From: a virus
IMG/VR virus record: IMGVR_UViG_3300049732_000377
Span: 1 to 31,094 of that record
Length of the DNA: 31,094 bases
Strand: one strand, 5' to 3'
Shown: positions 1 through 31,094 of the stretch, one piece after another
How the letters are laid out: each line of letters opens with the position of its first letter
Position numbering within the stretch: the first letter of the stretch is position 1
Translations under genes and position numbers: made by a program
The notes under the pieces: generated by a model
The model's database searches: none
What the model was told of the DNA's origin: nothing
The model's input: only the letters and a program-made list of their open reading frames with translations

Positions 1-100
1 GCGCGCGCGCCAGTTCCTCGATCGGGATCCGGACGATGATCTCGACCGCCCCCGCGTTTACGCGCACGGCACCGGCCACGCTGCGCGCCGCGGTGCTCAC
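1..100 (-). CDS. Partial protein of unknown function, cut by the window edge
   Basis: Only the first 33 codons are present; the gene runs off the left edge. It starts at a GTG whose GTGA overlaps the stop of the preceding 32-codon ORF, the same 4-bp coupling seen throughout this operon. The visible protein begins VSTAARSVAGAVRVNAGAVE and continues with a beta-strand-like stretch (EIIVRIPIEEL). Third codon positions are G/C-rich as in neighbouring genes. I do not recognise the family and the fragment is too short for a functional call. Confidence 0.55.
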   Translation of the reverse strand, partial: MSTAARSVAGAVRVNAGAVEIIVRIPIEELARA

Positions 101-195
101 GCGTCCCGCCGCCAGGCGCCGGCACCCTGCGGCACCGCGCATGCGAAGTCGGCCGCGTCACGCCTTCCGTATCCTGTTATCCGGTCGCTATACAC
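97..195 (-). CDS. Short peptide ORF (32 aa)
   Basis: A 32-codon ORF starts with GTG 30 nt after the stop of the helicase-methyltransferase gene and ends in a GTGA overlap with the next gene. A purine-rich stretch (AGGAAGGAAGAAA) immediately before the GTG could act as ribosome binding site. The peptide starts MYSDRITGYGRRDAADFACA and has no recognisable domain. An alternative is that this is only a spacer, with the next gene expressed independently. Confidence 0.45.
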   Translation of the reverse strand: MYSDRITGYGRRDAADFACAVPQGAGAWRRDA

Positions 196-224
196 TTTCT
201 TCCTTCCTAGTCCTGGAGCCGGTT

Positions 225-2780
225 CTAGGCCTCCTGCTCGATGAGGTCGAAGAGGGAAGGGGTGGCCAGGTCGCGCGCCGCCGCGGCCAGGTGGGCGCAC
301 GCGTCCGCGAAGTAGCGCGCCGACAACTCGACGCCCAGCGCGCGCCGCCGCAGCTTGATGGCGCAGAGCGGCACGGTGCCGAGCCCCGCGAAGGGGTCCA
401 GCACCAGCTCGCCCTCCATCGAGAACTGAGCGATTAGCCGATCGGCCAGGTCGAACTGCATCGGGCACAGGTGCATCTCGGCGCCCTTCTGCACCTGGAC
501 CATGTTCAGCGTCCGCATCCGGGTGATGTCGGTCCAGACGTCGGGGTGCCAGCTCTGGGGCTGCAGCAGCATGAACGACGGCGGCAGCATGCCCTTCTGG
601 TCGAGATAGTCGGCGATCGAGACGTCGCGCTCGAAGTCGTAGACCTGGGTGAGCGAGTACTTGCGGAACAGCTTGAAGACGGCGGCGTGCGCGAGCCCGT
701 CCAGGTCAGAGAGCGCGATGGGGCGGTCGCCGTTGCTGCGCGTGAAGCCGTGCGCGTCGAACTGCCAGCGCCCGCGCGAGTACTTCTCCTTGGGCTTCAC
801 GACGGGAAGGTCAGCGAAGCCGCGCGTCCGGTCCGTCTGCGGCTTCCGGAACAGCAGCACGTACTCGGGCAGGCCCGCGCCCATGCGGGATCCGTCCTTG
901 CACTGCTCCGTCCAGCCCAGCCGATAGGTCTGCGAGTTCTCGCGGACGACGTCGGTGACCACGGTCTTGCGACCCAGGAAGCCGAACCCGTGCTTCGTGA
1001 AGTGAGCGACGCATTCGTCGCTGAGCGGGTGCACTGTCTGGAAGCCCAGCCCGTTGATCCCACCCGGCGTGATCCGGTCCTTGACGTGGACGGCGGCCAC
1101 GCGCCCTGGCTGGAGTACTCGCAGCAGCTCCGGCGTCAGGAAGTCCATCTGCCGCCAGAAGTGGGCGAAGTCGTCGGTGTGCCCGAAATCGTGGTAGCTG
1201 GGCGAGTACTCGTACTGGTGCGCGAACGGGATCGAAGTCAGCACCAGCCCGACGCTGTCGGCCTCGACTCGGGGCAGCTCCAGCACAGCGTCGTTGTTGA
1301 CGAGCTGGTAGCCGGGGCCCGAGGCCTCGACGCGAGGGACGCCCATCTGCCGTTCGAGCGCCTTGGCGGTCGCCGCGTGGGCCAGCCCGTACTGGCGGAT
1401 GATGGCCGCCATCTTCTCGACGAGCTGCTCGTGCTGGTGCCACTTCCGTTCCAGCGTGCGGCGGACCTCGCGTTCGGCCTCGGTGTAGATCAGGTCGACG
1501 CGGACGGGCCTGGTCTGGCCGTAGCGCTGCAGCCGGTGCAGGGCCTGGACGAAGTCGTGCAGCTTGAAACCGATGCCCAGGAAGATGGCCCAGGCGCAGT
1601 GGCGTTGCAGGTTGGTGCCCGCGCCCAGCATCACGGGCTTCGCGCCCAGCTCGGGGATCTCGCCGTCGCTGAAGGCCAGGATGGAGCGCTCACGCTCGTC
1701 CAGGTCCTGGCTGCCGTACACGGTCACGACGTCCGGGATTGCGGCCTCGATCGCTTCGCGCTCGGCTTCCAGGTCGTGCCAGAGGATCCGGTGCGCCGCA
1801 GGATCCTCGGCGCGCAGCTCCATCATCTTGGCCACTCGGGCGGGCAGGCTCTCCCGCTTCTCGCGCGAGGCCTCGGTCACGCCGATGGCGACGTCCTTGA
1901 ACATGCGGCCCTGGCCATCCTTCTCGGAGACCGCGCGGCTGTGGTCGGTGGGCACCTCGTGCCAGCGCACGTCGAGCGGGGGCAGCACGTAGCCCTCGTC
2001 GGAGTACTCGGAGCCGAGGTCGGACGGCTTCGACAGGAAGAGCGCCCAGGTCGAGACCCACAGCCAGAACTCATCCGCCTTGTGGGGGTGCAGTGTCAGG
2101 TGGTCGGCCTTCGTGGAATCGCGCTTGAAGAAGCGCGTCTTGGCCGCCGACACGTCCATGATGTCGAGATAGGCGGCGTAGGCCAGCAGCTCGATGTAGT
2201 CGTTGGGGCTGGGCATCGCCGTCGCCACGTAGCGGAACGGGACGCCGGGCGTCCTGGTGCCGCTCCGGTCGTCGCCGGCGAACAGGGCCATGAACTGGCG
2301 GAACGTCTCGGTGCCGCCGAACCCGCGCAGCACGGCCGCTTCGTCGAGGCTGGCCACGGTGAACAGGTTGGGGTCGATCTTCCCGTCCCGGACGCTCTCG
2401 TAGTTGGTGAGGTAGAGGCCTTCGGGATCGTCGGCCTCGGAGCCGCTGCGGATGAAGCGGGGCGGCTCCCTCCAGCCCAGGCGCTCGACGGCGTCGCGTC
2501 GGAACTCCAGGCGGACGCCCAGCGGGCAGACGATGAGGCCGCGGCCGCCGGCGCGCTCGCGCGTGAGCCTGACGGCCTCGAGCTGGGTGACCGTCTTCTG
2601 GAGGCCGAACCGGGAGAAGCACGCGGCTCGGCCGAGCCGGACCATCCACGGCACGATGGCGCGCACGTGGGGCTTGCAGGCGGGGTTCACGTCGGCTGGC
2701 GTGACCTCGAAGCCTCGCAGCGGGGTCGTGACGACCTTGCGCTGCAGGAAGGCCTGGTAGTCGGAGGCGGCCGCGCTCAC
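225..2780 (-). CDS. Helicase-DNA methyltransferase fusion (851 aa)
   Basis: The N-terminal half resembles SNF2/DEAD-type helicases: a Walker-A-like FGLQKT (residues 58-63), a DEAA box (146-149), and ATAMPSPND (about 186-194) followed by a helicase C-terminal part with ALHRLQRYGQ. The C-terminal half has amino-methyltransferase motifs: TSIPF (about 515, equivalent to the D/S-PPY catalytic motif IV) and DPFAGLGT (about 795, SAM-binding motif I). That motif order is typical of beta-class N4-cytosine/N6-adenine methyltransferases. Phage genes joining these two modules are known, and the expected role is methylation of phage DNA against host restriction. The start is GTG at 2780, where GTGA overlaps the stop of the small upstream gene; the longer in-frame upstream extension is the shadow of that gene. 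Walker A has Gln where GLGKT normally has Gly, so ATPase activity is uncertain. Confidence 0.85.
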   Translation of the reverse strand: MSAAASDYQAFLQRKVVTTPLRGFEVTPADVNPACKPHVRAIVPWMVRLGRAACFSRFGLQKTVTQLEAVRLTRERAGGRGLIVCPLGVRLEFRRDAVERLGWREPPRFIRSGSEADDPEGLYLTNYESVRDGKIDPNLFTVASLDEAAVLRGFGGTETFRQFMALFAGDDRSGTRTPGVPFRYVATAMPSPNDYIELLAYAAYLDIMDVSAAKTRFFKRDSTKADHLTLHPHKADEFWLWVSTWALFLSKPSDLGSEYSDEGYVLPPLDVRWHEVPTDHSRAVSEKDGQGRMFKDVAIGVTEASREKRESLPARVAKMMELRAEDPAAHRILWHDLEAEREAIEAAIPDVVTVYGSQDLDERERSILAFSDGEIPELGAKPVMLGAGTNLQRHCAWAIFLGIGFKLHDFVQALHRLQRYGQTRPVRVDLIYTEAEREVRRTLERKWHQHEQLVEKMAAIIRQYGLAHAATAKALERQMGVPRVEASGPGYQLVNNDAVLELPRVEADSVGLVLTSIPFAHQYEYSPSYHDFGHTDDFAHFWRQMDFLTPELLRVLQPGRVAAVHVKDRITPGGINGLGFQTVHPLSDECVAHFTKHGFGFLGRKTVVTDVVRENSQTYRLGWTEQCKDGSRMGAGLPEYVLLFRKPQTDRTRGFADLPVVKPKEKYSRGRWQFDAHGFTRSNGDRPIALSDLDGLAHAAVFKLFRKYSLTQVYDFERDVSIADYLDQKGMLPPSFMLLQPQSWHPDVWTDITRMRTLNMVQVQKGAEMHLCPMQFDLADRLIAQFSMEGELVLDPFAGLGTVPLCAIKLRRRALGVELSARYFADACAHLAAAARDLATPSLFDLIEQEA

Positions 2781-2914
2781 GCCCACACCGCCACGATCCA
2801 GCCGAGCGGGCTGTTGGTGATGCGCGCGACGTGGCGGCCTGGGTGGCCGTCGCCCTTCGAGCATCGGAAGAGGCAGCCCCACAGCGTGTACGTCCAGGTG
2901 CAAGAGCCCCTCAC
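2777..2914 (-). CDS. Small conserved-looking protein (45 aa)
   Basis: This 45-codon gene fills the gap between the Mom-like gene and the helicase-methyltransferase. It begins at a GTG overlapping the upstream stop (GTGA) and ends in a GTGA overlap with the downstream start, so translation is probably coupled on both sides. The protein is RGSCTWTYTLWGCLFRCSKG in its first part (after the start) and ends GWIVAVWA. It is rich in Trp and has three Cys. I do not recognise a family. It is too short for many gene callers but is supported by its exact fit in the operon. Confidence 0.7.
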   Translation of the reverse strand: MRGSCTWTYTLWGCLFRCSKGDGHPGRHVARITNSPLGWIVAVWA

Positions 2915-3711
2915 GCGGCCAACCTCTTCGGGAAGGCGCTCCCGGCGGGCAGCTCCAGAGCGCGCGAGAGCGCCCAGGCATACCTATGGTTCCCGTGGTG
3001 GCGCACGGGTCGCGTGAGCGCCATCGCGTCCGTCAGCCAGGCGCGCAGCTCCTGGACGTCGGCCTCACCGCTCCGGAGGCAACCGGGCGCCGCTGCCCCG
3101 AACCGCACGAGCTGGCCCACGGCGTAGCGCCAGCCCTTCTCGCCTGCGCGGATCTTCGAGATCGCGCGCGCCGACAGCACGGAACCGTCCGGGAGCAGCC
3201 GCAGGGTGCGGGGAGTCGAGCGTCCGAGGTACCGCCCGTTGTGCGCCTGGTAGATGGTGCCGAGGTGGCCAGGGAACACGACGACGCCCACGCTGGATCG
3301 ACGCGGGACCGGGTCGCTGAAGCTGAGGACGCCGGCGAACCCGTCGCGTTTCAACGCGCGGAAGGCCTGGCCCAGGAACCACGTCTCCCCGTTGCCGGGG
3401 ACTTCGTCGAGCAGGACGAATCGGCCCAGCTCGACAGCGTCGCGCGCGGCGGCGCCGAACACGACGGTCAGGGCCGCGTCGTTGCAAGGCTGCGAGAAGA
3501 CGGCGACGCCCGCCAGGTGGCCGCGGCGGAACAGGCCGAAGCGCTGGCGCGCCGCGGGGTAGCTGGCGCTGTAGTGGTGGCGCAGGACGAAGCGTTTCGC
3601 TGAGGCCTCGTCCACGGCAGCGACGTCGTACTCGCCGGTGCGGATGACCTCAGCCGGTGGACGGTACGCGTCTCTACCGTCGCGCCAGCGCTGGTTGCCG
3701 GCGGCGCTCAC
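2911..3711 (-). CDS. Mom-like DNA modification protein (GNAT-type fold, 266 aa)
   Basis: The sequence resembles the phage Mu Mom family, GNAT-like enzymes that convert adenine in phage DNA to N6-carbamoylmethyladenine so that host restriction enzymes do not cut. Matching pieces are FVLRHHYS (41-48), FGLFRRGHLAGVAVFS (58-73), ELGRFVLLDEVP (94-105), GVLSFSDPVP (127-136) and GTIYQAHNGRYLG (151-163), in family order. These correspond to the acetyltransferase-like beta strands and the SFSDP and IYQA core elements. The start is GTG at 3711, and the stop overlaps the next small gene. Its position just upstream of a methyltransferase gene supports an anti-restriction role. It could also be a GNAT relative with another substrate. 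Confidence 0.75.
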   Translation of the reverse strand: MSAAGNQRWRDGRDAYRPPAEVIRTGEYDVAAVDEASAKRFVLRHHYSASYPAARQRFGLFRRGHLAGVAVFSQPCNDAALTVVFGAAARDAVELGRFVLLDEVPGNGETWFLGQAFRALKRDGFAGVLSFSDPVPRRSSVGVVVFPGHLGTIYQAHNGRYLGRSTPRTLRLLPDGSVLSARAISKIRAGEKGWRYAVGQLVRFGAAAPGCLRSGEADVQELRAWLTDAMALTRPVRHHGNHRYAWALSRALELPAGSAFPKRLAA

Positions 3712-4091
3712 GTAGTGCCTCGCATGTCAAGGGTGTCCAGTGCGGGAACAGGGTTGACGCCCGTGGCCGGTCGTTCATGCTCTGTGCTGAGGGCCCAGTG
3801 GGCGGCTTCATAGAAAGGAACGCCATGAATAAGGAACGGCGTGTAGATGTTGCAGTGCGAGAGGGCGATGAAGAGGTGGTGCGTGCCTATTACCTCTTGA
3901 CGGAGGTCCAGGGGTTCGCTCGGCGCGGCCACATCGAGGAAGTAGGCACGAGTGGGAAGCTGCTCGCCCTCTACAAACGCCCCGATCGGCCACGTCTTAC
4001 GCTCGGCGCTCACCAAGGCGACTTCATCTTCAGACTCGTAGCTGAGACGGCTCCGGGTACTTTCGAGATCGAAGAGGCATAGGCACCTCAC
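3708..4091 (-). CDS. Protein of unknown function (127 aa); strand disputed
   Basis: This ORF fills the gap between the winged-helix gene and the Mom-like gene and joins both through GTGA overlaps (start GTG at 4091, stop at 3708), the normal architecture of this operon. No family is recognised; stretches such as ALVSAERKTWPIGAFVEGEQ and HLFIALSHCNIYTPFLIHG look protein-like. Base composition is lower in GC than the surroundings, suggesting recent acquisition. An 85-codon ORF on the opposite strand (3825-4082) has a good ribosome binding site and equally coding-like composition, so only one of the two may be real. I favour this one because of the operon fit. Confidence 0.55.
   Translation of the reverse strand: MRCLCLFDLESTRSRLSYESEDEVALVSAERKTWPIGAFVEGEQLPTRAYFLDVAAPSEPLDLRQEVIGTHHLFIALSHCNIYTPFLIHGVPFYEAAHWALSTEHERPATGVNPVPALDTLDMRGTT
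3825..4082 (+). CDS. Alternative antisense gene: 85-aa charged protein
   Basis: This plus-strand ORF lies inside the minus-strand ORF 3708-4091. It begins with ATG at 3825, five nt after AAAGGA, a well-placed ribosome binding site, and TTGACG at 3753-3758 followed after 16 nt by CATGCT could be a weak promoter. The protein (MNKERRVDVAVREGDEEVV..., about 85 aa) is charged and looks foldable, with a helix-like N-terminal half and beta-like C-terminal half. First codon positions are strongly G-rich, as in true genes, but this register makes the antisense ORF look equally natural. It would be a single-gene island like the other plus-strand genes. Family unknown. Confidence 0.4.
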   Translation: MNKERRVDVAVREGDEEVVRAYYLLTEVQGFARRGHIEEVGTSGKLLALYKRPDRPRLTLGAHQGDFIFRLVAETAPGTFEIEEA

Positions 4092-4462
4092 CGCGCCAGG
4101 CTCCAGGTCGATTCGCGCCCGCGGCGCGGGCTCCTCCGTCGGTCGTCGTCATGCCGCCGCAGCAGCTCGCGCTCGGTGAGCGTGTGCAGGGCGCGCCGCA
4201 CGCTGGTCAGGAGCCATCGCGGGAAGGCGGCCTGGACCTCGGACGGGGTGTGGCGGCCGCGGTGCTTCAGGAACCAGCCGTAGATGGCGGCAGGTTGGGT
4301 GACGCGCTGGGCGGGGCGGAGGAAGCGCGTCCTCATGACGCTAAGATCGCCTCCACTGGAGGCGCGATGAAGAACGAGACGGCCGAGGTGCTGCTCCATC
4401 AGCCACCGGTGCAGGAGGACCGTCTTGCCGCCGCGCTTCACGGTCTTGTACCGGTAGGTCAC
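4088..4462 (-). CDS. HNH-endonuclease remnant joined to a winged-helix-like domain (124 aa)
   Basis: The first 30 residues (YRYKTVKRGGKTVLLHRWLM, then EQHLGR) match the start of phage HNH endonucleases, which normally continue with a VVHH/NGD catalytic block. Here the match stops after HLGR and no catalytic His-His or Asn follows. From MRTRFLRPAQRV (ATG at 4336) the protein becomes a basic domain with a PSEVQAAFPRWLLTSVRRAL helix pair and RELLRR, reminiscent of a winged helix. A GGAGG lies 13 nt before that internal ATG, so an independent shorter product (4088-4336) is possible. The long ORF starts at GTG 4462, overlapping the upstream stop. Function is inferred only as DNA-binding. Confidence 0.6.
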   Translation of the reverse strand: MTYRYKTVKRGGKTVLLHRWLMEQHLGRLVLHRASSGGDLSVMRTRFLRPAQRVTQPAAIYGWFLKHRGRHTPSEVQAAFPRWLLTSVRRALHTLTERELLRRHDDDRRRSPRRGRESTWSLAR

Positions 4463-4677
4463 GCCGACACCTCCAGCACCATGCGCGGCCCGCGCCGCCA
4501 GAACGGCTTCTCCGAGCGCAGGACGCGCCACGGACCGACACCGCACAGCAGCAGCTCGCGCAGCTCGTGGACCTTCCAGGCCCCGCGCTCGAAGCGGCGG
4601 AAGCCGATGCGGTCGCCGCGCTTGTCGCGCAGCAGGAAGACGTAGACCTTGGAGCGGTCCAGGGTGGGGCGACGCAT
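4459..4677 (-). CDS. Small protein of unknown function (72 aa)
   Basis: The ATG start shares one base with the stop of the HerA-like gene (TGATG), and its own stop overlaps the next gene (GTGA). The protein is basic, with beta-rich stretches SKVYVFLLRDKRGDRIGFRR and a Trp-rich middle (GPWRVL...KPFWRRGPRM). No family is recognised. The location between a DNA-translocase-like ATPase and a DNA-binding protein fits a DNA-associated role, but this is context only. Confidence 0.65.
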   Translation of the reverse strand: MRRPTLDRSKVYVFLLRDKRGDRIGFRRFERGAWKVHELRELLLCGVGPWRVLRSEKPFWRRGPRMVLEVSA

Positions 4678-6476
4678 CAGAACAGCTCGTCGCTGGCGCG
4701 CACGGCGCCGCGTGGCATCGTGACCAGCCTCCTGGCGCCGAGCCGTTGGATGTACGCGTCGCGCGAGCTGCGCCTGTAGCCTGTCGCCTCGTCGATCGAG
4801 GCGCGCTCGATCGAGTCGGGGTAGGCCTGCACCGCCACATGCAGGACGCGCCGCTCGCCTTCAGGGAGACGCTCCATCCAGTAGCGGCGCAGCTCCTCTC
4901 CGGTGGGCAGCGGCTCGAAGTCCGGGCCCAGCGCGGCCACACCGGCGTCGGTGGCGAGGATCGCGTCGCCGGTCTGGTCGATGTAGCCGCCAGCGCGCAG
5001 CCGCTGGAGGTAGGCGTCGCGGCTGCTGCGCTTGTACCCGGTGAGGACGGTGAGCTGCTCGCGCGTGACGCCGGCATCGCCGTGCTGCGCGATCGCGACG
5101 AGCGTGATGCGCTCGCCCTTGCCGATGTCACCGTTCGACGAAGCAGAAGCAGATGGGCGGGCGACGGCCGGGCGTCCCCGGAACGGCGCCGGCGTCACGT
5201 TCGCCGAGGCCTCCGTCGCCCGCCCTTTGGCTGGGGGCATCTGGTTGGGGATCAGCGCCTCGATCCCGCGGCCGGCGGGCGGCGTACCGAACGCTGCGGC
5301 CCGGGCAGCTTCCCCCAGGGCGACCTGAAGGCCGGTCGCAGCGTCGAGGATCGCCTGGGAGCGCGCGAGGGCCTTGCCTACGACGACGTCGAGGCTGGCG
5401 GCCACCTTGCCGGCCTGGGCGATGGCCTTCTCGATGCGCTTCACGTGCTCGGCCTTCAACGGCGACGGTGCGGGCTTCGGCGGCGGCACCGGCTTGGGCG
5501 CCGGCTGCGCCTTCAGCGCGCGCTCCAACTCCTGGATCCGCTTCCGCAGCTCGCGCGGGTCGTCGGCCTTGGCCTTCTCGATCTCGGCCTGCAGCTCCTT
5601 GGAGAGCGCGGGCACGTCGATGTCGGCCAGCGTGACCGGCTTGCCGCCGCCGTGGCCGTGCTCCGGCGTGGCCCCTGTGTCGTACGTGTGCATGTGCCGG
5701 AAGCGCACTCGCGCGATGCTGCCCAGTGCCTCCTGCGCGATCACCCAGGCCTCGCCGTCCTCCAGGGCCGGCAGCGACTCCAGCACCTTCTCGCCGATGG
5801 CGTTGTGCTTGACCCACCCGCCGATGGCTTCCTGGTCGCGCGGGCCCGTGGTCCGAAACACGAGGAGCGTGCCCACCATGTAGAGCAGGTCCTTGTTGAT
5901 GGCGGCGCTGCGCTGCGTGATCAGGAACGCGCCCAGCCCCTTGAAGCGCCCGCGCTTGACCAGGCGCTGGAACATTCCCAGGCACGCGGCGATGGCGCCG
6001 CGGCTGCTCTGGGGCGCGTAGTCGTCGGCCTCCTCCATGATTAAGGTCAGCCAGCCGCTCTCGCGCGACTTCTTGCGGAACAGCCGGTCGCCGAACTCGA
6101 CCAGGAACCGGCGCTTGTCGGTCTCGCTGAAGTCGGCGTGGCTCAGGTCGAGGACGCAGGACAGCCGCCGCTCGATCACCAGGTCGGCGATCTTCTGGCC
6201 GCTGGCGCGATCGAGCGGGAGGTCTCCGTGCTCGCCGCCGAAGATCGGGATCGGGATCCCGCCCGAGGGCTTGCCGTCGCGGCCGGCACGGATCCCGTGC
6301 CAGTTGCCGATCGGGTCGAAGACCACGAACGGGATGCCGGAGGCGAACAGCTCCTCGGCGTAGACGCGGCCGGCGTTACTCTTGCCTGCGCCACGCATGC
6401 CCAGGACGCCGACGGCCTGGCTGGCCAGCTCGGCGGGCCACTCGACGCCGCGGCCGACGTGCAGCTTCTTCGTCAT
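4677..6476 (-). CDS. HerA/FtsK-like ATPase with C-terminal winged-helix repeats (599 aa)
   Basis: The N-terminal part is a P-loop ATPase of the HerA/VirB4/FtsK type: Walker A GMRGAGKS (26-33), Walker B TLIMEEADD (144-152) and the ITQRSAAINKDLL motif (186-198) typical of HerA-like DUF87 proteins. A coiled, Pro/Ala/Lys-rich linker follows (about 300-450). The C-terminus has two similar winged-helix-like segments, each with a GY(K/R)RSSRDAY(L/I)QRL core, consistent with sequence-specific DNA contact. Relatives pump or translocate duplex DNA, in bacteria often with the nuclease NurA, which I do not see here. The start is ATG 6476, overlapping the upstream stop (ATGA); the longer ORF is a shadow extension. 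Confidence 0.85.
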   Translation of the reverse strand: MTKKLHVGRGVEWPAELASQAVGVLGMRGAGKSNAGRVYAEELFASGIPFVVFDPIGNWHGIRAGRDGKPSGGIPIPIFGGEHGDLPLDRASGQKIADLVIERRLSCVLDLSHADFSETDKRRFLVEFGDRLFRKKSRESGWLTLIMEEADDYAPQSSRGAIAACLGMFQRLVKRGRFKGLGAFLITQRSAAINKDLLYMVGTLLVFRTTGPRDQEAIGGWVKHNAIGEKVLESLPALEDGEAWVIAQEALGSIARVRFRHMHTYDTGATPEHGHGGGKPVTLADIDVPALSKELQAEIEKAKADDPRELRKRIQELERALKAQPAPKPVPPPKPAPSPLKAEHVKRIEKAIAQAGKVAASLDVVVGKALARSQAILDAATGLQVALGEAARAAAFGTPPAGRGIEALIPNQMPPAKGRATEASANVTPAPFRGRPAVARPSASASSNGDIGKGERITLVAIAQHGDAGVTREQLTVLTGYKRSSRDAYLQRLRAGGYIDQTGDAILATDAGVAALGPDFEPLPTGEELRRYWMERLPEGERRVLHVAVQAYPDSIERASIDEATGYRRSSRDAYIQRLGARRLVTMPRGAVRASDELF

Positions 6477-6667
6477 ACGCCGGCCTCTCTGAGCACCTTG
6501 CGGATCTGGGCGGCGGCCGCCTCTTCGCTCCAGCCGCCCAGGCCGGTGTACTTCGTGTGTGGATCCCACGAGTGGAGCTGCAACCGCTTCGCGCGGACAC
6601 CGTTGCCACTGGTGAACAGCGCCCGCGCGATGCGCCGCGCCAGGGTCGCCCTGGAGACCTTCTTCAT
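6473..6667 (-). CDS. Small basic protein (64 aa)
   Basis: ATG at 6667 is preceded by GAGGTGGTGACGAC, giving a ribosome binding site about 8 nt away; the stop overlaps the HerA-like start (ATGA). The protein is basic at its N-terminus (MKKVSRATLARRIARALFTS), has a central GLGGWSEEAAAAQIRKVL helix and no cysteines. It may be a small DNA-binding partner of the ATPase with which it is coupled. Family not recognised. Confidence 0.7.
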   Translation of the reverse strand: MKKVSRATLARRIARALFTSGNGVRAKRLQLHSWDPHTKYTGLGGWSEEAAAAQIRKVLREAGV

Positions 6668-6671
6668 GTCG

Positions 6672-7127
6672 TCACCACCTCACCGGAGAGGCCGTCGTCC
6701 CACGCCGCGGCTTTCCAGTTCGCGGCCCGGCTGGCGCGCTGCGCGCCCGGGTCTTCCAGGCCCGACGACGAACCCTCCGGTCAGGTGCCGACACACCGAT
6801 GGCCGCCGGGCGTACGCTGGAACGCCCAGGACCAGCGCCCGCGCAGCGGTATTGCCCGGCCCGACGATTCCCCTCTCCGGAAATCGAGGCCGCGGCGGCC
6901 ATCGGTGAATCTCCGCTTCCAGAGGCCGGCGGCAGGTCGAGAGGCCGGAACGGGGGGCGGCCTGCAGCGACCACAGCGACGCGCCGGATAACGCGACCGA
7001 GTTGGGGCCCGCGCCGGCCTCTGGAAACGGCCCGCCCGGGGAGGCTGCGAACCGTCCGGGCGGGCACTGGGGCAGACGAGGAGTTGTGGTTGCTGGTTAC
7101 GTGGGTCACCTCCTTGGAAAACTTCAT
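6672..7127 (-). CDS. Doubtful 151-aa ORF in a low-coding region
   Basis: An ORF opens with ATG at 7127, overlapping the upstream stop (ATGA), and closes four nt before the next gene, so it fits the operon. Its protein (MKFSKEVTHVTSNHNSSSAP, then Arg/Pro/Gly-rich) is poor in structure-like sequence. Its second half has high G/C at the second codon position, unlike true genes here. In the neighbouring frame, the stretch ending at 6664 (PEGSSSGLEDPGAQ and onwards, to AAAWDDGLSGEVVTT) looks better coded but has no start codon and an in-frame TGA at 6781-6783. The stretch may be a decayed gene or non-coding. Confidence 0.3.
   Translation of the reverse strand: MKFSKEVTHVTSNHNSSSAPVPARTVRSLPGRAVSRGRRGPQLGRVIRRVAVVAAGRPPFRPLDLPPASGSGDSPMAAAASISGEGNRRAGQYRCAGAGPGRSSVRPAAIGVSAPDRRVRRRAWKTRARSAPAGPRTGKPRRGTTASPVRW
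6917..7026. repeat. 15-bp perfect inverted repeat
   Basis: TTCCAGAGGCCGGCG at 6917-6931 is repeated as its exact reverse complement at 7012-7026, separated by 80 bp. It lies in the stretch where coding evidence is weakest. A second, tighter hairpin sits beside it at 7030-7065. Possible roles are a binding site, an RNA structure in the operon transcript, or a scar of a small insertion; nothing decides between these. Confidence 0.7.
7030..7065. other. GC-rich hairpin
   Basis: GCCCGCCCGG (7030-7039) pairs perfectly with CCGGGCGGGC (7056-7065) across a 16-nt loop. It has no T-run on either side, so it is not a classic terminator. In the minus-strand transcript it would lie about 60 nt inside the doubtful ORF, and could be an attenuating or mRNA-processing structure. 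Confidence 0.6.
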
Positions 7128-7348
7128 CGGCGCGGCCTCGCGGCGCGCAAGAACGCGAGCTGGTGCTGGCGCACGAGGTCAGCGTGGAGCGCGCGCTCCG
7201 TCCAGAAGTGGGCGCCATCCGGAGACTGGAGCTCCGGGCGCAACGCACCGTTCCCGACGGCTTGGCGCACCTTGGCCGGTGTACGCGGCTCGAGGCCGTT
7301 GGCAGCCATGACCTCTGCCACCTGGTCCACCGAGTAGCACTTCTTCAA
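7124..7348 (-). CDS. Small helix-turn-helix (MerR/excisionase-like) protein (74 aa)
   Basis: After a TTG start overlapping the upstream stop (TTGA), the protein reads KKCYSVDQVAEVMAANGLEP followed by PAKVRQAVGNGALRPEL and DGAHFWTERALHADL. This order (YSVDQVAEVM, a recognition-helix-like segment, then a wing ending in a W/aromatic and a short helix) resembles the HTH_17/MerR-like fold of phage excisionases and small regulators. It could be the excisionase partner of the integrase or an operon regulator. The larger 131-aa ORF in this frame is an upstream shadow of the IS110-like gene. Confidence 0.65.
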   Translation of the reverse strand: MKKCYSVDQVAEVMAANGLEPRTPAKVRQAVGNGALRPELQSPDGAHFWTERALHADLVRQHQLAFLRAARPRR

Positions 7349-8217
7349 GACGCCCTCGGCAGCGGTTCGGGACGCCGCGTCCAGGCGCCCCACAGGTGGG
7401 CCAGGAACTTCTTCTCGACCCAGCGGCGCGCACGGGCATGGACGTGCTTGGGCAGGCAGTGCCCGTCTTTTTCGCAGCGCTTCTGGCCGCCGCTGGCGGT
7501 GCGCCAGCTCTTCCCGCACGAAGGCTTTGCCGCTTCGATGGCTTTGCGCTGCAGGTACAGCGCCCGGTAGCGGTCGCCCTGCTTCACGAACGACTCGCCC
7601 ATGTTCCAGGCGACAGCGCGCCTACGAGGGCTGTAGCCGTGAAGCTTGGCGCCCGCTGGATCGGTCACTCGGCGCTGCCCCTCGCCGTTGATGACCGCCA
7701 GGCCGAGGCGCTTCCAGACCTTGGCCACGTTGGCGTAGTTCGAGAGGTTGCCCGTCTCGGCCACGATCAGCGCCAGTCCCAGGGCGCTGCACCCGCGCTG
7801 ACCGGCGAGCCATTCGGACCAGACCGGGAGCTGCTGGGCCAGTTGCGCCAGTACCTTCTCGTGTTGCAGACGCGTCGTCTTGAGCGCCGACCGGTGCGCG
7901 TCCAGTGCTGTCAGGATTGGTCCTAGGGCGGAGTCGAGGACGGAGGGCGCGGGGGCAGACATCCACTGGGCTTCACGAAGTGCATGGCCCGCCGCGCCCT
8001 CCTCGGATTCATGGGGAGCCACGGATTGGACAGGCGAGTTCTGGGATTCGGACCTTCTTTGGTCCTCCGTGGCATCCCCGTCGACCTCTCCGGCCCTCCG
8101 CTTCAGCAATCGCAGGATGGCCTTGATCTGCAGCCCCAGCCGCTTCTCGGCTGAGTGCAACTGCCGCCGGCACACGCCCTCGACGTAGATGGCGGCCACG
8201 ACTTCGGACTGCGTCAT
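7345..8217 (-). CDS. Protein with IS110/IS116-type C-terminal (helix-hairpin-helix) domain (290 aa)
   Basis: Residues about 141-175 (RGCSALGLALIVAETGN, then YANVAKVWKRLGLA) match the Transposase_20 domain found at the C-terminus of IS110/IS116 transposases, a helix-hairpin-helix DNA-binding module. The N-terminal DEDD RuvC-like catalytic domain of real IS110 transposases is absent; instead there is a charged N-terminus and a Ser/Glu-rich linker (about 45-90). The C-terminus has a Cys/His cluster (CGKSW...CEKDGHC). It is therefore probably not an active transposase but a phage DNA-binding protein sharing this module. ATG at 8217 overlaps the upstream stop. Confidence 0.6.
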   Translation of the reverse strand: MTQSEVVAAIYVEGVCRRQLHSAEKRLGLQIKAILRLLKRRAGEVDGDATEDQRRSESQNSPVQSVAPHESEEGAAGHALREAQWMSAPAPSVLDSALGPILTALDAHRSALKTTRLQHEKVLAQLAQQLPVWSEWLAGQRGCSALGLALIVAETGNLSNYANVAKVWKRLGLAVINGEGQRRVTDPAGAKLHGYSPRRRAVAWNMGESFVKQGDRYRALYLQRKAIEAAKPSCGKSWRTASGGQKRCEKDGHCLPKHVHARARRWVEKKFLAHLWGAWTRRPEPLPRAS

Positions 8218-8864
8218 TGCCCACCGCCTGCGAGGTAACGCTGGATGCGCTCACCGAATGCCTTGCGCTGTTCGTCATAGAGGGTCTGGGCCTGTTCTGC
8301 CGTGAGGTGATCGCCCACCGTCCCACCTTCGCGAACGCGCTTCGCCGCCTCGCCCACGAACTGCAGGTAGGCCCATTCCGAGCCGATCTTTCGAGCGAGG
8401 TGCTGCATCTCCGTTCGCAGGTCCGCGAAGGTGGCCTCGCCCATGACGCGGCTCGGCGCGCTGTGGAGGCGGTAACCGAGCATGCCCGAGTAGATGCGCG
8501 AGACGGTCTGGTACGCCCCTGCAGCGCGCGCAGGGGCCGGAGGCACAACCCGTATGGGTTCCACCGATGGACTGGCCTCCGGCCCCTCCGTTGTCGCCGC
8601 CAGCGAGGGCACAGAGGAACCAGGGGATTCATCCGTAGTGTGGTGCTCTTCGCTGGCACGAACCGGTCGCCCGGATCGCGCGTCCTCGCGGTCCGCCGCG
8701 ATCCCGCGAGTCAGGGCGTGCTCCAATACGATCTCCTCTCCCTCCTGACGCAGCGCCTGAGAGCCCCTGTATTGCTTTCGAAGGATGGAGCGCGCCAGAT
8801 CCAGGTTGCCGCCTGCGGCGCGCAACGCTTCACGCGCCTTCTGGTAGAGCAGCCGCACCGTCAC
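8214..8864 (-). CDS. Phage protein of unknown function (216 aa)
   Basis: The gene starts at GTG 8864 and both ends overlap neighbours (GTGA, ATGA). The N-terminal 45 residues are helical and basic (LLYQKAREALRAAGG, ARSILRKQYRGSQALRQEGE), the middle (about 60-110) is a low-complexity Ser/Pro/Glu linker, and the C-terminal 100 residues are helical (YQTVSRIYSGMLGYRLH, EMQHLARKIGSEWAYLQFVG, EQAQTLYDEQRKAFGERIQR). The next gene has the same helix-linker-domain plan, so the two may act together. No family recognised. Confidence 0.7.
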   Translation of the reverse strand: MTVRLLYQKAREALRAAGGNLDLARSILRKQYRGSQALRQEGEEIVLEHALTRGIAADREDARSGRPVRASEEHHTTDESPGSSVPSLAATTEGPEASPSVEPIRVVPPAPARAAGAYQTVSRIYSGMLGYRLHSAPSRVMGEATFADLRTEMQHLARKIGSEWAYLQFVGEAAKRVREGGTVGDHLTAEQAQTLYDEQRKAFGERIQRYLAGGGQ

Positions 8865-9304
8865 GGCTTGCCCTCCGGTGCCTTCGTGGGCGTGCTCAAG
8901 ATCTGAACAACCTCATGGGCCAAGTCGTAGACCGTGTACCTGAGGCCGTCTGGCTCCTCGCAGAAGCTGATCGCTTTCGCGATCCGCTGTCGCAGATCCG
9001 CGAGCTGCTTGCGCGTCTTCTCCAGGTCGTCCGGCCCGACGACGCTGAGCGAGCAGCTCTCGCTGCTGTGGCTTCTCGTCGCGGTCAGCCAGAGCGTGCG
9101 GCGCGTCTCCGCGCTGAGCCCGGACGGCAGCCGGTAGGCGGATCCGCACGCGCAGGCCCAGCGCTCGGCCACGGGGTTCTGCTCCAGCACGGCCGTCATG
9201 GCCTCGTCGAAGGCCTGCAGCAGCTTGCCGGGATGGGCGGCGCCGAGGGCGATGGCGGTGTCCTGGCGGAGGTGCTCGTCGGTGTGCTTGCGGTTCGCGG
9301 TCAC
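8861..9304 (-). CDS. Phage protein of unknown function (147 aa)
   Basis: The start is GTG at 9304, where GTGA overlaps the acyl-carrier-protein stop; the longer upstream ORF is a shadow of that gene. The protein is soluble, with a helical N-terminus (LLQAFDEAMTAVLEQ), two Cys in WACACGSAYRLP, a mid-region coiled segment (DDLEKTRKQLADLRQRIAKA) and a C-terminal helix (YDLAHEVVQILS). No known domain is seen. Direct coupling to the acyl carrier protein gene makes a functional link possible. Confidence 0.7.
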   Translation of the reverse strand: MTANRKHTDEHLRQDTAIALGAAHPGKLLQAFDEAMTAVLEQNPVAERWACACGSAYRLPSGLSAETRRTLWLTATRSHSSESCSLSVVGPDDLEKTRKQLADLRQRIAKAISFCEEPDGLRYTVYDLAHEVVQILSTPTKAPEGKP

Positions 9305-9549
9305 AGGACACGCCCCGTTCGCTGGGCCAGCCCGTCTGCCGTGGCCACGACGTCGGCCACGGTGCGCCATCGGTCCGCCACGTCCTCGGGGATCTCGACG
9401 CCGAACTCCTCCTCCAGCGCCATGACCAGCTCGAGCTGGTCGAGGCTGTCGGCGCCGAGGTCGATGCGCAGGTCGGCGCTGGCCCGCACGCGGTCCACCT
9501 GCAGGCCGAGCTGCTCCGCGATGAGGGCGCGGACCTGGTCGGCGCTCAC
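9301..9549 (-). CDS. Acyl carrier protein (82 aa)
   Basis: The sequence is a full-length acyl carrier protein: an N-terminal helix (VRALIAEQLGL), the phosphopantetheine attachment motif LGADSLDQLELVMALEEEFG with modified Ser35, and VEIPEDVADRWRTVADVV. Bacterial AcpP proteins are about 78 aa with the same DSL motif. Such proteins carry acyl groups as thioesters on a 4'-phosphopantetheine arm added by a host transferase. No fatty-acid or polyketide enzyme is adjacent; the gene is GTGA-coupled on both sides within a DNA-metabolism operon. It might supply host lipid synthesis, acylate another phage protein, or serve as a protein-protein scaffold (host ACP binds several unrelated enzymes). The family call is firm; the role is not. 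Confidence 0.92.
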   Translation of the reverse strand: MSADQVRALIAEQLGLQVDRVRASADLRIDLGADSLDQLELVMALEEEFGVEIPEDVADRWRTVADVVATADGLAQRTGRVL

Positions 9550-10082
9550 GCGGCCTCCTGGGGCCGCTTCTTCCAGCGGCGCTGACGCCGGTTGTTCGCC
9601 TGTTCCACCGGCAGCGCCCAGCGGCAGTTGCCGGGCTCGTAGTTCCCGTCGTTGTTGACGCGATCGAGCTGGTGCTGAGGGCTTGGCCTTGGGCCGAGGT
9701 CAACCACGAACGCTCCGAAATCGGAGCGCCACCTGTCGCAGACCTTGATTCCGCGCGCGCCGTAGTAGCGGAAGGACGCCACCTTGCGATTGCTGCAGCG
9801 CTGGATCATCTGGTTCCAGACGCCGTACAGCGGGTGCTCTGCGCCTCGCGCCATCAGGCCATGCTTGGTGTTCCTGGCCCTGGTGGTTTCGGAACAGAGG
9901 CACCCGCAGGAGCGAGTCTCGCCACTACGAACCAGCGAGACGCGAGTCTCCACCACGCGCCAGCATTCGCAGACGAAGCGCGCGCGGTAGGCGTGGTCGC
10001 CGCTCGATCCTGGCGGCAGGTCCTCGACGTACCTGAGCCGGCCGAACACCGCGCCCGGCTCGACCGGAACTCGGCGGCTCAC
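9546..10082 (-). CDS. HNH endonuclease (178 aa)
   Basis: A typical phage HNH/AP2-associated endonuclease: a zinc-binding-like N-terminal part (FVCECW, then RSCGC, about 37-61), the GVWNQMIQRCSN and YYGARGIKVCDRW segments (87-118), and HQLDRVNNDGNYEPGNCRWA (137-156), which contains the Asp and Asn residues of the HNH fold. Such enzymes are homing endonucleases or help packaging and recombination. GTG at 10082 overlaps the exonuclease stop. It lies between an exonuclease and the acyl carrier protein and may be a selfish insertion; similarity to the HNH remnant at 4088-4462 is limited to the general family. Confidence 0.85.
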   Translation of the reverse strand: MSRRVPVEPGAVFGRLRYVEDLPPGSSGDHAYRARFVCECWRVVETRVSLVRSGETRSCGCLCSETTRARNTKHGLMARGAEHPLYGVWNQMIQRCSNRKVASFRYYGARGIKVCDRWRSDFGAFVVDLGPRPSPQHQLDRVNNDGNYEPGNCRWALPVEQANNRRQRRWKKRPQEAA

Positions 10083-10699
10083 GAAGCGATCGCTCCGACC
10101 GCGTCGCGCCAGCGCCTGTACAGTTCGGCCGTGGTGCGCACGTCCCGCATGCAGTAGGTGGCCAGCTCCTCCGCCTTGCCTTCGGCAACGAGCCGCGCCA
10201 CGTCCGAACCGTCGCCGCCCGCCTTCGGATCCTCCAGGCCGTATCCCAGCGCGAATGCGCGCAGCGTGCCGCCGCTGACGGCACCGAAGAAGGTGAACGC
10301 GTCACGGAGGTCGTAATGGGCGGAGGGTCGGTACCTGTATTCCCGAGCGGCGTCGACCAGGCGCGACGTGGGTTGGACGCCGTTGATGATGGAGCGGTGG
10401 ATCAGGACGGCCAGATCGAAGCACCTCCCGTTGAAGGTGACGAGCTGCCGGGCCTTCGCGATGATGGCGTTCGCCTTCACGAGCAGGCCCTTCTCCTCCT
10501 CCGGCTCCAGCGCAACGAGCTGGCACTCGCGTCCGCTGTCGAGGTCGAGGAAGCAGATCGCCACGACGCGGGCCAGCGGCGGGCAGAGGGCGGCGAAGGC
10601 GTCGGGCTCGAGCCCGCGCGCCTCCGCCATCTCGGCAACGGCCTCGGCCTGCTCGGCCGTGGTCGCGCCGACCGTCTCGACGTCGAGGATCAGCGGCAT
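10079..10699 (-). CDS. DnaQ-like 3'-5' exonuclease, PolB-exonuclease-related (206 aa)
   Basis: The DEDD exonuclease motifs are visible: Exo I DVETVG (D6, E8), Exo II LVTFNGRCFDLAVL (D95) and Exo III YCMRDVRTTAELY (D186). Length and spacing fit the predicted 3'-5' exonucleases related to the DNA polymerase B proofreading domain that are frequent in phage replication modules. It probably trims 3' ends during replication or recombination, together with the RecT and YqaJ genes transcribed just before it. ATG at 10699, six nt after the RecT stop. Confidence 0.82.
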   Translation of the reverse strand: MPLILDVETVGATTAEQAEAVAEMAEARGLEPDAFAALCPPLARVVAICFLDLDSGRECQLVALEPEEEKGLLVKANAIIAKARQLVTFNGRCFDLAVLIHRSIINGVQPTSRLVDAAREYRYRPSAHYDLRDAFTFFGAVSGGTLRAFALGYGLEDPKAGGDGSDVARLVAEGKAEELATYCMRDVRTTAELYRRWRDAVGAIAS

Positions 10700-10705
10700 G
10701 GCCAG

Positions 10706-11653
10706 CTACTCGGTCTGGATCCGGCCCTGGCTCTTCCCGCGCGCCTTTTCGGCCCCGCGCAGGAACGGGTTGCCCTCCGGGGTGTTGGGGTCGGCCTGTG
10801 GCGTCACGGCCTTCTCCAGGTCCTTGGCGGGCGGCTTGTCGTCGCCGTCGTCGCTGCCGGGCTCGCGCTCGGGCGTGGGCGTGGTGGGCGTGGCCGGCGG
10901 CGCGGGGGTCGGGGCCGGCGTCTCCGTCTCGGCCGAGGGCGACGTGCCGTTGAGCTGGTCGGTGAGCTGGTCCAGCTTCCGAGGCGCGACCAGGGTGCCG
11001 TTGCCGTCGCGCGTCATGTCGACGACCTGGATGACCTCCTCGTCCGCCTGGATGCCCAGCATGACCTCGGGCATGTGGCGGCGCGCCCACTCTCGGGCGC
11101 CGCGGTAGAAGAGCATCTGGTCGGGCATCGAGCCCCACTTCTCGTTGTCGGTCTTCCAGCCGTCGACGTTCCCGTCGATGGTGCGGTCCTCGGTCTCGCC
11201 CTTGAGGCGGCCGACGATGACCACCTGGCGCTTGCCGCCCTGGCCGGAGTAGACCGGCTTGAGGTTGTGCTCCAGCTTCGCGCTGGCGTTCACCAGCGCC
11301 GCGATGAGCTTGCCCTCGTAGCCGAGCTTCCCCTTCGTGACGAAGGTGTGCTGCGCGACGCTGAAGGGGTCCATGCCCCAGCGGAAGGCCTGCGCGGCGA
11401 CCAGGAAGCAGTCGGAGAGCTTGTCCGACCCGCGCAGGTGCGCCGGCACGAGGCCCGAGTTGCACATCAGGTTAGCGACGCGCTGGAGCTGGCCGAAGAC
11501 CCCCGAGTCCATGTAGAGCTGCACGGGGTTGCTCGGGTCGAACGTGACCGGCGCGCGCGGCGGCGCCGGAGCGGTCGCGGGAACGATCTGCTGCTCGGTG
11601 GCTGCGGCCGGGGCCGCTGCTGCCGGCGCTTCGGTCGTGGTGGGGGTGCCCAT
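10706..11653 (-). CDS. recT: RecT-family single-strand annealing protein (315 aa)
   Basis: The core (about 40-230) has RecT-family features: LMCNSGLVPAHLRGSDKLSD, the highly conserved FRWGMDPFSVAQHTFVTKGK and GYEGKLIAALVNA, and ADEEVIQVVDM. RecT binds single-stranded DNA and anneals complementary strands with a 5'-3' exonuclease partner, here YqaJ, transcribed immediately before. The N-terminus is Ala/Thr/Pro-rich and the C-terminus a long acidic/Pro/Thr tail (about 235-290), probably disordered. Start ATG 11653 is chosen because GGAGGT lies 7 nt upstream. The longer ORF upstream is a shadow of the YqaJ gene. Confidence 0.92.
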   Translation of the reverse strand: MGTPTTTEAPAAAAPAAATEQQIVPATAPAPPRAPVTFDPSNPVQLYMDSGVFGQLQRVANLMCNSGLVPAHLRGSDKLSDCFLVAAQAFRWGMDPFSVAQHTFVTKGKLGYEGKLIAALVNASAKLEHNLKPVYSGQGGKRQVVIVGRLKGETEDRTIDGNVDGWKTDNEKWGSMPDQMLFYRGAREWARRHMPEVMLGIQADEEVIQVVDMTRDGNGTLVAPRKLDQLTDQLNGTSPSAETETPAPTPAPPATPTTPTPEREPGSDDGDDKPPAKDLEKAVTPQADPNTPEGNPFLRGAEKARGKSQGRIQTE

Positions 11654-11658
11654 CTGTA

Positions 11659-12633
11659 CTACCTCCTGCCTTTCGGCGTGAACCGTCGAAGGGTCCGGTA
11701 AGTGGTGGGCTCGACGGTGTAGCCCGCCCGGTTCGTGGTCTTCAGGGTCAGCGAGGTTCCGTCCGGCAGCATCCCGGTGGTGGCGTCGCGCATGAGGAAG
11801 CGGAGATCGTTCTCCAGCTCCTCCTCGCGGCCGTCCTTCTTCAGCGAGAGGCGCGCTGCCTTCGCCGCCTCCCACTGCTCGACGAGGGTGAGGGCCTCGC
11901 CGTCCAGATGGATCGTCGCGCCCGAGTCGGCGGGCCAGAGCTTGCGGATGACCTCCGACGTCTGCGGCAGCGTGTCGGGTGGCGGGGGATCGGCGCGCTC
12001 GACGCGGCGCCAGAACTCCTCGAGCTTCGGCAGCGCCGCGTTGATGAACGCGTCATTGCGCTCCAGGTCGACCCAGGCCGGGCGCGGCGGCCAGCCGAAC
12101 ATGGCGGCCAGCGACGCCCACTGCGCGCCGGTGCACGCCATCTGGAACTGGACCTGCACGACGTACTCGATGGGCGGCTCTTCCTTCCACGAGGCCGCGT
12201 TGTGGAAGCCGACCACCTTGCATTCGAGCGGGGCCGGGTGGGAGTGAGCGCCAACCGAGGCGCAGTCGTCGCGGCCGCACGGGCCGTCGAAGACGACGGG
12301 CGCGGGATGCTTCTCGCAGCCGCCGGTCACGCGGTCGAGGCTCGCGCCCAGGAAAGGTATGTCGGGGTGCTGGATGATGCGCGCCGCCGGCATCAGCACG
12401 GGGCGGCCGCTCTCCTCGCCGTAGGCCTCGGCCACCAGCGCCTCGGCCTTACGGCCCCATCGCATGGCAGGCGTCTCGTCGACGCGGGCCAGGTCCAGCT
12501 TGGACGCGTACACCGCCAGCGGCCCGCGGTGCGGGTCTACGCCCAGGATGGCGGCCACTTCGGAGGCGCCGATCAGCTTGCGTCGGTCGCGGAGCCACTG
12601 CGCGCGTTCGAGGTCCTGCGCAGCGGTGCTCAT
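11659..12633 (-). CDS. YqaJ-type viral exonuclease (324 aa)
   Basis: This is a lambda-exonuclease-like (YqaJ) nuclease. WLRDRRKLIGASEVAAILGV (13-32) is the usual N-terminal signature, followed by AMRWGRKAEALVAEAYGEE, the active-site Asp in FLGASLDRV, ECKVV (Glu-x-Lys) and EYVVQVQFQMACTGA. These match the PD-(D/E)XK motifs of 5'-3' exonucleases that feed single strands to RecT. An insertion with GCEKHPAPV...CGRDDC may bind metal. ATG at 12633 overlaps the upstream stop (ATGA). With RecT it forms a Red-like recombination pair. Confidence 0.9.
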   Translation of the reverse strand: MSTAAQDLERAQWLRDRRKLIGASEVAAILGVDPHRGPLAVYASKLDLARVDETPAMRWGRKAEALVAEAYGEESGRPVLMPAARIIQHPDIPFLGASLDRVTGGCEKHPAPVVFDGPCGRDDCASVGAHSHPAPLECKVVGFHNAASWKEEPPIEYVVQVQFQMACTGAQWASLAAMFGWPPRPAWVDLERNDAFINAALPKLEEFWRRVERADPPPPDTLPQTSEVIRKLWPADSGATIHLDGEALTLVEQWEAAKAARLSLKKDGREEELENDLRFLMRDATTGMLPDGTSLTLKTTNRAGYTVEPTTYRTLRRFTPKGRR

Positions 12634-12854
12634 GCCGGCCTCCGCTCGCTCTTGCCCGTCTTGACCTGCGCCCACTGCAGCTCGACGCGCTCGCGCTCCT
12701 CCTCCGTTGGAGGAGGCGACGGCGGCTCTCCGGTGCCGAAGTAGCAGTCGAAGCAGAAGGCGCCCTTGACAGTGGGCACGCGCAGCGCGCATGGCTGGCC
12801 GCACCTCTCGCAGGAGAGGTCCCAGACCAGGAGGATCGAAGTGAGCCCGCTCAC
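12630..12854 (-). CDS. Small zinc-ribbon protein (74 aa)
   Basis: GTG at 12854 overlaps the upstream stop. Two CxxC pairs, CERC and CFDC, spaced by VPTVKGAF, form a compact zinc ribbon; the C-terminal half is a Glu/Arg-rich helix (TEEERERVELQWAQVKTG). Small zinc ribbons in phage early operons often bind nucleic acid or RNA polymerase. Its GTGA/ATGA coupling places it directly before the YqaJ exonuclease. No specific family assigned. Confidence 0.7.
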   Translation of the reverse strand: MSGLTSILLVWDLSCERCGQPCALRVPTVKGAFCFDCYFGTGEPPSPPPTEEERERVELQWAQVKTGKSERRPA

Positions 12855-13159
12855 CACGGCCTCCGCTCGATCGCCCCGTGCTCGCGGTCGTAGGTGACCT
12901 GGTGCGTGCCTACGTATCCGTCGGCGGGGGTCCCGCCGGCCATGTCGAACTCGCCCAGGTCGGCCCCCGGAATGCCGCAGCGCGCGCAGCGGAACCCGCC
13001 CAGCGGATGCGAGACCGGGTCGTGGTTCCCCTCGCGCAGGCAATCGAACGCGCCGCGCACGCTGGTCGCGCCCTGCAGCAGCAGAGCCCCGAGCGCGACG
13101 ACGCTGCACAGCGCGGCCCCGGCCAGCCCGGCGATCAGCAACGCGCCGGTGAGGCTCAA
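12851..13159 (-). CDS. Membrane protein with C-terminal Cys motif (102 aa)
   Basis: A TTG start overlaps the preceding stop (TTGA). Residues 2-31 are a continuous hydrophobic stretch (LTGALLIAGLAGAALCSVVA...) that could be one long or two short membrane helices. The remainder is soluble and carries CLREGNHDPV and FRCARCGIPG, a zinc-ribbon-like set of Cys and His. The longer ORF upstream is a shadow. A small membrane-anchored zinc protein in a phage early operon may act on the host envelope, for example in superinfection exclusion, but this is speculation from topology. Confidence 0.65.
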   Translation of the reverse strand: MSLTGALLIAGLAGAALCSVVALGALLLQGATSVRGAFDCLREGNHDPVSHPLGGFRCARCGIPGADLGEFDMAGGTPADGYVGTHQVTYDREHGAIERRPW

Positions 13160-13431
13160 GAGCGCTTCTCCAGGAGGCTGAGCCCCATCGCCAGCGCCTG
13201 CCGGTCGAGCAGGATGGAGACGGATCCGGACCGCGTCTCCAGCAGCGCGTACTCGTTGCGGACCTCCGGCTGGCGCAGCCACTCGCCGCGGAGCAGCGTC
13301 GTCTCGCGGGACGAGGAGTGGTTGCCGCTGTGGATCGCGAACTCGGCGGCCAGCGCGCGGTTCTTCCACTCGGCGACCTCGCGGCGCAGCAGCTCCACCT
13401 GGACGTCGGGAACGACCGGGAGGGCGTTCAC
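13156..13431 (-). CDS. Phage protein of unknown function (91 aa)
   Basis: Begins at GTG 13431 (GTGA overlap) and ends in a TTGA overlap with the membrane protein. The N-terminal half is a helix (VELLRREVAEWKNRALAAEF), followed by a polar stretch with two His and a beta-like C-terminus (SGSVSILLDRQALAMGLSLL). No domain recognised. Confidence 0.65.
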   Translation of the reverse strand: MNALPVVPDVQVELLRREVAEWKNRALAAEFAIHSGNHSSSRETTLLRGEWLRQPEVRNEYALLETRSGSVSILLDRQALAMGLSLLEKRS

Positions 13432-14165
13432 CGGCCCACCTGCCGCATGCGCAGCCTTAGCTCCCAGTGCAGGACGACTGGCGCGCCGCCGGTGCAGTGC
13501 CCGGTGCCGACGATCCGTAGGGTGTGGTCCTCGCGCGTCGACACCCAGCCGACGTCCTCAGCCTTCCAGGCGTCGTACTGGCCGGCCGTCTCGCGGTGCT
13601 CGCTGCGCTGGTGTAGGTGGAAGCCGCCGACCGTCACGACGTCGATGCCGGCCTCCAGCCGATCGCCCGGAAAGTCGCCGATGAAGGACCAGAGCCGCTC
13701 CACCTTGGCGCCCACCGGGACGTCGATCTGGTACTCCCAGCGCAGGTCGTTGCTGGGCACCACGGTCACCGGTCCCGGTAGCGAGACCAGCACCGTGTAG
13801 GCGCCGGTGCCGTCGGCCTTCGAGGTGAAGGTCGAGACCTGGTGCTGCGCCAGGGCCGGCGCCGCGGTGAGCAGCAGCGCGGCGAGGAGCAAGCCACCCA
13901 CCCGGCGGCGCTCACGAGCCAGGGCGCGCACGATGTCGCTGCGCACGGCAACGTCCGATGGCAGCCAGACCAACGCGCGCCGCAGCAGGCTCACCGCCTC
14001 GTCGCGCTTGACCGGCGGTTCGTGGCCGGCCTCGACGAGGCACTTCACGCGCGTGCCGTTGCGCAGCTCGCAGGTGGTCTGCACCATGCCTCGCTGCGGC
14101 AGCGAGTCGAGGTATTCCTGCTCGCCGATCAGGGCGCGGCCCTCGAACGTGTCCTCGGGGCGCAT
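13428..14165 (-). CDS. Probable fusion: cytosolic domain, membrane/signal segment, exported domain (245 aa)
   Basis: The ATG at 14165 shares one base with the upstream stop (TGATG). Residues 1-100 look cytosolic (MVQTTCELRNGTRVKCLVEA, DEAVSLLRRALVWLP). Then comes a basic stretch RALARERRR, a hydrophobic core GGLLLAALLLTAAPALA and a signal-peptidase-like A-x-A-Q end (about 110-121). The last 120 residues look like an exported beta-rich domain. A GTG at 13931 just before the basic stretch could start a separate exported protein in the same frame. So this is either one type-II membrane protein or two in-frame genes. Family unknown. Confidence 0.55.
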   Translation of the reverse strand: MRPEDTFEGRALIGEQEYLDSLPQRGMVQTTCELRNGTRVKCLVEAGHEPPVKRDEAVSLLRRALVWLPSDVAVRSDIVRALARERRRVGGLLLAALLLTAAPALAQHQVSTFTSKADGTGAYTVLVSLPGPVTVVPSNDLRWEYQIDVPVGAKVERLWSFIGDFPGDRLEAGIDVVTVGGFHLHQRSEHRETAGQYDAWKAEDVGWVSTREDHTLRIVGTGHCTGGAPVVLHWELRLRMRQVGR

Positions 14166-14431
14166 CAGCAGCTCACCAACAGGTGGATGCGACCCGGCGT
14201 CTCGGCGCACGGGACGGGTCCGCTCGCGCCTTCACGGATGACGGTGGCCCAGCCCCTCTCGGTGCCAGCGGGGTTGTCCCGCTGCATCACCTCCAGGACC
14301 TCGGCGTCGGTTGCGTCCGCGACGGCGCAGGCCTGGGCGTGGTAGACGCCAACGATGAACCTCGTCACCGCGACGCGGGGCAGCGGCCAGTCGCAGATGA
14401 CGGAGCTGGGCGCGTTGGTCCCGGCGCTCAC
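14165..14431 (-). CDS. Phage protein of unknown function (88 aa)
   Basis: GTG at 14431 overlaps the upstream stop (GTGA). The protein is mixed alpha/beta: RVAVTRFIVGVYHAQACAVA, DATDAEVLEVMQRDNPAGTE, RIHLLVSC. The longer ORF upstream is the shadow of the next gene. It resembles small single-domain proteins common in phage early operons but I cannot name the family. Confidence 0.65.
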   Translation of the reverse strand: MSAGTNAPSSVICDWPLPRVAVTRFIVGVYHAQACAVADATDAEVLEVMQRDNPAGTERGWATVIREGASGPVPCAETPGRIHLLVSC

Positions 14432-14733
14432 GCGACCCTCCGGAACAGGCAGGCCTCGCAGATGCCGAAGGCGTAGCCGGGGGTGGCCTTGCCGCACTCG
14501 GCACAGCGGCACGCGACCACGGCCACGGTGCGGCCGTCGGCCACGTGCACCGGGTGGTTCTTCGCGGCCGCGTGCGCCTGGGCCAGCCGGACCGCCTTGG
14601 CGCGGGCGTTGCCCAGGTGGTGGGCGCCCTTGATGGGGCTGGACTCGTAGACGAGCTCGCAGCCCGCGGCGGCGGCGCAGCGGGCGGTGACGGTGTTGTG
14701 GTGGGGGTCGGGCCCTCGGTCCGGAACGCCCAT
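14428..14733 (-). CDS. Small zinc-ribbon protein, first gene of the early operon (101 aa)
   Basis: ATG at 14733 has GGAGG five nt upstream, the clearest ribosome binding site in this part of the operon, as expected for its first gene. The C-terminus holds ACRCAECGKATPGYAFGICE with CxxC pairs (C-R-C-A-E-C and C-E-A-C), a zinc ribbon; the N-terminal half has CAAAAGC and a His-rich ARAKAVRLAQAHAAAKNHPV helix. It probably binds nucleic acid or protein. The transcript leader from the minus promoter at 14995-15023 would be about 255 nt. Confidence 0.7.
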   Translation of the reverse strand: MGVPDRGPDPHHNTVTARCAAAAGCELVYESSPIKGAHHLGNARAKAVRLAQAHAAAKNHPVHVADGRTVAVVACRCAECGKATPGYAFGICEACLFRRVA

Positions 14734-14743
14734 CGCAGCCTCC

Positions 14744-14762
14744 GACCGGTTGCAAGCCGGTC
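14744..14762. promoter_or_regulatory. Hairpin/palindromic element before the early operon
   Basis: GACCGG (14744-14749) and CCGGTC (14757-14762) form a perfect 6-bp inverted repeat across TTGCAAG, only 11 nt upstream of the first early gene. In the minus transcript it would sit just before the ribosome binding site and might occlude it; as DNA it may be an operator. Confidence 0.45.
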
Positions 14763-14790
14763 ACAAGCTGCGTATCTGGTCCTGACCTAC

Positions 14791-14807
14791 AGCGGCTCTA
14801 AGCCGCT
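14791..14807. other. Perfect 7-bp hairpin beside the att core
   Basis: AGCGGCT and AGCCGCT form a perfect stem with a CTA loop (14791-14807), nine bp from the tRNA-Phe-derived core. It lies between attP core and early operon, where arm sites, terminators or leader structures are expected. Confidence 0.55.
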
Positions 14808-14815
14808 GAACCCGT

Positions 14816-14861
14816 TGGTGGCCTGGGACGGAGTTGAACCGCCGACACGCGGATTTTCAGT
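14816..14861 (-). other. attP: attP core: 3' half of a tRNA-Phe(GAA) gene
   Basis: Read on the minus strand, this segment is exactly the last 46 nt of a tRNA-Phe gene: anticodon loop CTGAAAA (anticodon GAA), the 3' strand of the anticodon stem TCCGC, variable loop GTGTC, T-arm GGCGG-TTCAACT-CCGTC, acceptor strand CCAGGCC, discriminator A and encoded CCA. The 5' half is missing: upstream bases cannot pair with the anticodon stem or the acceptor strand. Phages that integrate at tRNA genes carry such a 3' fragment so the host tRNA is restored. The integrase lies close by on one side and phage operons flank both sides, so this looks like attP of an unintegrated phage rather than attL or attR. Confidence 0.88.
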
Positions 14862-14979
14862 GCCGGCGCCGTTCGCCACCTTCGGGCATCTGGTCACGGC
14901 CGATACGCAGGTCGTGTAGCCCATCGAGCTTTGCGGGCCCGATACTCGCTCCGTGCCCGGCCCGGTCAGGACCAAGCAC

Positions 14980-14990
14980 GTACCAAGTAC
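14980..14990. promoter_or_regulatory. Palindromic operator candidate at the early promoter start
   Basis: GTACCAAGTAC is a palindrome (GTAC-CAA-GTAC) placed over the expected transcription start of the minus promoter. ACCAAG is repeated 11 bp apart (14971 and 14982), one helical turn, and GGACCAA recurs at 14969 and 15005, consistent with protein binding on one DNA face. Confidence 0.45.
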
Positions 14991-14994
14991 CGGG

Positions 14995-15023
14995 AATCTA
15001 CGCCGGACCAATGCGCGTGTCAA
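14995..15023 (-). promoter_or_regulatory. Sigma70-type promoter for the early operon
   Basis: On the minus strand TTGACA (15018-15023) is followed after exactly 17 nt by TAGATT (14995-15000), giving a consensus -35 and a 4/6 -10. Transcription would run left through the attP core into the early operon at 14733. It is divergent from the promoter of the Fis-type gene, so the two share one control region. Confidence 0.65.
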
Positions 15024-15045
15024 GTGGGGAAGATGAACCCCCCAC
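15024..15045. promoter_or_regulatory. Inverted repeat between divergent promoters
   Basis: GTGGGG (15024-15029) pairs with CCCCAC (15040-15045). It begins at the base next to the minus -35 box and ends eight bp before the plus -35 box, an ideal place for a regulator to control both promoters. Confidence 0.45.
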
Positions 15046-15052
15046 AAATCCC

Positions 15053-15081
15053 GGGACAACTCGGGCGGGAAGCCCTATATT
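15053..15081 (+). promoter_or_regulatory. Promoter of the small Fis-type gene
   Basis: GGGACA (15053-15058, 4/6 to TTGACA), 17 nt, then TATATT (15076-15081, 5/6 to TATAAT). The -10 ends only nine nt before the ATG at 15091, so the transcript would start at or within a few nt of the start codon. No ribosome binding site is visible. Confidence 0.55.
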
Positions 15082-15090
15082 TAGTGGGCC

Positions 15091-15315
15091 ATGGCGTTGG
15101 ACAGCAGAGAGCAGGTGCTACGCGCGCTGCGCGCGGCCCATTGGAACGTCAAGGAGGCGGCCGCCGCCCTGCGGGTCAGCCGCCAGGCCGTCTACGATGC
15201 CATGCGGCGCTTCGGCATCGAGCGCAAGCCGTCCCAGGAAGATCCCGCCGTCGTGAGCGAGCGCGCCCGGCGCTCGGCCAACGCGCGCTGGGAGCGCGAT
15301 CGGCAGCCGGCCTAG
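15091..15315 (+). CDS. Fis-type helix-turn-helix regulator (74 aa)
   Basis: Residues 7-45 (REQVLRALRAAHWNVKEAAA, then LRVSRQAVYDAMRRFGIERK) are a Fis-family HTH as found at the C-terminus of NtrC-type activators. The tail is basic (ERARRSANARWERDRQPA). With only this domain it should be a direct DNA-binding regulator, probably of the divergent early promoter, a place usually occupied by repressor or Cro genes in temperate phages. A larger regulator with a similar HTH is encoded at 17132. The stop TAG overlaps the integrase stop within CTAG (15312-15315), so the two genes converge. Confidence 0.8.
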   Translation: MALDSREQVLRALRAAHWNVKEAAAALRVSRQAVYDAMRRFGIERKPSQEDPAVVSERARRSANARWERDRQPA

Positions 15316-16709
15316 CCGGTCTTCTTCTCGAACCTGAGCGTCATCTGCAGCGCGGCCTCGCGCTCGCGGGTCTTCTCCATCTCCCAGGCCGCCACCTTCG
15401 CCACGGCGGCCGCGCGATCTCGGAGCGTGTCGATCTTGTACCGCTTCGCCATCGCGATCGTCTCCCAGCCCACCATGTAGCAGGCGGCCAGCAGGTCGCC
15501 GGTGGCCAGGTAGACGTTGCGGCACGCCGTCCGCCGGAAGTCGTGCGGCTTGCGCTCCTCGAGCCCGGCGCGTTTACACGCTGAGATCCAGGCCCTCCGG
15601 AAGTAGCGGATCGGGTCGCCGCCGCGGTGGAAGATGAACGGGACCTTGCGGCGCTCGCCGTCCCCGCGCGCCGCGTCGAGCTGCGCCTCCACGGCCTCGG
15701 TGATGCGCCGCCGCTTCTCCAGCAGCTTCTTCAGCCGAGGCCAGCCGCCGAAGGGCAGCACGCGCGCCTGGCCGCTCTTGTTGACGGCGGCCGGCAGCGT
15801 GAGCGTGTCCGAGAACCAGTTGCAGGTCCTCCACTCCAGCGCGCGCGGCTCGGCGCTCCGCCACCCGGTCAGGAAGTAGAACTCGGCGAGGTCGGACAGG
15901 TCCTCGGGGCCGGAGCGCTCGTCGCCGGCGCGCAGCGCACGGTGCACCTTCTCGAACTCGTCGTCCTCGAAGAAGCCCTCGCGCGGCGGCGCCTCCCGCA
16001 TGAGCTGGATCCGCGGCGCGCGCGCCACCAGCGCGTGCCCGTTCTCGTCGAGCCGCTTCGTCGCGATGTTGAATGCCTGGCGCAGCACGGCCAGGTCCCG
16101 GTTGATGGCGCCGTTCGTCGCCGGCTTGCGCGCCCGCGCGCTGCCGTCCTTCAACTTCTTCAGCGCGACGCCGCCGCCCTGCTTCCGCCAGGTCTTGAAC
16201 TCGTCGATGCGCGCCTCGGTGATCTTGCGCGCCTTCACCTTCCCCTTGTTCCAGGTCGGGAACGCGAGCATGGTGCGGATCGACAGTTCCATCCGCTTCA
16301 CCGACCGGTTGCCCTCGTTGGCGTAGTGCGTCTTCACCAGGTCGAGCAGGTCGGCGAGCGTGGGCTCCTCCTCCTCGAGCCAGGGTAGCTTCCCGCCCCA
16401 CAGCTCGCGCAGCAACTTCTTCTTGAGCTTGATCGCGTCGCTCTTGTTGGTCGACCTGGTGGGCGCCTTGTGGCGTTCGCCCTCGTGCCCGTACGCCACC
16501 CACCAGAACGCGCTCTCCTCGATGGCGCGGTGCTCCGCTGGCCCTCGCCGGTGCGCGAGGCATCTCGTGCAGCGCCACTTCCCATCGGCCTCGGACTCGA
16601 CCGGGCCGGGGCACTGTGTTCGCGTCGTGTACCGCGGGCGGAACACGTGAGCGAACGGCCTGTCGCCCACCAGGTCCTCAAGAGGGATGTCGCGTCGTCG
16701 TGGGCTCAT
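15312..16709 (-). CDS. int: Tyrosine-recombinase integrase (465 aa)
   Basis: The C-terminal catalytic domain has all tyrosine-recombinase residues: Arg284 (TGWRSAEPRALEW), Lys311 on the beta hairpin (VNKSGQARVLPF), HDFRR (His389, Arg392), Trp415 (MVGWETIAM) and nucleophile Tyr424 (AKRYKI). A SAM-like core-binding domain precedes it (about 117-225, from PTLADLLDLVKTHYA). The N-terminus carries Cys residues (TQCPGP, WRCTRC), perhaps an arm-binding zinc element. The enzyme should recombine the tRNA-Phe-derived attP at 14816-14861 with the host gene. ATG at 16709 has GAGG about seven nt upstream. It converges with the Fis-type gene. Confidence 0.93.
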   Translation of the reverse strand: MSPRRRDIPLEDLVGDRPFAHVFRPRYTTRTQCPGPVESEADGKWRCTRCLAHRRGPAEHRAIEESAFWWVAYGHEGERHKAPTRSTNKSDAIKLKKKLLRELWGGKLPWLEEEEPTLADLLDLVKTHYANEGNRSVKRMELSIRTMLAFPTWNKGKVKARKITEARIDEFKTWRKQGGGVALKKLKDGSARARKPATNGAINRDLAVLRQAFNIATKRLDENGHALVARAPRIQLMREAPPREGFFEDDEFEKVHRALRAGDERSGPEDLSDLAEFYFLTGWRSAEPRALEWRTCNWFSDTLTLPAAVNKSGQARVLPFGGWPRLKKLLEKRRRITEAVEAQLDAARGDGERRKVPFIFHRGGDPIRYFRRAWISACKRAGLEERKPHDFRRTACRNVYLATGDLLAACYMVGWETIAMAKRYKIDTLRDRAAAVAKVAAWEMEKTREREAALQMTLRFEKKTG

Positions 16710-16848
16710 GGTGCGGCCTCAGGTGGTGTGAGAGTCAATGCGCAACAAACGTGCATGCCCACTCGCTATGCACTGGTATACAAGGGGCCGGCGCCTTACG
16801 GCGCGTGGCCCCCAGGCGCCGCTGCAAATGTCAGAATCCGGGCAGTCC
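16710..16848. other. Integrase upstream region
   Basis: This non-coding stretch should hold the integrase promoter, but I find no convincing -35/-10 pair. Its main feature is the hairpin at 16784-16812. It is less GC-rich than the genes around it. Confidence 0.4.
16784..16812 (-). terminator. Terminator-like hairpin
   Basis: GGGGCC (16784-16789) pairs with GGCCCC (16807-16812) and inside it GCGCC (16791-16795) pairs with GGCGC (16800-16804) around a TTAC loop. On the minus strand the stem is followed by TTGTAT, a weak T-tract, so it best fits termination downstream of the 43-aa gene. It also separates that gene from the integrase. Confidence 0.5.
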
Positions 16849-16980
16849 CTACTTGGGAGGAAATCCCGAACCGTCCTCCATCGTGTGGACGGGCGCGTCC
16901 TTCTCGACACCGCGTCCGGACACCAAACCAGTGATGGAAAGCCCACCGAACAGCAGCGCGATCAAGAGCCAACGTGACAT
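16849..16980 (-). CDS. Small membrane or exported peptide (43 aa)
   Basis: The ATG at 16980 has a strong GGAGG six nt upstream. The peptide is a short basic start and hydrophobic helix (MSRWLLIALLFGGLSITGLV) followed by a polar tail (SGRGVEKDAPVHTMEDGSGF, ending PPK). This is either a single-pass membrane peptide or an exported micro-protein; no lipobox Cys is present. It is too short for most gene finders. Its place between integrase and the plus-strand cassette, with its own ribosome site and a hairpin after it, suggests a lysogenically expressed accessory gene. Confidence 0.6.
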   Translation of the reverse strand: MSRWLLIALLFGGLSITGLVSGRGVEKDAPVHTMEDGSGFPPK

Positions 16981-17093
16981 GCTCAACCTCCATGTATAGC
17001 GACTGAGTAGTTATCGACAGGGCGGAGTATCTGTCCGGTACACGGCGAAGTCCACCGAAAACGCGTTTACACGCGCGGACTCGAAAATGGATA

Positions 17094-17123
17094 TTGACCG
17101 CTCATGGAATGCGCGCGTAAAGT
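17094..17123 (+). promoter_or_regulatory. Promoter of the GAF-Fis/7-TM cassette
   Basis: TTGACC (17094-17099, 5/6), 18 nt, TAAAGT (17118-17123, 4/6). The -10 ends eight nt before ATG 17132, implying a leaderless or nearly leaderless mRNA. A CGCG-flanked motif CGCGTTTACACGCG (17062-17075) lies just upstream and could bind a regulator. Confidence 0.55.
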
Positions 17124-17131
17124 CGCGGCCC

Positions 17132-17710
17132 ATGCAGCACGTGGAGCGACTGGTCGGCCTTTTCGTCGAAGCTCATCCCCGCGCCACGATGGACCGCATG
17201 CTCTCTTTCCTCTGCGGCGAGCACGCCGCGGCCGGCGCGCTTCTGTTTGCGCTGGTCGACGGCGCGCCAGTCCTCGAAGGCACTCGCTCACTGCACCACG
17301 AGCGGTGGCGAGTGTTCCAGGGCGCCTGGCAGGATCATCGCAACCGCCTTCTCGCCGGCGAGGTCATCGAGGGCACCGGCTTCGTCGCCGCCGGGCTCAC
17401 GCACCGCGGATCCGTCGTCGGCCTGCTCTTCCTCGATGCTCCGTCGCGCTTCCGCGCCGAGGGCATCGACGTCTACTTGTTCGCGCTCGCCAAGGCCTTG
17501 CTCAGCGCGCGCGCCCAGGGCCCTGAGCTGTCGCCAGGAGTCGGCGTCGACCAGCGCGCGCTGCTGATCGCCGTCCTGGAGCGGCACGAATGGAACATCG
17601 CTCGCGTCGCCAGGGAGCTGCAGGTGACGCGCCGTACCATCTACCTGCGCATGGTCCGCTACGGGATCAAGCGGCGGCACGTACCTAAGCTGGCGAAGCC
17701 GGTCATATGA
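17132..17710 (+). CDS. GAF-like sensor with Fis-type HTH (192 aa)
   Basis: Residues about 1-125 have a GAF-like pattern: an N-terminal helix (VERLVGLFVEAHPRATMDRM), strands AGALLFALVDGAPVLEGTR, and GFVAAGLTHRGSVVGLLFLD, typical of small-ligand or signal-sensing domains. Residues 140-180 (QRALLIAVLERHEWNIARVA, RELQVTRRTIYLRMVRYGIK) are a Fis-type HTH. This is the layout of NtrC-type activators without the AAA+ domain, so it would regulate sigma70-type promoters rather than sigma54. ATG 17132 is preferred over 17087 because the promoter -10 lies at 17118-17123. The stop overlaps the 7-TM gene (ATGA), so the sensor is coupled to a membrane protein. Confidence 0.72.
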   Translation: MQHVERLVGLFVEAHPRATMDRMLSFLCGEHAAAGALLFALVDGAPVLEGTRSLHHERWRVFQGAWQDHRNRLLAGEVIEGTGFVAAGLTHRGSVVGLLFLDAPSRFRAEGIDVYLFALAKALLSARAQGPELSPGVGVDQRALLIAVLERHEWNIARVARELQVTRRTIYLRMVRYGIKRRHVPKLAKPVI

Positions 17711-18372
17711 GGATTGCCATGCAGGCCGCGGTGACCACCGCGCTGGCCATGGCCCTCTGCGGGCTGGCCGTCCGGCGCCGACTCTCGCTGTGCTGGTCCT
17801 TCGAGCCCTACGCGCTCGCCATCATCGTCTGCGGGAACCTGGCCACGCTGTGGCCGGAGCGCTTCTTCAACCGGGACTTCTGGCTCTTCAAGCAGGCGGT
17901 CTACGACGCGTGCAAGGTCGCGATCGCGCTGGAGCTGTCCTGGCGGGTGCTGCGCGCGTTCCCCGGAGCCGCGCGCGCGCTCAGGCCCTGGATCTACGCG
18001 CTGCTCGCGGCGACCACCGTGATGGTCATCGTTGGCCCGCCCAGGACCTACGCGCGCATCGAGGAGTGGCAGCCGCGTGTGCTGCTGGGCGTGACGTGGC
18101 TGTTCGTGGCCACCACCATCGCCACGCTGTGGTACCGGATCCCCGTCCGCCTGTGGCACCGGGCTCTGCTGCTCGGGTTCTCCGTCTACATGGTGGTGTT
18201 CGTCGGCGTGCTGCAGCTCTTCCGAGTGAACGCGCCGTGGATGGGGTTGGTCGACGGTGGCGCGTATCTGCTTCTGACCTGGTCGTGGGCCGTTTTGGCG
18301 TGGCGCACCGAGCCGGTGCCCGCCGGCATGTCGCCGGCGCTCCTTCGGCGGCTCGGGATGGAGGCGCGTTGA
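17707..18372 (+). CDS. Seven-transmembrane protein (221 aa)
   Basis: About seven hydrophobic helices can be counted, roughly at residues 4-22, 34-50, 65-85, 98-113, 122-141, 150-170 and 178-197, for example WIYALLAATTVMVIVG and LLLGFSVYMVVFVGVLQLF. Between helices 2 and 3 is a soluble loop PERFFNRDFWLFKQAVYDA. There is no transporter motif or obvious signal-transduction output domain. The ATGA overlap with the GAF-Fis gene and TTGA overlap with the following gene make a three-protein system likely. It may sense or pass an envelope signal. The family is not named with confidence. Confidence 0.72.
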   Translation: MRIAMQAAVTTALAMALCGLAVRRRLSLCWSFEPYALAIIVCGNLATLWPERFFNRDFWLFKQAVYDACKVAIALELSWRVLRAFPGAARALRPWIYALLAATTVMVIVGPPRTYARIEEWQPRVLLGVTWLFVATTIATLWYRIPVRLWHRALLLGFSVYMVVFVGVLQLFRVNAPWMGLVDGGAYLLLTWSWAVLAWRTEPVPAGMSPALLRRLGMEAR

Positions 18373-19046
18373 CCGGCGCGTTCGTCGTCGCGATTGCCGT
18401 GGGCGCCCTGGTGGTGATGATCGGCTTTGGCCGGTACAGGCACCGTGAAGTCCTGCGGGACTGGTCGGGCATCCTGTCGCCGGAAGGCGCGCGCACGGTC
18501 GAGGCGGTGGAGGACCACGCCGCCATGGATCGCCACATGGCCGACGAGGCCTGGGGCCGCGCCATGATCGCCCAGGAGTCGCGCGAGTGGGCCGAGGCCG
18601 TGCGGCTGCTCGAGCTGGCCTATTGGGTGATCGAGGACGCGACCCCGGCGCGCCTGGAGCGCCTGCGCGCGATGACGCGCGTCTGCCGCCAGGCGGCGGC
18701 AGTGCTGCCGATGCCGGCCATCCAGACCGGGGCCTTCCGGCTGGGCCGGCTGCGGACCCTGGCTGGTGCTGGCGCCGCGTTGCACGCGATCCTGGTCGCG
18801 CCCACGGAAAGGATCGTGCTGCGCACGCGTCTACTGGCGGCCGGGCTGCGCATGGCGCTCTGGACGATGCGGCGGGCCCGAGCTGGCGCCGCACACCGGC
18901 CGGAGAGGGGGAAGGCCTGGCGCGCGTTCGATGCGGCGCTGGCCGACTGGAAGACGCTCGACGTCGAGCACCTCCAGACGTACCGGGCGGCGATGATGGT
19001 GCTGGCGGCCGAGCTGCGGCGCGAGGTGCCGGTTACGCTGTCGTGA
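18369..19046 (+). CDS. Membrane-anchored helical protein (225 aa)
   Basis: The TTG start overlaps the 7-TM stop (TTGA). Residues 3-20 form one membrane helix (GAFVVAIAVGALVVMIGF), followed by a basic turn and an all-helical cytosolic part: WSGILSPEGARTVEAVEDHA, EWAEAVRLLELAYWVIEDAT, ALADWKTLDVEHLQTYRAAM. WAEAVRLLELAYWV resembles a tetratricopeptide-like helix, but no clean repeat is seen. It probably works with the 7-TM protein, for example as a scaffold. Unknown family. Confidence 0.68.
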   Translation: MTGAFVVAIAVGALVVMIGFGRYRHREVLRDWSGILSPEGARTVEAVEDHAAMDRHMADEAWGRAMIAQESREWAEAVRLLELAYWVIEDATPARLERLRAMTRVCRQAAAVLPMPAIQTGAFRLGRLRTLAGAGAALHAILVAPTERIVLRTRLLAAGLRMALWTMRRARAGAAHRPERGKAWRAFDAALADWKTLDVEHLQTYRAAMMVLAAELRREVPVTLS

Positions 19047-19270
19047 ACCGCGGTATGATCCCGGCCCCGATGACCGATCCCAGGGGCATCCTTCGGCTGG
19101 TGAGGCCGCCGTCCGGCATGGGCCCGGACGAGGCCGAGCGACCGCTCACGGAAGAGGAGCTGCTCGCGCTGGTGGACCGTTGCGTGAGCGACCAGCACCG
19201 CTGGCTCGCGTATCGGGCCGTGGTGGAGATCGCTCGGCTGCGGCGGCAGGCGGCCGAGCGCGCCGACTAG
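19043..19270 (+). CDS. Small helical protein closing the cassette (75 aa)
   Basis: GTG at 19043 overlaps the previous stop (GTGA). Alternative starts are ATG 19055 and ATG 19070; TATGAT at 19054-19059 lies ten nt before the latter and could be a -10 for a leaderless transcript, but no good -35 is seen. The protein has a helical core (EEELLALVDRCVSDQHRWLA, YRAVVEIARLRRQAAERAD). Its stop shares CTAG with the stop of the converging zinc-ribbon gene. Confidence 0.6.
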   Translation: MNRGMIPAPMTDPRGILRLVRPPSGMGPDEAERPLTEEELLALVDRCVSDQHRWLAYRAVVEIARLRRQAAERAD

Positions 19271-19461
19271 CGGGCCTTCTTCTTCGGCGGCCGCCCGCGC
19301 GGCCGCGTTCCCGGCGCCACGTTCCAGTACTTGCTCTTGCAGCCTGCGCAGGACGCCGGAGGCTTCTCGCCTTCGGACTCCCAGACGTGGCTGCACCTGG
19401 TGCACGTGCAGCGGTAGCGCTTGATGGTGGCGATGACGCGGTAGGGCATCGTGTCGGACAT
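19267..19461 (-). CDS. Small zinc-ribbon protein with basic tail (64 aa)
   Basis: Four cysteines in two pairs (CTCTRC ... CAGC) form a zinc ribbon: IKRYRCTCTRCSHVWES and ASCAGCKSKYWN. The C-terminus is strongly basic (GTRPRGRPPKKKAR) and resembles an AT-hook-like or general nucleic-acid-binding tail. Start ATG 19461; an in-frame ATG four codons later is also possible. The stop lies within CTAG shared with the converging gene. Role presumably nucleic-acid binding. Confidence 0.72.
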   Translation of the reverse strand: MSDTMPYRVIATIKRYRCTCTRCSHVWESEGEKPPASCAGCKSKYWNVAPGTRPRGRPPKKKAR

Positions 19462-19472
19462 GGGAGCCTACC

Positions 19473-19664
19473 TCAGCCCCGCGCGCAATTCAGCCGGGTC
19501 AAGTCGGCGTTGGCTTCGCGCTGGCTCTTGTACGTGACGCCCGTCCACTCCCGGCGCTCCGGTTCGGCCAGGACGCCCGGCGCGGACATGACGCGAGTCA
19601 CCAGCATCTGCCCGATCTTCCCATCCGGATTCAGAGCGACGGCGTAGTAGCGGATCGTCTTCAT
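19473..19664 (-). CDS. Small phage protein (63 aa)
   Basis: ATG at 19664 has AAAGGGGGGAAGC just upstream, a usable ribosome binding site, and follows the metalloprotease gene by 11 nt. The protein is KTIRYYAVALNPDGKIGQML with TGVTYKSQREANADLTRLNC near the end, a compact alpha/beta pattern. The longer ORFs here are shadows of the metalloprotease gene. Family unknown. Confidence 0.65.
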   Translation of the reverse strand: MKTIRYYAVALNPDGKIGQMLVTRVMSAPGVLAEPERREWTGVTYKSQREANADLTRLNCARG

Positions 19665-19675
19665 GCTTCCCCCCT

Positions 19676-20398
19676 TTATGCCGCCGACTCGTCGGCCTTG
19701 CCCGCGACGCGCTCGAAGGCGCGGCCGCAGCGCGAGCACGTCGCCTGCCAGTCGTCGGAGGCCACGCGCACCTTGTTGGTGATCCCGGCCTTGGGGTCCG
19801 GGGTGCAGCCGCACAGGTAGAGGCGCATCCGGCTGCCGCTGCCGGCGCCGCGCGACTTGCCGCCGCGCGTCCCGATGCCCAGCGGGCAGCGGCGGAACTT
19901 CGCCACCGGGAGGCCCACGCCCGACCCCGCGCCCATGGTGAACATCGGCTTGCCGTCGTTGGGCTCGGGAAGAGCGGCGATCGCGTTCCACAGTTCCGGC
20001 GCGAAGTGCTCCTCCGAGTAGGCCTGCCCGCCGGCCTCGGCGTGGCGCAGCCCCAGCATCCTGCAGGCCGCCTTCCACTCGACTCCGTGCCCGGTACCGC
20101 GCCCGGCCAGTACGTGGGCCGTCTCGTGGATCGTGGTCCCGGCGAGCTGCACGGTGCTTTCCTCGCCCGTGGCCGCCACCTCCACGAACTCGACCGGGGG
20201 CTGCTCGCCGCGCTGCCAGGCCGCGTAGTAGCAGAGGCCGCGCACGCCGCCCGGGCCGGCCCCGTAGACGAGCTTTGCCGCCAGGAGGCGCTCACGCACC
20301 GGGGGCGCCGGGATCAGGGCCACCGCGAGGGCCCGGACCTCGTGGATGAACTGCTCCCGGGTCATCTTCGGCTTCGGCTGCTCGCTCGCGTTCTTCAT
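19676..20398 (-). CDS. SprT-like zinc metalloprotease (240 aa)
   Basis: TTIHETAHVLAGR gives the catalytic HExxH (His91, Glu92, His95) and GTGHGVEWK a third ligand (His104), the arrangement of SprT/Spartan-like proteases. The C-terminus has Cys196/Cys198 and Cys221/Cys224 (LCGC, CSRC), the zinc ribbon of the family. Eukaryotic Spartan degrades DNA-protein crosslinks; phage relatives are less understood. The ATG at 20398 is only six nt from the promoter -10 box and has no ribosome site, so its mRNA is probably leaderless. It is the first gene of an operon with the two small genes downstream, under the iterated operators. Confidence 0.82.
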   Translation of the reverse strand: MKNASEQPKPKMTREQFIHEVRALAVALIPAPPVRERLLAAKLVYGAGPGGVRGLCYYAAWQRGEQPPVEFVEVAATGEESTVQLAGTTIHETAHVLAGRGTGHGVEWKAACRMLGLRHAEAGGQAYSEEHFAPELWNAIAALPEPNDGKPMFTMGAGSGVGLPVAKFRRCPLGIGTRGGKSRGAGSGSRMRLYLCGCTPDPKAGITNKVRVASDDWQATCSRCGRAFERVAGKADESAA

Positions 20399-20404
20399 GG
20401 CCTA

Positions 20405-20433
20405 ATAATAGGCTACCGGGTAGCGTCTGTCAA
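20405..20433 (-). promoter_or_regulatory. Near-perfect sigma70 promoter of the metalloprotease operon
   Basis: On the minus strand TTGACA (20428-20433), exactly 17 nt, TATTAT (20405-20410). The -10 ends six nt before the start codon at 20398. The operator palindrome at 20412-20424 fills the spacer, so a bound protein would block RNA polymerase. Confidence 0.85.
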
Positions 20434-20490
20434 GGAAAAATACGCTACCGGGTAAATCTTTTCTGGTAGAACTAATCGCTACCGGGTTGC
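20412..20490. promoter_or_regulatory. Three iterated palindromic operators
   Basis: GCTACCGGGTAGC (20412-20424, perfect palindrome around a central G), GCTACCGGGTAAA (20444-20456) and GCTACCGGGTTGC (20478-20490) are spaced 32 and 34 bp, about three helical turns. A half-site TGGTAG lies at 20464-20469. The first sits between -35 and -10 of the minus promoter, the third just upstream of a TATATA stretch on the plus strand. This is the pattern of a cooperative repressor controlling divergent transcription. The regulator is unknown; either Fis-type protein or a gene outside the window is possible. Confidence 0.8.
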
Positions 20491-20528
20491 GTATATATGA
20501 ACAGAGACGGACAGCGAGGAGAGACAGC

Positions 20529-20598
20529 GGGGGCGACGTCTGGTGACGGGGACGGGGCTAGACCCGCAACCAAGGGGGTTCGATTCCCCCCGCCTCCA
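20529..20598 (+). ncRNA. tRNA/tmRNA-like small RNA
   Basis: A 70-nt sequence folds like a tRNA: acceptor GGGGGCG (20529-20535) with CGCCTCC (20591-20597; one G-T pair), a D-arm-like hairpin GTCT/GGAC (20538-20553), a short central hairpin CGGG-GCTAGA-CCCG (20553-20566), and a perfect T-arm GGGGG-TTCGATT-CCCCC (20574-20590), then A20598. There is no proper 5-bp anticodon arm and no encoded CCA. The start (GGGGGCGAC...GACGGGGAC) and end (CCGCCTCCA) resemble the tRNA-like part of tmRNA. A TATATA -10-like box (20492-20497) lies about 30 nt upstream, next to the third operator. Alternatives are a decayed tRNA, a tmRNA fragment captured by integration, or an RNA with its own job. Confidence 0.6.
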
Positions 20599-20809
20599 TC
20601 TCGCGGTCCTGGGAGCGCCTAGCGGCCGCTGGCGGGGCCAGGGCAGGCCAGGCGGGTCTAGCCGGCGCTGAGGCGGTGGATCGTGGCCCCCGAGGGCCGC
20701 CAGCCAACCCCCGAAATAGTTGCGGCCGCCACTAGGGCGGCCGCGGGGGCGACAGGAACGGTGCTAGACGTCCAAGGGTAGACCCGGCCCGTGGGGCCGC
20801 GCAAGGCCC
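20599..20809. other. Non-coding, hairpin-rich region
   Basis: I see no gene here. It holds GGCCC-CCGA-GGGCC near 20684-20697, the 9-bp hairpin at 20722-20744, another GCGGCCGC at 20622-20629, and at 20745 a second GGGGGCGAC followed by ACGG.GCTAGAC and CCAAGGG, sequence elements in the same order as in the tRNA-like RNA. It may be a second degenerate RNA module, a packaging or recombination site, or a terminator region. Confidence 0.5.
20722..20744. terminator. 9-bp perfect GC hairpin
   Basis: GCGGCCGCC (20722-20730), loop ACTAG, GGCGGCCGC (20736-20744). It is very stable and could stop transcription from either side, but no T-tract follows. It contains two NotI palindromes. Confidence 0.45.
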
Positions 20810-20810
20810 C
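20793..20810 (-). terminator. Hairpin at the end of the tail operon
   Basis: GGGGCC (20793-20798), loop GCGCAA, GGCCCC (20805-20810), starting at the last base of the stop codon of the 96-aa gene. It is the likely end of the leftward tail transcript, although without a U-run. Confidence 0.5.
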
Positions 20811-21100
20811 TACCGGCCGGACGGGCACTCCTCCGGGTAGTGCCAGGTGTCGGGCGGGGCCGGGTCGCTGGTGCTGTCGTGGCGCCGGTTGAAGCGAAAT
20901 TCCGTGTTGGCCGGCGGGTTGTCGATCTCGCCCGGCTGCTTGGCCGTGAAGTACGTCAGGTTCTGGCTCCCGTCCGAGTTGTTGAAGTTGATCACCCCCG
21001 CCCGGCACTGGCCGGCGTGCAGCTCGTCGAACAGCACGAAGTGCACGGCCTCGCCCAGTCGGGGCGCGCGAACGGTTCCCGCCTCTTCGGTGTTTTGCAT
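20810..21100 (-). CDS. Small tail-module protein of unknown function (96 aa)
   Basis: ATG at 21100 has GGAGGG about six nt upstream. The protein starts with a polar tail, then GEAVHFVLFDELHAGQCRAG and VINFNNSDGSQNLTYFTAKQ, beta-rich; the C-terminus WHYPEECPSGR is typical of small phage tail accessory proteins of the 'GDxVHY' kind, but this is a weak similarity. It is the last gene of the tail operon and ends in a hairpin. Confidence 0.65.
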   Translation of the reverse strand: MQNTEEAGTVRAPRLGEAVHFVLFDELHAGQCRAGVINFNNSDGSQNLTYFTAKQPGEIDNPPANTEFRFNRRHDSTSDPAPPDTWHYPEECPSGR

Positions 21101-21125
21101 CTCAACCCTCCATCGTTCAAGACGT

Positions 21126-21563
21126 TCAGACGTCGGCCACCACGCGCGAATCCAGCACGCCGTTCGTGCCCAGGTTCTGGAGAACCCAGCTCAGGTTGAT
21201 GGCCAGCGTCAGCCCTCGCGGGAAGGTCCACAGCACGCCCTGTCCGATCGACGCGGGCAGCGCAACCCTCTCGTGATAATCGGACGACAGCGTGGGCTGG
21301 ACGCTGTGCGCGAGCGCGGTGTCGGTGCTGGCGATGCCGGTCAGCGTCGGCTCGGCCGGGTCGTCGGGCATGACCACTACGGGCGTGGTGCGCGTGCCGG
21401 CAGCGGTGGAGCGGTTGATCCCGTACGTGGAGGCCGTCGCGGCGGCCAACGTGATCAGCCACTCCAGGATGCGCGGTCGCTGGCCGGTGCTGGTTGCGAT
21501 GTCCATCGCGGCCTGACCGCTGGTGGTGTTGGTGGTACGTCGGGCGATCCTGTAGAGCGCCAT
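21126..21563 (-). CDS. Tail-module protein of unknown function (145 aa)
   Basis: ATG 21563 has GGAGG six nt upstream and shares one base with the preceding stop (TGATG). The first 40 residues (ALYRIARRTTNTTSGQAAMD) are polar; the rest contains many beta-like strands (TLTGIASTDTALAHSVQPTL) and ends with a conserved-looking QNLGTNGVLDSRVV. Such proteins occur near tail-tip genes and may be structural. The longer upstream ORF is a shadow. Confidence 0.65.
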   Translation of the reverse strand: MALYRIARRTTNTTSGQAAMDIATSTGQRPRILEWLITLAAATASTYGINRSTAAGTRTTPVVVMPDDPAEPTLTGIASTDTALAHSVQPTLSSDYHERVALPASIGQGVLWTFPRGLTLAINLSWVLQNLGTNGVLDSRVVADV

Positions 21564-21892
21564 CACTCTCCTCCCTGCTCGCAAATGCTCTGGTGCGGGA
21601 CGACAAAGGTCTTGACCCGCGTTGAAACGCACGCCTTTCCGCTCGTCGGGTCGCGGTCCTGGAAGTCCTCGGACCGCGAGTAGACGGCCATGTTGCCGTG
21701 CGTGACCCAGTGCTTGCCGTTGCAGCTCGCCGCCGCCCTCAAGGGCTCAGCGGCGTCTCCAGCCTGGGCCAGGTGGTCGTCGGGAACCCCGTCGTACCAC
21801 AGGCCCTCCAGGTACTCGACCACCGGCGTGGTCTCGGTGGCTGGGATCACGACGGTCTGCACGAACAGGACCCGGTTCCACGGTGAAGGCAT
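21563..21892 (-). CDS. Tail-module protein of unknown function (109 aa)
   Basis: ATG 21892 overlaps the upstream stop (TAATG) and has GGAG nearby. The protein is alpha/beta with strands NRVLFVQTVVIPATETTPVV and HWVTHGNMAVYSRSEDF; three Cys (SCNGKHW, KACVST, SICEQ) could form disulfides, which fits an extracellular virion protein. The longer ORF is a shadow. Confidence 0.65.
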   Translation of the reverse strand: MPSPWNRVLFVQTVVIPATETTPVVEYLEGLWYDGVPDDHLAQAGDAAEPLRAAASCNGKHWVTHGNMAVYSRSEDFQDRDPTSGKACVSTRVKTFVVPHQSICEQGGE

Positions 21893-22137
21893 TACACACT
21901 CTCCAGTCGGACAGGGATGATCGTGCCGGGCATCTGCTCGCCCAGCAGGAAGACGCGCGTAGGCGGTGGCGTCAGCCGCTCGCGGTATAGGGTGAAGATC
22001 CGGGTCCCGTCGCACTCAGGGCAGACGATGTAGTCGTCGCCGCACAGCCACAGCCGGCCCGGGTAGTGCGAATGCAGGCACGTCGGGCAGGGCTTGTCGA
22101 TGCGCGTGATTCCGGCGCGGTCGCGGTGGACGCTCAT
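21892..22137 (-). CDS. Small zinc-ribbon protein in the tail module (81 aa)
   Basis: ATG 22137 overlaps the tail-tip gene stop (ATGA). Cys pairs CPTC and CPECDG plus a Cys in LWLCGDDYIV form a DnaJ-type zinc ribbon; the C-terminus is EQMPGTIIPVRLESV. Zinc-binding proteins at this position may stabilise the tail tip or act as chaperones. The big ORF in this region is a shadow of the tail-tip gene. Confidence 0.7.
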   Translation of the reverse strand: MSVHRDRAGITRIDKPCPTCLHSHYPGRLWLCGDDYIVCPECDGTRIFTLYRERLTPPPTRVFLLGEQMPGTIIPVRLESV

Positions 22138-25094
22138 ACGAGGCCAGGCCGGCCAGCGATCAGGTGCTGACGGTTGCGCGGGAACAGTCCCAGCAGCTCG
22201 GCGAGCCCGCGATCGAGCGCCTGGCCGAAGACCTGCATGATGGTGCCGACCTCGTCGAGCGCGCGCGGCAGGTCGGCGGTGTAGGCGACGACGTTGCAGA
22301 CGTGCGTCTGCGGGTCCTTGCGGATCGAGAGGATCCTGAAGACCTCCTCGTTGGCCATGCCCTCCACTTCGGCGCCCAGCATCCGCGTCCGCTGGATCCT
22401 GACCAGGTCGCCCACCGTCTTCTTGAGCAGCCGGCCCTTCAGCGAGAAGGTCACGCGCCGCCGCGGCAGAACGGCCAGCAGCATCTGGTTCCATGCCTGG
22501 GCCTGGACGTCGGCCGCCTCCCAGCAGAGCGTGTCGAACTGGCGAGGGAGCCTCTGGTTGTGGCGCAGCGCGACACCGTTGTTGCTGGCCTCGCGTGTCT
22601 TGACGATGCCCGTCACCGGGTCCTCGTCGTACGTCAGGATGACGGACGCGTAGGTGTCCTCGATCGTCTTCCCCGAGCGGAAGGACAGGAAGTCGCGGTC
22701 GGTGAGGAGCGGCGCCGTGGCCGCCTGCTCCGCGAGCTGGACGGATGAGGTTGCCCGCGGGCGCCAGTACCAGACGCCATTCCCGTCCAGGCTGACGTCG
22801 GCGTGCGTGCTGACCTCGAAGCGGTCGATGATCTCCTGCACGGTGAGCGTGGCGCTGGGGCCGAGCCCTCCCAAGTACAGGTTGACGGCGATCTGGTGGC
22901 TGGTCCTGGCAGCCACGAACGACGCGAGGTCGATCGACGACGACGGGAGGCCCAGGATCTTGACCAGGATGAAGTGCAGCGCGGTGGGGATCTTGTAGAT
23001 GATGGCCGTCGTACCGCCGCCGGTTACTCCCGTGAAGCGGCCGTCCGTGTGGTCGCGGTAGCCCGTGGCGTCCACTCGGATGATGAACTGATCCGCGCGG
23101 CTCTCGTCGTAGAGCGCGGTCCCCGACTGGCTCAGGCCGGACAGGTCCGCCGACCCCTCGAAGCCGAACACGGGCCACGCCGAGCGGTGCTTGTTCGCGC
23201 CGCTGGACAGTGGGATGCTCATCGTCCCGCCCGCGTAGTTCACCGATACCTGATGCGTGGTGTTGCTGTACGCCACGGCCACGTCCGGTACCACCAGCGC
23301 ATCCAGCGCCGCCTCTGCCGCAGCGCACAGCGTGGTGCAGGTGTACAGGCCAGGCGTCAGATAGACGACGTACGTCACGCCGTCGAGGATGATGTCCAGC
23401 GCGTCATTCATCCGCACTTCGCGCACCACGTCAGCCGACGCGGCGCCGCCGAAAATCTCGAAGGGGCCGGGGTTGCTGAACATCGACGCCCGGCCGGTCG
23501 TAGCGTCCGAGGTGAACTCGCACGCGACGCGCCGGTCCTGGTCGCGGCGGTTGGCCGCGTCCTCGTCGGTGTAGGCCCACATGGCGACCTGGCCCATGAC
23601 GTCCGTCCCGTTGCCCCAGGTCGGATCGTTGACCTCGAAGATGGGGAGACGGTTGGTCAGGCCCAGCGCCACGCGGGGAGGTCGCATGTTGTACTTCGGG
23701 CCGCCGATCAGGATCGGTCGCGGGCGCCCGACGTCACGGTCCGACATCTCCGGGGACACGGTGCGGCCCAGGGTCTCCACGGGCAGCAACACGCTCAGCG
23801 CCAGCCGTGTGTCCTGAGCGTCGAGGGTGGCGTCGAGGTCACCGACGTCGTAGTCGCGCACCTCTCCGCTGAATTGCGACCAGAGGTCGTCGCGCGTGAT
23901 CTCCTGCCCGTCGTCGAAGCTGCCGCCCTGCTGGACCGCCGCGTACCGGCCGCCCACGTCGTAGGACCCCAGCAACGTCTCCAGGTAGCCGCGCGGCATG
24001 TCCGCATCGCCGTCCCTGTTGAGCAGCCGGATGCCGGTGAGTCCCACCGACTCAGCGCCCATGAAGGGGTCCTCGCTGCTGATCTCCACCGCCGGCAGCG
24101 CGCTCGACCCCAGCCGGGGCTCCACGTACTCGTAGCGCCAGACGGGCCTGAAGGTGCTGCTGTAGACGATCATGTAGCCCGTGCTGATGGAGGAGGCCTT
24201 GCCGTTGTGGAGGAGGGCGGCGATGGCGAGGCTGGAGTTGGTGGTGGGCGCGCGCCAGGCGAAGATGGCGCGCTTTCGCTCTCCTCCCGTCTTCTTCAGC
24301 TCGAGCCCGGTGGTGGTGGCCGTCTCGGTCCGGCCGTCGTCAGCGATGGAGTTGCCGACCGGGGATAGCCGCACGCGCAGGCGTGGCGTCAGCTCCGGCG
24401 GGATGTCCGGCGAGGTCGAGTACTCGATCGCGGTCCAGTACAGCCCGCCGATGACGGTCGTCAGCGCGGCCTGCTGGATGCCGCCGATGGCGCCGGCCGA
24501 CTGTCCGCTGGCTCCTGGCCGGATCATGGCCGCGAAGACCCCGTCGACGACGATCTGCTGGACCGCGACGCCGGTGGCGCTGACCCCGATCTCGTTCCAG
24601 CTCCCCAGGTCCGTCGGCGCGGGCCAGTCTTGGAGCGTCGCGTTGGCGAGCTTCTCCGGGCCGAACAGCGGCTCCGTGCTGCCCACGCTGCTGAACAGGC
24701 GCAGGAAGTCGACGCGGATAATCGTGTCCCGCGGGTCGGCGTCGTCCTCCAGGTGCACGTACAGGGTGCTCGGAGATCCGGGCAAGAAATAGAACGAATC
24801 GGCGGTGCCTGAGACCTCGGACACCGACTCCTTGCGCGTCAGCACCTGGCCGTCGAGGCCGACGACCGCGCCGACCTCGAGCGGCACGCCCTCGAACTCC
24901 TCGGTGAACTGCGTGCTGTAGGTGCCGGTGTCGTCGATCGGAGCAACCCAGAGGGTGTCGACCTGTCGCCCCAGCAATAGCTGAACGAACCCGCGGCGCT
25001 CGCAGTAGGTCTGCTCCGTGAGCTCGTTGAAGGTACGTAGCCCGGAGCGCAACCCCAGCGCCCCGTGGCCGATTCGACTGAGCGGTCGGCTCAC
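22134..25094 (-). CDS. Large tail-tip/baseplate protein (986 aa)
   Basis: Gene order (tape measure, then a 371-aa protein, then this one) matches the siphovirus order of tape measure, distal tail protein and tail-associated tip protein, so this is probably the host-contacting tip. Beta-rich modules dominate. Residues about 563-670 (NDALDIILDGVTYVVYLTPG...) repeat a domain also present at residues 56-145 of the preceding gene. The C-terminal 250 residues contain VTFSLKGRLLKKTVGDLVRI, resembling the tail-protein domains that close the tip ring. GTG at 25094 (GTGA overlap). No enzymatic motif is visible. Confidence 0.75.
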   Translation of the reverse strand: MSRPLSRIGHGALGLRSGLRTFNELTEQTYCERRGFVQLLLGRQVDTLWVAPIDDTGTYSTQFTEEFEGVPLEVGAVVGLDGQVLTRKESVSEVSGTADSFYFLPGSPSTLYVHLEDDADPRDTIIRVDFLRLFSSVGSTEPLFGPEKLANATLQDWPAPTDLGSWNEIGVSATGVAVQQIVVDGVFAAMIRPGASGQSAGAIGGIQQAALTTVIGGLYWTAIEYSTSPDIPPELTPRLRVRLSPVGNSIADDGRTETATTTGLELKKTGGERKRAIFAWRAPTTNSSLAIAALLHNGKASSISTGYMIVYSSTFRPVWRYEYVEPRLGSSALPAVEISSEDPFMGAESVGLTGIRLLNRDGDADMPRGYLETLLGSYDVGGRYAAVQQGGSFDDGQEITRDDLWSQFSGEVRDYDVGDLDATLDAQDTRLALSVLLPVETLGRTVSPEMSDRDVGRPRPILIGGPKYNMRPPRVALGLTNRLPIFEVNDPTWGNGTDVMGQVAMWAYTDEDAANRRDQDRRVACEFTSDATTGRASMFSNPGPFEIFGGAASADVVREVRMNDALDIILDGVTYVVYLTPGLYTCTTLCAAAEAALDALVVPDVAVAYSNTTHQVSVNYAGGTMSIPLSSGANKHRSAWPVFGFEGSADLSGLSQSGTALYDESRADQFIIRVDATGYRDHTDGRFTGVTGGGTTAIIYKIPTALHFILVKILGLPSSSIDLASFVAARTSHQIAVNLYLGGLGPSATLTVQEIIDRFEVSTHADVSLDGNGVWYWRPRATSSVQLAEQAATAPLLTDRDFLSFRSGKTIEDTYASVILTYDEDPVTGIVKTREASNNGVALRHNQRLPRQFDTLCWEAADVQAQAWNQMLLAVLPRRRVTFSLKGRLLKKTVGDLVRIQRTRMLGAEVEGMANEEVFRILSIRKDPQTHVCNVVAYTADLPRALDEVGTIMQVFGQALDRGLAELLGLFPRNRQHLIAGRPGLV

Positions 25095-26206
25095 GGCAGC
25101 GCCCGCACCAGCTTGAATTTGGCGGTCCAATACTGGCCGCCGGCGGCAGCCACGATCGGCAGCCCGCCATCACGAAAGCCGTACTCGAAGTCCAGCGTGT
25201 CGACTCCCGCGTCGAACCCGAACCCGAAGCACTTCCCCTTCGGCGTCGCGCTGCGGTGCGCCCGGAAGATGTCCGCGTCCGCCGTCGGCACTTCGAGGAA
25301 CTCCAGGTCGTACGCCGGCGCCTCCACCTTGAGGTCCCCGTACAGCGCTCCTTCGGTGGCGCGCTCGATCTCGGACAGGTCGTCGCCCTCCTCCTGGTAG
25401 TTGACCGAGAAGCCGACGCTGGGCTGGCGGTACAGCCCCGAGTAAGCGATTCCGACCTCGTTGAAGCCGTCCGTGTTGCCGGGGTCGAAGATGACGAACA
25501 CGGCGTAGCGATACGTCTGCACGGACGCGAAGTAGCTGATGGACAGATCGCCCGTGCCGGTCAGGAACTCGCTGTAATTGGGCGTGGTGAGGGCGTGCAG
25601 CACCGACGTGTTCGACAGGCAGAAGCGGATGACCGCGTCGGAAGTGGTGTTCGTGTCGACCAGGAACGCGGCCTGGTGGTCCATGGCGCTTCCGAGGTCG
25701 ACTGCGACCCAGTGCCGGCCGTGGTAGCTGGCGTCGTCGGCCGTGAAGGTGGTGGCCGCCGCGGTCAGGCCTCCGGAGGTGTCCCAGCCCATGTCGTTCC
25801 AGAGACGCTGCGCTGCGGCGTCCACCGTCCCGAAGGCCAGCTTGAAGGGCAGGTCGGCACTGATGGTGAACTTCTTCGTGCTGTCGCTGTAGGTGACGGC
25901 CCACACTGGGGTCGGGTCCGCCGCCTCGAGACCGGAGCGAATCGCCTCGCACAGGATCGCCGCGGTGGCGTAGGTGGCTCCGGCCAGCGTGATCGTGAAG
26001 TTGCCCGGGCCGGCGGCGCGGTTGAAGTCGAGCTTGTCGTTGTAGCCGGTGGTGACGACCCATCCCGTGTCGGACCGCCACGGCTTGCTGCGGAGCTGGT
26101 CCAGTAGGAACCGTGGCGGGCAGCTCGTGATGTAGGAATCGGCCGTCAGCACCGCGCCCGACGTCTTCCACGTGTTCTGGTCCAGGATTCGGCAGGTGCG
26201 GGGCAA
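25091..26206 (-). CDS. Probable distal-tail/minor tail protein (371 aa)
   Basis: The start is TTG at 26206: AGGAGG lies six nt upstream, and it directly follows the tape-measure stop. The protein is beta-rich. Residues 56-145 (NDKLDFNRAAGPGNFTITLA, then YSDSTKKFTISA) form the same domain as in the next, larger gene. The C-terminal region (EEGDDLSEIERATEGALYGD ... GGQYWTAKFKLVRALP) resembles receptor-binding or distal-tail pieces. Position after the tape measure suggests the Dit-like role; sequence alone does not prove it. Confidence 0.65.
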   Translation of the reverse strand: MPRTCRILDQNTWKTSGAVLTADSYITSCPPRFLLDQLRSKPWRSDTGWVVTTGYNDKLDFNRAAGPGNFTITLAGATYATAAILCEAIRSGLEAADPTPVWAVTYSDSTKKFTISADLPFKLAFGTVDAAAQRLWNDMGWDTSGGLTAAATTFTADDASYHGRHWVAVDLGSAMDHQAAFLVDTNTTSDAVIRFCLSNTSVLHALTTPNYSEFLTGTGDLSISYFASVQTYRYAVFVIFDPGNTDGFNEVGIAYSGLYRQPSVGFSVNYQEEGDDLSEIERATEGALYGDLKVEAPAYDLEFLEVPTADADIFRAHRSATPKGKCFGFGFDAGVDTLDFEYGFRDGGLPIVAAAGGQYWTAKFKLVRALP

Positions 26207-28441
26207 TCACATCCTCCTGGTGTTGCGCTTCTCCCGGCCGTATCCGAGGCCCTGGCGCTTCGCGACCTGACGCGTGACGACGGCGCCATCGAGGTAGGTG
26301 GGGCCGACGGAGATGTGGGCGGGTCGGCTGCCACCGTTGGCCGCGGCGGCCGCCTGCACGGCACCGGCGACGATCTGCTTGAGCTGCTGGCTGCGCAGCA
26401 CCACCTCAGGGTCAGCGTCGGTCCCGTGCAGGACGGCCGGCACGCCCCAGCCGGTCACGACGCCGCCGCCGGCCAGGGAGTGGACGTCTCCGTCTCCGCC
26501 GCCCCTGTCGCCTGGCGAGGAAATGTTGGGATGGACGTTGACCGGGATGTTGATATCGCCGAGGCCGTAGAGCCGGCTGATCGCCTCGACCAGGCGCTCC
26601 ATCTGCTCGGCGGCGCGCCCCATCGAATCCTGGAGCGAGGAGCCGAAGGTGATGCCGGCTTCCTCGGCCGTCTGGAAGGCCTGCCCGTTCTCGTCGAGGA
26701 TCTTGCCCTGGGCGAGCAGCTCCTCCACGATCTTGCGCATGTCCTCGGGGATCGCGGCCCCGGCCTGGCGCGCCTGGTTCACGTACTCGATCATCGACGG
26801 CCCCATCTTGTCGATGACGAGGTTGTGGTCGGCGCCGGCCTGCGTCAGGAGCTTGTACTTCTCGAACAGCGACATCGCCTGCTGGTCCAGCTCCTGCTGC
26901 GCGAACTTCGGCCCCATCTGGCCGATCTCGATGCCGAACTCGCGCATCGCATCCTTGACCTTCTGCGTGGCCTGGTCGGTGATGCCGAAGGCGTTGTTGA
27001 GCTGGTCGATGGCGCCCTGGAGCGCGTTGCGGTCTTTCGCTCGCAGCAGCGCGTCCAGGGTCATCCCGGCTTCCTTGGCCTTGCGGTTCAGCGCATCGAG
27101 GCCTCCTGCGGCCGCGATGAACTGGTCGCGCATGTCGTTGGTCTTCTTGCCCTCGCCGCCGAAGAGGCCGCTGAAGAGGGAGCCGATGCCGCCGCCGAGG
27201 AGCGCGCCGAGTGGGCCCGCTACGCCGCCGATGGCGCCGCCCAGCGTTCCGCCGATGGACTTCTTGAGGGTTTCGCCGAGGCCAGATCCGATGGATGCGC
27301 CGAGGCTAGCGCCGATCGCGCGCCCGACGTCGCCGCCGCCCTGGATGGCGCCCAGGATCACCTGCGGCAGGTTCTCGACACCAGCCTTGAGGGACCGCTT
27401 CAGCTCGCCAGTGATGACCGGGCCCCAGGAACTACCCTTGCCACCAGCGGCACCCAACTGCTGATTGAGCAGGTCGCCAAAGTTCTTCCCAATCGGCATG
27501 AGCATCCCGGCGGCGGCCATGATCCGCTGGTTGAGGACCGCCTGGGTCGCCTCGAAGTTCGCCTTGTCGGCCGCCACCAGGCCGGACAGCGCGGCCTCCC
27601 ACTTCTTCTCTTCCTTCTCGTAGAACTCGGTCCAGTGCTTCTCGTTGGCGGCCGCGCGCCCGCGCTCGAACTCTTCGTCAAGCCGCTTCTGCTGCTCGCG
27701 GTGCTTGTTCGCCGCGGCGGCGGCCTTCTCGTGCTTTTCGGCGAGCTCCTGAAGGAGCCCTGCGCCAGCCGTCAGGACCGGCTTGGCCTTCCCCTGCAGG
27801 TACTCGATCGCCTCCTTCGTGTTCTGCCCGTGTTTCGTCTGCCACTCGAGCTGCTTTTTCGTGGCCTCGACGTTGGCCTTGGCCACCTCCGCCTGCTGTT
27901 TGGCCAAGCCCGCCGTAGCGGCGGCCATCTCCATCATTGGCGTCTTCATGCCAACGATGAGCATCAGGGAGTCCCGAAGGTCGTCCGTGGCCTTCGTCAC
28001 CGCCGGGAAGGTGTTGAGCCAGGAACCGATGGCGAGGCCGATGGAGAGGCCCGCGCCCACCACGCCGGCCGTCGCGGCGTTGAAGCCCATCGCCGTGGTC
28101 TTGAGGTTCTTGAAGCCCACGCCGGCCAGGTCCAGCGTCGCCGAGAGGCCCTTCGTGTTCTGGATGGGCCCTCCGAGCGCCGAGTCGAAGGCCGCCAGGG
28201 TGTTCGCCGCGCGCTGGGTGTCGTCGCTGGCGCTCTTGAAGGCGCTGTTCATCTTCAGCGCCTCTTCGTGCATCGCCTCCATGCGCTGCGCGGCGCGCTG
28301 CTGCGTGGCCGTCCAGTCCTGAAACTTCTTGTCCGTCCGGTCGACGCTGTCCTGCATCGCCTTCTGGCCGGCTACGAACTGGGCGAAGGTGGCCTCAGTC
28401 TGGTTCTTCGCCGCCAGCACCATCTGGAGGGTCTGGTCCAT
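26207..28441 (-). CDS. Tail tape-measure protein (744 aa)
   Basis: Classic tape-measure build: a helical, coiled N-terminal half (FAQFVAGQKAMQDSVDRTDK; AEKHEKAAAAANKHREQQKR), hydrophobic Gly/Ala segments (AATAGVVGAGLSIGLAIGSW about 120-142; GGAIGGVAGPLGALLGGGIG about 393-415) and a Gly-rich C-terminal part. It sets tail length and passes through the tail during DNA injection; at roughly 1.5 angstrom per residue the tail would be about 110 nm. The chaperone genes lie upstream, with a plus-strand insert between. ATG at 28441. Confidence 0.9.
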   Translation of the reverse strand: MDQTLQMVLAAKNQTEATFAQFVAGQKAMQDSVDRTDKKFQDWTATQQRAAQRMEAMHEEALKMNSAFKSASDDTQRAANTLAAFDSALGGPIQNTKGLSATLDLAGVGFKNLKTTAMGFNAATAGVVGAGLSIGLAIGSWLNTFPAVTKATDDLRDSLMLIVGMKTPMMEMAAATAGLAKQQAEVAKANVEATKKQLEWQTKHGQNTKEAIEYLQGKAKPVLTAGAGLLQELAEKHEKAAAAANKHREQQKRLDEEFERGRAAANEKHWTEFYEKEEKKWEAALSGLVAADKANFEATQAVLNQRIMAAAGMLMPIGKNFGDLLNQQLGAAGGKGSSWGPVITGELKRSLKAGVENLPQVILGAIQGGGDVGRAIGASLGASIGSGLGETLKKSIGGTLGGAIGGVAGPLGALLGGGIGSLFSGLFGGEGKKTNDMRDQFIAAAGGLDALNRKAKEAGMTLDALLRAKDRNALQGAIDQLNNAFGITDQATQKVKDAMREFGIEIGQMGPKFAQQELDQQAMSLFEKYKLLTQAGADHNLVIDKMGPSMIEYVNQARQAGAAIPEDMRKIVEELLAQGKILDENGQAFQTAEEAGITFGSSLQDSMGRAAEQMERLVEAISRLYGLGDINIPVNVHPNISSPGDRGGGDGDVHSLAGGGVVTGWGVPAVLHGTDADPEVVLRSQQLKQIVAGAVQAAAAANGGSRPAHISVGPTYLDGAVVTRQVAKRQGLGYGREKRNTRRM

Positions 28442-28453
28442 CAGGCGGCCTCG

Positions 28454-28483
28454 TTGACAGGCGCATCGCGCCGGGGGTAGGTT
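28454..28483 (+). promoter_or_regulatory. Promoter of the exported-protein pair
   Basis: TTGACA (28454-28459), 18 nt, TAGGTT (28478-28483). It runs opposite to the tail operon and ends about 20 nt before the ATG at 28504, leaving room for the GGAGGTGA ribosome site. A perfect -35 makes this a likely lysogenically active promoter. Confidence 0.6.
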
Positions 28484-28503
28484 CTCGGCCCCGGAGGTGA
28501 CGC

Positions 28504-29109
28504 ATGCGGCGTTCGGCCATCCTCATCGCCCTGCTGGCGGCGGTGCCGGCGGAGGCCCAGGTCATCCGCGAGATGACCCCCGATCTGGTGAAGCGCGCTG
28601 CGGCGGAGAAGAAAGGCGAGTGGTGCTATCGCCTTTCCAACAAGCGAATGCTCGCCGGCGACACGCTGGCCAGCGACTTCACCGTGGGATGCTTCACGAC
28701 GCCCTACTCGCGCGTTGCGCTGGCCGCCAACATGGCCAGGGAGAAGCTGGAGACGTTCGACGCTGAGCACCTCCCGGCCGAGATGCTCGCGCCCGAGCTG
28801 CACGTGCACGCCTTCCCCAGGACCGAGGCCGGCGTCATCAGCGTGCAGAAGGTGCTGGTCATGCCGCGCAAGAGCAAGGACCCGGCCCAGGCCGTGCAGC
28901 CCACGCGCACCGAGGAGGCCGTGGCCATGTACCGCAACTTGATGGGCGCCCAGTTCGAGGGGAAGGGCCTGACGGCGGTCTTTCCTCTCGAGGTGCTGAG
29001 CGACGCGAACGACGTCCGCATCGTCTACGAGGCGCCCGCCTGCTCCCAGGGGTTCGGCGGCAGCACGTCGACCTGCGCGGCCGACTTCAAGATCAAGGGC
29101 GTCCGGTAG
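28504..29109 (+). CDS. Exported protein of unknown function (201 aa)
   Basis: A signal peptide is evident: MRRSAILIALLAAVPAEAQ, with an A-x-A-Q cleavage site after residue 18. The mature protein is mixed alpha/beta with four Cys (WCYRLSN, VGCFTT, ACSQ, TCAAD) that could pair in the periplasm. GGAGGTGA is well placed before the ATG. It lies on the strand opposite to the tail genes, with its own promoter, so it is a moron-type gene rather than a tail component. Lysogenic conversion or superinfection exclusion are possibilities; no family is recognised. Confidence 0.75.
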   Translation: MRRSAILIALLAAVPAEAQVIREMTPDLVKRAAAEKKGEWCYRLSNKRMLAGDTLASDFTVGCFTTPYSRVALAANMAREKLETFDAEHLPAEMLAPELHVHAFPRTEAGVISVQKVLVMPRKSKDPAQAVQPTRTEEAVAMYRNLMGAQFEGKGLTAVFPLEVLSDANDVRIVYEAPACSQGFGGSTSTCAADFKIKGVR

Positions 29110-29112
29110 CCG

Positions 29113-29577
29113 GTGGCCCTCTCTCGCGTGGAGCTGATCGCCGGCGTTGCGGCCGCCTTCCTGTGTGGGGCCGGCGCCAGCCGCCTCGCGCTCCCGCGCC
29201 AGGCCACGATGCGCCCCCTCTCCATCGAGGGCCTCCACATCAAGAGCGAGCCCATCGCCTCCGGTCAGACCCTGTCGCGCGAGGCCGCCTGGACGTGCCC
29301 CACCGACGTCTACGTGATCGGCTGGTCGTACAACGTGGGCGCCATCGGCGCGAACCCGGAGCTGTTCCTGATGCACCGAGACACCGTGCTGTTCTTCGGC
29401 CAGCGCGGCGGCGGCGCGCCCGGCGCGAACCCCGCCTTCTACCGCGAGGGCGCCGGCTACCGGCTGCCGGCCGGCGAGCCGCTCTCGCTGCGCCTCACCA
29501 TGACGAACCGTGGCGCGCCCGGCGACACGCAGGGGGCCGCGGCGCTGGTCTACTTCGTGCCGGTGGCCGGGAACTAG
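29113..29577 (+). CDS. Second exported/membrane-anchored protein (154 aa)
   Basis: GTG three nt after the previous stop. Residues 5-25 (RVELIAGVAAAFLCGAGASR) are a hydrophobic signal or anchor. The rest is beta-rich (WTCPTDVYVIGWSYNVGAIG; LFLMHRDTVLFFGQRGGGAP; EPLSLRLTMTNRGAPGDTQG) and looks like a jelly-roll or Ig-like exported domain. It is co-transcribed with the preceding exported protein. Its stop lies in CTAG shared with the stop of the converging tail-chaperone frame. Unknown family. Confidence 0.72.
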   Translation: MALSRVELIAGVAAAFLCGAGASRLALPRQATMRPLSIEGLHIKSEPIASGQTLSREAAWTCPTDVYVIGWSYNVGAIGANPELFLMHRDTVLFFGQRGGGAPGANPAFYREGAGYRLPAGEPLSLRLTMTNRGAPGDTQGAAALVYFVPVAGN

Positions 29578-29897
29578 CGCCGCTCGCGCTTCACGCGCTC
29601 CGGTGGCGGCTCCGGCGCCGCGGCGGAGGCCTCGGCTTTGGCCTTCGCCTTCCGGCTGGCCATCACGTGCGGCCACTCGTCGGCGAAGACCCTCGCCGCG
29701 TCCGCCAGCCGCCCCGGCTGCTTCAGCAAGCCGCCCCGCAACGGCCACTGCGGTGGCCCCGACGGCATCCCGCTGAACCGGTCCCACGTGACCTCGGAGA
29801 GCCACCACCGGACGGCTTCGAGCGCGTCCTCCGGTCCCTGCCGAATCGCTGCGGACGGACATATCGTCGTTTCAACCCGCGCCTTGCCGTCGCTCCC
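29574..29897 (-). CDS. Second tail-assembly-chaperone frame, probably reached by -1 frameshift
   Basis: This frame has a coding-like region (PEDALEAVRWWLSEVTWDRF, then LLKQPGRLADAARVFADEWP and a Lys/Ala/Pro tail) but no ATG, GTG or TTG start before the coding signal begins; the first ATG lies at SGMPSG, well inside. It is in the -1 frame relative to the upstream chaperone and remains open back across it. Siphoviruses make G and G-T chaperones by -1 slippage just ahead of the tape measure, which fits. No classical slippery heptamer is obvious; ACCGTTTCGG near the first gene's stop or ACTTTTCTC further upstream are candidates. Confidence 0.6.
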   Translation of the reverse strand, partial: GSDGKARVETTICPSAAIRQGPEDALEAVRWWLSEVTWDRFSGMPSGPPQWPLRGGLLKQPGRLADAARVFADEWPHVMASRKAKAKAEASAAAPEPPPERVKRERR

Positions 29898-30463
29898 TAC
29901 GCCGAAACGGTGGACTCGATCTCTTCGCTGCTGGCCGTCGCATCCGAGAGCGCGGTCCCATCCACGCTCGCGGTGGGCGTCGCATCCGAGGCGGGCGATT
30001 CGGGCCGGCTCGCTGTCTCCGCAGAAGACGTGGAGCGCGAGCCGGAGAGAAAAGTCTCGACCCTGGAGAGCCCCGCCAGGTTGTTGAGGGTCATCAGGAC
30101 GAAGAACAGCATGTCGTCGTCGGCTTCGTCGAAGAGGCCGCTGCTGGTCGTGATGTCGGTCCCGTCCACCCTGAGGCCGCTGACGTTGCGCACGTTGTCG
30201 ACGACCGTCTGGCGCAGCTCGTCCTTGGGGACGATCTCGTAGCAGTTGGCCAGGATGGTCGCCTTCTCGGAGGCGGCCAGGCCGTCGGCGTGGCCCCGTT
30301 CGATCTCCGAGAGGACCTGGATGACCACCTTTCGCAGCGCCTGCTTCTCGTGGCGGCGCAGCCGGCGCATCTCCATCCGGACCACGGGGCCGTCGGGGTT
30401 GCCGGGCTCGGGGCGGTAGCTGATCGGCTCCCACCGCTTCAGCTCGAGGATCTTGGAGCTCAT
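29897..30463 (-). CDS. Tail assembly chaperone G-like protein (188 aa)
   Basis: Position (before the -1 frame and tape measure) and build fit the gpG-type chaperone: a basic N-terminus (MSSKILELKRWEPISYRPEP), helical core (EKQALRKVVIQVLSEIERGH, LLFFVLMTLNNLAG) and a Ser/Thr/Ala/Glu-rich C-terminus. ATG 30463 overlaps the upstream stop (ATGA). It should coat the tape-measure protein during tail assembly, with the frameshifted G-T form recruiting tail-tube subunits. Family similarity is by layout, not by strong sequence motif. Confidence 0.65.
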   Translation of the reverse strand: MSSKILELKRWEPISYRPEPGNPDGPVVRMEMRRLRRHEKQALRKVVIQVLSEIERGHADGLAASEKATILANCYEIVPKDELRQTVVDNVRNVSGLRVDGTDITTSSGLFDEADDDMLFFVLMTLNNLAGLSRVETFLSGSRSTSSAETASRPESPASDATPTASVDGTALSDATASSEEIESTVSA

Positions 30464-30993
30464 GGCCGCGAAGATGCGGCCTGGGCGCGGCGGGATAAAG
30501 GGTTGCCGCCGGAGGTTTTCTCGCCGGGGGCGGGGAAGCGGAGCAGGACCTGGTCCCGGACGCTGGGGTCGGCGCGCAGGGCGGCCCGAACGAGCGGGGC
30601 CTGGCCGAGGTCCAGCGGGTGCTCGTTTGCACGCGCAGCGACGGCCGTCAGCAGCGCGCGCGCCGCCGGCCGGCGCACGCCAAGGGCCCGCAGCTCGAGC
30701 TCGGCCGCCTCGCGCCACCCCCGCGGCCGCCCGCGCCGGGCCGGCGCCTCGGCCCGCAGATCGTGCGCCGCGGTCCTGGCCAGCGCGCGCGCCACGTGGA
30801 GGTGGCCGGCCAGCTCGGCGCCGACCGGCTCCTCCAGGTCGAGCACGGCCGTGGCCGCCTCCTCAAACCGGGCCAGGCGCGCCAGGCGGGCCGCCACGGC
30901 GCGACGGCGCGCGCTCGCGACGGATGGGATGGCCGAGCGCTGCGCCGCCCAATACGCGGCCAGCAGAGCGCGCCCCAGAGCGTCCAGCGGCAC
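30460..30993 (-). CDS. Helical protein of unknown function (177 aa)
   Basis: GTG at 30993 is the only canonical start in frame; coding-like sequence continues upstream to a TGA at 31087-31089, so a non-standard start there is possible. The protein is Arg/Ala-rich and almost all helical (LGRALLAAYWAAQRSAIPSV; EEAATAVLDLEEPVGAELAG; LELRALGVRRPAARALLTAV). In siphoviruses this position usually holds tail-tube or tail-completion genes, but no similarity is seen. It ends in an ATGA overlap with the chaperone. Confidence 0.6.
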   Translation of the reverse strand: MPLDALGRALLAAYWAAQRSAIPSVASARRRAVAARLARLARFEEAATAVLDLEEPVGAELAGHLHVARALARTAAHDLRAEAPARRGRPRGWREAAELELRALGVRRPAARALLTAVAARANEHPLDLGQAPLVRAALRADPSVRDQVLLRFPAPGEKTSGGNPLSRRAQAASSRP

Positions 30994-31094
30994 AGCTGTG
31001 AGTCGGGAAAGGATCCCGCGGAGCCTGCGCGTTTCAACGCGCGAGGCGCCCGCGGTCAGCCAGCCCAGGTCCAGGTCGCCCTCAGATCAGGGCC
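30994..31094. other. Right window end
   Basis: About 100 nt. Another minus-strand gene probably ends here with a TGA at 31082-31084, but too few codons are visible to describe it. The rest is in-frame, coding-like sequence upstream of the GTG at 30993. Confidence 0.35.

Follow-up and report, generated by a model that had tools for sequence, protein, structure and literature searches.

The regulator and two membrane proteins of a viral gene cassette (A, B and C) are found together at 17 loci of Acidobacteriota genomes besides the viral one, and a small ORF encoding an exported-type peptide diverges from the regulator gene at all 18 loci. We give about an even chance to the reading that a temperate phage captured, with this cassette, a peptide-based system for signalling between Acidobacteriota cells, which would probably feed the lysogeny decision of the phage.

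Cassette Layout in the Viral Genome

The window, i.e., the whole stretch of DNA analysed here, comprises 31,094 bases and corresponds to a virus record of IMG/VR that is classed as linear; its right end is prolonged by L003, a contig of 12.4 kb from the same virus which shares about 99% identity with it. An earlier note on this DNA had described a cassette of four plus-strand genes with overlapping ends, located in the integration region. The four ORFs are indeed present where the note had placed them, neighbours overlapping by four bases (ATGA 17707-17710, TTGA 18369-18372 and GTGA 19043-19046), and an integrase gene lies nearby. The interval drawn around A to D was nevertheless too narrow, as it left outside a conserved minus-strand gene, that of the peptide precursor. 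The features are as follows.

15312..16709, minus strand: tyrosine integrase, its gene following that of the peptide on the same strand (Phage_integrase 1e-11, phrog_1 2.5e-34)
16776..16781, no strand: sole GTATAC of the window, in the interval that separates the peptide gene from the start of the integrase gene; putative operator
16849..16980, minus strand: gene of the 43-aa peptide precursor, MSRWLLIALLFGGLSITGLVSGRGVEKDAPVHTMEDGSGFPPK; oriented away from A, co-directional with the integrase gene
16852..16878, minus strand: candidate mature signal EDGSGFPPK, the last nine residues, with approximate ends; aligns with the tandem motif of L204, L205, L170 and L174
16981..17131, no strand: control region separating the divergent peptide gene and A; its length is 125-190 bp at almost every locus
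16987..16991, minus strand: Shine-Dalgarno-like GGAGG, six bases 5' of the peptide ATG, from the sequence; similar in relatives
17094..17123, plus strand: promoter-like TTGACC-N18-TAAAGT 5' of A, found by scanning; ATTGACC precedes A at 7 of 18 loci
17132..17710, plus strand: A, GAF-Fis regulator, 192 aa (family domain matches, alignment)
17707..18372, plus strand: B, seven-TM protein, 221 aa, candidate receptor (helices, positive-inside pattern, variable outer loops)
18369..19046, plus strand: C, TTG start, 225 aa, candidate relay (N-terminal TM segment, cytosolic helical domain; conserved beside B)
19043..19270, plus strand: D, GTG start, 75 aa, overlapping the end of C; phage-specific, outside the conserved set

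For A, the start at 17132 is preferred over that at 17087, on the basis of the family alignment and of the conserved promoter-like element. From the cassette relatives, the host of the window phage may be placed in the Acidobacteriota.

Domains and Topology of the Encoded Proteins

When searched alone, the window copy of A matches an HTH only, across Pfam, PHROG, NCBIfam, PADLOC and PDB; this HTH is of Fis type (Pfam HTH_8, 6e-11), and the GAF domain of this copy falls below threshold. At the family level, HTH_8 is present in 16/16 members and Pfam GAF in 9/16 (best 1e-11), which settles in favour of the earlier note the authenticity of the GAF-like domain on which its GAF-Fis assignment depended. 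The A copies of L206 and L171 appear damaged or divergent. B has seven helices, with an N-out/C-in charge pattern, and in C a single TM segment at the N-terminus precedes a stretch rich in K/R, the charge pattern of C also pointing to N-out/C-in, with a cytosolic domain, so that the seven-helix and membrane-anchored descriptions of the note both hold. No family explaining B, C or D was found in Pfam, PHROG, NCBIfam, PADLOC or PDB, and kinase, receiver and protease families match no member of A, B or C. AlphaFold2 models of single proteins reach a mean pLDDT of 48 for A and 56 for B. The cassette was also considered as a defence system, a possibility rejected as there is no PADLOC match.

Distribution of the A-B-C Set

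When B was used as a query against 297 Acidobacteriota genomes, matches were obtained in three, and A and C homologues adjoin B there. A five-member B profile then gave strong matches in 12 of 193 genomes of one Acidobacteriota class, several of which carry two or three copies; rpoB places this class outside both Thermoanaerobaculia and Terriglobia. In the profile searches that yielded the 17 loci, A, B and C are all co-located wherever the locus is uncut by contig ends. C, searched independently in the same class, gave 22 matches, 19 of which adjoin B while three start at a contig edge, and B without C occurs only as decayed copies (L175 and L219). The co-occurrence that the earlier note had proposed to check is therefore borne out for A, B and C, C always being found beside B away from contig ends. 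It does not extend to the fourth gene: D belongs to no conserved set and was rejected as a conserved partner.

Gene order varies: B-C come after A in certain branches of the family, whereas one other branch has them after the peptide gene. An extra 91-aa ORF, to which we assign no role, lies between B and C in L208 (4729-5004, minus strand), where the B-C gap is larger than elsewhere. The decayed B of L175 (9647-10326, minus strand) is split over two frames, and its sequence is close to the intact L170 copy of the same genome.

The set is rare phylum-wide (5/396 genomes), and C is absent from 284 Myxococcota genomes in a search run without positive control. Most copies are chromosomal, near housekeeping genes, and no shared neighbour was seen among them that would reveal an output. 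The phage sensory system suggested by the earlier note is thus not phage-specific, even though its sensory part is strengthened by the exported-type peptide and the pattern of evolution described below. Scans of the IMG/VR, phage and plasmid collections for close relatives of A, B and C returned nothing, which is a weak test for other viral copies. Similarly, the cassette is absent from the retrieved stretches of 80 viral relatives of the window's helicase-methyltransferase, and 40 of the records of such relatives lack B over the whole record, many of these records being fragments.

Copies in Mobile Elements

A second phage-borne set near an integrase was found besides that of the window. It is carried by an Acidobacteriota prophage (L214/L255, i.e., L214 1-11001 with L255, in G354, contig 140), recognized by PHROG matches to an integrase, CI-like and Cro-like HTH proteins, ParB, a terminase, a head protease, a major head protein and connectors. 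The cassette sits there between the integrase gene and the CI-like gene, and the orientation of the set relative to the integrase gene differs from that in the window. The C protein of this prophage appears shortened. In a tree of the joined proteins this copy is distant from the window copy, which indicates that phages acquired the set either at least twice or long ago. The position beside the integrase gene in these two phages leads us to infer a link of the cassette with lysogeny or induction, as the earlier note had suggested. In addition, one cassette (L174/L256, G114 contig 101) lies beside recombinase-, ParA- and VirB4-like ORFs, identified by reading alone, in a conjugation-type context.

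A Divergent Gene for an Exported-Type Peptide

At all 18 loci, window included, the small ORF is found at the same place and in the same orientation relative to A, and is 32-68 residues long. Its ATG lies 125-190 bp from the start of A, except in L174 (284 bp). These ORFs have a Shine-Dalgarno-like site, a hydrophobic N-terminus and a short, Pro/Gly-rich C-terminal peptide. In four precursors the terminal motif is repeated in tandem, three times in L204 (ADGSTGIPPHY), L205 (AEGGAAFPTY) and L170 (DGMTGIPP), and less exactly in L174. A fixed rule on length and hydrophobicity selects 16/18 loci vs 3.6% of dinucleotide shuffles; when the terminal motif, defined after the loci were viewed, is added to the rule, the proportions are 16/18 and 0.1%. 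The decayed locus L219, which was not used to define the motif, has such a peptide too.

Some precursors have no obvious signal-peptidase site, and no transporter, modification enzyme or double-glycine leader was seen with the peptide ORFs. The conserved set consists of the peptide gene, A, B and C only, and includes no exporter or protease gene.

Evolution of the Set

In four close pairs of loci, the peptide gene shows dN of 0.35-0.49 and dS of 0.85-1.33 (NG86, on short genes). As dN is below dS in all four, the peptide gene is coding and fast-diverging. B is less conserved than C in 5/5 comparable pairs and less than A in 5/6, the exception being L212/L213; between L215 and L216, for example, identity is 57% for B, 81% for A and 88% for C. 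Within B, the predicted outer loops are 48% identical in the compared pairs and the inner loops 73%. Moreover, when several sets are present in one genome, each copy has a different peptide. Judged from the sequences, this is the pattern that a co-diverging signal and receptor would leave.

Control Region

GTATAC is present in the peptide/A region of 10/18 loci, vs an expectation of 0.55 sites given the background of the loci themselves. The prophage L214/L255 has one GTATAC in about 48 kb, inside its peptide/A region. The peptide/A region of the window has no exact GTATAC; the single copy in its 31 kb is the one at 16776. A TTGACC-type element is found 5' of A in several loci. Both elements were noticed post hoc and are to be taken as leads.

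Proposed Mechanism and Alternatives

The mechanism that we propose is the following. The divergent small gene would produce a precursor exported via its hydrophobic N-terminus, the last 8-11 residues of which would be released as the signal. B, with its N-terminus and variable loops outside, would sense this peptide, and C, a membrane-anchored neighbour of B whose domain is cytosolic, would relay the state of B to A, whose GAF domain would control the Fis DNA-binding domain. A could then act, positively or negatively, on the divergent promoter, providing feedback on the peptide. In the phage, A would probably act in the direction of the peptide and integrase genes, so that the density of phage or lysogens could inform the lysogeny decision.

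Signalling is favoured by the linkage of A, B and C at 17 loci together with the exported-type ORF in 18/18, by the tandem repeats of four precursors and the dN below dS of a fast-diverging peptide, by the variability of the outer loops of B, the highest in the protein, by the genomes that carry more than one set, with a distinct peptide for each, and by the combination of a GAF domain with a Fis HTH among A proteins. It is weakened by the lack of an exporter or protease in the set and of a shared chromosomal neighbour, by the damaged or divergent A of L206 and L171, by the missing exact GTATAC in the peptide/A region of the window, and by the post hoc nature of the terminal motif rule. Alternatively, the small protein could remain membrane-bound and serve B as a regulatory subunit, the set sensing something else, for instance the state of the membrane or a small molecule bound by the GAF domain, without any cell-cell signal. 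The precursors devoid of an obvious signal-peptidase site would fit this idea, and small-ligand binding is frequent among GAF domains; tandem repeats of the terminal motif are however better suited to the release of several copies, and the outer loops of B are the most divergent, as expected with an external peptide, so that we regard such a subunit as improbable. Still less probable, in our opinion, is a bacteriocin-like set, in which the exported peptide would be antimicrobial, B (with C) would confer immunity and A would control expression. Toxin-immunity pairs would likewise account for a small exported peptide that adjoins a membrane protein of matching divergence, but the mature parts are very short, soluble, Pro/Gly-rich and present in tandem within one precursor, no transporter, modification enzyme or double-glycine leader was seen, and the dedicated divergent GAF-Fis regulator of every set suits signalling better.

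If signalling is accepted, what it does for the phage has to be considered. A link to lysogeny is favoured by the location of the second prophage set between the integrase and CI-like genes, and by the GTATAC that occurs once in the window, a short distance upstream of the integrase gene. The own CI-like repressor of the prophage and its different set-integrase orientation weaken the idea of a phage decision. The peptide signalling could alternatively serve lysogenic conversion, altering or jamming group behaviour of the host while other genes take the phage decision. The chromosomal location of most copies near housekeeping genes and the CI-like and Cro-like genes of the second prophage are in agreement with such a role. 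The proximity of the cassette and integrase gene in both phages, the co-directionality of the window peptide and integrase genes, and the lack of another repressor in the window (ORFs scanned with Pfam and PHROGs; the record may be incomplete) argue against it, and we consider lysogenic conversion rather unlikely. Signalling linked to the lysogeny decision is the reading that we favour. With signals that are proposed to be short and linear, it lends itself directly to tests with synthetic peptides.

Relation to Known Systems

The arbitrium system (AimP-AimR-AimX) and the phage Rap-Phr systems belong to the RRNPP family and are found in Bacillus phages, and tandem pheromone copies are known in phage Phr precursors (PMC6536502, PMC10075063, PMC11343458). 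RRNPP systems combine a small precursor with a hydrophobic export segment and a C-terminal peptide, and an adjacent regulator, the receptor being a TPR protein of 250-500 aa (PMC10075063). The cassette resembles them by its precursor features and adjacent regulator, in 18/18 loci, and by its presence in phage lysogeny regions; under the proposed reading it would operate like peptide quorum sensing and, when phage-borne, like arbitrium (PMC6536502). It differs by the absence of a TPR receptor, in place of which are found the seven-TM B, the anchored C and the GAF-Fis A (about 190-240 aa), and by its occurrence in Acidobacteriota, not Bacillota. TPR families match neither A nor B, and only one of 18 C members gives a weak TPR_12 match (E 0.034).

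With Agr and ComQXPA, the cassette shares a small precursor, a multi-pass membrane protein (B, with its seven helices) and an intracellular regulator. Unlike them, it has no matched histidine kinase, response regulator or AgrB-type protease; no processing or export gene (AgrB, ComQ or ABC exporter) belongs to the set, and B matches no protease family. The Clostridioides phage phiCDHM1 carries agr genes (PMC3901668), and is the nearest open-access precedent that we found for phage carriage of a membrane-type peptide system. Finally, A resembles NifA/NtrC by its GAF domain and C-terminal Fis-type HTH, but lacks their central sigma-54 AAA+ domain, its matches being to HTH and GAF only.

No description of the cassette was found in the open-access literature, and it can provisionally be considered as new. 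In the open-access literature covered, phage-encoded peptide communication is described for Bacillota phages. If the proposed reading is true, Acidobacteriota and their phages would use a system of unrelated parts, and the guidance of phage decisions by peptides would have had more than one origin. A soil phylum that is dominant yet poorly studied would moreover gain a first candidate route for peptide signalling, with a bacterial seven-TM candidate receptor that carries no kinase.

Other Genes of the Window

The window also encodes RecE/RecT-like genes and, at 225-3711 on the minus strand, a helicase-methyltransferase adjoining a Mom-like DNA modification gene; relatives of the former are found in phages and prophages across many phyla. 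Another small HTH protein of Fis type (74 aa, HTH_8 6e-7) is encoded at 15091-15315 on the plus strand, convergent with the integrase gene and overlapping its end by four bases; it is possibly an excisionase or a regulator. Just past the cassette and on the opposite strand lies a SprT-like metallopeptidase-type ORF (19676-20398, minus strand; phrog_6361, weak Pfam SprT-like match). Three large ORFs of 998, 371 and 744 aa at 22134-28441 (minus strand), without PHROG matches, are probably tail proteins, by position. The sole other IMG/VR occurrence of the 744-aa ORF is in another contig of the same virus.
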